Shown one piece after another: positions 1-64,000 of a stretch of DNA of 64,000 nt (within the stretch, counting starts at the first letter, position 1; each line of letters begins with the position of its first letter). The notes beneath the pieces are model-generated. The model was not told the DNA's origin. It did not search any database and worked only from the letters and a program-made list of their open reading frames with translations. Source of the DNA: Cellulomonas palmilytica (GTDB lineage: Bacteria > Actinomycetota > Actinomycetes > Actinomycetales > Cellulomonadaceae); contig NZ_CP062221.1 in assembly GCF_021590045.1 (NCBI RefSeq), positions 2,604,001 to 2,668,000 on the forward strand, written 5' to 3'. Position numbers and translations under genes: made by a program.

Positions 1-565
1 GCACGCCGACCGGCTTCTCGACGACGACGGGCACGCCGAACGCGATCACGATCCGGCGCCGCGGGCGCGGGATGTGGTTCACGCCCTCGCCCGTGCGCCG
101 CGTGCCGAGCACCGCGACGGGCACGACCGGGGCCTTGCCGTTGAGCGCGAGCCACGTGATGCCCGCGCGCGAGTCCGACGCGTCACCCCGCCCGCGCGAG
201 CCCTCGGGGAAGATCCCGACGACTCCCCCGCGCTTCAGCACGCCCAGCGCGGTGGACAGCGCGCGCCGGCCCCCGTCGCGGTCGACGGGGATCTGCCCGG
301 CGGCCCGCAGGACCCACCCGACCGGCCCGGAGAACATCTCCTCCTTGACCAGGATGTGCGTGCCGCGCGGTGCTGCCCCGGCGAGCAGCGGGCCGTCGAT
401 CACGCTCGTGTGGTTCGCGGCGAGCAGCACGGGTCCCTCGTGGGGCACGTGCTCGCGTCCGACGACGCGCGTGTCCCACACGACGTGCGCGAGGAACCAC
501 CCGAGCCACCGGGACCAGCGCGGGCCCCACGGCGAGGGCAGGTCGGGACCGGCCACGCGCGTCAC
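1..565 (-). CDS. plsC: 1-acyl-sn-glycerol-3-phosphate acyltransferase (PlsC family), C-terminal part outside the window
   Basis: This membrane-associated enzyme transfers an acyl chain to lysophosphatidic acid to make phosphatidic acid in phospholipid synthesis. The visible 188 codons contain the acyltransferase motif I NHTSVID (the H-x4-D pair) and motif III FPEGSRG, followed by PVVPVAVLGT, so the catalytic core is inside the window and only the C-terminal end is missing. The GTG start overlaps the cmk stop as GTGA, indicating translational coupling. A second GTG lies three codons downstream and could be used instead. It is the last visible gene of the long minus-strand operon; in actinobacteria the next gene is usually der, which cannot be seen here. 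Family assignment is firm; substrate preference is inferred. Confidence 0.88.
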   Translation of the reverse strand, partial: MTRVAGPDLPSPWGPRWSRWLGWFLAHVVWDTRVVGREHVPHEGPVLLAANHTSVIDGPLLAGAAPRGTHILVKEEMFSGPVGWVLRAAGQIPVDRDGGRRALSTALGVLKRGGVVGIFPEGSRGRGDASDSRAGITWLALNGKAPVVPVAVLGTRRTGEGVNHIPRPRRRIVIAFGVPVVVEKPVGV

Positions 566-1263
566 CGCCCCGTGACCTGCGCGACCACCGCGAGCACGGC
601 CTGCACGGTCTGCTCGAAGTCCAGGTCGGAGGAGTCGACGGTCACGACGCCGTCCGCGGCGACGTGGAACTGCACGACCGTGGAGTCGTCCGCGTCGCGG
701 CGCAGCACCTGGTCGCGCGTCGCCTCGACGGACGCGGCGTCGTCGGACCCGTGCACGTCGCGCGCGCGGCGCGCGAGCCGGGCCTCCTCGGACGCCGTGA
801 GCAGCACGCGCACGTCCGCGTCGGGCGCGACGACGGTGGTGATGTCGCGGCCCTCCGCGACGATCCCGCGACCTGCCGAGTACGACGAGGCGGCGGCCTG
901 CTCCGCGATCGCGGCACGCTGCCGGCGGCGCAGCTCGTCGCGCACCTCGAGGTTCGTCGCGACCGCGCTCACCGCGGCCGAGATCCGGGTCTCACGGATC
1001 GCCTCGCCCACGTCGGTCCCGCCGACGACGACGTGCGGCGCGTCCGGGTCGACGCCCTGGTCGAGCGGCAGGTCACGCACCGTCTGAGCGACCGCCGCCT
1101 GGTCGTCGAGCGCCACGCCCGTGTGCAGGCACCACCAGGTCGCGGCGCGGTACATCGCACCCGTGTCGAGGTACGCCAGGCCCAGGCGCCGCGCGACCTC
1201 GCGGGACACGCTCGACTTGCCCGACCCCGAGGGTCCGTCCACCGCGACGACGAGCGCGCTCAC
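562..1263 (-). CDS. cmk: Cytidylate kinase
   Basis: Cytidylate kinase phosphorylates CMP and dCMP with ATP in the cytoplasm. The 233-residue protein opens with the P-loop GPSGSGKSS, followed by DTGAMYRAATW (NMP-binding region) and GRDITTVVAPDADV, all typical of bacterial Cmk. The chosen start is GTG at 1263 because GGAGG sits six bases upstream; an ATG five codons earlier (1278) lies inside that Shine-Dalgarno stretch and is less likely. The start overlaps the end of tyrA and the stop overlaps plsC by four bases. Neighbours rluB-tyrA-cmk-plsC form a familiar actinobacterial order. Length agrees with the family. Confidence 0.95.
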   Translation of the reverse strand: MSALVVAVDGPSGSGKSSVSREVARRLGLAYLDTGAMYRAATWWCLHTGVALDDQAAVAQTVRDLPLDQGVDPDAPHVVVGGTDVGEAIRETRISAAVSAVATNLEVRDELRRRQRAAIAEQAAASSYSAGRGIVAEGRDITTVVAPDADVRVLLTASEEARLARRARDVHGSDDAASVEATRDQVLRRDADDSTVVQFHVAADGVVTVDSSDLDFEQTVQAVLAVVAQVTGR

Positions 1264-2369
1264 ACGACCAGCCTCCATCCACGTTCCGCCAGCTCCCACT
1301 CGAGCTTGGTCGCACTGCCCGGCAGCACCGAGATGACCGCCATGCCCACCTGTCGGCCCGCGGCGTGCTCGAGGCGCAGGTCCTCGAGGTTGACGCCGGT
1401 CTCGCCGACCTCGGTGAGCAGGCGCGCGAGCTCGCCGGGCGAGTCGGGCACGAGCACCGTGACCTCCTCGTAGGCCCGCTGCGCGCCGCCGTGCTTGCCG
1501 GGGATGCGCGCGACGCCCTCGTTGCCCGCCGCGATCGCGCGTGCGATCGTCACGAGCACACCCGCGCCCACCGTCTCGGGGCCCGTCGCGTCGTCGGCGT
1601 GCGCGAGCGCCGCGATCACCGCGTCCAGGTCGGTGCGCAGCGACTCGAGGACCGGCCGGACCGCCGCGGAGTTCGCCGCGAGGATCGAGGTCCACAGCTC
1701 GGGGTCGGACGCCGCGATGCGCGTGACGTCCCGCAAGCCCTGACCCGCCAGCCCGAGCGCGCTCTCGTCGACGTCCACGAGCCGCGCCGCGACCAGCGAC
1801 GAGACGACCTGGGGCACGTGCGACACGGCCGCGACCGCCGCGTCGTGCGCGTCGGCGTCCATCGTGACGGGCACGGCCCCCAGGTCCACGGCGAGCGCGC
1901 GCACCGCGAGCACCGCGTCGGGCGACGACTCCTCGGACTGCGCGATGACCCACGGCCGGCCCAGGAACAGGTCCGGCACGGCGGCCGACGGGCCCGAGCG
2001 CTCACGCCCGGCCATCGGGTGCGAGCCGACGTACCGGGCGAGCGGCGCACCGTGCTCCCGCAGCTCGGCGAGCACGTGCCCCTTGACCGACGCCACGTCG
2101 GTGACGACGGCGTGCGGGTACGCCTCGAGCTGACGGCGCACGACGCTCGCGGTGACGTCCGGCGGCGCCGCGACGACGACGAGCGCGGGCTCGTCGTCGT
2201 CCGGGCTCGCGGGACGGCCCGCGCCCACGTCACGCGCGAGCGCGACCGCGGTGCGGGACGGGTCCTCCAGGCGCACGTCCACGCCCTCCGCGCGCAGGCG
2301 CAGCCCCACGGACGCGCCGATCAGCCCGGCGCCGACGACGAGGACGGGGCCGCGGGTCGCGGCCGTCAC
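1260..2369 (-). CDS. tyrA: Prephenate dehydrogenase with C-terminal ACT domain
   Basis: TyrA oxidatively decarboxylates prephenate to 4-hydroxyphenylpyruvate in tyrosine synthesis. The 369-residue protein starts with the dinucleotide-binding motif VVGAGLIGASVGL, has the active-site signature SHPMAGRERSG around residue 125, and ends with an ACT domain (VLVPDSPGELARLLTEVGE, roughly residues 300-369) that in this family usually mediates feedback control by an aromatic amino acid. The GTG start overlaps the rluB stop (ATGTGA arrangement). No chorismate mutase domain is fused and none is seen nearby. Prephenate rather than arogenate specificity is inferred from the family and cannot be proved from sequence alone. 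Confidence 0.93.
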   Translation of the reverse strand: MTAATRGPVLVVGAGLIGASVGLRLRAEGVDVRLEDPSRTAVALARDVGAGRPASPDDDEPALVVVAAPPDVTASVVRRQLEAYPHAVVTDVASVKGHVLAELREHGAPLARYVGSHPMAGRERSGPSAAVPDLFLGRPWVIAQSEESSPDAVLAVRALAVDLGAVPVTMDADAHDAAVAAVSHVPQVVSSLVAARLVDVDESALGLAGQGLRDVTRIAASDPELWTSILAANSAAVRPVLESLRTDLDAVIAALAHADDATGPETVGAGVLVTIARAIAAGNEGVARIPGKHGGAQRAYEEVTVLVPDSPGELARLLTEVGETGVNLEDLRLEHAAGRQVGMAVISVLPGSATKLEWELAERGWRLVV

Positions 2370-3295
2370 ATCCCCGCCTGGGACATGAGCGACCCCAGCT
2401 CGACCTGCGAAAGCACGCGCGTGCGGCCCTGCTTGAGGTCGCCCAGGCGGATCGGCCCGATGCGCGTGCGGACGAGCTTGGTGACCGGGTGGCCGACCTC
2501 GTCGAGCATGCGCCGCACGATGCGGTTGCGACCCTCGTGGATCACGATCTCCACGAGCGACAGGTGCGGCAGGGCCTGGACGATCGTCACCTTGTCCGCC
2601 TTGGCGGGGCCGTCGTCGAGCTCGACTCCCCGCTGCAGGCGCGTGGCCGTCGCGGGCGTCACGCGGCCCTGGACCTCGGCCAGGTACGTCTTGGCGACGC
2701 CGTGCGACGGGTGCGACAGGTGGTTCGCGAGCTCGCCGTCGCTCGTGAGCAGCAGCAGGCCCTCGGTGTCGGCGTCGAGCCGCCCGACGTGGAACAGCCG
2801 CTCGGAGCGGTCGCGCACGAACTGCGCGACCGACGGGCGACCCTGCTCGTCGTGCATGGTCGACACGACGCCCTTGGGCTTGTTCAGCGCGATCGTGACG
2901 TGCGACGTGTCGAGCTGGACGCGCAGGCCGTCGACGAGGACGACCGCGTTCTTCGGGTCGACACGCACCCCGAGCTCGAGCACGACCTGCCCGTCCACCT
3001 CGACGCGACCCGAGGTGATGAGCGTCTCGCACGCGCGCCGCGAGCCGAGGCCCGCCGCCGCGAGGAGCTTCTGCAGGCGCACGCCGTCGGGGTCGTGCAC
3101 GTCGATCGTGACCGGCGCGGGCGCGCGACGAGCAGGCTGCGGGCGGCCCGTGCGGGTCGACGCCGGCTTCCCGCGCGACGCACCGCCGGCGGCCTGCCCG
3201 CGGTGCGGCTTCTTGCCGCCGCCCGAGGCACCGCCACGCGAGGCGCCCGGTCGTCCGGGTCGTCCGCCGTCCGAGCGCCGAGGCTGGGGGGTCAT
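2366..3295 (-). CDS. rluB: 23S rRNA pseudouridine synthase, RluB/RsuA family
   Basis: This enzyme converts a uridine of 23S rRNA to pseudouridine. The 309-residue protein has a basic, Gly/Arg/Lys-rich N-terminal tail of about 65 residues, then an S4 RNA-binding domain (VRLQKLLAAAGLGSRRACE), and a catalytic domain with GRLDADTEGLLLLTSDG, whose Asp is the catalytic residue, and HEGRNRIVRRM. The ATG start overlaps the scpB stop (ATGA) and has GGAGGA seven bases upstream. The rluB gene next to scpAB is a conserved arrangement in Gram-positive bacteria. The exact modified position is inferred from family placement; the long basic tail is typical of high-GC actinobacteria. Confidence 0.93.
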   Translation of the reverse strand: MTPQPRRSDGGRPGRPGASRGGASGGGKKPHRGQAAGGASRGKPASTRTGRPQPARRAPAPVTIDVHDPDGVRLQKLLAAAGLGSRRACETLITSGRVEVDGQVVLELGVRVDPKNAVVLVDGLRVQLDTSHVTIALNKPKGVVSTMHDEQGRPSVAQFVRDRSERLFHVGRLDADTEGLLLLTSDGELANHLSHPSHGVAKTYLAEVQGRVTPATATRLQRGVELDDGPAKADKVTIVQALPHLSLVEIVIHEGRNRIVRRMLDEVGHPVTKLVRTRIGPIRLGDLKQGRTRVLSQVELGSLMSQAGM

Positions 3296-3939
3296 GCGGG
3301 TCCTCCGATCGTGGCGCCGGTGTCGTCGACGCCCTCGAGGGCGTCGATCTCCGGCAGGTAAGGCGCGAGCGGGGGCAGCTCGTCCAGGCTGGACAGGCCC
3401 ATCCGCTCCAAGAAGTATCCCGTGGTCCCGTACAGGAGCGCACCGCTCGTCGGCTCCGTGCCCACCTCGACGACGAGCCCGCGTGCCGTGAGCGTGCGCA
3501 TCACGCCGTCCACGTTCACGCCTCGCACGGCCGAGACCTGCCCGCGGGTGACCGGTTGACGGTACGCCACGACCGCGAGCGTCTCGAGCGCCGCCTGCGT
3601 GAGCCGCGCCGTCTGGCCGTCGAGCACGAACCGTCCGACGACGTCCGCGTACGCCGGTGCGGAGTAGATGCGCCAGCCCTCCCCCGCGTGACGCAGCTCG
3701 AACCCGCGCGCGCGGCCGCCGTGCTCGCCGCGGTACTCCGCCGCGAGCTCGGCGAGCAGCTCCTCGACGCGGCCGGTCGGCAGCGCGAGCACGCTCGCGA
3801 GCCGGACGGTCGCGATCGGCTCGTCGGCGACCATGAGGACCGCCTCGAGCGCGGCCAGGGCGCCGCCCGGGAGGGCGTCGACGTCGACCTGCGGGGTCTC
3901 GGGCGTCACGGCGCCCGTCTCGTCGTCCTGCACGCTCAT
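3292..3939 (-). CDS. scpB: Segregation and condensation protein B
   Basis: ScpB is the winged-helix kite subunit that, with ScpA, joins SMC heads in the bacterial condensin complex needed for chromosome compaction and segregation. The 215-residue protein shows the family segments LEAVLMVADEPI near the start, LTQAALETLAVVAYRQPVTR and VNVDGVMRTL in the second winged helix, and LLYGTTGYFLERMGL, ending with LPPLAPYLPE. The ATG start overlaps the scpA stop by four bases, so equimolar translation is likely. The smc gene itself is not in this window. Confidence 0.95.
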   Translation of the reverse strand: MSVQDDETGAVTPETPQVDVDALPGGALAALEAVLMVADEPIATVRLASVLALPTGRVEELLAELAAEYRGEHGGRARGFELRHAGEGWRIYSAPAYADVVGRFVLDGQTARLTQAALETLAVVAYRQPVTRGQVSAVRGVNVDGVMRTLTARGLVVEVGTEPTSGALLYGTTGYFLERMGLSSLDELPPLAPYLPEIDALEGVDDTGATIGGPA

Positions 3940-4931
3940 GCGTCCTCCCCGTCGTGCGTGTCGTGCGCGGTGCTGGCCGTGACGGCGCCCGTCGAGCCGG
4001 CAGATGTGTCGTCCGTCGGCGCGTCGCTCGACGGCGGCGGCGCGGCGTCGTCCTGGTCGAAGTCGTCGGACACCGTGACCTCGCCCTCGGCCGCGCCCGT
4101 CCACCGCACGGTGAGCTCGCCGAGCGGGCTGACCTGGTCGAAGCCCACGGCACCCTCGCGGAACAGCTCGAGCAGCGCGAGGAAGCGCGTGACCACGACG
4201 ATCGTCGACCCCGCGTCCGCGACGAGCGCGCGGAACGACGCGGAGCCGTGGTGCCGCAGGCGGTCGACGAGCACCGCGGCCTGCTCGCGCACCGAGACCG
4301 GGGGCGCGTGCAGGTGACTGATGTCGACCCCCGGCGGCGGCGCCTTGGGCGTCAGGGCCTTCGCGGCGAGGGCTGCGAGCTGGTCCGGGCCGACCTGCCA
4401 CACGAGCTCCGGCAGCAGCGCGGCCAGGTGCGGCTCGAGCGCGACCGTGCGCGGGAAGCGCCGGCCCTCCGTGGCCCACCGGTGCGCGAGGTCCGCGGCC
4501 ACCTGCTTGTACGCGCGGTACTGCAGCAGCCGCGCGAACAGCAGGTCGCGCGCCTCGAGCAGCTCGAGGTCCTCGGCGTCCTCCACGTCCGCCGAAGGCA
4601 GCAGCCGCGCCGCCTTGAGGTCGAGCAACGTCGCGGCGACCACGAGGAACTCCGAGGCGCGGTTGAGGTCCCATGCCGCCTCGGCCGCGCGGATGTACGC
4701 GATGAACTCGTCCGTCACGCGCGCGAGCGCGACCTCGGTGATGTCGAGCTTGTGCTTCGCGATCAGCCCCAGCAGCAGGTCGAACGGGCCGCTGAAGTTG
4801 TCGAGGTGCACCTCGAAGCCCGCGGTGCCGGCGGGAGAGCCGTCCGCCGGGGTGCCGGTCGCCTGCGCGGGCTCCTCGGCCGTGCGGGTGTCGCCGTCGC
4901 CGCCGGGCGCGGCCTCAGGCCGCGTCGCCAC
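3936..4931 (-). CDS. scpA: Segregation and condensation protein A
   Basis: ScpA is the kleisin that bridges SMC heads and binds ScpB. The 331-residue protein has a low-complexity N-terminal 35 residues, then the hallmark FEVHLDNFSGPFDLLLGLIAKHKLDITEVALARVTDEF, the N-terminal kleisin helix, a charged middle, and a C-terminal winged-helix region near VTRFLALLELFREG. The GTG start at 4931 lies 17 bases inside the end of parA. The last 40 residues are Asp/Thr/Ala-rich and poorly conserved. Together with parA and xerD just upstream, this cluster groups late chromosome-segregation functions in one transcript. Confidence 0.95.
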   Translation of the reverse strand: MATRPEAAPGGDGDTRTAEEPAQATGTPADGSPAGTAGFEVHLDNFSGPFDLLLGLIAKHKLDITEVALARVTDEFIAYIRAAEAAWDLNRASEFLVVAATLLDLKAARLLPSADVEDAEDLELLEARDLLFARLLQYRAYKQVAADLAHRWATEGRRFPRTVALEPHLAALLPELVWQVGPDQLAALAAKALTPKAPPPGVDISHLHAPPVSVREQAAVLVDRLRHHGSASFRALVADAGSTIVVVTRFLALLELFREGAVGFDQVSPLGELTVRWTGAAEGEVTVSDDFDQDDAAPPPSSDAPTDDTSAGSTGAVTASTAHDTHDGEDA

Positions 4932-5781
4932 GGGCGACGAGCTCGCGCGCGAGCTGGCGGTAGGCCGCGGCGCCCGAGTGCGTGGGTGCGTACGTCGTGA
5001 TCGGCTCGGCAGCCACGGTCGCGTCGGGGAACTTCACGGTGCGCCCGATCACGGTCTGCAGCAGCGTGTCGCCGAACGCCTCGTGGACGCGCGCGACGAC
5101 CTCGCGCGCGTGCAGCGTGCGCGAGTCGTACATCGTGGCGAGGATGCCGTCGACCTCGAGGCGCGGGTTGAGCCGGTCGCGCACCTTCTCGATCGTCTCG
5201 ATGAGCAGCGCGACACCGCGCAGCGCGAAGAACTCGCACTCCAGCGGGATGAGCACGCCGTGCGCGGCCGTCAGGGCGTTCACGGTGAGCAGGCCGAGCG
5301 ACGGCTGGCAGTCGATGAGGACGACGTCGTAGTCGTCGAGGACCGGGCGCAGCGCGCGCGAGAGCACCGACTCACGGGCCACCTCGCCGACGAGCTGGAC
5401 CTCGGCGGCGGACAGGTCGATGTTCGCGGGCAGCAGGTCGAGCCCGGGGGTGGCGGTCTGGCGCAGGACGTCGGCGACCTGCGCGTCGCGCTCCATGAGC
5501 AGGTTGTAGACCGTGAGGTCGAGCTCGTGCGGGCTGATGCCGAGGCCGACGGACGCGGCACCCTGCGGGTCGAAGTCGACGATGAGCACGCGGCGGCCGT
5601 ACTCGGCGAGCGCGGCGGCCAGGTTGATGGTGGTCGTCGTCTTGCCGACGCCGCCCTTCTGGTTGCACATCGCGATCACGCGCGCAGGCCCGTGCGAGGC
5701 GAGCGGCGCCGGCTCCGGGAAGTGCGGGAGCGGACGCCCGACGGCGTCGACCTGGTCCTGCGTCGTCTCGCTGGTCACCAC
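4915..5781 (-). CDS. parA: ParA-family ATPase (Soj/MinD-like) linked to scpAB
   Basis: This P-loop ATPase has the deviant Walker A motif NQKGGVGKTTTTINLA, Walker A' VLIVDFDPQGAASVGLG and Walker B VVLIDCQPSLGLLTVNAL, so it should dimerise on ATP and bind DNA non-specifically. It is 288 residues from GTG 5781; a TTG three codons earlier gives a slightly longer reading, but the purine run GGTAGG is correctly spaced only for the GTG. No parB or parS-like site is seen nearby, so it is probably not the main origin-segregation ParA. The xerD-parA-scpA-scpB linkage is common in actinobacteria, and its role is usually described only as chromosome partitioning. Confidence 0.9.
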   Translation of the reverse strand: MVTSETTQDQVDAVGRPLPHFPEPAPLASHGPARVIAMCNQKGGVGKTTTTINLAAALAEYGRRVLIVDFDPQGAASVGLGISPHELDLTVYNLLMERDAQVADVLRQTATPGLDLLPANIDLSAAEVQLVGEVARESVLSRALRPVLDDYDVVLIDCQPSLGLLTVNALTAAHGVLIPLECEFFALRGVALLIETIEKVRDRLNPRLEVDGILATMYDSRTLHAREVVARVHEAFGDTLLQTVIGRTVKFPDATVAAEPITTYAPTHSGAAAYRQLARELVARGDAA

Positions 5782-5850
5782 GACGGACAACCTACCGGAG
5801 CATGCGCCCCTGGTGCGGGTACCGCGCCAGGTCCGTGGACGACCGCGCGC

Positions 5851-6825
5851 TCACCGCGCCCGCGGGTGGCTGAGCTGGTACACCTCGCGCAGCGTGTCGG
5901 GCGTCACCAGCGTGTAGATCTGCGTGGTGGTGACCGACGCGTGCCCCAGCAGCTCCTGCACGACGCGCACGTCGGCGCCACCCTGCAGCAGGTGCGTCGC
6001 GAACGAGTGTCGCAGCGTGTGCGGGGACAGGTGCGCCGCAGCGGCATCCGGGTCGCCGTCCTTCCCGACGAGCCCCGCACGCTCGGCCGCGGTGCGCAGC
6101 GCCGCCCACGCGGACTGGCGCGACAGTCGCGCGCCGCGCGTGTTGAGGAAGACCGCCGGCGTGCCCCGGCCGTGCGCGGCGAGCGCGGGCCGTCCCCGCA
6201 CCAGGTAGGCCTCGACCGCCTCGAGCGCGAACGAGCCGAGCGGGACGACGCGCTCCTTGGAGCCCTTGCCGAACAGGCGCACCGCCGCGCGCCCGGGGGT
6301 GGCGTCGACGTCGTCGACGTCCAGGCCCACGGCCTCGGAGATCCGGGCTCCGGTCGCGTAGAGCAGCTCGAGCAGGGCACGGTCCCGCAGCGCGGTCGGT
6401 CCGTCGCCGAGCCCCGCGGCGTCGATGAGGCGCCCGACCTCCTCGACCGTGATGGCCTTGGGCAGCCGCCGCGGCTGCGCGGGCGGGCGCACCGCGCGGG
6501 CCGCGTCGCTCGTCGTGACCCCGTCCCGCACCCAGAACCGGTGCCAGCCGCGCACCGCGACCACGGCGCGCGCCGACGACGACGCGGACAGCACGCTGCC
6601 CCCGTCCGCGCCCGTGCGCACCGCCACCAGGAAGTCCTCGACGTCCTGCTCGACGACGTCGTCGGGCGAGCGACGCCCCCGCGACTCGAGGTACGCGACG
6701 TACCGGCCGAGGTCGCGGCGGTACGCCGCGGTGGTGTTGCGCGACAGGCCGCGCTCCACGGTCAGGTGCGCGAGGTAGTCCTCGAGCGCACGCGCGAGCG
6801 GCGAGCGCGAGACGTCGTCCGCCAC
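5851..6825 (-). CDS. xerD: Site-specific tyrosine recombinase XerD
   Basis: XerD acts with XerC at dif to resolve chromosome dimers before division. The 324-residue protein has an N-terminal SAM-like core-binding domain ([26 protein letters not shown]) and a catalytic domain carrying the tyrosine-recombinase residues: Arg in TGARISEAV, Lys in [23 protein letters not shown] (His and Arg), [12 protein letters not shown] (His and nucleophilic Tyr). GTG start at 6825. It sits 13 bases after ctaB and about 70 bases before parA, so it is probably on the same transcript. I see no integrase-type cargo or attachment site next to it, which argues for housekeeping XerD rather than a phage integrase. Confidence 0.95.
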
Positions 6826-6838
6826 CGCGCGCCCGACG

Positions 6839-7975
6839 TCACAGGGGCAGGAACACGTCGACCGACACGGCGACCGACAGGAGCGTGAGGTAGGTGATCG
6901 ACGCGTGGAACACGCTCATCGCGCGCAGCTTGCCGCGCGCCGGGTCCTCCGCGCGCCGCAGCAGGCGGATGCACGAGACCAGGAACCACGCGCCGAGCGC
7001 GGTCGCGACGAGCGCGTACACCCACGTCATGCCCGCGGCGGGCACCAGGAGCAGCGAGCACGCGATCATCGCGAGCGTGTAGCCGATCATCTCGCGCGCG
7101 ACCTTGGTGTCCTTCGCGACGACCGGGAGCATCGGCACGCCCGCGGCCGCGTAGTCCTTGCGGAACTTCATCGACAGCGGCCAGTAGTGCGGCGGGGTCC
7201 AGAAGAAGATGACGCCGAACAGCAGCACCGCGGGCCAGCCCACGCCGCCCGTCACCGCCGACCAGCCGATGAGGACCGGCATGCAGCCGGCCGCGCCGCC
7301 CCACACGATGTTCTGCGGCGTGCGGCGCTTGAGGATCATCGTGTAGCCCACGACGTAGATGAGGATCGCGCCGGCGGTCAGCATCGAGGACACCGGGTTC
7401 GCCAGGAACCACAGCCACACGAGGCTCACGACGCCGAGCACCAGCCCGAACGTCAGCGCCGCGCGGGGGCTGATCTCACCCGTCGCCGTGGGCCGGCGGC
7501 GCGTGCGGTTCATGACCTTGTCGATGTCGCGGTCGATGTAGCAGTTCAGGACGTTCGCCGAGCCGGCCGCGGCGGCACCGCCGACGAGCGTGGCGACGAC
7601 GAGCCCCAGGCTCGGCCAGCCGCCCTGCGCGAGGATCATCGTCGGGATCGTCGTGACGAGCAGCAGCTCGATGACGCGCGGCTTGGTCAGCGTCACGTAC
7701 GGCCCGACGACCGCGCCCACGCGGTGCAGCACGCCGCCGCGGAACTCCCCCGCCGTCGTGCCCTCGGCCGCACCGTCGGCCGCACCATCGGACGTGCGAG
7801 CCGTCGCTCCGTGCGTCGTCGAACCGTGCGTCGAGCCGTGCACGCGCCGCGCGCCGGTCGGGGACGCGGCGTCGACCGACCGGTCGTCGACGGACGAGGG
7901 GCTCGTGAGGCGCACGCGGGACGGTTCCGTTCGTTTCGTGCCGACCGGGCGGCGCGGCCCGTCGTCGGGACTCAC
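6839..7975 (-). CDS. ctaB: Protoheme IX farnesyltransferase (heme O synthase)
   Basis: CtaB, a UbiA-type prenyltransferase in the membrane, adds a farnesyl group to heme B to make heme O for cytochrome oxidase. The protein has about nine hydrophobic segments, the first Asp-rich motif [15 protein letters not shown], and the conserved loop [23 protein letters not shown]. The C-terminal 300 residues are certain. The N-terminal ~80 residues are Ser/Thr/Gly-rich and not conserved. I chose GTG 7975 (378 residues) because a TAGCAT -10 lies about 36 bases upstream; GTGs further in remain possible. It is divergent from tkt and reads into xerD. Confidence 0.9.
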
Positions 7976-8010
7976 GCGCGCGTCGCTCGGGGATCTGACG
8001 TCGCCTCGCC

Positions 8011-8016
8011 ATGCTA
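8011..8016 (-). promoter_or_regulatory. Candidate -10 element (TAGCAT) for ctaB
   Basis: TAGCAT on the minus strand fits the actinobacterial TANNNT -10 consensus and would start transcription about 30 bases before the GTG chosen for ctaB. No convincing TTGACA-like -35 is visible. Confidence 0.45.
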
Positions 8017-8154
8017 CGCCCCGGTGCAGGACGAAAGCCCCTCGGACGGGGGGCGCGCGTCGTGTGAGATGGGTCGCTCGCCGCACAGCCACTCCCACGG
8101 GGCTGTGAGAGTGGCCGGAGACTGGTCACGGGTACGGCCCTCGTGCGCGTGCGC

Positions 8155-8164
8155 TATAGGCTCG
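8155..8164 (+). promoter_or_regulatory. Candidate extended -10 (TATAGGCTCG) upstream of tkt
   Basis: The TAGGCT hexamer inside TATAGGCTCG fits the TANNNT consensus and lies about 190 bases before tkt. The identical ten bases occur on the minus strand upstream of gap (19964 to 19955). No clear -35 is seen. From here to 8354 the leader contains no ORF with a convincing start and ribosome-binding site. Confidence 0.45.
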
Positions 8165-8354
8165 AGCGGCGAGCCGGAGTCCGTCCGGATGCCCGTCACG
8201 TCCCGACCCGTCCCCCGGACGGTGCGAGGACGAGAGCGGCGCCGGGCCAGCCACGGACGAGGACGCGTCCCGGGACCTGCCCGGGCGCGCGCGGCCAGCA
8301 AGCACGCAAGTCGGAGAACGTCACCCGGCTCCCCCCGGGTGGGAATGAGGTGCG
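8165..8354 (+). other. Long untranslated leader of tkt with a hairpin next to the ribosome-binding site
   Basis: About 190 bases separate the candidate -10 from the tkt start. Near its end a seven-pair inverted repeat (CACCCGG at 8322-8328 with CCGGGTG at 8335-8341) lies immediately before the Shine-Dalgarno-like TGAGGTG. Several further CCCGGG-type self-complementary stretches occur at 8270-8290. I recognise no known riboswitch class here. The structure could simply reflect high GC content. Confidence 0.35.
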
Positions 8355-10523
8355 GTGAACGCGAAGGCTCCCCTGGCGCAGACGGTCGGCTGGACCGACC
8401 TGGACGTGAAGGCCGTGGACACGGTGCGCGTCCTGGCCGCTGACGCCGTCGAGAAGGTGGGCAACGGCCACCCGGGGACGGCGATCAGCCTCGCCCCCGT
8501 GGCGTACCTGCTGTACCAGAACGTGCTGCGGCACGACCCGAAGGACACCCACTGGCTCGGCCGCGACCGCTTCGTGCTGTCGGCCGGCCACTCGTGCCTG
8601 ACCCAGTACATCCAGCTCTACCTCGGCGGGTTCGGCCTCGAGCTCGAGGACCTGCAGGCGCTGCGGACCTGGGGCTCGAAGACCCCGGGGCACCCCGAGT
8701 ACAAGCACACGGCGGGCGTCGAGATCACGACCGGCCCTCTCGGCCAGGGCCTGGCCTCGGCCGTCGGCTTCGCGATGGCGCAGCGGCGCGAGCGCAACCT
8801 GCTCGACCCCGACGCGGCGCCCGGCACGAGCCCGTTCGACCACTACACGTACGTCATCGTGTCCGACGGCGACCTGCAGGAAGGCGTCACGAGCGAGGCG
8901 TCGTCGATCGCCGGCACGCAGGAGCTCGGCAACCTGATCGTGCTGTGGGACGACAACCACATCTCGATCGAGGGCGACACGCAGATCGCGTTCACCGAGG
9001 ACGTCCTGGCCCGCTACGAGGCGTACGGCTGGCACGTCCAGTTCGTCGACTGGACGGCCGGCGGCGAGTACCGCGAGGACGTCGACGCGCTGCACGCGGC
9101 GATCGAGGCGGCCAAGGCCGTCACCGACAAGCCCTCGTTCATCGGCATCCGCACGCTCATCGCGTGGCCGACCCCGGGCAAGACCGACGACCACTCGTCG
9201 CACGGCTCGAAGCTCGGCTCGGACTCGATCCGCGGCCTCAAGGAGCTGCTCGGCTTCGACCCCGACGCCGCGTTCGAGGTCGCACCCGAGGTGCTCGCGC
9301 ACACGCGCTCGCTCGCCGACCGCGCCGCAGCCGCGCGCGACGAGTGGCAGGAGTCGTTCGACGCGTGGGCCGCCGCGAACCCCGAGCGCAAGGCGCTGCT
9401 CGACCGCCTCGTCGCGCACGAGCTGCCCGAGGGCTGGGAGGCCTCGCTGCCGGTGTTCACGGCGGGCAAGGCCGTGGCGACCCGCGCCGCGTCGGGTGAG
9501 GTGCTCTCCGCGATCGCGGACGCGCTGCCCGAGCTGTGGGGCGGCTCGGCCGACCTCGCGGGCTCGAACAACACGACGATGAAGGGCCAGCCGTCCTTCA
9601 TCCCGGCGAAGCGCTCGACGCACGAGTTCGCGGGCGACGAGGGCGGCCGCACCCTGCACTTCGGCATCCGCGAGCACGGCATGGGCGCGATCCTGTCCGG
9701 CATCACGCTGCACGGCCTGACGCGCGCGTACGGCGGGACGTTCCTGCAGTTCGCCGACTACATGCGCGGATCGGTCCGCCTGGCCGCGCTCATGGGCGTG
9801 CCGTCCGTGTACGTCTGGACGCACGACTCCATCGGCCTCGGCGAGGACGGCCCGACGCACCAGCCGGTCGAGCACCTGACCGCGCTGCGCGCGATCCCCG
9901 GCCTGTCCGTGGTCCGCCCGGCGGACGCGAACGAGACCGCGCAGGCGTGGAAGGCCGTCCTCGAGCACCGTGACGGGCCGGTCGGCCTCATCCTCACGCG
10001 CCAGAACGTCCCCACGTTCCCGCGCGGCGAGGAGGGCTTCGCGGGCGCCGAGGGCGTCGCCAAGGGCGCGTACGTGCTGCTCGAGGCGAGCACCGGCGCG
10101 CCCGAGGTCATCCTCATCGGCACGGGCTCCGAGGTGCAGCTCGCGGTCGAGGCGCGCGAGGTCCTCGAGGCCGCCGGCGTCCCGACGCGCGTCGTCTCGG
10201 CGCCGTCGCTCGAGTGGTTCGCGGCGCAGGACGCCGAGTACCGCGAGTCGGTGCTCCCGTCGTCCGTCCGGGCTCGTGTCTCGGTCGAGGCGGGCATCGC
10301 CCTGTCGTGGCACAAGATCGTGGGCGACGCGGGCCGCACGGTCTCGCTCGAGCACTTCGGCGCCTCGGCGGACTACCAGACCCTGTACCGCGAGTTCGGC
10401 ATCACGACGGAGGCCGTGGTCGCGGCCGCGCACGAGTCGATCGCCGCGGCGCGGGGTGACGCGGCGCCGTCCGCCGAGCAGGCCGCCCCGACGGCCGTCG
10501 GCACCGGCGACCAGCAGGGCTGA
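8355..10523 (+). CDS. tkt: Transketolase
   Basis: Transketolase moves two-carbon ketol units between sugar phosphates using thiamine diphosphate, linking the pentose-phosphate pathway to glycolysis. The 722-residue protein contains [12 protein letters not shown], the ThDP-binding segment [18 protein letters not shown]...[11 protein letters not shown], the pyrimidine-domain signature [14 protein letters not shown] and [20 protein letters not shown], and a C-terminal domain. GTG start with GAATGAGG upstream. It is the first gene of the plus-strand pentose-phosphate block, but a strong inverted repeat separates it from tal, so part of the transcription probably stops there. Length is normal. Confidence 0.97.
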
Positions 10524-10567
10524 CCAGCACGACCTGCCCAGCAGGACTGACGCAGGACTGATCCGGC

Positions 10568-10607
10568 GCGGTCGCGGGGTGCCCTCCAGCAGGCACTCCG
10601 CGACCGC
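10568..10607 (+). terminator. Inverted repeat between tkt and tal
   Basis: GCGGTCGCGG pairs perfectly with CCGCGACCGC, and after one G-T pair GTGCC pairs with GGCAC, giving a stem of about 16 pairs around an eight-base loop. No U-tract follows, as is usual in this genome. It may terminate part of tkt transcription or stabilise the tkt mRNA end. Confidence 0.65.
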
Positions 10608-10681
10608 CCGGACCAGGATGATCGAGAGGCCTCGCGGCTCGGCCGCGCGCAGCCGGCGGCTGCATGAGGGAAGGAACGACC

Positions 10682-11812
10682 ATGGCACCGAGCGGACCCC
10701 TCGCACGGCTCACCGAGGCGGGAGTCGCCGTCTGGCTCGACGACCTGTCGCGCGAGCGCCTGCGCTCCGGCAACCTCGCCGCGCTCGTCGAGCGTGGCGT
10801 GGTGGGCGTGACGACGAACCCCACGATCTTCGCCGCGGCGATCAGCCAGGGCGACGCGTACGACGAGCAGCTGCGTGCTCTCGCGGCGCAGGGCGCGGAC
10901 GTCGACCAGGCCGTCTTCGCGATCACCACCGACGACGTGCGGGCCGCGGCCGACGTGCTGCGCCCCGTCCACGACGCCACCCAGGGCCAGGACGGTCGCG
11001 TCTCGATCGAGGTCGACCCGCGGCTCGCGCACGACACGGACGCCACGGTCGAGTCCGCGAAGGCGCTGTGGGCGACGGTCGACCGGCCCAACGTGTTCAT
11101 CAAGATCCCCGCGACGCTCGAGGGCCTGCCGGCGATCACCGCGGTGCTCGCCGAGGGCATCAGCGTCAACGTCACGCTGATCTTCTCGCTGCAGCGGTAC
11201 GCCGCGGTGCTCGACGCCTTCCAGGAGGGCCTCGAGCAGGCGCGCGCGAACGGCCACGACCTCGCACCGATCGCCTCGGTCGCCTCGTTCTTCGTCTCGC
11301 GCGTGGACACGGCGATCGACCCGCGCCTCGACGCGCTCGGCACGCCCGAGGCCACCGAGCTGCGCGGCAAGGCGGCGATCGCGAACGCGCGGCTCGCCTA
11401 CGGGATCTACGAGGAGGTCGTGGCGTCCGAGCGGTGGCAGGCCCTGGCCGCGGCCGGCGCGCGCCCGCAGCGCCCGCTGTGGGCGTCGACCGGCGTCAAG
11501 GACCCGGCCTACCCGGACACGCTGTACGTCGACGAGCTCGTCGTCGCGGGCGTCGTCAACACGATGCCCGAGAAGACGCTCGAGGCCGTGGCCGACCACG
11601 GCGGCGACGCGCACGACACGGTGACGGGCACGCAGGCCGACGCCGCACGCCTGCTCGACCGCCTCGTCGCGCTCGGCATCGACATCGACGACGTCGCGCA
11701 CGAGCTCGAGGTCGAGGGCGTCGCCAAGTTCGAGGCGAGCTGGGAGCAGCTCCTCGCGAAGGTGTCCGAGGGCCTCGAGCAGGCCGCCGCGCGCGCGGCG
11801 GACGCCTCGTGA
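10682..11812 (+). CDS. tal: Transaldolase
   Basis: Transaldolase transfers a dihydroxyacetone unit through a Schiff-base lysine in the non-oxidative pentose-phosphate pathway. The 376-residue protein has [12 protein letters not shown] near the start, the active-site stretch [15 protein letters not shown] with the Schiff-base Lys, and [15 protein letters not shown]. This is the long actinobacterial type often found beside zwf-opcA. ATG 10682 is preferred over an ATG six codons upstream because AAGGAACGACC precedes it with suitable spacing. The stop overlaps zwf in a GTGA arrangement, so tal and zwf are translationally coupled. Confidence 0.96.
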
Positions 11813-13350
11813 GCCTCGCGAAGGTCGCCCAGGGCGTCAACCCGCTGCGCGACCCGCGCGACCGCCGCCTGCCTCGCATCGCCGGCCCGTGCGGCCTGGT
11901 GATCTTCGGCGTGACGGGCGACCTGGCGCGCAAGAAGCTCATGCCCGCGGTGTACGACCTGACCAACCGCGGCCTGCTCCCCCCGGGCTTCGCGCTCACC
12001 GGGTTCGCCCGCCGCGACTGGGAGACGCAGGACTTCGCGCAGATCGTGCACGACTCCGTCAAGGAGCACGCCCGCACGCCGTTCCGCGAGTCGACGTGGC
12101 GGCAGCTGTCCGAGGGCATCCGTTTCGTGCAGGGCACCTTCGACGACCCGTCGGCGTTCGACCGTCTGCGCGAGACGGTCGAGGAGCTCGACGTGTCCCG
12201 CGGCACCGGCGGCAACCACGCGTTCTACCTGTCGGTGCCGCCGTCGTCGTTCCCGATCGTCTGCGAGCAGCTGTCCCGCTCGGGCCTGTCGCAGCCGCAG
12301 GACGGCCGCTGGCGCCGCGTGGTGATCGAGAAGCCGTTCGGCCACGACCTGGCGAGCGCGCGTGAGCTGCAGGACATCGTCTCGTCCGTGTTCCGGCCGG
12401 ACGACATCTTCCGGATCGACCACTACCTGGGCAAGGAGACGGTCCAGAACCTGCTGGCGCTGCGCTTCGCGAACCAGCTGTTCGAGCCGATCTGGAACGC
12501 CAACTACGTCGACCACGTGCAGATCACGATGGCCGAGGACATCGGCATCGGTGGCCGCGCGGGGTACTACGACGGCATCGGCGCGGCGCGCGACGTCATC
12601 CAGAACCACCTGCTGCAGCTCCTCGCGCTGACCGCGATGGAGGAGCCGGTGTCGTTCGACGCCGCGGCGCTGCGGGCCGAGAAGGAGAAGGTGCTCTCGG
12701 CCGTGCGCGTGCCGCGCGACATCGCGCGCCACACCGCGCGCGGGCAGTACACCGCCGGCTGGCAGGGTGGCGAGCCGGTCGTCGGATTCCTCGAGGAGGA
12801 GGGCTTCAACCCGCACTCCACCACCGAGACGTATGCAGCCATCCGCGTGGACATCGACACACGCCGCTGGGCGGGCGTGCCGTTCTACCTCCGGACCGGC
12901 AAGCGGCTCGGCAAGCGCGTCACGGAGATCGCGGTCGTCTTCAAGAAGGCGCCGCACCTGCCGTTCGAGTCGACGGCCACCGAGGAGCTCGGGAAGAACG
13001 CGCTGGTCATCCGGGTGCAGCCCGACGAGGGCGTCACGCTGCGGTTCGGCGCGAAGGTGCCCGGCACGCAGATGGAGGTCCGCGACGTCACGATGGACTT
13101 CGGCTACGGGCACGCGTTCACCGAGGCGTCGCCCGAGGCGTACGAGCGCCTCATCCTCGACGTCCTCCTGGGCGACCCGCCGCTGTTCCCGCAGAACACC
13201 GAGGTCGAGCTGTCCTGGAAGATCCTGGACCCGATCATCGAGTACTGGTCGCGCCACGGGAAGCCGGACGGTTACCGCGCCGGCACGTGGGGACCGGCCT
13301 CGGCCGACGAGATGATGGCCCGCGACGGGCGCCAGTGGAGGCTGCCGTGA
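11809..13350 (+). CDS. zwf: Glucose-6-phosphate 1-dehydrogenase
   Basis: G6PD oxidises glucose-6-phosphate to 6-phosphogluconolactone and makes NADPH. The 513-residue protein shows the Rossmann motif [21 protein letters not shown], the VIEKPFGHD segment, the catalytic signature [16 protein letters not shown], and YLRTGKRL in the substrate-binding domain. The GTG start overlaps tal by four bases; its own stop overlaps the opcA start. In actinobacteria Zwf works with OpcA, which lies directly downstream. The next pathway enzyme, pgl, follows; gnd is not in this window. Confidence 0.97.
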
Positions 13351-14276
13351 TCATCGACATGCCGGGCACGACGACCCGCGCGGTCGCCAAGCGCCTGCTC
13401 ACCGAGCGCGACGAGGGTGGCGCGGTCGCCCTCGGCCGCGTGCTGACGCTCGTCGTCGACACGGGCGACCACGACCCGGAGCACGCGATCGCCGCCGCGA
13501 ACGACGCGAGCCGCGAGCACCCGTGCCGGGTCATCCTCATCACGTCGCAGCAGCCTGGCGGCGCGCCCGTCGACGTCGGCCTGGACGCCCAGATCCGCCT
13601 CGGCGGTGACGCGGGCGCGAGCGAGGTCATCATCCTGCGTCCGACGGGCGAGGTCGCCGAGCACCTCGACACGCTCGTCATGCCGCTGCTGCTGCCGGAC
13701 GCGCCGATCGTCGCGTGGTGGCCGTACGAGCCCCCCGAGGTCCCCTCGGAGCACCCGCTCGGACGCATGGCGCAGCGCCGCATCACCGACTCGGTCCGCT
13801 CGTCGGACCCCGGCCGGTGGCTGCGGACGCTCGCGGGCTCGTACCAGGAGGGCGACACCGACCTCGCATGGACCCGGTCGACCCTGTGGCGCGGGCTCAT
13901 CGCCGCGACGCTCGAGCAGCCGCCGTACGAGCCCGTGCGGCGCGCGGTGGTCTCCGGCCAGGGCACGCACACGTCGGTGGACATGGTCGCGGCCTGGCTC
14001 GCGCACGCGCTGCGGTGCCCGGTCGAGGTCGAGCGGATCGACGACGCCCCGGCGATCACGCAGGTGCGGCTCGAGCGCGCGTCCGGCGACATCGTGCTCG
14101 ACAGGCCCGACGGCAAGACCGCCGCGCTGCGCCAGCCCGAGCAGCCCGAGCACCGCATCGCGCTGCCGATCCGGCACCTGCGCGAGTGCCTCGCGGAAGA
14201 GCTGCGGCGCCTCGACCCCGACGAGGTCTACGGTGACGTGCTCACCAAGGGCCTGACCAAGATCCCGGCCGCATGA
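13347..14276 (+). CDS. opcA: Glucose-6-phosphate dehydrogenase assembly/activator protein OpcA
   Basis: OpcA supports assembly or activity of G6PD and is characteristic of actinobacteria and cyanobacteria. The 309-residue protein starts [17 protein letters not shown] and contains the family segments LTLVVDTGD, EVIILRPTGEVAEHL, PLLLPDAPIVAWWPYEPPEVP and RRITDSVRSSDPGRWLR. GTG 13347 is preceded by GGAGG with six-base spacing and overlaps the zwf stop; its stop overlaps the pgl start (ATGA). The uninterrupted coupling tal-zwf-opcA-pgl implies near-stoichiometric synthesis. No catalytic residues are known to me for this family. Confidence 0.95.
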   Translation: MIIDMPGTTTRAVAKRLLTERDEGGAVALGRVLTLVVDTGDHDPEHAIAAANDASREHPCRVILITSQQPGGAPVDVGLDAQIRLGGDAGASEVIILRPTGEVAEHLDTLVMPLLLPDAPIVAWWPYEPPEVPSEHPLGRMAQRRITDSVRSSDPGRWLRTLAGSYQEGDTDLAWTRSTLWRGLIAATLEQPPYEPVRRAVVSGQGTHTSVDMVAAWLAHALRCPVEVERIDDAPAITQVRLERASGDIVLDRPDGKTAALRQPEQPEHRIALPIRHLRECLAEELRRLDPDEVYGDVLTKGLTKIPAA

Positions 14277-15043
14277 GCGCGGCACGCGAGGTCGTCGTCC
14301 ACCCCGACGCGGAGGTGCTCGCGCAGGCCACCGCGGCGCGGCTGCTCGTCGCGCTCGTCGACGCGCAGTCGCACCGCGCTCCCCTGCACGTCGTCCTGAC
14401 CGGCGGGACCGTCGGCATCCGCACGCTCGCGGCCGTCGCGGCCTCCCCCGTGCGTGACGCCGTCGACTGGACGCAGGTGCACCTCTGGTGGGGCGACGAG
14501 CGGTTCCTGCCGGACGGCGACGCGGACCGCAACGAGACGCAGGCGCGGGACGCGCTCCTGACCGCCCTCGCGGACGCCCTGCCCGCTGAGAACATCCACG
14601 CCGTCCCCGCGCTCGACACGCTCGTGACGACACCGGAGGCGGCCGCTGAGGCGTACGCCGCCGAGCTCGCGAGGTTCGCGCCCGAGGGCTCGGACGTCCC
14701 CGCGTTCGACGTGCTGCTGCTCGGCATGGGGCCGGACGGGCACGTCGCGTCCCTGTTCCCGGAGCACCCGGCGCTCGCGGCGCAGGGCGCGACGACGGGG
14801 GTGCACGGCTCCCCCAAGCCGCCGCCGCTGCGCGTCTCCCTCACGTTCGACGCGATCCGGGCCGCGCGCCAGGTGTGGGTCGTGGCCGCGGGAGCCGAGA
14901 AGGCGCCCGCCGTCGCCTCCGCGCTCGCGTCGGACCCGGTCGAGACCACGCCCGCCGCCGGTGCGCTCGGTGCCGAGCGCACGCTGTGGCTCGTCGACGC
15001 GGCCGCCGCCGCCCAGCTACCTGCAGGCGGGCCCACCGCCTGA
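14273..15043 (+). CDS. pgl: 6-phosphogluconolactonase
   Basis: Pgl hydrolyses 6-phosphogluconolactone, the product of the upstream zwf gene. The 256-residue protein has LTGGTVGIRTLAAV (sugar-phosphate-binding loop), HLWWGDERFLPDGDADRNE and LLLGMGPDGHVASLFPEH, all hallmarks of the DevB-type lactonase of the glucosamine-6-phosphate isomerase fold. ATG start overlapping the opcA stop by four bases. It is probably the last gene of the pentose-phosphate transcript, although the methyltransferase follows after only 17 bases. Confidence 0.95.
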   Translation: MSAAREVVVHPDAEVLAQATAARLLVALVDAQSHRAPLHVVLTGGTVGIRTLAAVAASPVRDAVDWTQVHLWWGDERFLPDGDADRNETQARDALLTALADALPAENIHAVPALDTLVTTPEAAAEAYAAELARFAPEGSDVPAFDVLLLGMGPDGHVASLFPEHPALAAQGATTGVHGSPKPPPLRVSLTFDAIRAARQVWVVAAGAEKAPAVASALASDPVETTPAAGALGAERTLWLVDAAAAAQLPAGGPTA

Positions 15044-15060
15044 GACCGAAGGGAGCGCAC

Positions 15061-15759
15061 GTGACCGACAGCCCGACGCAGGACCACCCCCCGGACGACA
15101 GCGGGCTGTGGGCCCGTGTGGACGACTACTTCGCGGTCCTGGCACCGGAGGACGACGCGCTCGTCGCGACCCGGCGGCGCGCCGACGAGGCGGGCCTGCC
15201 CGACATCGCGGTCGCACCCAACCAGGGCAAGCTGCTGCAGCTGCTCGCAACGCTCACGGGCGCGCGGCGGGTGCTCGAGATCGGCACGCTCGGCGGGTAC
15301 AGCACGCTCTGGCTCACGCGGGCGCTGCCCGCGGACGGGCGGGTCGTCACGCTCGAGCTCGAGCAGCACCACGCGCAGGTCGCGCGGGAGTCGCTCGACG
15401 CCGCAGGCGTCGGGGAGCGGGTCGACGTGCTCGTCGGTCCCGCGGCCGACTCTCTCTCCGCCCTCGCCGAGCAGGACGTCGAGCCGTTCGACCTCGTGTT
15501 CGTGGACGCGGACAAGCAGCAGCTCGCGCTCTACCTCGAGCGCACGCTCCCCCTCGTCCGGCCCGGCGCGGTCGTCGTGGTGGACAACGTCGTGCGCCTG
15601 GGAGCGGTGGTCGAGCCAGACCACCCCGACGACCGCGTGCAGGGCGTGCGACGGATGGTCGACCTGCTGACGGACCACCCGCGCTTCGACGCGACCGTCG
15701 TCCAGACCGTCGGCGTCAAGGGCTACGACGGCTTCGCGCTGCTCCGCGTCCTGCCCTGA
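15061..15759 (+). CDS. SAM-dependent O-methyltransferase (COMT-like, family 3)
   Basis: This 232-residue protein looks like a cation-dependent O-methyltransferase: VLEIGTLGGYSTLWL is the SAM-binding motif I, FDLVFVDADKQQLALYLE holds the metal-binding Asp, and VVVVDNVVRLG is the second metal/substrate segment. Substrates in this family are usually catechols or related phenols, but I cannot name one here. GTG 15061 has AAGGGAG upstream. It lies 17 bases after pgl and may be co-transcribed with it without a metabolic link. The gene ends in an unusual 13-bp repeat array and a strong terminator. Confidence 0.88.
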   Translation: MTDSPTQDHPPDDSGLWARVDDYFAVLAPEDDALVATRRRADEAGLPDIAVAPNQGKLLQLLATLTGARRVLEIGTLGGYSTLWLTRALPADGRVVTLELEQHHAQVARESLDAAGVGERVDVLVGPAADSLSALAEQDVEPFDLVFVDADKQQLALYLERTLPLVRPGAVVVVDNVVRLGAVVEPDHPDDRVQGVRRMVDLLTDHPRFDATVVQTVGVKGYDGFALLRVLP

Positions 15760-15810
15760 GCCCGTGGCTTGAGCCCGTGTCCTGAGCCCGCGTCCTGAGA
15801 CCTGTCCTGA
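15757..15810 (+). repeat. 13-bp tandem array beginning at a stop codon
   Basis: TGAGCCCGTGGCT, TGAGCCCGTGTCC and TGAGCCCGCGTCC follow one another exactly, then TGAGACCTGTCC and TGA. The first TGA is the stop codon of the methyltransferase, and because the unit is 13 bases the next TGAs fall in the other two frames. See findings. Confidence 0.85.
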
Positions 15811-15824
15811 CGGCACGGACGACG

Positions 15825-15857
15825 AAGGGGCCGCTGCAGTCCGTGCAGCGGCCCCTT
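15825..15857. terminator. Bidirectional terminator between methyltransferase and rbpA
   Basis: A perfect 14-pair stem (AAGGGGCCGCTGCA and TGCAGCGGCCCCTT) with a five-base loop sits between convergent genes. The flanking A and T pairs let it work in both directions. Confidence 0.9.
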
Positions 15858-15901
15858 CCGGGTCTCGGTGTGCGGTCGACGACCGCGGTGGGCGGCGGTG
15901 C

Positions 15902-16249
15902 TCAGCCGCCGCGGCGCGCCCGCAGGGCGGCCAGCGCCTCGTCCAGGATGGCCGCGCCGTCCTCGTCGGACCGGCGCTCCTTCACGTACGCGAGGTGCGT
16001 CTTGTACGGCTCGTTGCGGACCGGCGCCGGCGGGTTCTCCTGGTCCTGCCCCGCGGGGAACCCGCAGCGCGGGCAGTCCCACGTGACGGGGGCCTCCTCG
16101 GCCGCCTCCTCCGCGAAGCTCGGCCGCGTCTCGTGGCCGTTCGCGCACCAGTAGGAGATCCAGATGCGGGGAGCCGCGTCGCCGCGCTCCGCCTCGCCCA
16201 TCGGGCCCGCGCCGACGCGGGAGCCCCGGATCGCGTTGCCGCTCGCCAT
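15902..16249 (-). CDS. rbpA: RNA polymerase-binding protein RbpA
   Basis: RbpA is an actinobacterial transcription factor that binds RNA polymerase and the principal sigma factor and stabilises open complexes. The 115-residue protein begins MASGNAIRGSRVGAGPMGE, the flexible N-terminal tail that enters the active-site cleft, has a zinc-binding-type core with WCANGHET and CPRCGFPAG, then VRNEPYKTHLAYVKERRSDEDG, the basic linker and sigma-interaction helix. ATG 16249 with GAGGCGGG upstream, 11 bases after secG. Its presence is one of the strongest markers that the organism is an actinobacterium, and it fits the TANNNT-dominated promoters seen in the window. Confidence 0.97.
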   Translation of the reverse strand: MASGNAIRGSRVGAGPMGEAERGDAAPRIWISYWCANGHETRPSFAEEAAEEAPVTWDCPRCGFPAGQDQENPPAPVRNEPYKTHLAYVKERRSDEDGAAILDEALAALRARRGG

Positions 16250-16260
16250 GGTCGCCCGCC

Positions 16261-16506
16261 TCAGCCGTCGTAGCGCTCGATGAGGCCGAGCACGACGATG
16301 ACCGCGGTCCACACGAGCGCGACACCCACCGTGATCCGGTTGAGGTTGCGCTCGGCGACTCCGGAGCTGCCGGCGCTGGACGTGATGCCGCCGCCGAACA
16401 TGTCGGAGAGGCCACCGCCCTTGCCCTTGTGGAGGAGCACCAGCGGGACGAGGAGCAGGCTGGTCAGGACCAGCAGCGCCTGCATCGAGATCTTCAGGGC
16501 GGTCAC
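16261..16506 (-). CDS. secG: Preprotein translocase subunit SecG
   Basis: SecG is the small membrane subunit of the SecYEG channel. The 81-residue protein has two hydrophobic helices (ALLVLTSLLLVPLVLL and ITVGVALVWTAVIVVLGLI) joined by a Gly/Ser-rich cytoplasmic loop with KGKGGGLSDMFGGG, the usual SecG plan. I start it at GTG 16506; an in-frame GTG eight codons upstream (about 16530) would give a slightly longer protein, and ribosome-binding signals do not decide strongly. It is separated from tpiA by a terminator and leads into rbpA. Confidence 0.93.
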   Translation of the reverse strand: MTALKISMQALLVLTSLLLVPLVLLHKGKGGGLSDMFGGGITSSAGSSGVAERNLNRITVGVALVWTAVIVVLGLIERYDG

Positions 16507-16602
16507 GTCGGTGTCGTTCCTCACTAGCGATCCGGTCGCCCGCGCGAGGAGTGCGGGCCGGGGTACAGGGTAGGCGACGAGTCGCCCGGGAATCCACATC
16601 GA

Positions 16603-16643
16603 CGCCCCGGTACGCCCGTCCGTGAGACGGGAGCACCGGGGCG
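16603..16643 (-). terminator. Terminator downstream of tpiA
   Basis: CGCCCCGGT pairs with ACCGGGGCG, with an inner CCCGT/ACGGG stem, located just past the tpiA stop and before secG. It separates the glycolytic transcript from secG-rbpA. Confidence 0.8.
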
Positions 16644-16657
16644 CCGATCAGGTCAGG

Positions 16658-17449
16658 TCAGAGACCGACCGCGTGGGACTGGTAGCGCACGATCTTCGCG
16701 AACTCCTCGGGGTCGAGGCTCGCGCCGCCGACGAGCGCACCGTCGACGTCCGGCTTCGCCATGATCGACGCGACGTTCGACGACTTCACCGAGCCGCCGT
16801 ACAGCACGCGCACGGCGTCCGCCGTCTCGGCGTCGTACAGCTCCGCGACGCGCGTGCGGATCGCCTCGGCGAGCTCCTGCGCGTCCTCGGGGGTCGCGGT
16901 CTCGCCCGTGCCGATGGCCCAGACGGGCTCGTACGCCACGACGACCTCGCGCACCTGCTCGGCCGTGAGGCCGTCGAGACCGCCGTCGAGCTGCGCGAGC
17001 GTCACCTGGACGTGCTCGCCCGCCTTGCGCGACTCGAGCTTCTCGCCCACGCACAGGATCGGCTTGAGGCCGGCAGCCAGCGCGTTCTTGACCTTCGCGT
17101 TGACGAGCGCGTCGTCCTCCGCGTGGTACTCACGACGCTCCGAGTGACCGACGAGCGCGTAGGTCACGCCGAGCTTGGTGAGGAACGCGGGCGCGATCTC
17201 ACCCGTGTACGCGCCGGAGGTGTGCGCCGACACGTCCTGCGCGCCGTACACGATCTCGAGCTTGTCCGCGTCGACGAGCGTCTGCACGCTGCGCAGGTCG
17301 GTGAACGGCGGCACGACCGCGACCTCGACGGTCGAGTAGTCGTGCTTGCCGTCCTTGAGCGTCCACGCGAGCTTCTGGAGCGTGTGGACCGCCTCGTGGT
17401 GGTCCAGGTTCATCTTCCAGTTGCCCGCCATCAGGGGGGTGCGTGCCAT
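16658..17449 (-). CDS. tpiA: Triose-phosphate isomerase
   Basis: TIM interconverts glyceraldehyde-3-phosphate and dihydroxyacetone phosphate. The 263-residue protein carries the substrate Lys in AGNWKMN, the electrophilic His in [10 protein letters not shown], the catalytic Glu in [12 protein letters not shown], and the phosphate-binding loop [11 protein letters not shown]. It begins four bases after the pgk stop, so the two are almost certainly one transcript (gap-pgk-tpiA). A strong inverted repeat ends the transcript. Length is slightly above the usual 250. Confidence 0.97.
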
Positions 17450-17452
17450 GCG

Positions 17453-18652
17453 TCAGTCCTCCAGGACGGCGATGCCGGGGAGGGTCTTGCCCTCCAGGAA
17501 CTCCAGGCTCGCGCCGCCACCGGTGGAGATGTGGCCGAACCCGGACTCGTCGAAGCCGAGCGTGCGCACGGCCGCGGCCGAGTCGCCGCCGCCGACGATG
17601 GTGAACGCGCCGGCCTTGCCCGCGTCGATCAGCGCCTGCGCGACGGCCTTGGTGCCGCCCGCGAACGCCTCGAACTCGAACACGCCCGCAGGGCCGTTCC
17701 AGACGACGGTCTTCGCGTCCACGATCTTCGACGCGAACAGCTTCTCCGACTCGGGGCCGATGTCGAGGCCCATCTTGCCGTCGGGGATCTGGTCGGCGGC
17801 CACGACCGCCACCGGGGTGTCCGCGGCGAACGAGTCGCCCACGCGGATGTCCACCGGCAGGACGATCTCGACGCCGTCCTTCTCGGCCTGCGCGAGGTAG
17901 CCCTTGACCGTCTCGATCTGGTCCTCCTCGAGCAGCGAGGAGCCCACGGAGTAGCCCTTGGCGGCGAGGAACGTGAACAGCATGCCGCCGCCGATCACGA
18001 GGCGGTTCGCCTTGCCCAGCAGGTTCGAGATGACGCCGAGCTTGTCCGAGACCTTCGAGCCGCCGAGGACGACGACGTAGGGGCGGGCCGGGTCGTCGGT
18101 CGCCTTGCGCAGCGACGAGACCTCGTTGAGGACGAGCTTGCCGACAGCGTGGGGCAGCTTGAGCGCGACGTCGTAGACCGAGGCCTGCTTGCGGTGCACG
18201 ACGCCGAAGCCGTCGGACACGAACGCGTCCGCGAGGGCCGCGAGGTCGTCCGCGAGGGAGCCGCGCTCCGCCTCGTCCTTGCTGGTCTCGCGCGCGTCGA
18301 AGCGGATGTTCTCGAGCAGCGCGATGTCGCCGTCCTGCAGCGCGGCGACGGTCTCCTTGGCGGACTCGCCGACCGTGTCCTGCGCGAGCGCGACGGGCTT
18401 GCCGAGCAGCTCGCCCAGGCGCGCGGCGACCGGCGCGAGCGAGTACTTGGCCTCGGGCGCGCCCTTCGGGCGGCCGAGGTGCGCGGTCACCACGACGCGC
18501 GCGCCGGCGTCGAGCAGCGCGCTCAGCGTGGGCAGCGCGGCGCGGATGCGGCCGTCGTCGGTGATGGTCGTGCCGTCGAGCGGCACGTTGAAGTCGGAGC
18601 GGACGAGCACGCGCTTGCCGCGCAGGTCGCCGAGGTCCTCGATGGTCTTCAT
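17453..18652 (-). CDS. pgk: Phosphoglycerate kinase
   Basis: Pgk makes ATP from 1,3-bisphosphoglycerate. The 399-residue protein has the signature [14 protein letters not shown], the substrate-binding Arg/His in TAHLGRPKG, the hinge region [12 protein letters not shown], and the C-terminal nucleotide loop [14 protein letters not shown] start. About 130 bases and a large hairpin separate it from gap, so gap mRNA may exceed pgk mRNA. Length matches bacterial Pgk. Confidence 0.97.
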
Positions 18653-18707
18653 GGTCTCCTACCAGGGGTACCGGGTGGTCAGTGGCTCAGCCGGGCTCAC
18701 AACGACA

Positions 18708-18751
18708 GCGTCCGCGTGCGCCGAGGCCGTGGCCGGGGCGCACGCGGACGC
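18708..18751 (-). terminator. Large hairpin between gap and pgk (attenuator or partial terminator)
   Basis: GCGTCCGCGTGCGCC and GGCGCACGCGGACGC form a perfect 15-pair stem around a 14-base loop that itself contains GGCC/GGCC. There is no T-run. It may reduce read-through from gap into pgk-tpiA or protect the gap mRNA 3' end. Confidence 0.7.
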
Positions 18752-18784
18752 ATGTGCTGTGGTGCTACGAGTGCCGCAGGGGCG

Positions 18785-21059
<2,275 letters not shown>

Positions 21060-21105
21060 GGGCGTCATCCTGCCATTCTCGCGAGGCCGTGGTGGACGGT
21101 TGTCC

Positions 21106-22152
21106 TCATCGCGGCCGCCGGCCCACCCCGTCCTGGACGTCGCCGAGCACTCCCTCGACGACGTCGCGCAGCGCGGCGGCCAGTCGCAACGGGTCGTGCC
21201 GCGGCGTCCCGTCCGACCGGCCGACCTGTCGCAGCAGGAGACGAGCGTCACGGGCCTCGCAGTGCGCCGACAGCCGGGACACGTCCTCCACCGCGCGTGG
21301 GTCGGCGACCACCGCGTGGACGGCGAGCTCGGGCGCGTGGTCGTGCAGCACCGACAGGTAGTCCTCCGCCCGCAGCCCCGCGGTCTCGCCGTGCTCCTCG
21401 GGCGAGAGGTTGAGCACGACGACGACGCGCGCTGCCGAGCGGTGCAGCGCCGCCCGCAGCTCGGGGACGAGCAAGTTGGGCAGCACGGACGTGAACCAGG
21501 AGCCCGGGCCGAGCACCACCCACTCCGCGCGCTCGACCGCCGCCACCGCGTGCCGGCACGCGGGCGGGTCGGACGGCACGAGCCGGACGTGCGTGATGGG
21601 GTCCGTGGTGCGCGCGACCGCGCTCTGCCCGCGCACGGTCTCGACGACGCCCGACGGACGGCGCACGTCGGCCTCGATGAGCAGCGGCACCTCCGTCATC
21701 GGCAGCACGCGCCCGCGCGCACCGAGCAGGCGGCCGACCCAGTCCAGGCCCGCGACAGGGTCGCCCAGCAGCTCCCACAGCGTCACGATCAGCAGGTTGC
21801 CCATCGCGTGCTCGTCCAGCGGCCCGTCGGTGTGGAACCGGTGCTGCAGCACGTCGCGCCACGTGCGGCCCCAGTCGGAGTCGTCACACAGCGCCGCCAG
21901 GGCCATCCGCAGGTCGCCCGGCGGCAGCACCGCGAGCTCGGCCCGCAGCCGACCCGAGGAGCCGCCGTCGTCGGCGACCGTCACCACGGCCGTGATCTGG
22001 TCGGTCATGAGCCGCAGCGCGGACAACGTCGCGGACACCCCGTGCCCGCCGCCGAACGCGACCACGGCCGGGCCGCGGTGCGTCGAGCGGACACCCGGGA
22101 CCGGCCCCACGCCGCTCGCGGGCGTCGGTGCCCCGCGGACCTCGGCGCTCAC
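21106..22152 (-). CDS. yvcK: YvcK/CofD-like protein (gluconeogenesis factor family)
   Basis: YvcK proteins bind UDP-sugars and are needed for cell shape and growth on gluconeogenic carbon sources; the mycobacterial homologue is called CuvA. The 348-residue protein has [19 protein letters not shown] (nucleotide-binding loop), [14 protein letters not shown] with the DDGGSSG motif, [13 protein letters not shown] and [21 protein letters not shown]. The GTG 22152 start has GAGGCGG upstream and leaves a 64-base gap to rapZ; an in-frame ATG at 22236 inside the end of rapZ would add 28 unconserved residues. It is not the CofD enzyme of F420 synthesis, because the gene context and DDGGSSG motif match YvcK. 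Confidence 0.93.
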
Positions 22153-22216
22153 CGGTCCGCCTCGCGGCCTCGTCGTCCTCCCGTGGTCGGGCTCCCGGCC
22201 CGGGTTACCTGCCCGT

Positions 22217-23161
22217 TCACTCTTTGCCCAGGTCACGCGCCGCGACCGTGACCCGGTGCCCCGCGTCGCGCAGGCGCGCCGCGATCGCCTCGCTGATCGC
22301 GACCGACCGGTGCTTGCCCCCCGTGCAGCCGACCGCGATGGTCACGTAGCGCTTCTCCTCGTTGAGGTACCCCGACAGCACCGGCTCGAGCGCCTCGACG
22401 TACCGGTCCACGAACTGCGTCGCGCCCGGCAGCCCCAGCACGTAGTCCCGCACCGGCGCGTCGCGCCCCGTGAGGTGGCGCAGCTCGCTCACCCAGTACG
22501 GGTTGGCCAGGAATCGCACGTCGACCACGTGGTCGGCGTCGAGCGGGATGCCGTACTTGAACCCGAACGACGTGATCGTGACCCGCAGGTGGTCGTCGGC
22601 GTCGCCCGCGACGAGCGAGCGGACCTGCCGCGCGAGGTCGTGCACGTTGAGCTCGGACGTGTCGATGACGTTGTCGGCGCGCTCCCGGATGTCGGAGAGC
22701 ACCGAGCGCTCCTCGCGGATGCCGTCGAGCAGCGTGCCGGTCCCCTGCAGCGGGTGCGGCCGACGCACCTGCTCGTAGCGGCGCACGAGCACCTCGTCGG
22801 ACGCGTCGAGGAACAGGATCCGGTACTCGACGCCCGCCGCCCGCAGCCCGCCGAGCACCTCCGCCAGGTCGTCGAAGAACCCGCGACCACGCACGTCGAT
22901 CACCGCGGCGACGCGGTGCGCACGGGTCTCGGGCGGGCCGCTCGTGAGCATCCCGACGAGGTGCGTGAGCATCTGCGCGGGGAGGTTGTCCACGACGTAC
23001 CAGTCGAGGTCCTCGAGGACGGCCGCCGCGCGCGTGCGACCCGCGCCCGACATGCCCGTGATGATGAGCACCTGCGGCTGGTGGAGCCGGGGGTGCTCGG
23101 TCGCGGCGTCGATCGCCGGGATCCCGGCCGGGACCGTGATGGGCGAGGGCTCGTCGGTCAT
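22217..23161 (-). CDS. rapZ: RNase adapter/nucleotide-binding protein RapZ (YvcJ)
   Basis: RapZ-family P-loop proteins bind nucleotides and, in enterobacteria, direct RNase E to a regulatory RNA; the actinobacterial role is less clear. The 314-residue protein has the Walker A-like [17 protein letters not shown] (Arg instead of the usual Lys, common in actinobacterial members), [11 protein letters not shown], the Walker B-like [11 protein letters not shown], and the C-terminal domain with [24 protein letters not shown] and [16 protein letters not shown] start overlapping the uvrC stop by four bases. It forms an operon with uvrC, yvcK and whiA. Confidence 0.94.
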
Positions 23162-25230
23162 GTCCCCAGCATGCCAGCGGACCCGGCGAGAGCCTCGGTG
23201 AAGGGCCCGGTGGGCGGGTCGTCGGGCAGGTCGGTGGGCGGGTCGGTGGGCGGGTCGGTGGAAGGGCCACCGTCGTCGGATGCCGGCGCGAGCGCCGCCA
23301 CCACCGCGGCCGCCGTCCGCTCCCCCATGCCCGGGACCGACGCGATCTCCTCGACGCTCGCCGCACGCAGCCGCTTCACCGAGCCGAAGTGCCGCAGCAG
23401 CGCCTTCTGGCGTGCCGGACCGAGGCCGGGCACGTCGTCGAGCACCGAGGTCGTCATCCCCTTGCTGCGGCGCTTGCGGTGCGCGTTGATCGCGAACCGG
23501 TGCGCCTCGTCGCGCACGCGCTGCAGCAGGTACAGGCCCTCGGAGCTGCGCTGCAGGATCACCGGGTAGTCGTCACCCGGAACCCACACCTCCTCGAGCC
23601 GCTTCGCGAGCCCGCACAGGGCCACGTCGTCGATCCCGAGCTCCTCGAGCGCGCGCGCGGCCGCGGCGACCTGCGGCGGGCCGCCGTCCACGACGACGAG
23701 GTTGGGCGGGTACGCGAACCGCCGCGGCCGGCCCGTCGTCTCGTCGATCGGCCCCGAGGCCAGCCGCTCCCCGTCCTCGGCGTCCGCGTCCCCGAGCTCG
23801 ACGTCCCCGGACTCGGAGCGCTCGGCCAGGTAGCGGCGGAACCGGCGCGTGATGACCTCGTGCATCGCCTCGGTGTCGTCCGCCGCGCCCTCGCCGTGCC
23901 GCCCGCGCACCGAGAACAGGCGGTACTCGCTCTTGCGCGCGAGCCCGTCCTCGAACACCACCATCGACGCCGACTGGTACGTGCCCTGGTTGTGCGACAC
24001 GTCGTAGCACTCGATGCGCAGCGGGGCGGTGGCCAGCCCCAGCGCCTCCTGGATCTCGCGCAGCGCCTGGCTGCGTGAGGTCAGGTCCCCCGCACGCCGC
24101 GTGCGGTGCAGGTTCAGCGCGTGCTCGGCGTTGCGGTGCACGGTCTGCGCGAGCTCGCGCTTGTCCCCGCGCTGCGGCACGCGGACCCGCACCCGCGAGC
24201 CGCGCAGCCCCGTGAGCCACGACTCGACCTGCTCGACGTCGGTCGGCAGCACCGGGACCAGCACCTCACGCGGGACCGCGCCGCCGTCCGCCTCGTCGGT
24301 GCCGTACACCTGCTGCAGCAGGTGCTCCACCAGGCCCGCGTCGTCGACGTCCTCGACCTTCTCGACGACCCAGCCACGCTGGCCGCGGATGCGCCCGTCG
24401 CGCACGTGGAACACCTGCACGGCCGCCTCGAGGTCGTCTCCCGCGAGGCCGAACACGTCCGCCTCCGTGCCGTCGGGGAGCACGACCGCGTTGCGCTCGG
24501 TCGCGCGCCGCAGCGTCTGGATGTCGTCGCGCAGCCGTGCGGCGCGCTCGTAGTCGAGCTCGGCGGCCGCCTCCTGCATGCGACGCGTCAGCCGCTTCTC
24601 GAACTTCGTCGTGTCGCCCGCCATGAAGTCGCAGAAGTCCTGCGCGAGCTTGTGGTGGTCGTCGGGCGAGATGCGCCCCACGCAGGGCGCCGAGCACTTG
24701 TCGATGTAGCCGAGCAGGCACGGGCGGCCCTGCTGGTGCGCGCGCTTGAACACGCCCGCGGAACACGTGCGCACCGGGAACACCCGCAGCAGCAGGTCGA
24801 CCGTCTCGCGGATCGCCCACGCGTGCGCGTACGGGCCGAAGTACCGCGTGCCCTTGCGCTTGGCACCGCGCATGACCTGCACGCGCGGGAACTCGTCCGC
24901 GAGCGTCACCGCGAGGTACGGGTACGACTTGTCGTCCCGGTACTTCACGTTGAAGCGGGGGTCGAACTCCTTGATCCACGAGTACTCGAGCGCGAGCGCC
25001 TCGACCTCCGTGCCGACCACGGTCCACTGGACGGACGCCGCGGTGGTCACCATCGTCTGGGTGCGCGGGTGCAGCCCCGCGACGTCCTGGAAGTAGCTGT
25101 TCAGGCGCTGCCGCAGGCTCTTGGCCTTGCCGACGTAGATGACGCGGCCGTTGCCGTCGCGGAACCGGTACACGCCCGGCGAGTCGGGGATCTCCCCCGG
25201 CGCGGGTCGGTACGTCGCGGGATCAGCCAT
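23158..25230 (-). CDS. uvrC: Excinuclease ABC subunit C
   Basis: UvrC makes both incisions flanking DNA damage in nucleotide excision repair. The 690-residue protein has an N-terminal GIY-YIG nuclease ([25 protein letters not shown]), a Cys-containing linker ([30 protein letters not shown]), the UVR UvrB-binding helix, an RNase H-like nuclease domain with [10 protein letters not shown] and VVDGGPPQV, and tandem helix-hairpin-helix motifs ([23 protein letters not shown]). After the HhH comes a Pro/Thr/Asp tail made by a 12-bp DNA repeat. It heads uvrC-rapZ-yvcK-whiA and appears to be a leaderless mRNA. Confidence 0.97.
23218..23265 (-). repeat. 12-bp tandem repeat encoding the uvrC C-terminal tail
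   Basis: Four units of GTCGGTGGGCGG type (two exact, two variant) lie head to tail and encode the Asp-Pro-Pro-Thr-rich end of UvrC. The unit is a multiple of three, so copy-number change would keep frame. The tail lies outside the conserved domains. Confidence 0.85.
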
Positions 25231-25236
25231 GGTCCG

Positions 25237-25242
25237 AGCCTA
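25237..25242 (-). promoter_or_regulatory. -10 element TAGGCT of a leaderless uvrC promoter
   Basis: TAGGCT ends six bases before the uvrC ATG and no Shine-Dalgarno sequence is present, which is the geometry of a leaderless transcript starting at the A of ATG. GCGAAC just upstream resembles one half of an actinobacterial LexA site, but the other half is absent. Confidence 0.7.
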
Positions 25243-25348
25243 GTTCGCACCGGTGACACACCCTGCGCCCGGACCGTCGCCCCGGGACGCGGTGGACCGG
25301 CCTGCACGCCGCGCGCCCGGACGACCCGCGCGCGGGCCCGGGGACGGC

Positions 25349-25354
25349 TAGCGT
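25349..25354 (+). promoter_or_regulatory. -10 element TAGCGT of a leaderless promoter (OsmC-like gene)
   Basis: TAGCGT is followed by six bases and then ATG, with no ribosome-binding site. This is leaderless geometry. Confidence 0.65.
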
Positions 25355-25360
25355 GTCGGC

Positions 25361-25864
25361 ATGGCGCAGCTGCTGCACTCCTACTCGGTGGACGTGACCT
25401 GGACCGGAGCGGGCGAGGCGGGGACGTCGACGTACACGTCGTACGGCCGCGACCACGAGCTCACGTCGGGCGACAAGCTGCCCCTGCCGGGCACGTCGGA
25501 CCCCGGCTTCCGGGGTGACCCCTCGCGGTGGTCCCCCGAGGACCTCGTCGTCGGCGCGCTGGCGCAGTGCCACATGCTGTGGTTCCTGCACCTCGCCGCC
25601 GCGGCGGGCGTGGTGGTCGTCGGTTACGCCGACGCCGCGTCCGGGACCATGCGGATCGAGTCCGCCGGGCACGGGCAGTTCACCGAGGTCGTCCTGCGTC
25701 CCCGCGTCGTGGTGCGCAACCGCGTGCTCGCCGACGGCACGCCGGTGACCGACGGGCTGCTGGGGGATCTGCACCACCGTGCGCACGAGCACTGCTTCGT
25801 CGCGCGGTCGGTCAACTTCACCGTGCGTCACGAGCCCGTTCCGGTCGCGTTCGAGCGCTCCTGA
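25361..25864 (+). CDS. OsmC/Ohr-family peroxidase-like protein
   Basis: The 167-residue protein fits the OsmC family of thiol-dependent peroxidases: SPEDLVVGALAQCHMLWFLH carries the first redox Cys, and HRAHEHCFVARSVNF the second, with an intervening beta-rich half. OsmC/Ohr proteins reduce organic hydroperoxides at the expense of their paired cysteines. The conserved Arg/Glu pair that distinguishes Ohr from OsmC cannot be assigned with certainty, so I leave the subfamily open. ATG start is set by the leaderless promoter. It is divergent from uvrC and convergent with uvrA. Confidence 0.85.
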   Translation: MAQLLHSYSVDVTWTGAGEAGTSTYTSYGRDHELTSGDKLPLPGTSDPGFRGDPSRWSPEDLVVGALAQCHMLWFLHLAAAAGVVVVGYADAASGTMRIESAGHGQFTEVVLRPRVVVRNRVLADGTPVTDGLLGDLHHRAHEHCFVARSVNFTVRHEPVPVAFERS

Positions 25865-25931
25865 CCCCCGGCACGACGAACGTCCCGGCCGGCGCCGCGC
25901 CGCAGCGGGCACCCCCGGCATGTGACGTCGC

Positions 25932-28793
25932 TCAGGCCGAGACCGCCGCGGGCTCGAGCTCGAGCACCTCCGCGAGGAAGCGCCCGGTGTGGCTCGCCGG
26001 CACTCCCGCGACGTGCTCGGGCGTCCCCTCGGCGACGACCATGCCGCCGCCCGAGCCGCCCTCGGGACCCATGTCGATGACCCAGTCCGCGTTCTTGATG
26101 ACATCGAGGTTGTGCTCGATGACGATGACCGTGTTGCCCTTGTCGACGAGTGACTGGAGCACGCCGAGCAGCTTGCGGATGTCCTCGAAGTGCAGGCCGG
26201 TCGTCGGCTCGTCGAGCACGTACGCGGTGCGGCCCGTGGAGCGGCGCTGGAGCTCGGAGGCGAGCTTGACGCGCTGCGCCTCGCCGCCGGACAGCGTCGG
26301 CGCGGGCTGACCGAGCCGGACGTACCCGAGGCCGACGTCGACGAGCGTCTTGAGGTGCCGGCTGATCGCGGGCACCGCACCGAAGAACTCGGCCGCCTCC
26401 TCGATCGGCATGTCGAGCACGTCGGCGACCGTCTTGCCCTTGAAGTGCACCTCGAGCGTCTCGCGGTTGTACCGCGCGCCGTGGCACACCTCGCACGGGA
26501 CGTACACGTCCGGGAGGAAGTTCATCTCGATCTTCAGCGTGCCGTCGCCCGAGCACGCCTCGCAGCGCCCTCCCTTGACGTTGAACGAGAACCGGCCGGG
26601 CGTGTAGCCGCGGACCTTCGCCTCGGTGGTCTCCGCGAACAGCTTGCGGATGTTGTCCCACACGCCGGTGTACGTGGCCGGGTTCGAGCGCGGGGTGCGG
26701 CCGATCGGACCCTGGTCGACGTGCACGACCTTGTCGAGCTGGTCCAGCCCGGTGACGCGCTTGTGGCGCCCGGCCACCTGGCGTGCGCCGTTGAGCTCGT
26801 TCGCCATGACCGTGTAGAGGATCGAGTTCACGAGCGTCGACTTGCCCGACCCCGACACACCGGTGACGGCCGTCAGCACGCCGAGCGGGAACGAGACGTC
26901 GATACCGCGCAGGTTGTGCTCGCGCGCGCCCTGGACCGTGACCACCCGCGTGCGGTCGACGGGGCGCCGCTCGGCGGGCATCGGGATCTGCCGACGTCCC
27001 GACAGGTACGCGCCCGTCACGGACTCGCCCGCCGCGAGCAGGCCCGCGAGGTCGCCGGAGTGCACGACGCGACCGCCGTGCTCGCCCGCGCCCGGACCGA
27101 TGTCGACGATCCAGTCGGCCATCCGGATGGTGTCCTCGTCGTGCTCGACGACGATGAGCGTGTTGCCCAGGTCCCGCAGGCGCGTGAGCGTGTCGATCAG
27201 ACGGCGGTTGTCGCGCTGGTGCAGGCCGATGGACGGCTCGTCGAGCACGTAGAGGACGCCCACCAGGCCCGAGCCGATCTGGGTCGCGAGCCGGATGCGC
27301 TGCGCCTCGCCGCCGGACAGCGTCCCGGCCGGACGCATGAGCGACAGGTAGTCGAGGCCCACGTCGAGAAGGAACCCGAGGCGTGCCTGGATCTCCTTGA
27401 GCACCTGCGCGGCGATCTGCCGCTCGCGCTCGCCCAGCTCGAGCGCGTCGAGGAAGTCGCGCGCCTCGCGGATCGGCAGCTCGCAGACCTCGGCGATCGA
27501 CCGACCACCGACGCGCACCGCGAGCACCTCGGGCTTGAGCCGCTGGCCCTGGCACGTGGGGCACGGGACCTCGCGCATGAAGCCTTCGTACTTGTCCTTG
27601 CTCCACTCCGACTCGGTCTCGGCGTGCCGGCGCTCGAGGAACGTGATGACGCCCTCGAACCCGGTCGAGTACTGCCGCTCACGGCCCCACCGGTTGCGGT
27701 AGCGCACGTGCACCTTGTGGTTGCGTCCGTGCAGGATCGCGTCCCGCGCGCGCTGCGGCAGCGCGCGCCAGGGCGCGTCCATCGAGAAGCCCATCTCCTC
27801 GGCGAGCGCCGAGAGCACGCGCTCGAAGTACTCCGAGGACGTCTGCGCCCACGGGACCACCGCGCCCTGCGCGAGGGAGAGCTCCTCGTCGGGCACGACG
27901 AGCTCGGGGTCGACCTCCAGACGCGAGCCGATGCCGGTGCACTCGGGGCACGCGCCGTACGGGGCGTTGAACGAGAACGTGCGCGGCTCGACCTCCTCGA
28001 GCGTGAGGACGTGGTCGTTCGGGCACGCGCGCTGCTCGGAGAAGCGGCGCTCCTTGTCCGGGTCGTCGGCGTCCCGGTCGACGAGGTCCACGACGAGCAG
28101 GCCGCCGGACAGCCCGAGCGCGGTCTCGACCGAGTCGGTGAGCCGGCGCTGGACGCCCTCGCGCGCGACCAGGCGGTCCACGACGACCTCGATGTCGTGC
28201 TTGAGCTTCTTCTCGAGCGTCGGGGGTGACGTGAGCTGCACGACCTCGCCGTCGACCCGGGCACGCGAGAAGCCCTTGGCCTGGAGCTCGGCGAACAGGT
28301 CGACGTACTCGCCCTTGCGGCCGCGCACCACGGGTGCGAGCACCTGGTAGCGCGTGCCCTCGGGCAACTCGAGGAGGCGGTCGACGATCTGCTGCGGCGT
28401 CTGCGCGGTCACGCGCTCGCCGCACACCGGGCAGTACTGGGTCCCGGCACGCGCGTACAGCAGGCGCAGGTAGTCGTAGACCTCGGTGATCGTCCCGACC
28501 GTCGAGCGCGGGTTCCGGTTGGTCGACTTCTGGTCGATCGACACCGCGGGCGACAGGCCCTCGATGAAGTCCACGTCGGGCTTGTCCATCTGGCCGAGGA
28601 ACTGGCGCGCGTACGCGGACAGCGACTCGACGTACCGCCGCTGCCCCTCGGCGAAGATCGTGTCGAAGGCCAGCGACGACTTCCCCGACCCGGACAGGCC
28701 GGTGAAGACGATCATCTTGTCCCGGGGAAGGTCCAGGTCGACGTTGCGGAGGTTGTGCTCGCGGGCGCCCTGCACCACCAGACGGTCATTCAC
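25932..28793 (-). CDS. uvrA: Excinuclease ABC subunit A
   Basis: UvrA is the damage-recognition ATPase of nucleotide excision repair. The 953-residue protein has two ABC modules with Walker [10 protein letters not shown] and GVSGSGKST, signature [16 protein letters not shown] and [16 protein letters not shown], zinc-finger cysteines ([28 protein letters not shown]), and the UvrB-binding insert. I start it at GTG 28793 because TAGACT lies exactly seven bases upstream with no ribosome-binding site; an ATG 12 codons earlier would lie upstream of that -10. A LexA-like box overlaps the promoter, consistent with SOS control. Confidence 0.97.
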
Positions 28794-28800
28794 GGCGTGC

Positions 28801-28806
28801 AGTCTA
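28801..28806 (-). promoter_or_regulatory. -10 element TAGACT of a leaderless uvrA promoter
   Basis: TAGACT on the minus strand, seven bases before the GTG start and without a Shine-Dalgarno sequence. A good match to the actinobacterial -10 consensus. Confidence 0.7.
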
Positions 28807-28823
28807 CGTTCCACCACCGACAT

Positions 28824-28839
28824 TCGCACACCCGTTCGA
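28824..28839 (-). promoter_or_regulatory. LexA-like SOS box upstream of uvrA
   Basis: The minus strand reads TCGAAC-GGGT-GTGCGA, 11 of 12 specified positions of the Gram-positive/actinobacterial SOS palindrome TCGAAC-N4-GTTCGA. It is centred in the -35 region of the uvrA promoter, where LexA would block RNA polymerase. Confidence 0.6.
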
Positions 28840-28900
28840 CGGGTGTGACGCCCGCCTCGTCGTGCCGAGCGCGCCCGACCATCGCATGCTGGGACGCACC

Positions 28901-30742
28901 ATGACGCCGGATCCCCAGACCACTTCCCCGACGACCGACCCCGAGCCGCTCCCCGTCCCTGTCGCCGAGTACGCGGTCGTCGGCGACGGGCGCACGACCG
29001 CGCTCGTCTCCCGGCGCGGGTCGATCGACTGGCTCTGCCTCCCGCACGTCGACTCGGCGGCCTGCTTCGCGCGCCTGCTCGGCACCGAGGACAACGGGCG
29101 CTGGCTCCTGACCGTGCCCGACGCCCACACCGTCACGCGCCGCTACCTGGACGACTCGTTCGTCCTCGAGACCACGTACCGCTCCCCCACCGGGACGGCC
29201 GTCGTCACCGACTCGATGCCGATCTCCGACGGCCGCGCGGACGTCGTGCGGCACGTGCGGTGCACGCGGGGCACGGTACGGCTCGAGCACGAGTGGGTCG
29301 TGCGGTTCGGGTACGGGGCGATCGAGCCGTGGGTCACGCGCACCGGCGGGCCCGAGCAGGTGATCCGCGCGGTGGCAGGACCGGACGCGCTCGTCCTGCG
29401 CGGCACCCGCCTGCCCCGCGCGCACGACCACCGCCACCGCGACGAGTTCGAGCTGCGGGAGGGCGCGGAGGTCGAGCTCGAGCTCACCTGGACACCGTCC
29501 TGGGAGCCCCTGCCGCCCGCGCTCCCCGCCGCGGCGCGCGTCGACACGACGCGCGTCGCCTGGGGCCTGTGGGCGCGCGGCGCGCGGTACGCCGGACCGC
29601 ACCGCGAGGCCGTCGTCCGTTCCCTGCTCGTCCTGCGGCTCCTCACCGACTTCGAGACCGGCGGCATTGCCGCGGCGGCGACGACGAGCCTGCCGGAGGA
29701 CTTCGGCGGCGCCCGCAACTGGGACTACCGCTACTGCTGGCTCCGGGACGCGGCGATGACGCTCGCGGCGCTGCTCGAGCAGGGCTTCCGCGACGAGGCG
29801 ACGCAGTGGCGCGACTGGCTGCTGCGCGCCGTGGCCGGCGACCCCGCCGACCTGCAGATCATGTACCGCCTCGACGGCGGCCGGGACCTGCCCGAGCGCG
29901 AGGTCGCGCACCTGCCGGGCTACGCCGGCTCCCGGCCGGTCCGTCTCGGCAACGCGGCCGTCGGCCAGGTGCAGAACGACGTGCTGGGCGAGGTGATGTG
30001 CGCGCTGCACGACGCACGGCGCGCCGGCATCCCGGAGTCGAGCGACTCGTGGTCGCTGCAGCGTCACCTCGTCGAGGAGCTGCTCGCCCACTGGCGCGAG
30101 CCCGACCGCGGGATCTGGGAGGTGCGCGGCGACCCGCAGCACTTCGTGCACTCGAAGGTCATGGCGTGGGCCGCGGTCGACCGGGCCGTCCGTGCGGTCG
30201 AGGAGCACGGCCTCGACGGGCCGGTCGAGCGCTGGCGCGCGGCGCGCGAGGAGATCCGCGCCGACGTGCTGACACGCGGCTGGGACGCGGCGCGCGGGAC
30301 GTTCGTGCAGTCCTACGGTGCGACGCACACCGACGCGTCGCTCCTGCAGCTCGTGCAGGTCGGCTTCCTGCCGCCGGACGACCCCCGTGTGCGCGGCACG
30401 GTCGCCGCCGTGCGCGCCGAGCTCGAGGTCGCGCCCGGCCTGCTGCGCCGGTACCGCACCGACCGCACGGACGACGGCGTGCCCGGCGACGAGCACGCGT
30501 TCCTCGCCTGCTCGGCATGGCTCGCGGACGCGCTCGCGCGCGGCGGGCAGGTCCGCGACGCGTGCGACATCCTGGACACGCTCGTCGGGGTCACGAACGA
30601 CGTCGGCCTCCTCGCCGAGCAGTACGACCCCGTGGGCCGGCGCATGGCGGGCAACGTCCCCCAGGCGCTGTCGCACCTCGCCCTCGTCCGCGCGGCGCAC
30701 GCCGTCGCGCTCGCCACCGGCACCTCAGGAGGACCCGCATGA
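28901..30742 (+). CDS. Glycoside hydrolase family 15 protein (glucoamylase/trehalase-like)
   Basis: The 613-residue cytoplasmic-looking protein has an N-terminal beta domain ([25 protein letters not shown]) and an alpha/alpha barrel with [40 protein letters not shown] (general-acid Glu) and LLAEQYDP (general-base Glu). Actinobacterial GH15 proteins of this architecture are often trehalases, sometimes glucoamylases or isomaltose hydrolases. No signal peptide is seen, which favours an internal substrate such as trehalose. ATG 28901 has CTGGGA upstream; an in-frame ATG at 28886 is possible. The stop overlaps the next gene, so the two are coupled. Confidence 0.88.
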
Positions 30743-31452
30743 CCCACGAGCCCTGGACGGGCGACGTGACGCCCGGCGGCCCGACAGCGCTGCGGGTCCT
30801 CGACGAGGTCGAGATCCGCAAGGTGTCCGTCGGCCCCATGGACAACGACGCGTACCTGGTCACCTGCCGCCGCGAGGGCGCGCAGCTGCTGGTCGACGCC
30901 GCGGCGGACCCCGACCGGCTGCTCGCCCTCGTGCGCGAGGGCAACCCCGGCGCCCGGCTCGACGTGGTCGTCACGACGCACCGGCACCGCGACCACGTCG
31001 GTGCGCTCGCGTCCGTCGTGGCGGTGACGGGCGCGCAGACCGCGGCGGGCGCCGACGACGCCGACGCGATCACCGAGACGACGGACGTGCCGATCGGGCG
31101 ACGCCTGCACGACGGTGACCTGGTGGTCGTCGGGCACGCGACGCTCGAGGTCGTCGCGCTGCGCGGGCACACGCCCGGCTCGGTCGCGCTCGCGTACCGC
31201 GAGCCCGAGCACGCGCGGGCACCCGGTGCGGTGCCCGGGCGGGTGCACCTGTTCACGGGCGACTCGCTGTTCCCCGGTGGCGTCGGGCGCACCTCGGGCC
31301 CGCAGGACTTCACGTCGCTGCTCGACGACGTCGTGGCGCGGGTGTTCGACCGGTTCGACGACGAGACGTGGGTCTACCCCGGCCACGGGCGCGACACCAC
31401 GCTCGGCGCGGAGCGTCCGCACCTCGACGAGTGGCGCGCTCGGGGCTGGTGA
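30739..31452 (+). CDS. Metallo-beta-lactamase-fold hydrolase (glyoxalase II-like)
   Basis: The 237-residue protein has the MBL zinc-ligand set: THRHRDHVGAL (HxHxDH), LRGHTPGSVAL, HLFTGDSLFPGG (bridging Asp) and VYPGHGRDTTLG (last His). The compact form resembles hydroxyacylglutathione hydrolase-like thioesterases, but actinobacteria use other thiols, so the substrate is uncertain. ATG 30739 has AGGAGGA upstream and overlaps the GH15 stop by four bases. No functional link to the glycosidase is known to me. Confidence 0.87.
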   Translation: MTHEPWTGDVTPGGPTALRVLDEVEIRKVSVGPMDNDAYLVTCRREGAQLLVDAAADPDRLLALVREGNPGARLDVVVTTHRHRDHVGALASVVAVTGAQTAAGADDADAITETTDVPIGRRLHDGDLVVVGHATLEVVALRGHTPGSVALAYREPEHARAPGAVPGRVHLFTGDSLFPGGVGRTSGPQDFTSLLDDVVARVFDRFDDETWVYPGHGRDTTLGAERPHLDEWRARGW

Positions 31453-31480
31453 GCCCGGTCCGCGCGCGGGCGGTGCCCGG

Positions 31481-32638
31481 TCAGGCCTCCGGCGGACCGA
31501 GCACCGACGTCGCGACGGTCGCGTGCGCGGACTCGTCGTCGGACGGGTGGAAGATCCCGGCGAGCACGTCGCGGTACAGCCGGCCGAGCTCGTTGCCGCT
31601 GAAGTACGACCCACCACCCGCGGCGCGCAGCGCGAGCTCGACCACCTGCCGTGCCGACTCCGTCGCGCGGACCTTGAGCCCGACGAGCTGCGCGAACCAG
31701 CGCCCACCGTGGTCGACCTGCTCGTCGACGTCGCGCGCCAGGGCGAACACCTGCAGCTCGGCGCCGTCCTGCAGGAGCGCGGCGTCGGCGATGCGCCACC
31801 GGATGTCGGGGTCCTGCGCGTACGGCCGCCCGTCGTTCTTGAACGACGTCCGACGGCGAGCGGCGGCAACCGCGAGCTCGACGGCGCGCCGGCCGATGCC
31901 CGTGTAGACCGCGCCGAGCAGGATCTCGAACACCGAGAACAGCGCGAAGATGAACGAGTCGGCCGACGGCCCCGCGGGGAGGCTCCGGTACACACGCTCG
32001 GGCGATGCGTAGGCGCCGTCGAGCACGGTCGTCGTCGACTGCGTCGCACGCATGCCGAGCGTGTCCCAGTCGTCCTTGGCGGTGACGCCCTCCCGCCCGA
32101 CGACGCCGTGCACGAGACGCGGGTCGGCCGGGTCCGAGTCGTCGAGACCGAACGTCGCGAGCCGTGTCCACACGGGCGACAGGGACGTGAAGATCTTCGT
32201 GCCGAAGAACCGGTAGCCGCCGTCGGGCTGACGCTCGGCGCGCGTCCGCGAGCCGAACATCACCAGGTCGTTGCCGGCCTCGGAGTTGCCGAACGCGAAC
32301 ACCTCGCCGGCCGCCGCGTCCTGCAGCACGAACGCGAACGCGTCGTCGCCGCGATCGACGAGCTGCGCAGCGAGCCCCGTCACGACGAGGTGCATGTTGA
32401 CGGCCAGCGCGGTCGCGGGCGCCGCTGCCGCGAGGCGGACCTGCTCGCGCGCGACCTCCTCGAGCGTGAGCCCCGCACCGCCCAGCCGCTGCGGCACGAA
32501 CGCGCGCAGGTAGCCCGCCTCCGCCAGCTCGGCGAGGTCGTCGTGCGGGAACGTGTTCTCCCGGTCGTGCGTCGCGGCGCGCTCGTGCACCCGGGCCAGC
32601 AGGTCGTCGGACAGGATCGTGCGCAGCTCGCGCGCCAT
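31481..32638 (-). CDS. Acyl-CoA dehydrogenase family protein
   Basis: This 385-residue flavoprotein has the acyl-CoA dehydrogenase layout: alpha-helical N-terminal domain with AGYLRAFVPQRLGGAGLTLEEVAREQ, a central beta domain with GGYRFFGTKIFTSLSPVWTRLATFGL and LGMRATQSTTTVLDGAYA, and a C-terminal four-helix domain ending GGGSYFSGNELGRLYRDVLAGIFHPSDDE. The usual catalytic Glu in ACADs cannot be placed with certainty. Members with GGGSYFSGNELGRLYRD-type endings can be atypical oxidases or monooxygenases, so the reaction is left open. ATG with GAGAGAGG upstream; stands alone, convergent with the MBL gene. Confidence 0.8.
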   Translation of the reverse strand: MARELRTILSDDLLARVHERAATHDRENTFPHDDLAELAEAGYLRAFVPQRLGGAGLTLEEVAREQVRLAAAAPATALAVNMHLVVTGLAAQLVDRGDDAFAFVLQDAAAGEVFAFGNSEAGNDLVMFGSRTRAERQPDGGYRFFGTKIFTSLSPVWTRLATFGLDDSDPADPRLVHGVVGREGVTAKDDWDTLGMRATQSTTTVLDGAYASPERVYRSLPAGPSADSFIFALFSVFEILLGAVYTGIGRRAVELAVAAARRRTSFKNDGRPYAQDPDIRWRIADAALLQDGAELQVFALARDVDEQVDHGGRWFAQLVGLKVRATESARQVVELALRAAGGGSYFSGNELGRLYRDVLAGIFHPSDDESAHATVATSVLGPPEA

Positions 32639-32684
32639 GGTCGCCTCTCTCTCGTGTCGGGTCAGGTGGGCTCGGCTCGGAGGG

Positions 32685-33500
32685 TCAGCTCACGTGGTCC
32701 GGGTGGGAGCCCGAACGCTCGCCGCGGTCGAGCGCCGCGATCCGCTCGTGGTCCTGCGCGGTCAGCTCGAGGTCCGCCGCCGCGAGGTTCTCGCGGATGC
32801 GGGCCGGCGTCACCGACTTCGGGATGACCGCGATGCCCAGATCGAGGTGCCAGCGCAGCACCACCTGCGCGGGCGTGGCGCCGTGCTCGCGCGCGATGTC
32901 GGCGAGCACCGGGTCCGCCAGGACCGCTCCCCGTCCCAGTGGTGACCACGCCTGCGTCACCACCCCGAGCTCGGCGTGCAGGGCCCGCAGCTCGCGCTGC
33001 TGCAGGTACGGGTGCAGCTCGACCTGGTTCACCACGGGCACCTCGCCCGAGTCCTGCACGATGCGCTCGAGGTGGTCGGGCTGGAAGTTCGAGACGCCGA
33101 CCGACCGCACCCGGCCCTCGTCCCGCAGCCGCAGCAGCGTGCGCCACGTCGGCACGTACCGGTCGCGCGCAGGCGCCGGCCAGTGGATGAGGTACAGGTC
33201 CGGTGCGCCCAGCCCGAGGCGCTCGACCGACTCCTCGAACGCCGCCTCCGCACGGTCGCCGTGCGCGTCGTTCCACAGCTTCGTCGTGACGAACACGTCG
33301 TCACGGTCGAGGCCGCTGGCCCGCACCGCACGGCCCACCGCCGCCTCGTTGCCGTACAACGTCGCCGTGTCGACGAGCCGGTACCCGGCCGTGAGCGCCT
33401 CCGTCACGGCCGGTCCCGCCGCCTCGTCGGACACCTTGTAGACCCCGAACCCGAGGACCGGCATACGCATGCCGTCGGCCAGCGTCACGCGTGTGGTCAT
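32685..33500 (-). CDS. Aldo/keto reductase
   Basis: The 271-residue TIM-barrel oxidoreductase has the family signatures VLGFGVYKVSD, GYRLVDTATLYGNEAAVGRAV (catalytic Asp and Tyr), LYLIHWPAP (catalytic His) and IPKSVTPARIRENL (NADPH-binding). The catalytic Lys lies in VFVTTKLWND. It resembles 2,5-diketo-D-gluconate reductase-type enzymes of the AKR5 group, which have broad carbonyl substrates. ATG 33500 is six bases after CAGAGT, suggesting a leaderless mRNA. Divergent from the YciI gene. Confidence 0.9.
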   Translation of the reverse strand: MTTRVTLADGMRMPVLGFGVYKVSDEAAGPAVTEALTAGYRLVDTATLYGNEAAVGRAVRASGLDRDDVFVTTKLWNDAHGDRAEAAFEESVERLGLGAPDLYLIHWPAPARDRYVPTWRTLLRLRDEGRVRSVGVSNFQPDHLERIVQDSGEVPVVNQVELHPYLQQRELRALHAELGVVTQAWSPLGRGAVLADPVLADIAREHGATPAQVVLRWHLDLGIAVIPKSVTPARIRENLAAADLELTAQDHERIAALDRGERSGSHPDHVS

Positions 33501-33506
33501 CCCGCC

Positions 33507-33512
33507 ACTCTG
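33507..33512 (-). promoter_or_regulatory. -10-like CAGAGT before the aldo/keto reductase
   Basis: CAGAGT is followed by six bases and ATG, matching the leaderless spacing of the other genes except for C in place of the first T. The intervening GGCGGG could also act as a weak ribosome-binding site. Confidence 0.4.
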
Positions 33513-33578
33513 CCACCCGACCAGGCCGGACGCAGGCACGGACCCCGCAGGTGTGCGCGACCCCACGTCCGCGTCGGG

Positions 33579-33584
33579 CAGGAT
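33579..33584 (+). promoter_or_regulatory. -10-like CAGGAT before the YciI-family gene
   Basis: CAGGAT, seven-base spacer, then ATG, with no Shine-Dalgarno sequence. The first base departs from TANNNT. Confidence 0.4.
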
Positions 33585-33591
33585 GTCTGCC

Positions 33592-33876
33592 ATGCCCACC
33601 TTCGCCGTCCGGTACACGTACGACGAGCGCACCGACGCTCGTGACCACTTCCGCCCGGAGCACCGCGCGTACCTCGCGGGCCTCGCCGACGCGGGCGCGC
33701 TCAAGGGCTCCGGCCCGTGGACCGACGGTGCGCCCGGCGCGCTCCTCGTCCTCGTCGCTGACGACGAGGACCGCGTGCGCGCGATGCTCGCGGACGACCC
33801 GTTCCAGCGCGAGGGGCTCGTCGCGGCCACCGAGGTGCGCGGCTGGGACGTCGTCCTCGGCCCCTGGGCCTCCTGA
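33592..33876 (+). CDS. YciI-family small protein
   Basis: The 94-residue protein has the YciI fold features: FAVRYTYDERTDARDHFRPEHRAYLAGLADAGAL with the conserved His, GPWTDGAPGALLVLVADDED, and the DDPFQREGLV segment with the conserved Asp, related to ferredoxin-like dehydrochlorinases and muconolactone isomerase-like proteins. No substrate is known for most members. Its stop codon lies within the stem of a hairpin shared with the convergent terC gene. Confidence 0.85.
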   Translation: MPTFAVRYTYDERTDARDHFRPEHRAYLAGLADAGALKGSGPWTDGAPGALLVLVADDEDRVRAMLADDPFQREGLVAATEVRGWDVVLGPWAS

Positions 33877-33894
33877 CCCTCGCAGGTCAGGAGG
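33869..33894. terminator. Hairpin spanning both stop codons of convergent genes
   Basis: CCTCCTGACC and GGTCAGGAGG form a perfect ten-pair stem with a six-base loop. One arm contains the YciI stop codon (33874-33876) and the other the terC stop (33887-33889), so it doubles as coding end and bidirectional terminator. Confidence 0.8.
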
Positions 33895-34882
33895 ACGTGA
33901 GCGCCGCCCGGGCGTCGCGCGCGGACTTCATGAGGCTCACGGCCGCCGTCGTCCCGAGGATCACGACGATCGCGACGAGCGACAGCCAGATCGGGATCTC
34001 GGGCGCCCACGACACGGGCTCTCCGCCGTTGATGAACGGCACCTCGTTCTCGTGCAGCGCCTCGAGCACGAGCTTGACGCCGATGAAGCCGAGCAGCACC
34101 GCGAGCCCGTAGCTCAGGTACACCAGCCGCGCGAGCAGGTCGCCCAGCAGGAAGTACAGCTGCCGCAGACCCATGAGCGCGAACAGGTTCGCCATCATGA
34201 TCAGGTACGGCTCGCTCGTCAGGCCGAACAGCGCGGGGATCGAGTCGAACGCGAACAGCAGGTCCGTCGCCCCCAACGCGATCAGCACGATCAGCATCGG
34301 CGTGATGAGCCGCCGGCCGTTCTCGACGACCGTGAGCTTCACGCCGTGGTACTGCGTGGTCGACGGGAACCAGCGCTGCACCAGGCGCAGCAGCAGAGGC
34401 GGGTGGAACTCCTCCGGCTCGTCGTCGGACCCCTCGCGCGCGACCTTCCACGCGGTCCACACCAGGAACGCGCCGAACAGGTAGAACACCCAGCTGAACG
34501 TGCTGACGATCGCCGACCCCAGCAGGATGAACACCGTCCGGAACACGAGCGCGAGCACGATCCCGACGAGCAGCGCGGTCTGCTGGTACTGCCGCGGCAC
34601 CGCGAACCGGCCCATGATCAGCATGAAGACGAACAGGTTGTCGACCGACAGCGAGTACTCGGTGAGCCAGCCCGCGAAGAACTCCCCCGCGTACTGACCG
34701 CCGGACGTCACCAGGACGCCGAGGCCGAACAGGACGGCGAGGGCGACGAAGAAGCCGAGGTGGCGCAGGCACTCCGCGGTGCTCGGCACGTGCGGGCGAC
34801 GTCCCACGACGACCACGTCGACGATCAGCAGCGCGGTGACGACTCCCAGCGAGACCGCCCACACCAGCAACGAGACGTCCAC
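33887..34882 (-). CDS. TerC-family integral membrane protein (second of a tandem pair)
   Basis: This 331-residue protein has about nine hydrophobic helices and the TerC/Alx signatures SLSVDNLFVFMLIMGRFAVP, with acidic Asp and Asn in the membrane, LGATDLLFAFDSIPALFGL with two in-membrane Asp residues, and GLRQLYFLLGDLL. TerC/Alx/MeeF proteins export manganese; earlier names refer to tellurite resistance. Its GTG start lies two bases past the stop of the upstream paralogue, with AGGAG just before, so both are read from one mRNA. Relative to its partner it is clearly diverged, so this is an old duplication. No TerD genes are nearby. Confidence 0.93.
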   Translation of the reverse strand: MDVSLLVWAVSLGVVTALLIVDVVVVGRRPHVPSTAECLRHLGFFVALAVLFGLGVLVTSGGQYAGEFFAGWLTEYSLSVDNLFVFMLIMGRFAVPRQYQQTALLVGIVLALVFRTVFILLGSAIVSTFSWVFYLFGAFLVWTAWKVAREGSDDEPEEFHPPLLLRLVQRWFPSTTQYHGVKLTVVENGRRLITPMLIVLIALGATDLLFAFDSIPALFGLTSEPYLIMMANLFALMGLRQLYFLLGDLLARLVYLSYGLAVLLGFIGVKLVLEALHENEVPFINGGEPVSWAPEIPIWLSLVAIVVILGTTAAVSLMKSARDARAALTSS

Positions 34883-34883
34883 T

Positions 34884-35882
34884 TCACTCCTGTCCGGCGG
34901 CGACGCGACGGTCGCTGCGTGTCTTGACGAGGCTGGCGACGGTCGCGACCGCGAGCGTCCCCAGGATCACGGTGAGCGAGAGCCAGATCGGGATCTCGGG
35001 CGCCCACTCGACGTGCTCGCCGCCGTTGACGAACGGCAGCTCGTTGGTGTGCATCGCGTGCAGCAGGAGCTTCACGCCGATGAAGCCGAGGATGACCGCC
35101 AGGCCCTGCGAGAGGTACACGAGCCGCTCGAGCAGCCCCCCGATGAGGAAGTACAGCTGGCGCAGGCCGAGCAGCGCGAAGGCGTTCGCGGTGAAGACGA
35201 TGTACGGCTCCTCGGTCAGGCCGTAGATCGCGGGGATCGAGTCGAGCGCGAACAGGATGTCCGTCGAGCCGATCGCGACCATCACCAGGAGCATCGGCGT
35301 CAGCAGGCGCTTGCCGTCGACCACGGTCGTGAGGCGGTCGCGGTCGTACTCGGTCGTCGTCGGGAACAGCCGACGCACGAACCGCACGACGACCCCGTCG
35401 CCGCCCTGCTCCTCCTCGGCTGTGTCGTGGTCCTCGCGCGCGAGCTTCACGCCCGTGTACACGAGGAACGCACCGAAGATGTAGAAGACCCACGACCAGC
35501 GTTCGATCGCCGCCGCGCCCAGCAGGATGAAGATCGTCCGCAGCACTAGGGCGATCGCGACCCCGACGAGAAGGACCTTCTGCTGGAACGCCCGCGGGAC
35601 GGCGAACCTCGTCATGATGATGAGGAACACGAACAGGTTGTCGACCGACAGGCTCTTCTCGGTCACGTACCCCGCGAAGTACTCCGCGCCGTGGTCCCAG
35701 CCCCAGAACGCGCCGACAGCCACGCCGAACAGCAGCGCGAGGACGATGTACACCGTCGACCACCAGGCCGACTCGCGGAACGTCGGTTCGTGCGGCGTGC
35801 GCACGTGTGCGAAGAAGTCGAAGACGAGCAGACCGACGACGCCGACCCCGGTGAGCGACCAGACAAGGCTCGAGACATCCAC
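34884..35882 (-). CDS. TerC-family integral membrane protein (first of a tandem pair, behind a Mn riboswitch)
   Basis: The 332-residue paralogue has the same membrane plan and the signatures KSLSVDNLFVFLIIMTRFAVP, IGSTDILFALDSIPAIYGL and GLRQLYFLIGGLLERLVYLSQGLAVILGFIGVKL. The conserved intramembrane Asp/Asn residues are kept. GTG 35882 follows GGAGG by seven bases, and that GGAGG can be hidden in a hairpin (35890-35922) that competes with the riboswitch P1 helix. The regulatory context makes Mn2+ efflux, rather than tellurium resistance, the best functional guess. Confidence 0.94.
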   Translation of the reverse strand: MDVSSLVWSLTGVGVVGLLVFDFFAHVRTPHEPTFRESAWWSTVYIVLALLFGVAVGAFWGWDHGAEYFAGYVTEKSLSVDNLFVFLIIMTRFAVPRAFQQKVLLVGVAIALVLRTIFILLGAAAIERWSWVFYIFGAFLVYTGVKLAREDHDTAEEEQGGDGVVVRFVRRLFPTTTEYDRDRLTTVVDGKRLLTPMLLVMVAIGSTDILFALDSIPAIYGLTEEPYIVFTANAFALLGLRQLYFLIGGLLERLVYLSQGLAVILGFIGVKLLLHAMHTNELPFVNGGEHVEWAPEIPIWLSLTVILGTLAVATVASLVKTRSDRRVAAGQE

Positions 35883-35889
35883 GGACAGA

Positions 35890-35922
35890 CCTCCGGTACG
35901 AGATGTGTGTCAGTACCGAAGG
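35890..35922 (-). promoter_or_regulatory. Shine-Dalgarno-sequestering hairpin of the terC leader
   Basis: CCTTCGGTAC (35922 to 35913) pairs with GTACCGGAGG (35899 to 35890) over ten positions with one wobble. The second arm ends in the GGAGG ribosome-binding site. The first arm begins with CCTTC, which is also the 3' strand of riboswitch P1, so the two structures exclude one another. Confidence 0.7.
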
Positions 35923-36050
35923 TCTCCCCCGCCCGAGCTCCGGGCCGACCGCGCCGGGCTCCGTCGGACGCCGCCGCGGCACGCTGCCGGACTGCGACCG
36001 GCGGCGTCCGTGATGACGACGCGACCGATTGTGGGGTACTCCCCTTCACC
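35913..36050 (-). ncRNA. yybP-ykoY manganese riboswitch
   Basis: The minus strand carries the class hallmarks: a 5' GAAGGGGAGTA (36047 to 36037) and a 3' GGGGGAGACCTTC, so that GAAGG and CCTTC close P1, matching the pattern AAAGGGGAGTAG...AAGACCTTT of known members as I recall them. Between them an 11-pair stem (CGGACGCCGCC with GGCGGCGTCCG, 35965-35975 and 36000-36010) forms a variable peripheral helix. It precedes a terC gene, the commonest target of this class. When Mn2+ is bound, P1 would free the ribosome-binding site and switch expression on. I cannot run a covariance search, so details of internal helices are uncertain. Confidence 0.75.
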
Positions 36051-36057
36051 GCCCGCC

Positions 36058-36063
36058 ATCGTA
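36058..36063 (-). promoter_or_regulatory. -10 element TACGAT for the riboswitch-terC-terC transcript
   Basis: TACGAT on the minus strand would start transcription a few bases before the riboswitch 5' strand. No clear -35 hexamer is visible. Confidence 0.5.
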
Positions 36064-36094
36064 GGCGACGATCGCCCCGGGTGCCGCGCACGGC

Positions 36095-36523
36095 TCACTG
36101 CACGCAGAACTCGTTGCCCTCCGGGTCCTGCATCGTCACCCAGAAGCTGCCGTTCTCCTCCATCTCGTAGAGGCGACGCGCCCCGAGCCGCTCGAGCTCA
36201 CCGACCCGCGCGCGCACGGCGACGGGACGCTGGTCGCGCGGGAGGTCCGGGCGGACGGTCACGTCGAGGTGCACGCGGTTCTTGCCCGCCTTCTCCTCGG
36301 GGACCTTCTGGAACCACAGGCGCGGGCCGGCGCCGTCGGGGTCGACGACCGCGTACGCCGTGTCCCGCTGGTCGAGCGGGACACCCATCGCGTCGAGGGC
36401 CTCGTCCCACGTCGCGTACGGCGGCGGCGGGGAGTCCTCGACGTACCCGAGCACCTCGGCCCAGAAGGCGCCGAGCGTGGGCGGGCTCGCGGCGTCGAAC
36501 GTGACCTGGATCCGTGCTGCCAT
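36095..36523 (-). CDS. VOC-superfamily protein (glyoxalase/bleomycin-resistance fold)
   Basis: The 142-residue protein has the paired beta-alpha-beta-beta-beta layout of the VOC fold: ARIQVTFDAASPPTLGAFWAEVLGYVED, LWFQKVPEEKAGKNRVHLDVTV (metal-ligand His position), and FWVTMQDPEGNEFCVQ at the C-terminus (Glu position), typical of the large actinobacterial group annotated glyoxalase-like. Substrate unknown. ATG 36523 is chosen because GAGGAG is correctly spaced; a GTG two codons earlier overlaps that site. It follows uvrB after 18 bases and may be read with it. Confidence 0.82.
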   Translation of the reverse strand: MAARIQVTFDAASPPTLGAFWAEVLGYVEDSPPPPYATWDEALDAMGVPLDQRDTAYAVVDPDGAGPRLWFQKVPEEKAGKNRVHLDVTVRPDLPRDQRPVAVRARVGELERLGARRLYEMEENGSFWVTMQDPEGNEFCVQ

Positions 36524-36541
36524 GCTCACTCCTCGTGTCGG

Positions 36542-38647
36542 TCAGGCGGTCGCGGCCTGCATCTGCCGCAGCTCCTTCTTCAGGCCGGAGATCTCGTCGC
36601 GCAGGCGCGCGGCGAGCTCGAACTGCAGCTCCCCCGCCGCCGCGTGCATCTGCTCGGTGAGCTCCTGGATGAGCGTGGCGAGCTCGCCCGCCGCCGCACC
36701 GGTGAGGCGTGTGCGCTCGTCCGCGGGCGCGGCCTTCGAGCCGAACCCCGGGACGGGCGCCTTGCCGCGGCTCGCCTGGCGACCGCCGCCGCCCAGCAGC
36801 TCGGCGGTGTCCGCGTCCTCCCGCGCCAGCATGTCGGTGATGTCACCGATCTTCTTGCGCAGCGGCTGCGGGTCGATCCCGTGCTCGAGGTTGTACGCGA
36901 CCTGCTTCTCGCGGCGCCGGTTCGTCTCGTCGATCGCGAGCTGCATCGCCGCCGTGACCTTGTCCGCATACATGTGGACCTGACCCGACACGTTGCGCGC
37001 CGCGCGCCCGATCGTCTGGATGAGCGACTTGCCCGAGCGCAGGAAGCCCTCCTTGTCCGCGTCGAGGATCGCCACGAGCGAGACCTCGGGCAGGTCCAGT
37101 CCCTCGCGCAGCAGGTTGATCCCGACCAGCACGTCGTACTCGCCGAGCCGCAGCTCGCGCAGCAGCTCCACGCGGCGCAGCGTGTCGACCTCGGAGTGCA
37201 GGTAGCGCACCCGCACGCCCTTCTCGAGCAGGTAGTCCGTGAGGTCCTCGGCCATCTTCTTGGTGAGCGTCGTGACGAGCACGCGCTCGTCGCGCTCGAC
37301 ACGGTCACGGATCTCGCCGAGCAGGTCGTCGATCTGTCCCTTGGTCGGCTTGACCACGACCTCCGGGTCGACGAGGCCCGTCGGCCGGATGATCTGCTCG
37401 ACCACGCCGTCGGCCATCGACAGCTCGTAGTCGCCGGGCGTGGCCGACAGGTACACCGTCTGGCCGATCCGCTCGACGAACTCCTCCCACCGCAGCGGCC
37501 GGTTGTCGGTGGCGCTCGGCAGGCGGAACCCGTGCTCGACGAGCGAGCGCTTGCGCGACATGTCGCCCTCGAACATGGCACCGATCTGCGGAACGGTCAC
37601 GTGCGACTCGTCGATGACGAGCAGGAAGTCCTCGGGAAAGAAGTCCAGCAACGTGTTGGGGGCCGAGCCGGCGGCGCGCCCGTCGATGTGGCGCGAGTAG
37701 TTCTCGATGCCGGAGCACGAGCCGACCTGGCGCATCAGCTCGATGTCGTACGTCGTGCGCATGCGCAGGCGCTGGGCCTCCAGCAGCTTGTTCTGCCGCT
37801 CGAGCTCGGCCAGCCGCTCCTCGAGCTCGGCCTCGATCCCGTGGATCGCGCGCTCCATGCGCTCGGGCCCGGCGACGTAGTGCGTCGCGGGGAAGATCAT
37901 CATCTCGTCCTCGGCGCGGACCACCTCGCCCGTCAGCGGGTGCAGGGTGGCGATCGCCTCGATCTCGTCACCGAAGAACTCGATGCGGACCGCCAGCTCC
38001 TCGTACATCGGGATGATCTCGACCGTGTCACCGCGCACCCGGAACGTGCCGCGCGTGAACGCCATGTCGTTGCGCGAGTACTGCATCTGCACGAACCGGC
38101 GCAGGAGCTGGTCGCGGTCGACCTGGTCACCGACGCGCAGCGTGACCATGCGGTCCACGTACTCCTGCGGCGTGCCCAGGCCGTAGATGCAGGACACCGA
38201 CGCGACGACGACGACGTCGCGTCGCGTGAGCAGCGAGGACGTCGCCGAGTGCCGCAGCCGCTCGACCTCGTCGTTGATCGACGAGTCCTTCTCGATGTAC
38301 GTGTCCGTCTGCGCGATGTACGCCTCGGGCTGGTAGTAGTCGTAGTACGAGACGAAGTACTCGACCGCGTTGTTCGGCAGCAGCTCGCGGAACTCCGTCG
38401 CGAGCTGCGCCGCCAGCGTCTTGTTCGGCGCCATGACGAGGGTGGGCCGCTGCACCTGCTCGATCAGCCAGGCGGTCGTCGCCGACTTGCCGGTGCCCGT
38501 CGCACCCAGCAGCACGACGTCCTTCTCGCCGGCCTGCAGCCGGCGCGTGAGCTCGGCGATCGCCTGGGGCTGGTCGCCGGACGGCGTGTACTCGGACACG
38601 ACCTCGAAGGGCGCGACGGTCCGCTGGAGCTCCGTGACTGGACGCAT
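36542..38647 (-). CDS. uvrB: Excinuclease ABC subunit B
   Basis: UvrB is the helicase-like damage-verification subunit. The 701-residue protein has Walker [15 protein letters not shown], the beta-hairpin region [35 protein letters not shown]-like [13 protein letters not shown], helicase motifs V and VI ([29 protein letters not shown]), and the C-terminal UVR domain ([28 protein letters not shown]) that contacts UvrC. ATG 38647 stands six bases after TACGGT, so the mRNA is probably leaderless. No clear LexA box is seen here. Confidence 0.97.
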
Positions 38648-38653
38648 GGCCCC

Positions 38654-38659
38654 ACCGTA
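38654..38659 (-). promoter_or_regulatory. -10 element TACGGT of a leaderless uvrB promoter
   Basis: TACGGT, a six-base spacer (GGGGCC) and ATG. The spacer is G-rich and might offer weak ribosome binding, but the position is that of a leaderless start. Confidence 0.6.
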
Positions 38660-38682
38660 CGTCGGACCACCGACACACCCGT

Positions 38683-38709
38683 CCGCGCCCGCGTCATCCG
38701 CGGGCGCGG
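38683..38709 (-). terminator. Terminator of the unrecognised gene upstream of uvrB
   Basis: CCGCGCCCGCG and CGCGGGCGCGG form a perfect 11-pair stem with a five-base loop just past the stop codon, before the uvrB promoter. Confidence 0.8.
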
Positions 38710-38713
38710 GGGT

Positions 38714-39130
38714 TCACTCCTTGCCGTCGACCAGCGTGACGATCGCGTTGGGGTCCTCACGGATCACCGCGGACACGTACCAGTCCATGAAGGCCTCGTA
38801 CGCGCGGAACCCGAGGAGCTTGCGCTTCGCCATCGGGACGAGCGCGTTGACGCCGCCCTCCTTCGTGCGGAAGAACGTGATCGCGGTGCGGGCCGTCGTC
38901 CGGCCCACCGCACGGTCGGTCTTCACGTCGAAGCGGAGCAGCTCGGTGCCCTCGATGTGGTCGCGCAGCGACACCGTCGTCGAGTGCGGCGTGCGCGCCT
39001 CGACCCGGAACCGACCCGCGTCCGAGTCTCCCGACATCGCGGCCTTCTCCGCGAGCTCGAGCATGCGACCCTCGGAAAGCGCCGACGACACGACCGACAC
39101 GGACGCGCGCGTCTGGGCGGGCTTGACCAT
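38714..39130 (-). CDS. Uncharacterised 138-residue protein
   Basis: I do not recognise this protein. It is 138 residues, soluble, with balanced charge and no signal peptide or membrane segment. Notable segments are MVKPAQTRASVSVVSSALSE, SLRDHIEGTELLRFDVKTDRAVGRTTARTAITFF and LLGFRAYEAFMDWYVSAVIREDPNAIVTLVDG. ATG 39130 has an unusually strong AAGGAGG about nine bases upstream, unlike its leaderless neighbours, and codon use is normal for the genome, so it is a real, probably well-translated gene. It has its own terminator and a 200-base upstream region containing a palindrome. Position between coaE and uvrB is the only contextual clue. Confidence 0.75.
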   Translation of the reverse strand: MVKPAQTRASVSVVSSALSEGRMLELAEKAAMSGDSDAGRFRVEARTPHSTTVSLRDHIEGTELLRFDVKTDRAVGRTTARTAITFFRTKEGGVNALVPMAKRKLLGFRAYEAFMDWYVSAVIREDPNAIVTLVDGKE

Positions 39131-39356
39131 CCGCTCGTACCTCCTTGTTGCGGCGACCTCTTCGGCACCGGATGTGTCGTCTATCGGTCGGCCGACCGTC
39201 GAAGTTGAGCCCTCACCAGGCACAAGGCACTTTCGTCCCCGGCTTGGCGGGAACATATCGGGTACGTGCGCGGTGCGGAACGGCCGTTCCCAGATCGTGA
39301 CCGGGCGCGCCCCGGACGCCGCCGCGGTTCACGCCTTCGTGTGACGGCGGGACGGC
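39131..39356 (-). other. Intergenic region with perfect 14-bp palindrome (39277-39290)
   Basis: The 226 bases between coaE and the uncharacterised gene contain the perfect palindrome GGAACGGCCGTTCC and, relative to this genome, AT-richer stretches (ATATCG near 39256, CTATCG near 39182). These could hold the promoter and an operator for the gene at 38714-39130. No coding sequence is supported. Confidence 0.4.
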
Positions 39357-40001
39357 TCAGCCGTGGCGCGCGTCGGTCTCCTCCGCGGCGCGCTCCTGCG
39401 TGCGCTCGGTGCACAACCGGTCCCACAGCTCGTCGACCTGGGCCCGCAGGTGTGCGTCCGTGCCGGACCCGTCGAGCACGACGTCCGCCGCCGCCAGCCG
39501 CTCGTCGTCGCTCGCCTGCGCCGCGACCCGCGCCTCGGCGTCGTCGCGCGACATGCCGCGCAGTCGCACCAGCCGCTCGACGCGCAGCACCGCGGGTGCG
39601 TGGACGACGACGACCAGGTGGAACGAGCCCGCCTGACCGGTCTCGACCAGCAGCGGGATGTCGTGGACGACGACCGCGCCGGGGTCGGCCGTGGCCGCCG
39701 CCGCCTCGCGCTCGGCCGAGAGCCGGCGCACCACGGGGTGCACGATCGCCTCGAGCGCACGCCGATGCTCGTCGTCCCCGAACACCAGGGACGCCAGTGC
39801 GGCCCGGTCGAGCGACCCGTCCGCCGCGAGCACGCCCTCCCCGAACGACTCGACCACCGCGTCGAGGCCCGGGGTGCCGGGCGCCACGGCCTGGCGGGCG
39901 AGCGCGTCGGCGTCGACGACGACCGCACCCAGCTCCGCGAGGCGGCGAGCCGCCACCGACTTGCCTGCCGCGATCCCGCCCGTCAACCCGATGCGCTGCA
40001 T
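39357..40001 (-). CDS. coaE: Dephospho-CoA kinase
   Basis: CoaE phosphorylates dephospho-CoA in the last step of coenzyme A synthesis. The 214-residue protein begins MQRIGLTGGIAAGKSVAARRLAELGAVVVDADALAR (P-loop plus DAD motif) and has VVHDIPLLVETG and LVRLRGMSRDDAEARVAAQ (lid). ATG start is preceded at six bases by CAGGAT. It follows rpsA and a strong terminator, as in most actinobacteria (rpsA-coaE-uvrB order). It lacks the GrpB/UPF0157 extension seen in mycobacterial CoaE. Confidence 0.96.
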   Translation of the reverse strand: MQRIGLTGGIAAGKSVAARRLAELGAVVVDADALARQAVAPGTPGLDAVVESFGEGVLAADGSLDRAALASLVFGDDEHRRALEAIVHPVVRRLSAEREAAAATADPGAVVVHDIPLLVETGQAGSFHLVVVVHAPAVLRVERLVRLRGMSRDDAEARVAAQASDDERLAAADVVLDGSGTDAHLRAQVDELWDRLCTERTQERAAEETDARHG

Positions 40002-40007
40002 GGGCCC

Positions 40008-40013
40008 ATCCTG
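40008..40013 (-). promoter_or_regulatory. -10-like CAGGAT before coaE (leaderless geometry)
   Basis: CAGGAT, six-base spacer GGGCCC, ATG. No Shine-Dalgarno sequence. The first base differs from TANNNT. Confidence 0.45.
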
Positions 40014-40110
40014 CCCGCACGGACGCCCCCGCGCCCACGCCGGGCGGCGCCGGGCACGACCCGACCGCCCGCGGCCCTCGGTGGCACGGCGCGCACGACG
40101 GCGCTGACGC

Positions 40111-40146
40111 CGACGGGCCGGCCACCCGAAGGTGACCGGCCCGTCG
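40111..40146 (-). terminator. rpsA terminator
   Basis: CGACGGGCCGG pairs with CCGGCCCGTCG, then one C-A mismatch, then CACC with GGTG around a CGAA tetraloop. Located about 40 bases past the rpsA stop. Confidence 0.85.
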
Positions 40147-40187
40147 TGGACCCTGCCGCGGACGCGTCCCGCGGCGCGTTCAGCTGC

Positions 40188-41654
40188 TCAGTTGCCCGTG
40201 AGCTTCTCGCGCAGAGCGGCGAGCGCCTCGTCGGACGCGAGCGTCCCCGTGGCCTCGTCGGTCGACGACGAGTAGGTCGACGGCGCCGGAGCAGCACCCT
40301 CGGGCGTCTGCGCCTCGGCGTCGGCCTTCTGCGCGTCGGCGACCTGCTTGCGGTGCGCCTCCCAGCGGGCGTGCGCGGCCGCGTACTGGGCCTCCCACGC
40401 CTCGCGCTGCGCCTCGAAGCCCTCGAGCCACTCGTTCGTCGTCGGGTCGAAGCCCTCCGGGTACTTGTAGTTGCCCTGCTCGTCGTACTCGGCCGCCATG
40501 CCGTACAGCGCGGGGTCGAAGTCCTCCGACTCGGGGTCGAAGCCCTCGTTCGCCTGCTTGAGCGACAGCGAGATGCGGCGACGCTCGAGGTCGATGTCGA
40601 TGACCTTGACGAACACGTCGTCGCCGACCTGCACGACCTGCTCCGGGATCTCGACGTGGCGCACGGCCAGCTCCGAGATGTGCACCAGACCCTCGATGCC
40701 GTCCTCGACGCGCACGAACGCACCGAACGGGACGAGCTTGGTGACCTTGCCGGGCACGACCTGGCCGATGGCGTGCGTCCGGGCGAACGCCTGCCACGGG
40801 TCCTCCTGCGTCGCCTTCAGCGACAGCGAGACCCGCTCGCGGTCGAAGTCGACGTCCAGGACCTCGACCGTGACCTCCTGGCCGACCTCGACGACCTCGG
40901 ACGGGTGGTCGATGTGCTTCCAGGACAGCTCGGAGACGTGCACGAGCCCGTCCACGCCGCCCAGGTCGACGAACGCACCGAAGTTGACGATCGACGAGAC
41001 GACACCGGGACGCACCTGGCCCTTCTGCAGCGTCTGCAGGAAGGTGGAGCGGACCTCGGACTGCGTCTGCTCGAGCCACGCGCGGCGCGACAGGACCACG
41101 TTGTTGCGGTTCTTGTCGAGCTCGATGATCTTGGCCTCGATCTCCTTGCCCACGTAGGGGCCGAGGTCGCGGACACGACGCATCTCGACGAGCGACGCGG
41201 GAAGGAAGCCGCGCAGACCGATGTCGAGGATGAGGCCGCCCTTGACGACCTCGATGACGGTGCCGGTGACGACGCCGTCCTCCTCCTTGATCTTCTCGAT
41301 CGTGCCCCACGCGCGCTCGTACTGCGCCCGCTTCTTGGACAGGATCAGCCGGCCCTCCTTGTCCTCCTTCTGGAGGACGAGGGCCTCGACCTCGTCGCCG
41401 ACCTTGACGACCTCGCCGGGGTCCACGTCGTGCTTGATGGACAGCTCGCGGGAGGGGATGACGCCCTCGGTCTTGTAGCCGATGTCCAGCAGGACCTCGT
41501 CGCGGTCGACCTTGACGACGACGCCCTCGACGATGTCGCCGTCGTTGAAGTACTTGATGGTGGCGTCGATCGCGGCGAGGAGGTCCTCGGCCGTGCCGAT
41601 GTCGTTGACCGCGACCTGCGGCGTGCCGGACTTCGCGGGGGTGGAGATGCTCAT
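40188..41654 (-). CDS. rpsA: 30S ribosomal protein S1
   Basis: S1 helps the ribosome bind structured or SD-poor mRNAs. The 488-residue protein holds four S1 OB-fold repeats (about residues 35-105, 120-190, 205-275, 290-360), seen in GDIVEGVVVKVDRDEVLLDIGYKTEGVIP, GTVIEVVKGGLILDIGLRGFLPASL, RPGVVSSIVNFGAFVDLGGVDGLVHVSEL and VPGKVTKLVPFGAFVRVEDGIEGLVHISEL, followed by an acidic/Ala-rich tail of 120 residues. ATG 41654 has GGAG upstream. It has a near-consensus promoter. Four repeats rather than six is usual for actinobacterial S1. Confidence 0.96.
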   Translation of the reverse strand: MSISTPAKSGTPQVAVNDIGTAEDLLAAIDATIKYFNDGDIVEGVVVKVDRDEVLLDIGYKTEGVIPSRELSIKHDVDPGEVVKVGDEVEALVLQKEDKEGRLILSKKRAQYERAWGTIEKIKEEDGVVTGTVIEVVKGGLILDIGLRGFLPASLVEMRRVRDLGPYVGKEIEAKIIELDKNRNNVVLSRRAWLEQTQSEVRSTFLQTLQKGQVRPGVVSSIVNFGAFVDLGGVDGLVHVSELSWKHIDHPSEVVEVGQEVTVEVLDVDFDRERVSLSLKATQEDPWQAFARTHAIGQVVPGKVTKLVPFGAFVRVEDGIEGLVHISELAVRHVEIPEQVVQVGDDVFVKVIDIDLERRRISLSLKQANEGFDPESEDFDPALYGMAAEYDEQGNYKYPEGFDPTTNEWLEGFEAQREAWEAQYAAAHARWEAHRKQVADAQKADAEAQTPEGAAPAPSTYSSSTDEATGTLASDEALAALREKLTGN

Positions 41655-41826
41655 GTAGTGGTGGGCTCCGATGCGGACAGGAAGTAGTTCGGACGTGGAC
41701 GGCGTGCGCGACTCGACGACGGGATCACGTGGATGTGTTCTCGAGGCCCCCGACGGCCCGCCACGGCTCCCGACGAACGGGAGATCGCGCAGGCACGCGA
41801 GAAGAAGGCGCGCGGCACCGCCGTCC

Positions 41827-41856
41827 ACCCTATCGGTGGATGGCGCGAGCGGTCAA
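41827..41856 (-). promoter_or_regulatory. Principal-sigma promoter of rpsA (TTGACC-18-TAGGGT)
   Basis: On the minus strand TTGACC (41856 to 41851), an 18-base spacer and TAGGGT (41832 to 41827) make the best -35/-10 pair in the window. Transcription would start near 41820, giving a leader of about 165 bases before rpsA (41655-41820) in which no ORF or known riboswitch is evident. Confidence 0.75.
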
Positions 41857-41872
41857 AGCGTGTTTCGCGGGC

Positions 41873-42898
41873 TCAGGCGAGCGCGCTGGCGACCGCGAGC
41901 AGCTCGGCGGGGACGTGCTTGACCTTGCCCGCGACCTCCTCGAGCGGGACCAGCTCGACCCGGTCGCCGCGCAGCGCGGTCATGACGTTCGAGCGCCCCT
42001 GCGAGACCGCGTCGATGGCTGCGACGCCGAACCGGCTGCCGAGGATCCGGTCGGTCGGCGTGGGCGTGCCGCCGCGCTGCACGTGACCGAGGACGGTCAC
42101 GCGCGTGTCGAAGCCGGTGCGCTGCTCGATCTCCGCCTTGAGCCGCTCGCCGATCGCACCCGCGACGATCTCGCCGAACTTGCCGACCTGCGTCTCGTAG
42201 TGCATCGCCGTGCCCTCGGCGGGCACCGCGCCCTCCGCGACGACGATGATCGAGAAGCTCGCGTGCGCGCGGTGGCGGTGCTTGAGGAACCGCTCGATGC
42301 GCTCGATGTCGAACGGGGCCTCGGGCGCCAGCACGATCTCCGCGCCGCCCGCGATGCCCGCGGTCGTCGCGATCCAGCCCGCGTGCCGGCCCATCACCTC
42401 GACGATCATGACGCGGTTGTGGCTCTCCGCGGTCGTGTGGATGCGGTCCACCGCGTCGGTCGCGACCGTGACGGCCGTGTCGAAGCCGATCGACTGGTCG
42501 GTGCCCCACACGTCGTTGTCGATCGTCTTGGGGATCGCGACGATCTTCACGCCCGCCTCGGCCATCTTGCTCGCGGCGTGCAGCGTGCCGTCGCCACCGA
42601 TGCAGATCAGCGCCTCGAGCCGCTCCGCCTCGAGCGTGGCGAGCACCGCGTCGATGCCGCCGTCGGACGAGTGCGGGTGGAACCGTGCCGTGCCCAGCAG
42701 CGTGCCGCCGACGGGGAGGACGTTGCGGATGTCCTTGCGCGTGAGGGGCTGGACGTCGCCGTCGACCACGCCCTTCCAGCCGTTGCGGAAGCCGACGATC
42801 TGGTGGCCGTACTCCCCCTCGCCTCGCTTGACCACGGCCCGGATGGCTGCGTTCAGCCCCGGGACGTCGCCACCACCGGTGAGCAGACCGACTCGCAC
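41873..42898 (-). CDS. pfkA: 6-phosphofructokinase, group III (mixed signature)
   Basis: Pfk phosphorylates fructose-6-phosphate. The 341-residue protein has GLLTGGGDVPGLNAAIR, the nucleotide-site motif CIGGDGTLHAA, the catalytic motif PKTIDNDVWGTD, and EVMGRHAGWIA. Gly after Asp in GGDG is the ATP-type residue, while Lys in PKTIDND is the residue seen in pyrophosphate enzymes. This hybrid is typical of actinobacterial ATP-dependent group III Pfk. GTG start with AAGGAG upstream. ATP use is inferred; PPi use is unlikely because PPi enzymes have Asp in place of that Gly. Confidence 0.94.
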   Translation of the reverse strand: MRVGLLTGGGDVPGLNAAIRAVVKRGEGEYGHQIVGFRNGWKGVVDGDVQPLTRKDIRNVLPVGGTLLGTARFHPHSSDGGIDAVLATLEAERLEALICIGGDGTLHAASKMAEAGVKIVAIPKTIDNDVWGTDQSIGFDTAVTVATDAVDRIHTTAESHNRVMIVEVMGRHAGWIATTAGIAGGAEIVLAPEAPFDIERIERFLKHRHRAHASFSIIVVAEGAVPAEGTAMHYETQVGKFGEIVAGAIGERLKAEIEQRTGFDTRVTVLGHVQRGGTPTPTDRILGSRFGVAAIDAVSQGRSNVMTALRGDRVELVPLEEVAGKVKHVPAELLAVASALA

Positions 42899-42968
42899 GC
42901 GTGCGCTCCTTCGTCGACAACAGTTGGGGACAGCGGTCCGCGCGTCGTCGGGCGTCCGTGTGCACGTC

Positions 42969-42974
42969 AGCCTA
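42969..42974 (-). promoter_or_regulatory. -10 element TAGGCT of pfkA
   Basis: GATAGGCTGA on the minus strand places TAGGCT about 70 bases before the pfkA start. The same hexamer serves tkt, gap and uvrC. No good -35 is seen. Confidence 0.5.
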
Positions 42975-43023
42975 TCCGCGCCCGACGCGCGGCGGGCAGA
43001 CCTTCCGTCCCACAGGCGTCGGG

Positions 43024-43029
43024 GAGACT
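43024..43029 (+). promoter_or_regulatory. -10-like GAGACT before the class I methyltransferase
   Basis: GAGACT, six-base spacer, ATG; leaderless geometry with a G in place of the first T. Confidence 0.4.
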
Positions 43030-43035
43030 GGTGGC

Positions 43036-43860
43036 ATGGCCCCCGCCGCGCACGACGACGACCACCTGACCGAGGAGCTCGCCGAGGTGGCGTTCCGCCA
43101 CGTGGCCGACGACGGCACCGCGGGACGCCGCTGGTGGGACGCGAACGCCGCCGAGTACCTCGACGAGCACGGCGAGTTCCTGGGCCCCGCGGACTTCGTG
43201 TGGTGCCCGGAGGGCCTGCGCGAGGCCGACGCCCATCTCCTCGGCGACCTCGCTCCCGGCACGCGCGTCCTCGAGGTCGGCGCGGGCGCCGCTCAGTGCA
43301 GCCGCTGGCTCGCCGCTCAGGGTGCGCGCGTCCTCGCGACCGACGTGTCGCGGTCGATGCTCGCCGCGGGTCGCCGGTACGACGAGGTCGCCGGCGTGCG
43401 GGTGCCCGCGGTCGTCGCCGACGCGCGCCGCCTGCCGCTGCCCGACGCGTGCGTCGACGTCGCGTTCACGGCGTTCGGCGCGATCCCGTTCGTCCCCGAC
43501 GCCCGCGCCGTGCACGCCGAGGCGGCGCGCGTGCTGCGTCCGGGTGGACGGTGGGTGTTCGCGGTGACGCACCCGCTGCGGTGGGCGTTCCCCGACGACC
43601 CCGAAGGCCTGACCGCGATCCGCTCGTACTTCGACCGGCGCCCGTACGTCGAGCTCGGCTCGTCGGGTTCGGTCCTGTACGCCGAGTACCACCGCACGCT
43701 CGGTGACCACGTGGCCGACGTCGTCGGCGCCGGCCTGGTCCTCGACCGCGTGGTGGAGCCCCAGTGGCCCGCGGGCCACGAGCGCACGTGGGGCGGCTGG
43801 GGCCCCGTGCGCGGTGCGCTCCTGCCGGGCACCGCGATCTTCGTGACGCATCGTCCCTGA
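43036..43860 (+). CDS. Class I SAM-dependent methyltransferase
   Basis: The 274-residue protein has a Rossmann-type methyltransferase core: WDANAAEYLDEHGEFLG, VLEVGAGAAQCSRWLAAQGARVLATDVSRSML (motif I and the acidic end of beta 2), DVAFTAFGAIPFVPD, and AARVLRPGGRWVFAVTHPLRWAFPD. The substrate is not deducible; similar actinobacterial proteins are annotated as UbiE/Mtf-type small-molecule methyltransferases. ATG start; divergent from pfkA and followed by a strong terminator shared with actP. Confidence 0.88.
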   Translation: MAPAAHDDDHLTEELAEVAFRHVADDGTAGRRWWDANAAEYLDEHGEFLGPADFVWCPEGLREADAHLLGDLAPGTRVLEVGAGAAQCSRWLAAQGARVLATDVSRSMLAAGRRYDEVAGVRVPAVVADARRLPLPDACVDVAFTAFGAIPFVPDARAVHAEAARVLRPGGRWVFAVTHPLRWAFPDDPEGLTAIRSYFDRRPYVELGSSGSVLYAEYHRTLGDHVADVVGAGLVLDRVVEPQWPAGHERTWGGWGPVRGALLPGTAIFVTHRP

Positions 43861-43930
43861 CGCCCCCGTGGCGCCCCGTGCCGCCCCGTGGCGCACGGTC
43901 GGGCGGCCCGCAGGGCGCAGGGTGGCACGA

Positions 43931-43964
43931 CGACGGGCGGCCCCGGACGCGGGACCGCCCGTCG
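43931..43964. terminator. Bidirectional terminator between methyltransferase and actP
   Basis: CGACGGGCGG and CCGCCCGTCG form a perfect ten-pair stem, extended by CCCG/CGGG after one mismatch, around a short loop. It lies between convergent genes. Confidence 0.85.
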
Positions 43965-43979
43965 CGGTGACGTGCCGGG

Positions 43980-45638
43980 TCAGTGGACGGTGGCCTTCTC
44001 GGCGCCGGCACCGGTGAGCGAGCGCACCTCCATCTCCGCGAACTTCTCCGGGTGCGGCTTCTCCTTCGACAGGTACGTCCCGACGATGCCGAGGAGGAAC
44101 GCGAGCGGGATCGAGATCAGGCCCGGGTTCTCCAGCGGGATCAGGTGGAAGTCGATCGAGGTGTCCTTGATCATCGACAGGCTCTCGCCCGTGACGGGGT
44201 CGACCTTGCCGGAGACCACCGGCGAGAACGTGATGAGCACGACGCACGAGATCAGACCGCCGTACATGCTCCACAAGGCGCCCGACGTGTTGAACCGCTT
44301 CCAGAACAGCGAGTACAGGATCGTCGGGAGGTTCGCGCTCGCCGCGACGGCGAACGCGAGCGCGACGAGGAACGCGACGTTCTGCCCGTTGGCGAAGATG
44401 CCGCCGATGATCGCCAGGATCCCGATCGCGACGACGGTGATCCGCGCGACGCGCACCTCGCCGTCGGGACGCACCTGGCCGCGCTTGATGACGTTCGCGT
44501 AGATGTCGTGCGCGAACGACGTCGCGGCGGTGATCGTCAGACCCGCGACGACCGCCAGGATCGTCGCGAACGCGACGGCCGAGATCACGCCGAGCAGGAC
44601 CGTCCCGCCCAGCTCGAACGCGAGCAGCGGCGCCGCGGAGTTCACGCCGCCCGGTGCGGCCTTGATCGTCTCCGGTCCGACGAGCGCACCCGCGCCGTAG
44701 CCGAGCACCAGCGTGAACAGGTAGAAGATGCCGATCAGCCAGATCGCCCACACCACCGAGCGCCGCGCCTCCTTGGCGGACGGCACCGTGTAGAAGCGCA
44801 TGAGGACGTGCGGAAGGCCCGCGGTGCCGAGGACGAGCGCCAGGGCCAGCGACAGGAAGTTGAGCTGGCTGGTGGCGCTCGCGCCGTACTGCTTGCCGGG
44901 GCCGAGCAGCGCCTCGCCGCCCTCGCCCGCGGCGTCGACCGCGCCCTGCATGACCTCGGACAGGCTGAACCCGAACTTCGCGAGCACCCACAGCGTCATG
45001 ACGCCGGCGCCCAGGATGAGCAGGACGGCCTTGATGATCTGCACCCAGGTGGTGCCCTTCATGCCGCCGACGAGCACGTACAGGATCATGAGCGCGCCGA
45101 CGACCGCGATGACGACGCCCTGCGCCGCCACGCCCTCGATGCCGAGCAGCAGCGCGACGAGCCCGCCCGCGCCGGCCATCTGGGCCAGCAGGTAGAAGAA
45201 CACGACCGCGAGCGTCGACAGCGCCGCCGCCATCCGCACCGGCCGCTGCTTGAGCCGGAAGGACAGGACGTCCGCCATGGTGAACCGGCCCGTGTTGCGC
45301 AGCAGCTCGGCGACGAGCAGGAGTGCGACGAGCCACGCGACCAGGAAGCCGATCGAGTACAGGAAGCCGTCGTACCCGTTGAGCGCGATCGCGCCGCAGA
45401 TGCCCAGGAAGGACGCGGCCGAGAGATAGTCGCCCGCGATCGCGGTCCCGTTCTGCGGGCCGGTGAACGAGCGTCCCGCGGCGTAGTAGTCCGCCGCCGT
45501 CTTGTTGTTGCGCGACGCCCGGAACACGATGACGAGCGTCACCAGGACGAACAGCGCGAAGATCCCGATGTTGACGATCGGCTCGCCGACGGTCTCGGAC
45601 TCGGCGGCGAGGACCGCCGCCCCCTGGAGCCCGCTCAT
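43980..45638 (-). CDS. actP: Cation/acetate symporter ActP (sodium:solute symporter family)
   Basis: ActP imports acetate and similar short carboxylates with Na+ or H+. The 552-residue protein has about 13 transmembrane helices and SSS signatures: SRNNKTAADYYAAGRSFTGPQNGTAIAGDYLSAASFLGICGAIAL, the Na-site segment LLAQMAGAGGLVALLL, TAGLPHVLMRFYTVPSAKEARRSV and TITAATSFAHDIYANVI. ATG start overlaps the DUF485 stop by four bases, the standard yjcH-actP pairing. Substrate could also be propionate or pyruvate, as for the MctC relatives in actinobacteria. Confidence 0.92.
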   Translation of the reverse strand: MSGLQGAAVLAAESETVGEPIVNIGIFALFVLVTLVIVFRASRNNKTAADYYAAGRSFTGPQNGTAIAGDYLSAASFLGICGAIALNGYDGFLYSIGFLVAWLVALLLVAELLRNTGRFTMADVLSFRLKQRPVRMAAALSTLAVVFFYLLAQMAGAGGLVALLLGIEGVAAQGVVIAVVGALMILYVLVGGMKGTTWVQIIKAVLLILGAGVMTLWVLAKFGFSLSEVMQGAVDAAGEGGEALLGPGKQYGASATSQLNFLSLALALVLGTAGLPHVLMRFYTVPSAKEARRSVVWAIWLIGIFYLFTLVLGYGAGALVGPETIKAAPGGVNSAAPLLAFELGGTVLLGVISAVAFATILAVVAGLTITAATSFAHDIYANVIKRGQVRPDGEVRVARITVVAIGILAIIGGIFANGQNVAFLVALAFAVAASANLPTILYSLFWKRFNTSGALWSMYGGLISCVVLITFSPVVSGKVDPVTGESLSMIKDTSIDFHLIPLENPGLISIPLAFLLGIVGTYLSKEKPHPEKFAEMEVRSLTGAGAEKATVH

Positions 45639-45988
45639 GCGTGCTCACCCGACCCGAGCTCGCCGTCCTCGATCTTCGCGCGCAGGTCCTCGGCGACCGG
45701 GTCCTGCCGGTCGTTCGCCCACCGCGCGTAGATCATCGTGATCGCGAACGTGGAGACGAACTGCCCGAGGCCGAACAGCAGGCCGACGGTGATGTTCCCC
45801 CACACCTTGGTGGCCATGAAGTCGTGCGCGTAGTTCGCGAGCAGGACGTAGACGAAGTACCACACCAGGAACAGGGCGGTCATGGGGAAGACGAAGCGCC
45901 GGAACCGGCTGCGCAACGCCTGGAAGTCAGGACTGTCCTGCACCACCTGGTACGGGGTCTGCGGTGGTTCGTCGATCATCTCTGACAC
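45635..45988 (-). CDS. DUF485 membrane protein partner of ActP (YjcH-like)
   Basis: The 117-residue protein has two hydrophobic helices (FPMTALFLVWYFVYVLLANYAHDFMA and NITVGLLFGLGQFVSTFAITMIYARWA) and the DUF485 signature FQALRSRFRRFVFPMTALFL. DUF485 genes precede actP in many bacteria, suggesting an accessory role in the symporter. GTG 45988 has GGAGG eight bases upstream; ATG 45979 is an alternative. The upstream 160 bases are relatively A/T-richer and contain an imperfect CRP-like motif discussed in findings. Confidence 0.9.
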   Translation of the reverse strand: MSEMIDEPPQTPYQVVQDSPDFQALRSRFRRFVFPMTALFLVWYFVYVLLANYAHDFMATKVWGNITVGLLFGLGQFVSTFAITMIYARWANDRQDPVAEDLRAKIEDGELGSGEHA

Positions 45989-46156
45989 ACGCGTCTCCTC
46001 CCGAACGGGCGAACGGCACCGTTGCCGCCGGCCACGAGTGTGACCCACGACACGCCGTCGGGCCGAGAGACACACCCGACATTTCACCGAAAAGAAACAC
46101 ACGGCGACCGAAACAGTCGTCCCACCACCGATGGGCCGAGCGACCTGCCGTCGAGG

Positions 46157-48919
46157 TCAGTGACCCGCCTCGTGCCAGCTCGCTCCGACGCCGACGCTCA
46201 CGTCGAGGGGGACATCGAGCCGACCGTCGGGCAGCGACGCGTCGGCCGCCGCCATCTGCTCACGGACGAGCGCCTCGACCTCGTCCCGCTCGCCCGGGGC
46301 AACCTCGACGACGAGCTCGTCGTGGACCTGCAGGAGCATCCGCGAGGCCAGGCCTCGGCGGCGCAGCTCGGCATCCACCCCGAGCATCGCCAGCTTGATG
46401 AGGTCGGCCGCGCTGCCCTGGATCGGCGCGTTGAGCGCCATGCGCTCGGCCGCCTCCCGGCGCTGCCGGTTGTCGCTCGTGAGGTCCGGCAGGTAGCGCC
46501 GGCGGTCGAGGATCGTCGCGGTGTACCCCGTCGCACGCGCCTGGTCGACGACGCCCGTGAGGTACTCGCGCACGCCGCCGAAGCGCGCGAAGTAGTCCTT
46601 CATGAGCTCGGCGGCCTCGGACACCTCGATCGAGAGCTGCTGCGACAGGCCGTACGACGAGAGCCCGTACGCCAACCCGTAGGACATGGCCTTGATCTTC
46701 GAGCGCTGCGCGGCCGTCACCGCGTCGGTCGGCACGCCGAACACGCGCGACCCGACGTAGCTGTGCAGGTCCTCGCCCGAGCGGAACGCCTCGATGAGAC
46801 CCTCGTCGCCCGACAGGTGCGCCATGATCCGCATCTCGATCTGCGAGTAGTCCGCCGTCAGCAGCGTCTCGTACCCCGCGCCGACCACGAACGCCCGCCG
46901 GATCTGCCGGCCCGCCTCGGTGCGGATCGGGATGTTCTGCAGGTTCGGGTCCGTCGACGACAGACGCCCCGTCGCGGCGATCGTCTGCTGGAACGTCGTG
47001 TGGATCCGGCCGTCGGGCGCCACCGACCGCTGCAGGCCCTCCACCGTCTGCCGCAGGCGGATCGCGTCACGGTGCGCGAGCAGGTGCTCGAGGAAGGGGT
47101 GCTGCGTGCGCGCGAACAGGTCCGTCAGCGCCGCGGCGTCCGTCGTGTAGCCCGTCTTGATGCGCTTCGTCTTCGGCATCTGGAGCTGGTCGAACAGCAC
47201 CTCCTGGAGCTGCTTGGGCGACCCCAGGTTCACCTCGCGCCCGATCACCGCGTACGCCTCCTGCGCGGCGCGCGTGACCTCGCCGTCGAACTCGCGCTCG
47301 AGGTGGTGCAGCCAGTCCGCGTCGACCGCGATGCCGGCACCCTCCATGCGCACCAGCACGGCCTGCAGCGGCAGCTCCACGTCGCGCAGCAGGTGCGCCG
47401 CCCCGCGGTCGTCCACCTCGGAGGCGAGCACGTCGGCGAGGTCCCGGACCGCCGCCGCGCGGACCGCGGCCCGACGGTCCTCCCCCGTGCCGTCGAGCTC
47501 GAGGTCGAGCGCACCCTGGCCGCCCGCAGCGGCCTCGTCCTCGCCGAGCTCACGGTGCAGGTACCCGATCGCGAGGTCCGGCAGGTCGTACGCGCGCCGG
47601 TCGGGCTGGCACAGGTACGCGGCGAGCTCGGTGTCCGACCGCACGCCGGCGAGCGTCAGCCCGCGACCGCGCAGCGCGTGCGCCGCGACCTTGGCACCGT
47701 GCACGACCTTGCCGCGCGACTCGTCGGAGAGCCAGCCGGCGAGCGCCTGCTCGTCGGCGGGCCCCACCTCGGCGAGGTCCACCACGGCGGCGCGACCGTC
47801 GGCGTCCGCGACCGCGACACCCCACGCGTCGCCGCCCGCGGGCGAGCCCGACCCGCGCACGTCGAGGCCGAGCACGGTCCCCGAGCGCTCCGCGAGCCAG
47901 CCCCCGAGGGCGCCGTCCTCGAGCTCGGCGAGCTCGAGCGCCGCCGCCGCGACGGCGACCGCCGACGTGCTCGACTCGTCGGGGAGCATCGCGAAGAGGC
48001 GGTCACGCAGCGTGCGGAACTCGAGCTCGTCGAGGATCGTGTGCAACGCCTGGCGGTCCCACGCCCGCGCCTCGAGGTCCTCGGGCCCCAGGGGCAGCTC
48101 GAGGTCCGTGACGAGCTGGTTGAGCTGCCGGTTGAGCTGGACCTGCGCGAGGTTCGCCCGCAGCGACTCCCCCGCCTTGCCGGTGATCCTGTCCGCCGCG
48201 GCGACGACCCCCTCGAGACCGTCGTACTGCGTGAGCCACTTGGCGGCGGTCTTGGGTCCGACGCCGGGGACGCCCGGCAGGTTGTCGGAGGTCTCGCCGA
48301 CGAGAGCCGCGAGGTCGCTGTAGCGCTCGGGCGGGACGCCGTACTTGGCCGTGACCGCCTCGGGCGTCATGCGCGCGAGCTCGGAGACACCGCGCACCGG
48401 GTAGAGCACCGTGACGTCGTCGCGCACGAGCTGGAACGCGTCCCGGTCGCCGGTGCAGATGAGCACCTGCATGCCCTGCGCGGTCGCCTGCGTCGCGAGC
48501 GTCGCGAGCACGTCGTCCGCCTCGAACCGCTCCTTCGTGATGACCGGGATGTGCAGCGGCTCCAGCACGCGCCGGATGACGTCCACCTGGCCGCGGAACG
48601 GCTCCGGGGTCGCGTCGCGCGTGCCCTTGTACGCCTCGTACTGCTCCGTGCGGAACGTCGTGCGCCCGAGGTCGAACGCCACCGCGACGTGCGTGGGCTG
48701 CTCGTCGCGCAGCAGGTTGGCGAGCATCGACGTGAAGCCGAACACCGCGTTCGTCGGCTGGCCCGACGACGTCGCGAAGTTCTCCACCGGCAGCGCGAAG
48801 AACGCCCGGTACGCCATCGAGTGGCCGTCGATCAGCAGGAGGCGCGCCGGCTCCCGCCCCTGCTCCCCGTGCTGCCCGCCGCGCGCGTCCTGGTCCACTT
48901 CCCGCTGTGCCTCGCTCAC
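46157..48919 (-). CDS. polA: DNA polymerase I with inactive 3'-5' exonuclease domain
   Basis: Pol I fills gaps after excision repair and removes RNA primers. The 920-residue protein has a 5'-3' exonuclease domain (LLLIDGHSMAYRAFFAL, ADDVLATLATQA, GETSDNLPGVPGVGPKTAAKWL), a degenerate proofreading domain (GLDVRGSGSPAGGDAWGVAV, where the DxE pair has become DxR), and a polymerase domain with LLTADYSQIEMRIMAHLSGD, RSKIKAMSYGLAYGLSSYGL and LLQVHDELVVE. I start it at GTG 48919 because TAGGTT lies seven bases upstream; an ATG at 48940 would sit upstream of that element. Confidence 0.96.
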   Translation of the reverse strand: MSEAQREVDQDARGGQHGEQGREPARLLLIDGHSMAYRAFFALPVENFATSSGQPTNAVFGFTSMLANLLRDEQPTHVAVAFDLGRTTFRTEQYEAYKGTRDATPEPFRGQVDVIRRVLEPLHIPVITKERFEADDVLATLATQATAQGMQVLICTGDRDAFQLVRDDVTVLYPVRGVSELARMTPEAVTAKYGVPPERYSDLAALVGETSDNLPGVPGVGPKTAAKWLTQYDGLEGVVAAADRITGKAGESLRANLAQVQLNRQLNQLVTDLELPLGPEDLEARAWDRQALHTILDELEFRTLRDRLFAMLPDESSTSAVAVAAAALELAELEDGALGGWLAERSGTVLGLDVRGSGSPAGGDAWGVAVADADGRAAVVDLAEVGPADEQALAGWLSDESRGKVVHGAKVAAHALRGRGLTLAGVRSDTELAAYLCQPDRRAYDLPDLAIGYLHRELGEDEAAAGGQGALDLELDGTGEDRRAAVRAAAVRDLADVLASEVDDRGAAHLLRDVELPLQAVLVRMEGAGIAVDADWLHHLEREFDGEVTRAAQEAYAVIGREVNLGSPKQLQEVLFDQLQMPKTKRIKTGYTTDAAALTDLFARTQHPFLEHLLAHRDAIRLRQTVEGLQRSVAPDGRIHTTFQQTIAATGRLSSTDPNLQNIPIRTEAGRQIRRAFVVGAGYETLLTADYSQIEMRIMAHLSGDEGLIEAFRSGEDLHSYVGSRVFGVPTDAVTAAQRSKIKAMSYGLAYGLSSYGLSQQLSIEVSEAAELMKDYFARFGGVREYLTGVVDQARATGYTATILDRRRYLPDLTSDNRQRREAAERMALNAPIQGSAADLIKLAMLGVDAELRRRGLASRMLLQVHDELVVEVAPGERDEVEALVREQMAAADASLPDGRLDVPLDVSVGVGASWHEAGH

Positions 48920-48925
48920 GGGTGC

Positions 48926-48932
48926 CAACCTA
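48926..48932. promoter_or_regulatory. Shared -10 element for divergent leaderless polA and thioesterase
   Basis: CAACCTA reads CAACCT on the plus strand, seven bases before the thioesterase ATG (48939), and TAGGTT on the minus strand, seven bases before the polA GTG (48919). The two start codons are 20 bases apart with nothing but this element between them. Confidence 0.65.
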
Positions 48933-48938
48933 TCTGCC

Positions 48939-49394
48939 ATGACCGACACGCCCGAGACCGCGCCCACCGGACACCCCGACCCCGGGACCCCCCGATCAGG
49001 GCTCCCGGAGTCGCTCGTCGACGAGAGGGGCACGCTCATCGAGCGGCTGGGGATCGTCGTCCGCGAGGTCAGCGCCGAGCGCGCGGTGGCGACCATGCCC
49101 GTCGCCGGCAACACCCAGCCGTTCGGCCTCCTGCACGGCGGCGCGACCGCCGCGCTCGCCGAGACGCTCGGCTCGTACGCCGCGGTCGCCCACGCGGGAC
49201 CGGGTCGCCTCGCCGTGGGCATCGAGCTGAACGCGACGCACCACCGATCCGCGCGGTCGGGGACCGTCACGGGGACGGCCGAGGCGGTGCACCTGGGACG
49301 GACGCTCGCGACCTACGAGATCGTCGTCGACGACGAGGCCGGCCGCCGGCTGTGCACGGCACGCCTCACGTGCATGATCCTCGACGGGCGTTGA
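48939..49394 (+). CDS. PaaI-type hotdog-fold thioesterase
   Basis: The 151-residue protein has the hotdog signature PFGLLHGGATAALAETLGSYAA (catalytic region with HGG), ATHHRSARSGTVTGTAEAVHLGRTLATYEIVV and a C-terminal strand CTARLTCMIL. Such proteins hydrolyse acyl- or aryl-CoA thioesters, for example in menaquinone synthesis (1,4-dihydroxy-2-naphthoyl-CoA) or phenylacetate breakdown; the substrate cannot be told here. ATG start set by a leaderless -10 on the plus strand. Divergent from polA. Confidence 0.9.
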   Translation: MTDTPETAPTGHPDPGTPRSGLPESLVDERGTLIERLGIVVREVSAERAVATMPVAGNTQPFGLLHGGATAALAETLGSYAAVAHAGPGRLAVGIELNATHHRSARSGTVTGTAEAVHLGRTLATYEIVVDDEAGRRLCTARLTCMILDGR

Positions 49395-49401
49395 GTCCCG
49401 G

Positions 49402-49437
49402 GGCGGCCTGACACGGGACCGGCCGCGTCAGGCAGCC
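49402..49437. terminator. Terminator between thioesterase and GNAT gene
   Basis: GGCGGCCTGAC pairs with GTCAGGCAGCC (one mismatch) around a 14-base GC-rich loop; located between convergent genes. Confidence 0.65.
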
Positions 49438-49441
49438 GTCG

Positions 49442-50200
49442 TCACCAGCCGCGGCCGGGCGTGGCCGTCGGGCGGCGCATCGCGGCAGACCGGTCGATCC
49501 GCAGGCCGAGCGAGGTGGTCTGCTCGGCCTCGGCGGGCTGGCGCGCGGCACGCGCCTGCCGACGCCGCGCGATGAGGTCCTCGAGCCCGCGCGGACCCGG
49601 TCGGCGCGCGGCGACCACGGTCGCGCCGTCGTGCTGCAGACGTCGCTGCAGGGCGGCGGTCCCGGCCACCCGGAACGCCGCCGCGGGGGCGAACCCGAGC
49701 CGTGCGAGGAAGCGCTGCATGCCGCGTGCACCGGGCAGCGGCGCCGCGTACACCTCGGCCGCGCCGTTCTGCTCCGCGAGGGACACCGCGTGCGCGAGCA
49801 GCGCGTGGCCCAGCCCGCGCCGACGCGCGGTACCGACGACGTAGATCGCCTCGAGCGCGAGCGACGTGCCGTCCTGGAACAGGCTCGGGCCGACGAGACG
49901 CCCCAGGAGGAGACCCGCGGGCTGCTCGTCGAGGGTCCCGACGAGGACCATCCCGCCGTCGACCCCCAGGAGCGCGCCGAGCTGGCGGCGCAGACGCTCG
50001 GTGTCGTCGGTGCACAGCTGGACGCCCGTCCCCGCCTCCTTGCGTGCCTCGAGGCACAGGTGGACGAGGTCGTCGAGGTCGGCGGGCTGGGCAGCGCGCG
50101 CTTGCACTCCAGGACGCACGGTTTCGAGCACCTCCGGCGGACGAGGGGGATCCGGACTCCGGCACGCCCCGCTGCCCACGACGGCGCCGACGTCGATCAT
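49442..50200 (-). CDS. GNAT-family N-acetyltransferase
   Basis: The 252-residue protein has a central GNAT domain: VQARAAQPADLDDLVHLCLEA, MVLVGTLDEQPAGLLLGRLVG, LEAIYVVGTARRRGLGHALLAHAVSLAEQNGA with the acetyl-CoA loop R-R-R-G-L-G, and MQRFLARLGFAPAA. The last 70 residues are Arg/Ala-rich and unlike typical GNATs. ATG 50200 or GTG 50209 could start it; neither has a strong ribosome-binding site. Substrate unknown. Divergent from the liv operon. Confidence 0.85.
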   Translation of the reverse strand: MIDVGAVVGSGACRSPDPPRPPEVLETVRPGVQARAAQPADLDDLVHLCLEARKEAGTGVQLCTDDTERLRRQLGALLGVDGGMVLVGTLDEQPAGLLLGRLVGPSLFQDGTSLALEAIYVVGTARRRGLGHALLAHAVSLAEQNGAAEVYAAPLPGARGMQRFLARLGFAPAAAFRVAGTAALQRRLQHDGATVVAARRPGPRGLEDLIARRRQARAARQPAEAEQTTSLGLRIDRSAAMRRPTATPGRGW

Positions 50201-50579
50201 GGACCACACCGGGCCACCGTGCCTAGTCCCCGGACCGGCCACCGGGACCGTTCCGAGCCGACGTCCGGGACGATCCCGGACACTTCGCCGCGGGCCCACG
50301 CGCGACACCCGCACACCCCGGACGGACGTTCTGCGCGCACCGCACGCGTCCGATCGTGCGACACGCGCCCGTCCTCTGGGCAAGGCGAAACGAGATCGAC
50401 ACAATCAGTGCCTAACGTCGGCCGCGCCTCGCGCCCGGCACGGCTCGAGCACGTGTCCGTACGGACCAGCAGGACCCAGCACGACCCAGCAGGAACCAGC
50501 ACGACCCAGCACCTTGCACCACGCAGGACGACCGCCTGACCCCCCGGGCGGTGTTGCGAGCACAGGACGGAGGTCCTAG
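50201..50579 (+). promoter_or_regulatory. Upstream region of the liv operon
   Basis: No gene is supported in these 379 bases. A TANNNT-like TAACGT lies at 50413-50418 after an A-rich stretch (GCGAAACGAGATCGACACAAT), a plausible promoter for livH. CACAAT at 50400-50405 is a second candidate -10. Between 50466 and 50513 lies a 10-bp-phased repeat. GGAGG at 50570-50574 is the livH ribosome-binding site. Confidence 0.4.
50466..50513 (+). repeat. Five CCAGC boxes at exact 10-bp spacing in the livH leader
   Basis: CCAGC occurs at 50466, 50476, 50486, 50496 and 50506, separated alternately by AGGAC/AGGAA and ACGAC, so the true unit is about 20 bases repeated twice. One repeat per helical turn is compatible with protein binding to one DNA face, or with simple slippage. 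Confidence 0.8.
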
Positions 50580-52010
50580 GTGAGCGCTCTCGCCCATCCA
50601 GGACGAGCACCGGGCACGGCACGACACACGATCTCGAGGCGCACCAGGCGCGCGGCAGGCACGCTCGTGCTCGCCCTGGCCGCGCTCCTCGCCGTCGTCC
50701 TGCACGCGGCACCGGCAGCCGCGACCGCCGCGGAGCCCTGCACCCCTGACGCGACGACCGGGTGCGTGCTCGGGACGATCAAGACGGCCGCCGGCGAGCC
50801 GGCGGTCGGCGTCGTCCTCACCGTCGAGGGCGGGGGCGAGAGCGTCGAGGTGACGACGGGGGCCGACGGCACCTGGTCGGTCCCGGTCACCGCCGCCGGG
50901 GACTACACGGTGACGATCGACCCCGCGACGCTGCCCGAGGGCGAGAGCCTGCGGGACCCGTCCGTGACGTCACGGACGGTCAAGGTGCTGCTCAACTCGC
51001 AGTCCCGCGCGCTGTTCGCGCTCGGCGAGCCGACCGGCGGCACGACGACCGCACCCACGCAGGGAGCGACGTCCGGACCGGACGACGAGGCGCCGAGCTC
51101 CGGGGGCGGCTCGAGCACCGGCGGCGTGACGGGCAAGCGCGTCGCGCAGCAGTTCGCGAACGGCCTCGTGTTCGGGCTGCTCCTGGCGCTCGCGTCGGTC
51201 GGTCTCTCGCTCATCTACGGCACGACCGGGCTGAGCAGCTTCGCGCACGGCGAGCAGGTCACGCTCGGCGCGATCCTCGCCTACTTCTTCGTCCAGACCG
51301 TCGGGCTCGACCTGTGGCTCGCGGCCGTGCTCGCGACGCTGGTCGGAGCCGCGTCGGGCTGGCTGCAGGACGCGGGGATCTGGCGCCCGCTGCGACGCAA
51401 GCGCATCGGCCTCACGCAGCAGATGATCGTCACGATCGGTCTGTCGATGGTGCTGCAGTACCTCTTCCAGTTCCTGCTCGGGGGCGGGCGCCTGCGCATC
51501 GACACCACGAACCCGACGCGCGTCACGATCGGGCCGGTCTCCCTGACCCAGCAGGCGCTCGTGTCGGCGGGGATCGCGGTCGTCGTGCTCGCGGCCGTCG
51601 CGGTGTTCCTCCTCTACAGCCGCACGGGCCGCGCGACGCGCGCCGTGTCCGACAACCCGGCGCTCGCCGCCGCGTCGGGCATCGGGGTCGAGCGCGTGAT
51701 CCGGGTCGTGTGGACGGGCGCCGCGGGCCTCGCGGCCCTGGGCGGGGTGCTCACCGGCCTGTACTTCCAGTCGACCGCCTGGAACATGGGCGGCACCGTG
51801 CTGCTCCTGATGTTCGCGGCCGTCACGCTCGGCGGGCTCGGCACGGCGTGGGGTGCGCTCGCCGGGTCGATCGTCATCGGCGTCGTCGCCGAGATGTCGA
51901 GCCTCGTCATCCCGTCCGACATGAAGTACGCAGGAGCGCTGCTCATCCTCATCCTCGTCCTCCTCGTGCGGCCCCAGGGCATCCTGGGCCGCCGGGACCG
52001 GATCGGCTGA
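50580..52010 (+). CDS. livH: Branched-chain amino-acid ABC transporter permease LivH with secreted beta-domain N-terminal extension
   Basis: The 476-residue protein is a fusion. Residues 1-50 form a secretion signal or first membrane helix (GTLVLALAALLAVVLHAAPAAATA). Residues about 54-150 form a Cna-B/carboxypeptidase-regulatory-like beta-sandwich (GTIKTAAGEPAVGVVLTVEG, DGTWSVPVTAAGDYTVTI) with two Cys at 54 and 62. Then comes a Gly/Ser/Thr linker to about 185, and a LivH permease of eight or so helices from QQFANGLVFGLLLALASVGLSLIYGTTGL to VRPQGILGRRDRIG. GTG 50580 has GGAGG six to seven bases upstream. The permease half is standard; the extension would face outside. Whether the extension is cleaved is not known. 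Confidence 0.9.
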   Translation: MSALAHPGRAPGTARHTISRRTRRAAGTLVLALAALLAVVLHAAPAAATAAEPCTPDATTGCVLGTIKTAAGEPAVGVVLTVEGGGESVEVTTGADGTWSVPVTAAGDYTVTIDPATLPEGESLRDPSVTSRTVKVLLNSQSRALFALGEPTGGTTTAPTQGATSGPDDEAPSSGGGSSTGGVTGKRVAQQFANGLVFGLLLALASVGLSLIYGTTGLSSFAHGEQVTLGAILAYFFVQTVGLDLWLAAVLATLVGAASGWLQDAGIWRPLRRKRIGLTQQMIVTIGLSMVLQYLFQFLLGGGRLRIDTTNPTRVTIGPVSLTQQALVSAGIAVVVLAAVAVFLLYSRTGRATRAVSDNPALAAASGIGVERVIRVVWTGAAGLAALGGVLTGLYFQSTAWNMGGTVLLLMFAAVTLGGLGTAWGALAGSIVIGVVAEMSSLVIPSDMKYAGALLILILVLLVRPQGILGRRDRIG

Positions 52011-52026
52011 GGCCAGGAGGGACACC

Positions 52027-53013
52027 ATGGACTGGACCCGGATCCTCACCAACGTCGCCGGCGAGGCGTTCGCGCCCGCGACGGCGGCCTACGCGCTCGC
52101 GGCGATCGGCCTCAACGTGCACTTCGGCATGACGGGACTGCTCAACTTCGGCCAGGCAGGCTTCGTGCTCCTCGGCGCGTACTCCTACGCGATCACCGCG
52201 ATCGCCGGGTGGCCGTTCTGGGCGTCGGTGCTCGCCGCGATCGCGTCGGCCGTCGTGTTCGGCATCATCCTCGGCATCCCGACGCTCAAGCTGCGCGGCG
52301 ACTACCTGTCGATCGTCACGATCGCCGCCGCGGAGATCGTCCGCATCGTCAGCCGCTCGACCTCGCTCACCGAGCTCACCGGTGGCAACTCCGGGCTGTC
52401 GGGAGGTGACGGGTTCAAGAAGTCCTTCGAGGCGTTGTGCCCGTTCCCGGACGGCTCCACGACGATCTGGCTGTGGACCTACCCGAACTGCACCTCGGGC
52501 TCGTGGTGGCTGCGTGTCGCCGCGTGGAGCGCGGTCGCGGTCGGCTGCCTGCTCGTGTGGCGCTGGATGCGCTCGCCCTGGGGCCGCGTGCTCAAGGGTG
52601 TGCGCGAGGACGAGGACGCGGTGCGCGCGCTCGGCAAGAACGTGTACGGCTACAAGATGCAGGCGCTCGTGCTCGGCGGCATCGGCGGCGCGATCGCGGG
52701 CATCTTCTACACGCTGCCCACCGCCGTGCAGGCCGACTCGATGGGCCGCACCATGACGTTCAACATCTGGACGATCCTGCTGCTGGGCGGCGCCGCGACC
52801 GTCTTCGGACCCGTGCTCGGATCGGTGCTCATGTGGACCGTGTTCATGCTCGTCAAGAGCGTGCTGCGCGACCTCGACCTGTCGTTCATCTCGAGCACGC
52901 AGTCCGAGGCCTTCTCCTGGATGCTCGTCGGGCTCACGCTGATGCTGCTCGTGATCTTCCGGCCACAAGGCATCCTCGGCGACAAGAAGGAGCTGTCGAT
53001 CGATGTCCGCTGA
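52027..53013 (+). CDS. livM: Branched-chain amino-acid ABC transporter permease LivM
   Basis: LivM is the partner permease of LivH. The 328-residue membrane protein has GLNVHFGMTGLLNFGQAGFVLLGAYSYAI, GIILGIPTLKLRGDYLSIVTIAAAEIVRIV (the coupling region) and AEAFSWMLVGLTL-type C-terminal helices ending FRPQGILGDKKE. A loop of about 50 residues with two Cys (ALCPFPDGS, YPNCTSG) lies between helices and would be outside. ATG start with CCAGGAGGG upstream. The stop overlaps livG by 11 bases. Confidence 0.95.
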   Translation: MDWTRILTNVAGEAFAPATAAYALAAIGLNVHFGMTGLLNFGQAGFVLLGAYSYAITAIAGWPFWASVLAAIASAVVFGIILGIPTLKLRGDYLSIVTIAAAEIVRIVSRSTSLTELTGGNSGLSGGDGFKKSFEALCPFPDGSTTIWLWTYPNCTSGSWWLRVAAWSAVAVGCLLVWRWMRSPWGRVLKGVREDEDAVRALGKNVYGYKMQALVLGGIGGAIAGIFYTLPTAVQADSMGRTMTFNIWTILLLGGAATVFGPVLGSVLMWTVFMLVKSVLRDLDLSFISSTQSEAFSWMLVGLTLMLLVIFRPQGILGDKKELSIDVR

Positions 53014-53973
53014 GACGCCCCCGACCCCCGACGCCGGGTCGCCCGACGTGGACGCCCCCCAGGTCGTCCCGCGCGAGCGCATCGCCCGCGACCTCGCCGC
53101 GGTGCCCCGCGTGCCGGGCGCATCCAAGCCCGACCCGATCATCGTCGCCTCGGGCGTGCGCCGGACGTTCGGCGGCATCAACGCCGTCGACGTCGAGCAC
53201 CTCGAGGTGCAGCGCGGCGCCATCACGGCGCTCATCGGCCCGAACGGTGCCGGTAAGACGACGCTGTTCAACCTCCTGACGGGGTTCGACCGCGCCGACG
53301 CCGGCGAGTGGACGTTCGAGGGCCGCCCGGCCCACGGCAAGCCGGCGGCGCGCATGGCAGGGGCCGGCATGGTGCGCACGTTCCAGCTCACCAAGGCCCT
53401 GTCGCGCATGACCGTCATGGACAACATGCGCCTCGGTGCGACCGCCCAGCGCGGCGAGAACCTGCTCGGGTCCCTCCTGCCGTGGCTCTGGCGGACGCAG
53501 GAGGCCGAGATCACCGAGCGCGCGCGCGAGCTGCTCGAGCGCTTCAAGCTCGACACCAAGGCCGACGATTTCGCCGGCAGCCTGTCGGGCGGGCAGCGCA
53601 AGCTGCTGGAGATGGCACGCGCGCTCATGACGCGCCCCACGATGGTCATGCTCGACGAGCCGATGGCCGGCGTGAACCCCGCGCTGACCCAGTCGCTCCT
53701 CGGGCACATCGAGGCGCTGCGCGACGAGGGCATGACCGTGCTCTTCGTCGAGCACGACATGCACATGGTGCGCCACATCTCCGACTGGGTCGTCGTGATG
53801 GCGGAGGGGCGCATCGTCGCCGAGGGGCCGCCCGAGACGATCATGCAGGACCAGGCCGTCGTCGACGCCTACCTCGGTGCGCACCACGACACCGACCTGG
53901 GCGACGACTCGCTGCTCGAGGACGACGTCGTCGAGCAGTACGAGGCAGAGGCCGAGGCCGAGGAGGCGACGCA

Positions 53974-53977
<4 letters not shown>
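53003..53977 (+). CDS. livG: Branched-chain amino-acid ABC transporter ATP-binding protein LivG
   Basis: The 324-residue ATPase has Walker A GPNGAGKTTLFNLLTG, signature LSGGQRKLLEMARALM, Walker B MVMLDEPMAGVNP and the switch His in LFVEHDMHMV. It is longer than usual: about 45 extra residues at the N-terminus rich in Pro/Asp, and an acidic 25-residue C-terminal tail (DDSLLEDDVVEQYEAEAEAEE). ATG 53003 lies inside the end of livM, with AGGAG upstream. The stop overlaps livF (GTGA). Clear member of the LivG subfamily. Confidence 0.95.
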
Positions 53978-54783
<806 letters not shown>

Positions 54784-54800
54784 GCCGCGCCCCACGAGCG

Positions 54801-54839
54801 ACGAGAGGGCTCGATCCCCCAGGGGTCGAGCCCTCTCGT
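54801..54839 (+). terminator. liv operon terminator
   Basis: ACGAGAGGGCTCGA and TCGAGCCCTCTCGT form a perfect 14-pair stem with an 11-base loop, about 20 bases past the livF stop. Confidence 0.85.
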
Positions 54840-54864
54840 GTCGTCCGCGCGGCGACGGACATGA

Positions 54865-54922
54865 CCGGACGTCTGGACCGGACTGCACGGCCGGACTGCG
54901 CGGCCGGACCTCGCAGCCGGAC
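54865..54922. repeat. Five CCGGAC boxes at exact 13-bp spacing between two terminators
   Basis: CCGGAC begins at 54865, 54878, 54891, 54904 and 54917, a perfect 13-bp period within a degenerate tandem array (CGGCCGGACTGCG-like units). It lies between the livF terminator and the livK terminator. Confidence 0.8.
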
Positions 54923-54931
54923 TCGGACGCG

Positions 54932-54970
54932 CGTCGGCCCCGACGGTCACCGCGACCGTCGGGGCCGACG
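54932..54970 (-). terminator. livK terminator
   Basis: CGTCGGCCCCGACGGT and ACCGTCGGGGCCGACG form a perfect 16-pair stem with a seven-base loop, about 20 bases past the livK stop on the minus strand. Confidence 0.85.
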
Positions 54971-54988
54971 TGTCAGCTCACCGAGGCA

Positions 54989-56293
54989 TCAGCCCTCGAC
55001 GGAGCCCTCCACGGCCTTCTTCCACGTGTTCGTGTTGTCGTCGCCGTACTCGTAGATGCCGATGAACGCCGACGACGGGTCGTTGTCCTCGTTGAACGGA
55101 CCCGCACCCGAGACGGCCTCGTAGTCGATGTCCTTGCCCGCGGAAACGAGGTCGGCGCACTCCTTCCAGCCGGTGCACTTCTCGCCGCCGTTCGCGCCGG
55201 ACACCGCCGCCAGGTTCTGCTGGATCGTCGCGCCGTCGGTGCCGCCGCCCTTGAGGGCCGCGAGACCGATGAGGATCGCCGCGTCGTACGACTCGGGACC
55301 GTACGCGTAGTCCGTCAGGTCGGGGTCGACCTCGAGCATGCGCGCCTTGAAGTCGTCGTTCGGGTACGCGCCGGGGATGGTGCCCTGCGACGTCCACGCG
55401 GCGAGCGTGCCCGCCTCGAAGTCCTTCGAGTAGTCGGCCGTGTTGCCGTCGACCATGTAGATGCGACCCTCGTAGCCTGCTGCGACGAGCTCGGGGACGA
55501 TCGACTTGGTCTGCTCGAACGCGATGATCGCGATCGCCTCGGGTGCACCACCGTTGTTCGACGTCATGACGCCCGCGACCGGGTCGGCGAACGAGGACGA
55601 CGTCGGGTCGAACTCCTCGTCCTTGTTGCCGTAGGTCACGACCGCGCCGGCGGCCTCGACCGTCGACTTCACGACGTCGCGCAGCGACGTGCCGTACTCC
55701 TCGTTGAAGACGAGGATGCCGAGGTTCGTCACGCCGTCGTCGAGGATGAGGTTGCCGAGCGCCGAGCCCTGGACGGTGTCCGGCGGCGCGGTGCGGAAGT
55801 AGAAGTCGCTGTACCCCGACAGGCTCGTGGCCGTGTTGGCGGGCGAGATCATGACGACCTTGGCGTTGGTGATGTCGTCGACGACGAGCTGCGTGACCGA
55901 CGAGGACGCGGCGCCGATGACGGCCTGCACGCCCTTGGACTGCAGGTCGGTCCACGACTGGGGCGCGACGTCACCGTGGTCGGCGTCGGACGAGTCGGCG
56001 TGGTGCACGACGACGTCCTTGCCGTTGATGCCGCCGTTGTCGTTGATCTCCTTCACCGCGAGGTCCACGCCGGCGATCTCGGGCGGGCCGAGGTAGGCGA
56101 GCGAACCGGTCTGCGGCAGCAGCGTGCCGATGACGAGCTCGCCGTCGCCGCCACCGCCGGTCGGCGCGGCGGACGTGCCGGCGGCACCGGGCGTCTCGTC
56201 GTCCGAGGAGCCGTCCGACCCGCAGGCGGTCAGGGCCAGTGCGACTGCGCCGGCGAGGGCTGCTGCCCTCATCGCGTGATGAGAACGAACCAT
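54989..56293 (-). CDS. livK: Branched-chain amino-acid ABC transporter substrate-binding lipoprotein LivK
   Basis: The 434-residue protein starts with a lipoprotein signal (AAALAGAVALALTAC, lipobox LTAC) followed by a Gly/Ser-rich spacer, then a type I periplasmic-binding fold: ELVIGTLLPQTGSLAYLGPPEIAGVDLAVKEINDNGGINGKDV, VQAVIGAASSSVTQLVVDDI, MISPANTATSLSGYSDFYFRTAPPD and AYGPESYDAAILIGLAALKGG. It will be anchored outside the membrane and deliver substrate to LivHMGF. ATG 56293 (an ATG seven codons later is possible). Convergent with livF rather than in the operon, so the binding protein has its own promoter and can be made in excess. Confidence 0.93.
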   Translation of the reverse strand: MVRSHHAMRAAALAGAVALALTACGSDGSSDDETPGAAGTSAAPTGGGGDGELVIGTLLPQTGSLAYLGPPEIAGVDLAVKEINDNGGINGKDVVVHHADSSDADHGDVAPQSWTDLQSKGVQAVIGAASSSVTQLVVDDITNAKVVMISPANTATSLSGYSDFYFRTAPPDTVQGSALGNLILDDGVTNLGILVFNEEYGTSLRDVVKSTVEAAGAVVTYGNKDEEFDPTSSSFADPVAGVMTSNNGGAPEAIAIIAFEQTKSIVPELVAAGYEGRIYMVDGNTADYSKDFEAGTLAAWTSQGTIPGAYPNDDFKARMLEVDPDLTDYAYGPESYDAAILIGLAALKGGGTDGATIQQNLAAVSGANGGEKCTGWKECADLVSAGKDIDYEAVSGAGPFNEDNDPSSAFIGIYEYGDDNTNTWKKAVEGSVEG

Positions 56294-56543
56294 GGGCGTT
56301 CCAACCTCTCCGTGAGGGGTGCGTCCGGGATGCCGGTGGGGTCCGGTTCCCGTACAACGTGACGCGACGGTAACCATGGTTTGTATCCAGAATGTGTCCG
56401 CCAAGATCGCGCACCGCTTCGTTGCCAACTCGTGATGAAACGGATCACTCGAACGGACCTGCCCGAGACGCGAGACGACTGATCTCGACACCGAAGACGG
56501 CGAACGGCGCGCGAACGGGTGACGGGCCGACGACAATCGACGC
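56294..56543. promoter_or_regulatory. Divergent region livK / endonuclease gene with AACCATGGTT palindrome (56372-56381)
   Basis: These 250 bases hold no supported gene. AACCATGGTT is a perfect ten-base palindrome inside an AT-richer stretch (TAACCATGGTTTGTATCC) about 80 bases upstream of livK, a plausible operator or promoter zone. On the minus strand TACAAA lies next to it as a weak -10 candidate. The right end carries the leaderless promoter of the following gene. Confidence 0.4.
56532..56537 (+). promoter_or_regulatory. -10-like GACAAT before the endonuclease/phosphatase-family gene
   Basis: GACAAT, six-base spacer, GTG; no ribosome-binding site. Leaderless geometry with a G in place of the first T. 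Confidence 0.45.
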
Positions 56544-57317
56544 GTGCGCCTCGCGACCTTCAACATCCAGCACGGCCGGACCGCCGACGACCGCCGCGTC
56601 GACGTCGCACGGTTCGCCCGCGCCGTGCGCGAGCTCGACGCCGACGTGCTGGCGCTGCAGGAGGTCGACCACCACCAGCTGCGCTCCGGCCGCGCGGACC
56701 TCACCGCGGTCGCCGCGCAGGCGTCGGGAGCGGTCGACGCGCGCCTGGCCGTGACGCTGCGCGGACCTGTCGGGCTCTGGCGCGAGCCGCGCGACGCCGC
56801 AGCGCCGCGGGGCGCGGCGTACGGGGTCGCGCTCGTGTCGCGCCTGCCGGTGCTCGAGTGGCGCACGGTCCGGCTCCCCCGCCGCCCGGGCCTCACCTGG
56901 ACCCGCCGCGCCGGGCGGCTGCCCCGCCCGCACCACGACCACCCGCGCGCAGCGCTCGTCGCGGTGCTCAGCACGCCGCACGGCCCGCTCACCGTCGCGT
57001 GCGCGCACCTGTCGTTCCTGGCGGGCCAGAACGTGGTGCAGGCACGCCACCTCGCACGCGCGCTCGCGGACCTCCCGCGTCCGCTCGTCGTCCTGGGCGA
57101 CCTCAACGTCGGCCCGGCGAGCGCGCGTGCCGCGACGGGCCTGCGTTCGCTCGCCGACGCGCCCACCTACCCCGTGCACGCGCCGACCGCGCAGATCGAC
57201 CACGTGCTTGCCGAGGGTGACGTCGCGGCTCTGGGACCGGCGCGCAGCGTCGACACCGGGCTGTCCGACCACCGCGCACTCGTCGTCGACGTGCGCCTCG
57301 GACCCGAGCGGTCCTGA
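56544..57317 (+). CDS. Endonuclease/exonuclease/phosphatase-family protein
   Basis: The 257-residue protein has the EEP (DNase I-like) fold landmarks: LATFNIQHGRTADDRRVDV (metal site Asn), VLALQEVDHHQL (metal Glu), TVACAHLSFLAGQN (active His region), PLVVLGDLNVGP (Asp/Asn pair) and LSDHRALVVDVRL (catalytic His). Substrates in this superfamily range from DNA to phosphoinositides; the AHLS and GDLN motifs do not decide. No signal peptide. Convergent with pdtaR and separated from it by a terminator. Confidence 0.88.
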   Translation: MRLATFNIQHGRTADDRRVDVARFARAVRELDADVLALQEVDHHQLRSGRADLTAVAAQASGAVDARLAVTLRGPVGLWREPRDAAAPRGAAYGVALVSRLPVLEWRTVRLPRRPGLTWTRRAGRLPRPHHDHPRAALVAVLSTPHGPLTVACAHLSFLAGQNVVQARHLARALADLPRPLVVLGDLNVGPASARAATGLRSLADAPTYPVHAPTAQIDHVLAEGDVAALGPARSVDTGLSDHRALVVDVRLGPERS

Positions 57318-57319
57318 CG

Positions 57320-57368
57320 ACGACGCCCCCGTCGCGGCCGGCCGGAGCCGTCGCGACGAGGGCGTCGT
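57320..57368. terminator. Bidirectional terminator between endonuclease-family gene and pdtaR
   Basis: ACGACGCCC pairs with GGGCGTCGT and GTCGCG with CGCGAC, separated by a 2x2 internal loop, around a 15-base loop. Confidence 0.8.
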
Positions 57369-57381
57369 GAAGCAGGTGAGG

Positions 57382-58053
57382 TCACGCCCCGCCGACCTGC
57401 TCGATGACCGCGTCCGCCACCTCACGCATGGTCAGGCGGCGGTCCATCGACGTCTTCTGGATCCACCGGAACGACTCCGGCTCCGTGAGGCCCATCTTCG
57501 TCATGAGCAGGCCCTTGGCCCGGTCCACGCGCTTGCGGGTCTCGAACCGCTCCGCGAGGTCCGCGACCTCCGACTCGAGCGCGCTGATCTGCGCGTAGCG
57601 GGAGATCGCGATCTCCACCGCCGGCAGCAGGTCCGCCGGGCTGAACGGCTTCACCACGTACGCCATCGCGCCCGCGTCACGCGCCCGCTCGACGAGCTCG
57701 GTCTGCGAGAACGCCGTGAGCAGAACCACCGGCGCGACGTGCTCCTTGGCGATCCGCTCGGCCGCGGAGATGCCGTCGAGGACGGGCATCTTCACGTCCA
57801 TCACGACGACGTCGGGCTTGAGCTGGGTCGCGAGCGCGATCGCCTGCTCGCCGTCGCCCGCCTCGCCGACGACGTCGAACCCGCCGTCGCGGAGGGTCTC
57901 GACGACGTCCATGCGGATGAGCGCCTCGTCCTCGGCGACGACGGCGCGCCGCGCCGGTCGCGCGCTCGTCGGCGAGGCGGTCGAGCCCGTGTCGGGCAGG
58001 TCCACCGCGTCGGGGCTCGCCTGGGCGGGGTCGGGGCTGGCGTCCTTGGTCAC
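57382..58053 (-). CDS. pdtaR: ANTAR-domain response regulator PdtaR
   Basis: PdtaR is the output of the PdtaS histidine kinase; its ANTAR domain binds tandem-hairpin RNAs to antiterminate transcription. The 223-residue protein has a Pro/Ser/Thr-rich 40-residue head, a receiver domain (VVAEDEALIRMDVVETL, phosphoacceptor Asp in VVVMDVKMPVLDG, Thr in LLTAFS, Lys in YVVKPFS) and the ANTAR domain (RVDRAKGLLMTKMGLTEPESFRWIQKTSMDRRLTMREVADAVI). GTG 58053 is chosen because TACGCT lies six bases upstream; GTG 58059 abuts that element. The kinase gene is not in the window. Adjacent tRNA-Leu. Confidence 0.94.
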   Translation of the reverse strand: MTKDASPDPAQASPDAVDLPDTGSTASPTSARPARRAVVAEDEALIRMDVVETLRDGGFDVVGEAGDGEQAIALATQLKPDVVVMDVKMPVLDGISAAERIAKEHVAPVVLLTAFSQTELVERARDAGAMAYVVKPFSPADLLPAVEIAISRYAQISALESEVADLAERFETRKRVDRAKGLLMTKMGLTEPESFRWIQKTSMDRRLTMREVADAVIEQVGGA

Positions 58054-58059
58054 GGACAC

Positions 58060-58065
58060 AGCGTA
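58060..58065 (-). promoter_or_regulatory. -10 element TACGCT of a leaderless pdtaR promoter
   Basis: TACGCT, six-base spacer, GTG on the minus strand, no Shine-Dalgarno sequence. Confidence 0.65.
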
Positions 58066-58152
58066 ATGGCCGCGCGTCCCGTCGCACCGCGCGCACGCCG
58101 TGTGAGCCCGTTCACGCACGCCACCGCCGTCCGGTGCGGCTCCGCACGCCGA

Positions 58153-58158
58153 TATGCT
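58153..58158 (+). promoter_or_regulatory. -10 element TATGCT of the tRNA-Leu gene
   Basis: TATGCT begins 15 bases before the tRNA 5' end and matches TANNNT. Confidence 0.5.
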
Positions 58159-58167
58159 GACCGCCTG

Positions 58168-58241
58168 GCCCCGATAGCCCAACCGGCAGAGGCGTTCGGC
58201 TCAAACCCGATCCAGTGTGGGTTCGAATCCCACTCGGGGCA
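58168..58241 (+). tRNA. tRNA-Leu (anticodon CAA) with a short variable loop
   Basis: GCCCCGA (58168-58174) pairs with TCGGGGC (58234-58240) as acceptor stem, discriminator A at 58241; GTGGG-TTCGAAT-CCCAC is the T arm; the D arm is a three-pair GCC/GGC stem with an 11-base loop containing AACCGGCAGA; the anticodon loop is CTCAAAC with CAA at 58202-58204. The variable region is only five bases (CCAGT). CCA is not encoded. The first anticodon-stem pair is T-T. The D arm and discriminator A look like a leucine tRNA, but the short variable loop does not; see findings. Confidence 0.85.
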
Positions 58242-58268
58242 CCGCATCCCGCGACCGCTCGTCGGCTG

Positions 58269-58754
58269 TCAGCCGAACGTCTCCAGGAGGAGCGAGCGCT
58301 CGGCGTCGGTGAGGTTCGTCGCGACCAGCGTGCTGCTCTGGAGCTGGCGGAGCCGCTCGCCGAGCCGGTCCATGTCCGCGTTCTCGGTCACGGCGCACAG
58401 CAGCGACGTCCCCTCGGTGAGCTGGTCGCGGATGCTCTCCAGGTCCTCCTCGGGGATGCCCACGCCGGCCACGGACTTCGTGATCGCCCCCGCGCCCGCG
58501 CCGACGGCGGCGCCGAGCAGTGGCGCGAAGAACAGCCCGCCGAACAGCAGCCCCCAGAACGCGCCCCACGCGGTGCCACGCTTGGTCTCGTCGCGCGAGT
58601 GGTGCAGCTCGGGTCGCTGCTCACCGTTCGGCCAGGCGATCACCGCGTGGTCGACGAGCTTCACCAGGCCGTCACCCTGGGCGGCCTTGAGCGCGACGAC
58701 GGCCTTGGCCGCGCCGTCCTCGGTCTCGAACTTCCACGCCGTGAACGTCGTCAT
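58269..58754 (-). CDS. DUF1269-family membrane-associated protein
   Basis: The 161-residue protein has MTTFTAWKFETEDGAAKAVVALKAAQ, a glycine-zipper-like hydrophobic stretch (WGAFWGLLFGGLFFAPLLGAAVGAGAGAI, about residues 63-92) and a C-terminal helical part, the pattern of DUF1269 (TM2-like/COG4803) proteins, which have no known function. ATG start with GGAGG about six bases upstream. It sits between tRNA-Leu and aroE, opposite in strand to the tRNA. Confidence 0.82.
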   Translation of the reverse strand: MTTFTAWKFETEDGAAKAVVALKAAQGDGLVKLVDHAVIAWPNGEQRPELHHSRDETKRGTAWGAFWGLLFGGLFFAPLLGAAVGAGAGAITKSVAGVGIPEEDLESIRDQLTEGTSLLCAVTENADMDRLGERLRQLQSSTLVATNLTDAERSLLLETFG

Positions 58755-58766
58755 CGTGGCCTCCGT

Positions 58767-58802
58767 GTCGGCTCGACGGTCGGCTCAGCTGTCGGTTCAG
58801 CT
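58767..58802. repeat. Three 12-bp tandem repeats upstream of the DUF1269 gene
   Basis: GTCGGCTCGACG, GTCGGCTCAGCT and GTCGGTTCAGCT follow one another between the DUF1269 start and the aroE stop. Likely slippage-born. No coding role. Confidence 0.75.
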
Positions 58803-58855
58803 GCCGGTCCGACCCCCACGGTCGCCATCGTCGGCGCACGTCCGACGGCCTGCCA

Positions 58856-59722
58856 TCACCCCGCGGGGGTGATGTCCAGGGCGGCCTGCAGCGCCGCGTC
58901 CATCGCCTCGACGGGGCCCGGGCGGCCCGTCATCAGACGCACCTGCTCGGCGGCCTGGTGCAGGAGCATCCGCTCACCCCCGACGGCGACGCCCCCGAGC
59001 TCCACCCACCGCGCGTGCAGCGCGGTCGGGCGCGGGTCGTACGCGACGTCGAGCAGCACCCCGGCGGGCGCCCGGTCGAGGCGCTCGGCGATCGGGTCGG
59101 CGGCACGCGGCGGGAGCGTCGAGACGACGACGTCCGCGGCGAGCGACGCGGCGGGCGCCTCGTCGAGCGGCCGCAGGACCGGCTCGACGCCCATCCGGTG
59201 CGCGGCGCGCAGCAGGGCGCCGGCGCGCGCGACCGACCGGACGAGCACGCGCGGCGTCGTGCAGCCGAGCTCGGCGAGTGCGGCGAGCGTCGACGAGGCG
59301 GTCGCGCCGGCGCCGAGCACGACGGCTTCACGCACGGTCGCGCCCGGGGCGAGTCCCTCCCGCAGGGCCGCGACGAGCCCGTGCACGTCGGTGTTCGCGC
59401 CGACGAGCGTGCGCCCCGGCCCGCTGCCCTGCAGCAGGACGGTGTTCACGGCCCCGACGACCTGGGCGAGCGGCTCGACGTGGTCGAGCAGGGGGATCAC
59501 GGTCTGCTTGAGCGGCATGGTCAGGCTGAGACCGACCCACTCGTCGGGCAGGCCCGCCACGAAGCCCGCGAGCTGCTCCTCGGTGACGTCGTGCGCCTCG
59601 TAGGCCCAGTCGTCGAGCCCGAGCGCGGCGTACGCGGCGCGGTGCAGCGTGGGCGACAGCGAGTGCGCGACGGGGTGCCCCAGGACGGCGGCACGGCGTC
59701 GGACGGCGTGCGTGGTGCTCAC
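58856..59722 (-). CDS. aroE: Shikimate dehydrogenase
   Basis: AroE reduces 3-dehydroshikimate to shikimate in aromatic amino-acid synthesis. The 288-residue protein has the substrate motif HSLSPTLHRAAY, LSLTMPLKQTV with the catalytic Lys, VGAVNTVLL and GANTDVHGLVAAL with the catalytic Asp, and the nucleotide-binding VLGAGATASSTLAAL, which lacks the usual basic NADP patch in an obvious position. GTG start overlaps the mltG stop by four bases. Last gene of alaS-ruvX-mltG-mltG-aroE. Some actinobacterial homologues prefer quinate; not decidable here. Confidence 0.93.
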   Translation of the reverse strand: MSTTHAVRRRAAVLGHPVAHSLSPTLHRAAYAALGLDDWAYEAHDVTEEQLAGFVAGLPDEWVGLSLTMPLKQTVIPLLDHVEPLAQVVGAVNTVLLQGSGPGRTLVGANTDVHGLVAALREGLAPGATVREAVVLGAGATASSTLAALAELGCTTPRVLVRSVARAGALLRAAHRMGVEPVLRPLDEAPAASLAADVVVSTLPPRAADPIAERLDRAPAGVLLDVAYDPRPTALHARWVELGGVAVGGERMLLHQAAEQVRLMTGRPGPVEAMDAALQAALDITPAG

Positions 59723-60888
59723 TGCGGGTTCTCGGCCAGCCACTCGTTCATGGCCGCGACGCACTTGCCGTGCTCGGCCTCGGTCTCGCTGAACCACGTC
59801 TCGCCGCTCTCGAGGTTGACCGTGCACCAGTACATCCAGTCGCCGTCCGCGGGGTTCATGACGGCGCTGATGGACGCCTTGCCGGGCGAGGCGATCGGCG
59901 TGGGCGGCAGCCCCTTGTGGCGGCGCAGGTTGTACGGGTTGGACGTGTCCTCGAGCATCGACTGCGTCAGCTCGGTGCCGTTCACGCCCGCGCCGTACGC
60001 GACCGCGGCGTCGATGTCGAGACGCCAGTCCTGATCGAGGCGGTTCTCGATGGTGCGCGCGATCTTCGGGCGGTCGTCGTCGAGCTTGCCCTCGCGCTCG
60101 ACCAGCGACGCCTTGATGAGCGTGGTCTGCCACTGGTCCTCGGGCACGCCGAGGTCGGTGAGGACCTGCACGGTCTTGCTCACCATCGTCTTCAGCACGC
60201 TCGTCGCGTCGTCGTCGGGCTGGACCGCGTACGTCGCGGGGTACAGCCACCCCTCGATCTCGCCGCCGGCCTGCTCGGGCAGGCCGATGGCGGCCGTGTC
60301 CTCGGCCGCCGCCTCGACCGACTCGGCGGACACACCCAGGGCGTCCCCGATCAGGGCGTAGATCTGCGTGGCACGCCGGCCTTCGGGGACGGCCAGCTTC
60401 TCCTCGACGCGTGTCGCGGGGTTGAGCAGCGCCGTCACGGCGTCGGCCGCGGGGATCTCGAGGAGCATCGAGTACGTGCCGGGCTGGATGCCGGTCGCGC
60501 CGGGTGTCGAGTCGTACGCGTCGACGAACGCGCTGACGGAGGCGACCACGCCCGCGTCCTTGAGCGTCGTGCCGATCGCCTGCCCGGAGTCGCCCGGGTT
60601 GACCACGATCTCCACGGAGCCGTGGCCCGGCCCCGGGTAGTCGGTCGCGGTCGCGATCTTCCCGTCGCCGTCGAACATGTCGCCGAGCATCGACCACACC
60701 AGGTAGCCGGCTCCGCCGACGAGGACCAGGACGAGGAGCACGACCCACGTCGTGCGGCGCCGCCGTGCCTTGCGCGCCCGGGCGGCCTTGCGGCGGTCGC
60801 GGCTGTCGCGACGCGTGGAACGAGCCTGCGGTGCCTCACCGGCATCAGGGCGTGCGGGGGCCCACCACTCGGTCTGACTCTCGCTCAC
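59719..60888 (-). CDS. mltG: Endolytic murein transglycosylase MltG, copy 1 (downstream copy)
   Basis: MltG cleaves nascent glycan strands and sets their length. The 389-residue protein has a basic cytoplasmic head (SQTEWWAPARP near the start, then many Arg/Lys), one transmembrane helix (about residues 48-67), and the YceG/MltG domain with GGEIEGWLYPATYAV (motif around the presumed catalytic Glu), ASLVEREGKLDDDRP, and the C-terminal RRHKGLPPTPIASPGKASISAVMNP...DWMYWC. GTG 60888 has GGGGAG upstream. It is the more canonical of two tandem copies. Confidence 0.93.
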   Translation of the reverse strand: MSESQTEWWAPARPDAGEAPQARSTRRDSRDRRKAARARKARRRRTTWVVLLVLVLVGGAGYLVWSMLGDMFDGDGKIATATDYPGPGHGSVEIVVNPGDSGQAIGTTLKDAGVVASVSAFVDAYDSTPGATGIQPGTYSMLLEIPAADAVTALLNPATRVEEKLAVPEGRRATQIYALIGDALGVSAESVEAAAEDTAAIGLPEQAGGEIEGWLYPATYAVQPDDDATSVLKTMVSKTVQVLTDLGVPEDQWQTTLIKASLVEREGKLDDDRPKIARTIENRLDQDWRLDIDAAVAYGAGVNGTELTQSMLEDTSNPYNLRRHKGLPPTPIASPGKASISAVMNPADGDWMYWCTVNLESGETWFSETEAEHGKCVAAMNEWLAENPQ

Positions 60889-60979
60889 GTCGGGTTCTCC
60901 CCATCGTCGGCCGTCTTGCACGGTCGGGTCTGCCGGTCAGGCCACGGGGTCCACCCCCGCGCCGGCCGTCTCGCTCGTC

Positions 60980-62197
60980 TCACTCGTCGTCTGCGGTGTC
61001 GATGCCCGCGACCATCTCCTGGAACTCGTCGTACGTCACCGCGAACAGGGTCTCGCCGGTCTCCGCGTCGACCATGGTCCAGAACAGCCAGTCGCCGTCT
61101 GCGGGCGCGAGCACCGCGTCGAGCGAGGCCGCACCGGGTGTGGCGATCGGCGTCGGCGGCAGACCGAGGTGAGCGTAGGTGTTGAACGGGTTGTCGGTCG
61201 CCGCGCGCATCGCGTCGGTCGGCGGCGACGTCGTCCCCGCACCGTAGGAGACGGTCGCCGGGATCTCGAGCGGACGCTCCTTGTCCAGCCGGTTCTCGAT
61301 GAGCGCCGCGAACGTCGGGCGCATCGCGTCGGAGGTCATCTCCCGTTCGACGAGCGACGCCTTGGTCAGCACCGACTGCCACACGTCCGGGTCGACGCCG
61401 CGGTCCGTCAGGTCCTGGACCGTGCGCGCGACGAGCTGGGCCAGCACCTGCGCCGCGCCGGCGTCGGACGCGACCTCGTAGGTGCCCGCGGCCAGCCACC
61501 CCTCGACCTTGCCGCCCGCCTGCGCGGGGAGCCCGATCGCCTCGGGGTCCTGGGCCGCGGCCTGCAGGTCGGCGAGCGGGATCGTCGTCTTCTCGGACAG
61601 CTTCGCCAGGATCTGCCACGACGCGAGGCCCTCGGCGAGGGTCACCGTCAGGGACGCCTTGCTCGCGGGGTCGAGCAGCGCGGCGATCGCGTCCGCGGAG
61701 CTCATCTCGAGCGCCAGCTCGTACGTGCCCGGTGCGATCTCGCCCGCGGCCTGCGACGCGTAGACCTCGGCGAAGGTGTCCGCGTCCGCGACGACACCGG
61801 CCTCGACCAGCGCGGCACCGATCGCGGCCGCGCCGGCGTCCGCCTCGATCGTGACCCGCACCGATCCGTGGCCGGGCCCCGGGAAGTCGGACACCTTCAC
61901 GACGGCCTGGGTCGCCGGCGCCTCCTCGTCGCTCGCGAGGAGCGACGCGACGACGTACGCGGCACCACCGAGCAGGGCGAGCACCACCAGCGTCACGACG
62001 AGCGTGCGCCGCCGGCCCTCCTGCCGCTCACGGACCTGGCGCTCGTGCCCGGAGCGCCGATCGCGCCGCGACGGCGGTGCGGGCTGCGCCGAGCGCTGCT
62101 GCGCCTGGTGCTGCGCTGCGGGGTCGGGCGCGGGCGGGGCGACGCGGGGCGTGGCCCCGTCCGTCGTCCACCACTGCGTCTGGCTGCCGCCCGTCAC
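60980..62197 (-). CDS. mltG: Endolytic murein transglycosylase MltG, copy 2 (upstream copy, diverged motif)
   Basis: A 405-residue paralogue: SQTQWWTTDG near the start, basic head, one transmembrane helix (about residues 66-86), and an MltG domain with GGKVEGWLAAGTYEV, ASLVEREMTSDAMRP and AHLGLPPTPIATPGAASLDAVLAP. The Glu of VEGWL is kept, but the aromatic-Pro of the usual L(F/Y)P(D/A)TY motif is replaced by Ala-Ala. The catalytic-region VERE motif is intact. GTG start, overlapping the ruvX end by four bases. The duplicated pair shares the WW-containing N-terminal motif, so duplication postdates acquisition of that head. Confidence 0.9.
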   Translation of the reverse strand: MTGGSQTQWWTTDGATPRVAPPAPDPAAQHQAQQRSAQPAPPSRRDRRSGHERQVRERQEGRRRTLVVTLVVLALLGGAAYVVASLLASDEEAPATQAVVKVSDFPGPGHGSVRVTIEADAGAAAIGAALVEAGVVADADTFAEVYASQAAGEIAPGTYELALEMSSADAIAALLDPASKASLTVTLAEGLASWQILAKLSEKTTIPLADLQAAAQDPEAIGLPAQAGGKVEGWLAAGTYEVASDAGAAQVLAQLVARTVQDLTDRGVDPDVWQSVLTKASLVEREMTSDAMRPTFAALIENRLDKERPLEIPATVSYGAGTTSPPTDAMRAATDNPFNTYAHLGLPPTPIATPGAASLDAVLAPADGDWLFWTMVDAETGETLFAVTYDEFQEMVAGIDTADDE

Positions 62198-62814
62198 GTC
62201 CGCGTCGCTCCACCGTCGTCCGTCGCGTCGCCCACAGCCCCCTGACCCGCCGGCCCGAGCGAGGGGTCCACCTCGACCCGTTCTCCGGGACGGTGTCCCG
62301 TCGCACGCTCGGCGTCCAACGCGTACTGCAGGATCACCACCGCTGCGGCCTGGTCGACCACGTCGCGGTGGCGGCGTCCGGATCGGCCGGACGCAAACAG
62401 CGCCTGATGCGCGGACACCGTGCTCATCCGCTCATCGACCAGCCGCACCTCGATCGGTGCGACGGCCTGCGCCAGTGTGCCAGCGTACGCGCGCGCGGAG
62501 TGTGAGGACGCGCTTTCCGCACCCGAAAGGTGCCGGGGCAGACCGACGTACACACACCCCGCACATCGCTCGCGCGCCTCTCGCACGATCCGTGCGACGT
62601 CCTTGGGCAGCCGTCCCGGACGGTCGCGCGAGTCGCGGGCGAGCGTCTCGACGGGCGTCGCGAGGGTGCCGTCCGGGTCGCTGGCCGCGAGGCCGACCCG
62701 CACCGTGCCGACGTCGACCGCGAGCCGCGGGCCGCGCACGAGCGCGGCGTGGTCGTCCGGCGCGTCCGGCCGAGGTGTCCCCGGGTCGGACGCGCCGGAC
62801 GGCGCGTGCGCCAT
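62194..62814 (-). CDS. ruvX: RuvX/YqgF Holliday-junction resolvase-like protein
   Basis: YqgF proteins have an RNase H-like fold and act in rRNA processing or recombination. The 206-residue protein has LAVDVGTVRVGLAASDPDGTLATPVETL (first catalytic Asp), GCVYVGLPRHLSG, VRLVDERMSTVSAHQAL and VDQAAAVVILQYALD (last Asp). N- and C-terminal tails of about 30 residues are Pro/Gly/Asp-rich. The ATG overlaps the alaS stop by one base (TGATG). The order alaS-ruvX-mltG-aroE is widely conserved in Gram-positives. Confidence 0.94.
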   Translation of the reverse strand: MAHAPSGASDPGTPRPDAPDDHAALVRGPRLAVDVGTVRVGLAASDPDGTLATPVETLARDSRDRPGRLPKDVARIVREARERCAGCVYVGLPRHLSGAESASSHSARAYAGTLAQAVAPIEVRLVDERMSTVSAHQALFASGRSGRRHRDVVDQAAAVVILQYALDAERATGHRPGERVEVDPSLGPAGQGAVGDATDDGGATRT

Positions 62815-64000
62815 CAGGACGCGACCGCGGTCCGCACCGCGGCGAGCGCGTCGGCCAGCTTGCCGGCGTCGGAGCCGCCGCCCTGCGCGAGGTCGTCCTT
62901 GCCACCGCCACCGCCGCCGAGGACCTGCGACGCCGTGCGGACAAGCGCACCGGCCTTGAGGCCCGCCTCGCGCGCCGCGGCGTTCGTCGCGACGACGACG
63001 ACCGGGCGACCCTTGGCGACACCGCCGACCGCGACGACGCTCGGCGCGGACTCGCCGAGCCGCGACCGCACGTCGAGCACGAGCGTGCGCAGGTCGTCGG
63101 GCGACTGCTCCCCCGCGTCGTGCGCGACGACGCGCGTGACACCGACCTGCTCGGCACCCGAGGCGAGCGAGCCCGCGAGGGCCAGGACCTGCGCCTGGCG
63201 CAGCGCCGCGAGCTCCTTCTCGGACTCCTTGAGCTTGGTCATGAGGCCCGAGACGCGCTCGGCGAGCTCGTCGGGACGCGCGCCCAGCAGGCCCGAGAGC
63301 TGTCCGACGAGCGCGCGCTCCTTGGCCTGGTAGCCGTACGCGCCCGCGCCGACGAGGGCGTCGACGCGCCGCACGCCCGAGCCGATCGCCGACTCCGAGA
63401 GCAGCGTGACGAGCCCGAGCTCGCCGGAGCGGCGCACGTGCGTACCCGCGCAGAGCTCGAGCGACCAGTCACCGCCGATCGACACGACGCGCACCTCGTT
63501 GCCGTACTTCTCGCCGAACAGCGCCATCGCGCCCATCGCGCGCGCCTCGTCGATCGGCTTGATCGAGTCCGTGACCTCGAGGTCGTCCTGCAGGCGCTCG
63601 TTGACGCGCGCCTCGATCTCCGCGACGACCTCGGAGGGCGTGGCGGACGGCGAGCGGAAGTCGAACCGCAGCCGGCTGGGCGCGTTGAGCGAGCCCGCCT
63701 GCGTGGCGGTCTCGCCGAGCGACTCGTGCAGCGCCTTGTGCACCAGGTGCGTGGCGGTGTGCGCCCGCGCGATCGCCCGGCGGCGCGCGGTGTCGATCGA
63801 CGCGGTCCCGGGCTCGCCGAGCGTCACGGTGCCGTCGACCAGGCGGCCGTGGTGCACCGACAGGCCCTTGAGCGGAGCCTGCACGTCGTCGACCTCGATG
63901 CGCGCACCGTTGTCGAGCACGATCGTGCCGGTGTCGGCCTGCTGACCGCCGGCCTCGGCGTAGAACGGCGTCACGTCGAGCACGACCTCGACGTCCGCCG
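62814..64000 (-). CDS. alaS: Alanyl-tRNA synthetase, C-terminal part (5' end outside the window)
   Basis: Only the last ~395 codons are present: the end of the middle domain (DVTPFYAEAGGQQADTG), the editing domain with its zinc ligands HTATHLVH and CAGTHV (IDEARAMGAMALFGEKYGNEVRVV between), a helical coiled region (ELAERVSGLMTKLKESEKELAALRQAQVLALA), and the C-Ala domain with VVAVGGVAKGRPVVVVATN and the glycine-rich GGGGGGKDDLAQGGG motif. The reading frame is open to the right edge. The catalytic domain lies beyond the window. Confidence 0.95.
   Translation of the reverse strand, partial: ADVEVVLDVTPFYAEAGGQQADTGTIVLDNGARIEVDDVQAPLKGLSVHHGRLVDGTVTLGEPGTASIDTARRRAIARAHTATHLVHKALHESLGETATQAGSLNAPSRLRFDFRSPSATPSEVVAEIEARVNERLQDDLEVTDSIKPIDEARAMGAMALFGEKYGNEVRVVSIGGDWSLELCAGTHVRRSGELGLVTLLSESAIGSGVRRVDALVGAGAYGYQAKERALVGQLSGLLGARPDELAERVSGLMTKLKESEKELAALRQAQVLALAGSLASGAEQVGVTRVVAHDAGEQSPDDLRTLVLDVRSRLGESAPSVVAVGGVAKGRPVVVVATNAAAREAGLKAGALVRTASQVLGGGGGGKDDLAQGGGSDAGKLADALAAVRTAVAS

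Follow-up and report, generated by a model that had tools for sequence, protein, structure and literature searches.

The leader in front of two adjacent terC genes of Cellulomonas palmilytica is a real member of the yybP-ykoY kind of riboswitch, and it is probable that it acts as a Mn2+-responsive translational-ON switch of terC1 and, through the operon, of terC2. A first-pass annotation of this DNA had proposed such a switch and was right in outline. The evidence consists of the parts of the element and their conservation, two competing helices with covariation, homology to the alx leader of Escherichia coli and the gene context.

The window (the whole stretch of DNA analysed, 64,000 nt) carries on its minus strand, in this order, the hexamer TACGAT, the aptamer, a hairpin covering a Shine-Dalgarno sequence (SD), terC1 and terC2. 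The riboswitch leader (36052-35880, minus) comprises the aptamer and the hairpin over the terC1 SD. Both genes encode proteins of the TerC/Alx family: terC1 (34884..35882, minus; 332 aa; PF03741, E 4.6e-51) runs from a GTG start at 35882 to a TGA stop at 34886-34884, and terC2 (33887..34882, minus; 331 aa; PF03741, E 2.3e-49) starts with the GTG from 34882, one base past the terC1 stop. Both proteins exceed the cut-off (246.4 bits) of the NCBIfam model TIGR03718 (R_switched_Alx), with 380.9 bits for TerC1 and 348.1 bits for TerC2, and the sequence search for PDB relatives of TerC1 gave none at E<=0.001. On the same strand, 5' of the leader, lies a gene for a Glyoxalase_6 protein (36095-36529), which shows no evident link to the manganese unit.

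A search with TerC1 gave 80 named loci and 30 further loci. Within 330 nt upstream of the match, GGGGAGTA together with GA[AG]ACC was found in 48 of the 80 named loci, from genera including Cellulomonas, Actinotalea, Flavimobilis, Clavibacter, Microbacterium, Rhodococcus and Prescottella; the 32 named loci without the motifs, split by eye, are 25 of Nocardia, six of Rhodococcus and one of Salinisphaera. When the motif of the L3 loop was also required, 81 leaders (66 distinct) were obtained, with 37 representatives at <=88% identity, and the alignment A2 holds 33 leaders, four long ones (L001, L002, L066 and L077) having been left out. The covariance model R1 was built from these 33 actinomycete leaders, so that neither the C. 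palmilytica leader nor any E. coli sequence was in its training. The 146 R1 matches that were aligned comprise 80 from 79 sources and 66 from 75 sources; the nine sources without an R1 match are nine of the 32 motif-less loci, and 144 leaders remained after removing the duplicates L146 and L186.

The covariance-model search that had been proposed as a check came out differently with the two models used. RF00080, the Rfam 15 model (gathering cut-off 45 bits), gave no match to the C. palmilytica leader at the gathering score or even at E<=10 (341-base slice), none in the whole genome at E<=0.001 and none at the gathering score in 20 relatives. This miss is uninformative, since RF00080 also fails on the E. 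coli alx leader (L113; none at E<=10) and scores E. coli mntP at 41.6 bits, under its cut-off, while a congener leader (L114) matches it over the full length (31.7 bits, E 1.4e-5). R1, on the other hand, matches the predicted aptamer (35918..36047, minus) with 64.6 bits over 35916-36052 (E 2.4e-13) and E. coli alx with 50.4 bits (E 7.1e-10), although mntP was not found by it. R1 thus joins the leader to the experimentally supported alx element, neither of which was in the training set, and homology within the class is established in this way; because the RF00080 cut-off is not reached, the element is filed under the riboswitch class and not as an RF00080 hit.

The same disparity is seen at larger scale. 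In the Actinomycetes sample (E<=0.001), R1 found matches in 264 of 394 genomes and 93 of 138 genera, and RF00080 in six of 394 genomes, none of them over the cut-off; the two samples were taken as the same, since the genome handles agree among the matches listed. R1 matched 46 of 198 genomes in the phylum sample, and RF00080 was found in three of the 14 control genomes of the class scan. Strict filters were applied in these large scans, so the counts may be low. RF00080 therefore covers actinomycetes poorly, and a lineage-specific model recovers this type of riboswitch. As a separate observation, five genomes (G305, G051, G403, G399 and G465) hold four or five R1 matches each, which suggests larger manganese regulons in such actinomycetes.

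The predicted Mn2+ aptamer consists of P1.1, L1, P1.2, P3.1, L3, P3.2 and P4, with no P2. The first-pass annotation had described a typical pair of motifs, GGGGAGTA (36044-36037) and AGACCTTC (35925-35918), and both are present on the minus strand, but the helix is properly P1.1, in which GAAGG (36043..36047, minus), an SD mimic, pairs and covaries with CCTTC (35922-35918), while GGAGTA and GAGA belong to L1. The 5' side of L1, GGAGTA (36037..36042, minus), forms an internal loop opposite GAGA (35926-35923), so that the L1 motif of the class, GGGGAGUA opposite GAGA or GAGAC and flanked by P1.1 and P1.2, is present (36044-36037 and 35926-35921). All 146 aligned R1 matches have GGAGTA. The metal-sensing loop L3, TCATCAC (36010..36016, minus), is a seven-nucleotide bulge between P3.1 and P3.2, and its third base is A in 145 of the 146 aligned matches, the exception (L193) looking misaligned. 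According to the accessible part of the crystal-structure paper (PMC6754395), the loops are UCA41AUUC in L. lactis and ACA48UACU in X. oryzae; the GGAGTA side of L1 and L3 fit that description, and by-eye alignment to the published loops places the predicted Mn2+ discriminator adenosine at 36014, corresponding to A41 and A48, respectively. The P3.2 arm (35957..36009, minus), delimited from the parsed leaders, is 53 nt long; the arm measures 52-56 nt in L001-L003, the nearest named relatives, and 13-33 nt, mostly 20 nt, in the other parsed leaders. The P4 hairpin, GCCCG/CGGGC (35931..35945, minus), is supported by the sequence and the R1 alignment and is helix 5 of the covariation test.

A P2 hairpin and a four-way junction are seen in crystal structures of the class, and they are not universal in it. 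Neither was found here: the linker at the P2 site is at most 10 nt in 145 of the 146 matches, as fitted to the P2-less R1, and the exception (L119) has a 12-nt hairpin-like insert at that site. Since alx is fitted by R1 without P2, and since a Streptococcus yybP-ykoY member with a three-way junction is described in a review (PMC9495176, in the part accessible), P2 was not treated as defining, and its absence is a variant within the class and not an exclusion from it.

The architecture is well supported by comparison. The leader folds with z = -4.09 relative to shuffles, and RNAalifold on the 33 leaders of A2 returns P1.1, P1.2, P3.1, P3.2 and P4, and again no P2. A structure drawn by eye for this alignment has 90.0% of its cells paired (98.5% for P1.1 and 97.7% for P1.2) and changes on both sides in 24 of its 35 pairs; sliding the structure by 1-3 columns lowers the paired cells to at most 51.2%. 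None of the 500 shuffles of A2 reached any of the five structure measures, although such shuffles do not remove relatedness.

The expression platform is an anti-SD hairpin (35887..35925, minus), supported by the sequence, the minimum free energy (MFE) fold, and start-anchored conservation and covariation. Its arms, AGACCTTCGGTAC (35925-35913) and GTACCGGAGGTCT (35899-35887), form 13 contiguous pairs, one of them G-U, rather than the ten counted in the first-pass annotation. Within the hairpin lies the terC1 SD, GGAGG (35890..35894, minus), 7 nt before the GTG at 35882; the claim that the hairpin covers this SD holds, but it is not the only ribosome-binding site, since terC2 has its own SD, AGGAG (34891-34887, minus). 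The switching strand CCTTC (35918..35922, minus) is both the 3' strand of P1.1 and the anti-SD of the hairpin, and therefore the P1 helix and the SD-sequestering helix are mutually exclusive, just as had been claimed. Both competing helices are conserved; P1 covaries clearly and the hairpin more weakly.

Across the 144 leaders, P1 is paired in 820 of 864 cells. The hairpin was assessed in two ways. In the unanchored test, the arm that pairs best within a stretch of about 75 nt was taken, and all seven hairpin pairs were found in 119 of the 144 leaders versus 8.1% of shuffles, with 1239 of 1390 cells paired (139 leaders with at least six core pairs; the other five were left out). With these arms, the five shared nucleotides pair fully with both partners in 110 of the 144 leaders and incompletely in 34. 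When downstream regions were swapped between leaders, 62.7% still gave 7/7 pairs, because most arms are alike. The arm chosen for alx in this manner is a small local hairpin and not the one at the alx SD. Since the unanchored choice can miss the SD, the test was repeated using the TerC frame to set the start codon (129 leaders, 28 nt before the start). All seven core pairs were then present in 109 of the 129 leaders versus 1.9% of shuffles, and at least six pairs together with an SD-like core within the arm in 117, the remaining 12 leaders not having this combination. This comparative evidence argues for the translational-ON layout put forward in the first-pass annotation.

For covariation, partners were permuted among one leader per rare switching 7-mer (anchored, n=10), a procedure that does not remove relatedness: P1 scored 48 of 50 against a permuted mean of 40.3, a value reached in none of 5000 permutations, and the hairpin 62 of 70 against a mean of 55.3, reached in 8 of 5000. 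The unanchored version (n=15, alx included) gave 95 against 85.6 for the hairpin (0/5000). Rare arms pair nearly as well with common-type regions (mean 5.96 pairs; unanchored, n=15) as with their own regions (6.33). Given this small gap and the pairing that persists with swapped regions, a large share of the hairpin signal reflects conservation and not covariation. The covariation expected of the hairpin is thus present to a modest degree in a strongly conserved helix, and that of P1 is clear. The strands themselves illustrate this: the switching strand CCTCC occurs with GGAGG both as P1 5' strand and as SD arm, CCTTC with GAAGG in P1 and GGAGG or GAAGG as SD arm, CCTTG with CAAGG in P1 and CGAGG or CAAGG as SD arm, and CCTCA with CGAGG in P1 and TGAGG as SD arm. 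These sets are the commonest or single cases, and other combinations occur.

With regard to folding energies, the MFE structure contains the best downstream hairpin arm in 121 of the 144 leaders and P1 in only one (unanchored arm), and forcing P1 costs a median of 9.35 kcal/mol over the 144 leaders and 10.4 kcal/mol in the C. palmilytica leader, metal docking being ignored in these values. So stable a hairpin could serve as a brake that is always on, or as an RNA thermometer, beside an unrelated or decayed aptamer. The aptamer core is, however, invariant and covarying, and changes in the switching strand are followed by the 5' strand of P1 as well as by the SD strand, so we consider an idle aptamer very improbable indeed. 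For the riboswitch reading, the energies make simple equilibrium switching doubtful: as they favour the hairpin by about 10 kcal/mol, the default state would be OFF and switching is probably co-transcriptional, with Mn2+ acting before the SD strand emerges.

Mn2+ as the ligand and translational activation are described for the class in the accessible parts of PMC11647493 and PMC9603457, and the latter also describes activation of alx by Mn. For the C. palmilytica leader, we infer the Mn2+ ligand, the direction of the switch, its co-transcriptional (kinetic) operation and the co-control of terC2. At low Mn2+, CCUUC (35922-35918) would pair with the SD in the 13-bp hairpin and ribosomes could not load. 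At high Mn2+, L1 and L3 would dock around the ion and keep P1.1 closed; the SD-mimicking GAAGG (36047-36043) would then occupy CCUUC, the anti-SD hairpin would be blocked and terC1 would be translated, with terC2 following through coupling and its own SD.

Joint control of the terC pair, also claimed in the first-pass annotation, could plausibly arise from the operon arrangement and from translational coupling across the single base between the terC1 stop and the terC2 start, but since terC2 has an SD of its own, this part of the claim is only partly supported. R1 finds one significant site in the C. palmilytica genome, the next match having E 0.77, and terC2 thus has no detected switch of its own. 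A second TerC gene lies directly downstream in 24 of the 48 motif-bearing named loci, and all 24 fall in L001-L026, which by label are Cellulomonas and close relatives.

Upstream of the aptamer, TACGAT (36058..36063, minus) is a probable promoter -10 element, judged from the sequence and from a comparative excess of TANNNT. This pattern occurs 8-26 nt 5' of GGGGAGTA in 96 of the 144 leaders versus six of 144 in the stretch just upstream, and its modal distance of 19 nt is also the distance in the C. palmilytica leader. The hexamer pointed out in the first-pass annotation is therefore present and comparatively backed, but a sigma-70 scan, which also requires a -35 element, reported no promoter at this site. 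No intrinsic terminator-like site was found in 33700-36200, a result in line with translational control, but one that would also suit a different use of the same aptamer, namely control mainly at the transcript level, where the untranslated leader of the OFF state is exposed to Rho and transcription ends; Rho-dependent control is described at the E. coli mntP riboswitch (PMC11647493, accessible part). The conserved element, on the other hand, is a hairpin covering the SD beside the start codon, which points first to translation, and Rho could act as a consequence of translational control. We consider Rho as the main route unlikely, and translational control of terC1 is retained as the preferred reading.

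Regarding the genes served by these leaders, a TerC-like frame lies within 190 nt in 129 of the 144 leaders, a share that is biased because most of the second 66 matches came through TerC. In a set of 68 distinct leaders chosen from the R1 matches (the 30 best by score and 40 hand-picked over families, distinct only), TerC is downstream in 62. The other 15 of the 144 are alx (locus cut), six GDT1-like, two Na/Ca-exchanger-like, one VIT1-like and two GreA/GreB-like cases, and three leaders whose downstream protein has no family; the assignments come from Pfam for a single member of each of the GDT1, exchanger, Gre and no-family groups and from inspection by eye for the others. The R1-type leaders before GDT1 (UPF0016) divalent-cation antiporters (L117, L118, L120, L170, L195 and L196; Pfam for L195, the others by eye) mostly have CTTTC as the switching strand. 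Two R1 matches precede a GreA/GreB-type elongation factor, L182 (aptamer 1601-1710, minus; Pfam GreA_GreB) and L163 (aptamer 301-400, plus; by eye), and such a factor is an unexpected target for a Mn2+ switch. In L160, L161 and L190, all of one genus (g33, family f19), the aptamers precede a protein of about 280-290 aa, for which no Pfam or NCBIfam match was found (L160 only) and which is possibly an uncharacterised manganese-related protein.

The identity of the signal deserves separate consideration, since pH or a divalent ion other than Mn2+ could be part of what is sensed. In E. coli, R1 finds alx and not mntP, and alkaline pH is a further signal to which alx responds (PMC9603457, accessible part); in addition, a Streptococcus yybP-ykoY aptamer has a higher affinity for Ca2+ than for Mn2+, according to the accessible part of the review (PMC9495176). 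An element that senses alkaline pH or another divalent ion such as Ca2+ at least as much as Mn2+ would fit these reports. The discriminator adenosine, however, is kept in L3 in all aligned matches apart from the one mentioned above, and the partner genes belong mostly to metal-transport families, for which reason we regard such sensing as quite improbable and keep Mn2+ as the presumed ligand.

Taken more broadly, the results may describe a large P2-less, three-way-junction subclass of Mn2+ riboswitches in Actinomycetota, nearly missed by the current Rfam model. In such a subclass, the 5' strand of P1 would copy the SD in evolving form, the SD mimic, anti-SD and SD would coevolve, and in some lineages control would take in not only metal exporters but also a GreA/GreB-type transcript-cleavage factor and a family-less protein; in our judgement, the case for this whole statement is evenly balanced. 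For Cellulomonas and its relatives, the locus offers a concrete and testable model of how Mn2+ might control TerC proteins. A riboswitch that a lineage model recovers from roughly two thirds of the actinomycete genomes sampled can, as seen here, escape the covariance model of a general library; with an improved seed alignment, many candidate manganese regulons that now lack annotation would come to light, some of their genes having no known link to manganese regulation. The concerted change of the three strands would offer a neat case from nature of a translational switch that drifts in sequence and yet keeps its ability to switch. Two wider points emerge: how incompletely the standard model covers actinomycetes, and how P1 and the SD evolve through a strand that they share.

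Among open-licence papers, we found none on a riboswitch together with TerC and Cellulomonas, and, in the parts of them accessible, no account of an actinomycete expression platform of this design. Among the nearest known systems is E. coli alx, which shares L1 GGAGTA, has TCATTAC in L3 and no P2 as fitted by R1, and controls a gene of the TerC/Alx family; its CCTTGC can pair, by eye, with GTAAGG overlapping the AAGGA before the alx start. It differs from the C. palmilytica leader in being AU-richer, with a larger P4 insertion, a different switching strand, one gene instead of two and its reported pH response. E. coli mntP resembles the leader in its translational activation by Mn2+ (PMC11647493 and PMC9603457, accessible parts), its L1 GGGGAGUA and its L3 GUCAACAUACU, but the Rfam alignment gives it a P2 hairpin, and it serves a different exporter and, as given above, scores with RF00080 and not with R1. 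The Streptococcus mgtA Mn/Ca riboswitch is alike in having a yybP-ykoY aptamer with a three-way junction (PMC9495176, accessible part), but controls a transporter ATPase. Another near system is cg2157 (terC) of Corynebacterium glutamicum, a TerC gene from an actinobacterium whose leader carries an RF00080 annotation and whose transcript 5' end was observed (PMC3890552, accessible part). A comparative survey places yybP-ykoY with the motifs found in >75% of the taxonomic groups that it compared, a set that takes in Corynebacteriaceae and Mycobacteriaceae (PMC3766115, accessible part). From these two sources, actinobacterial members of the class were already known, and the C. palmilytica leader takes its place beside them.
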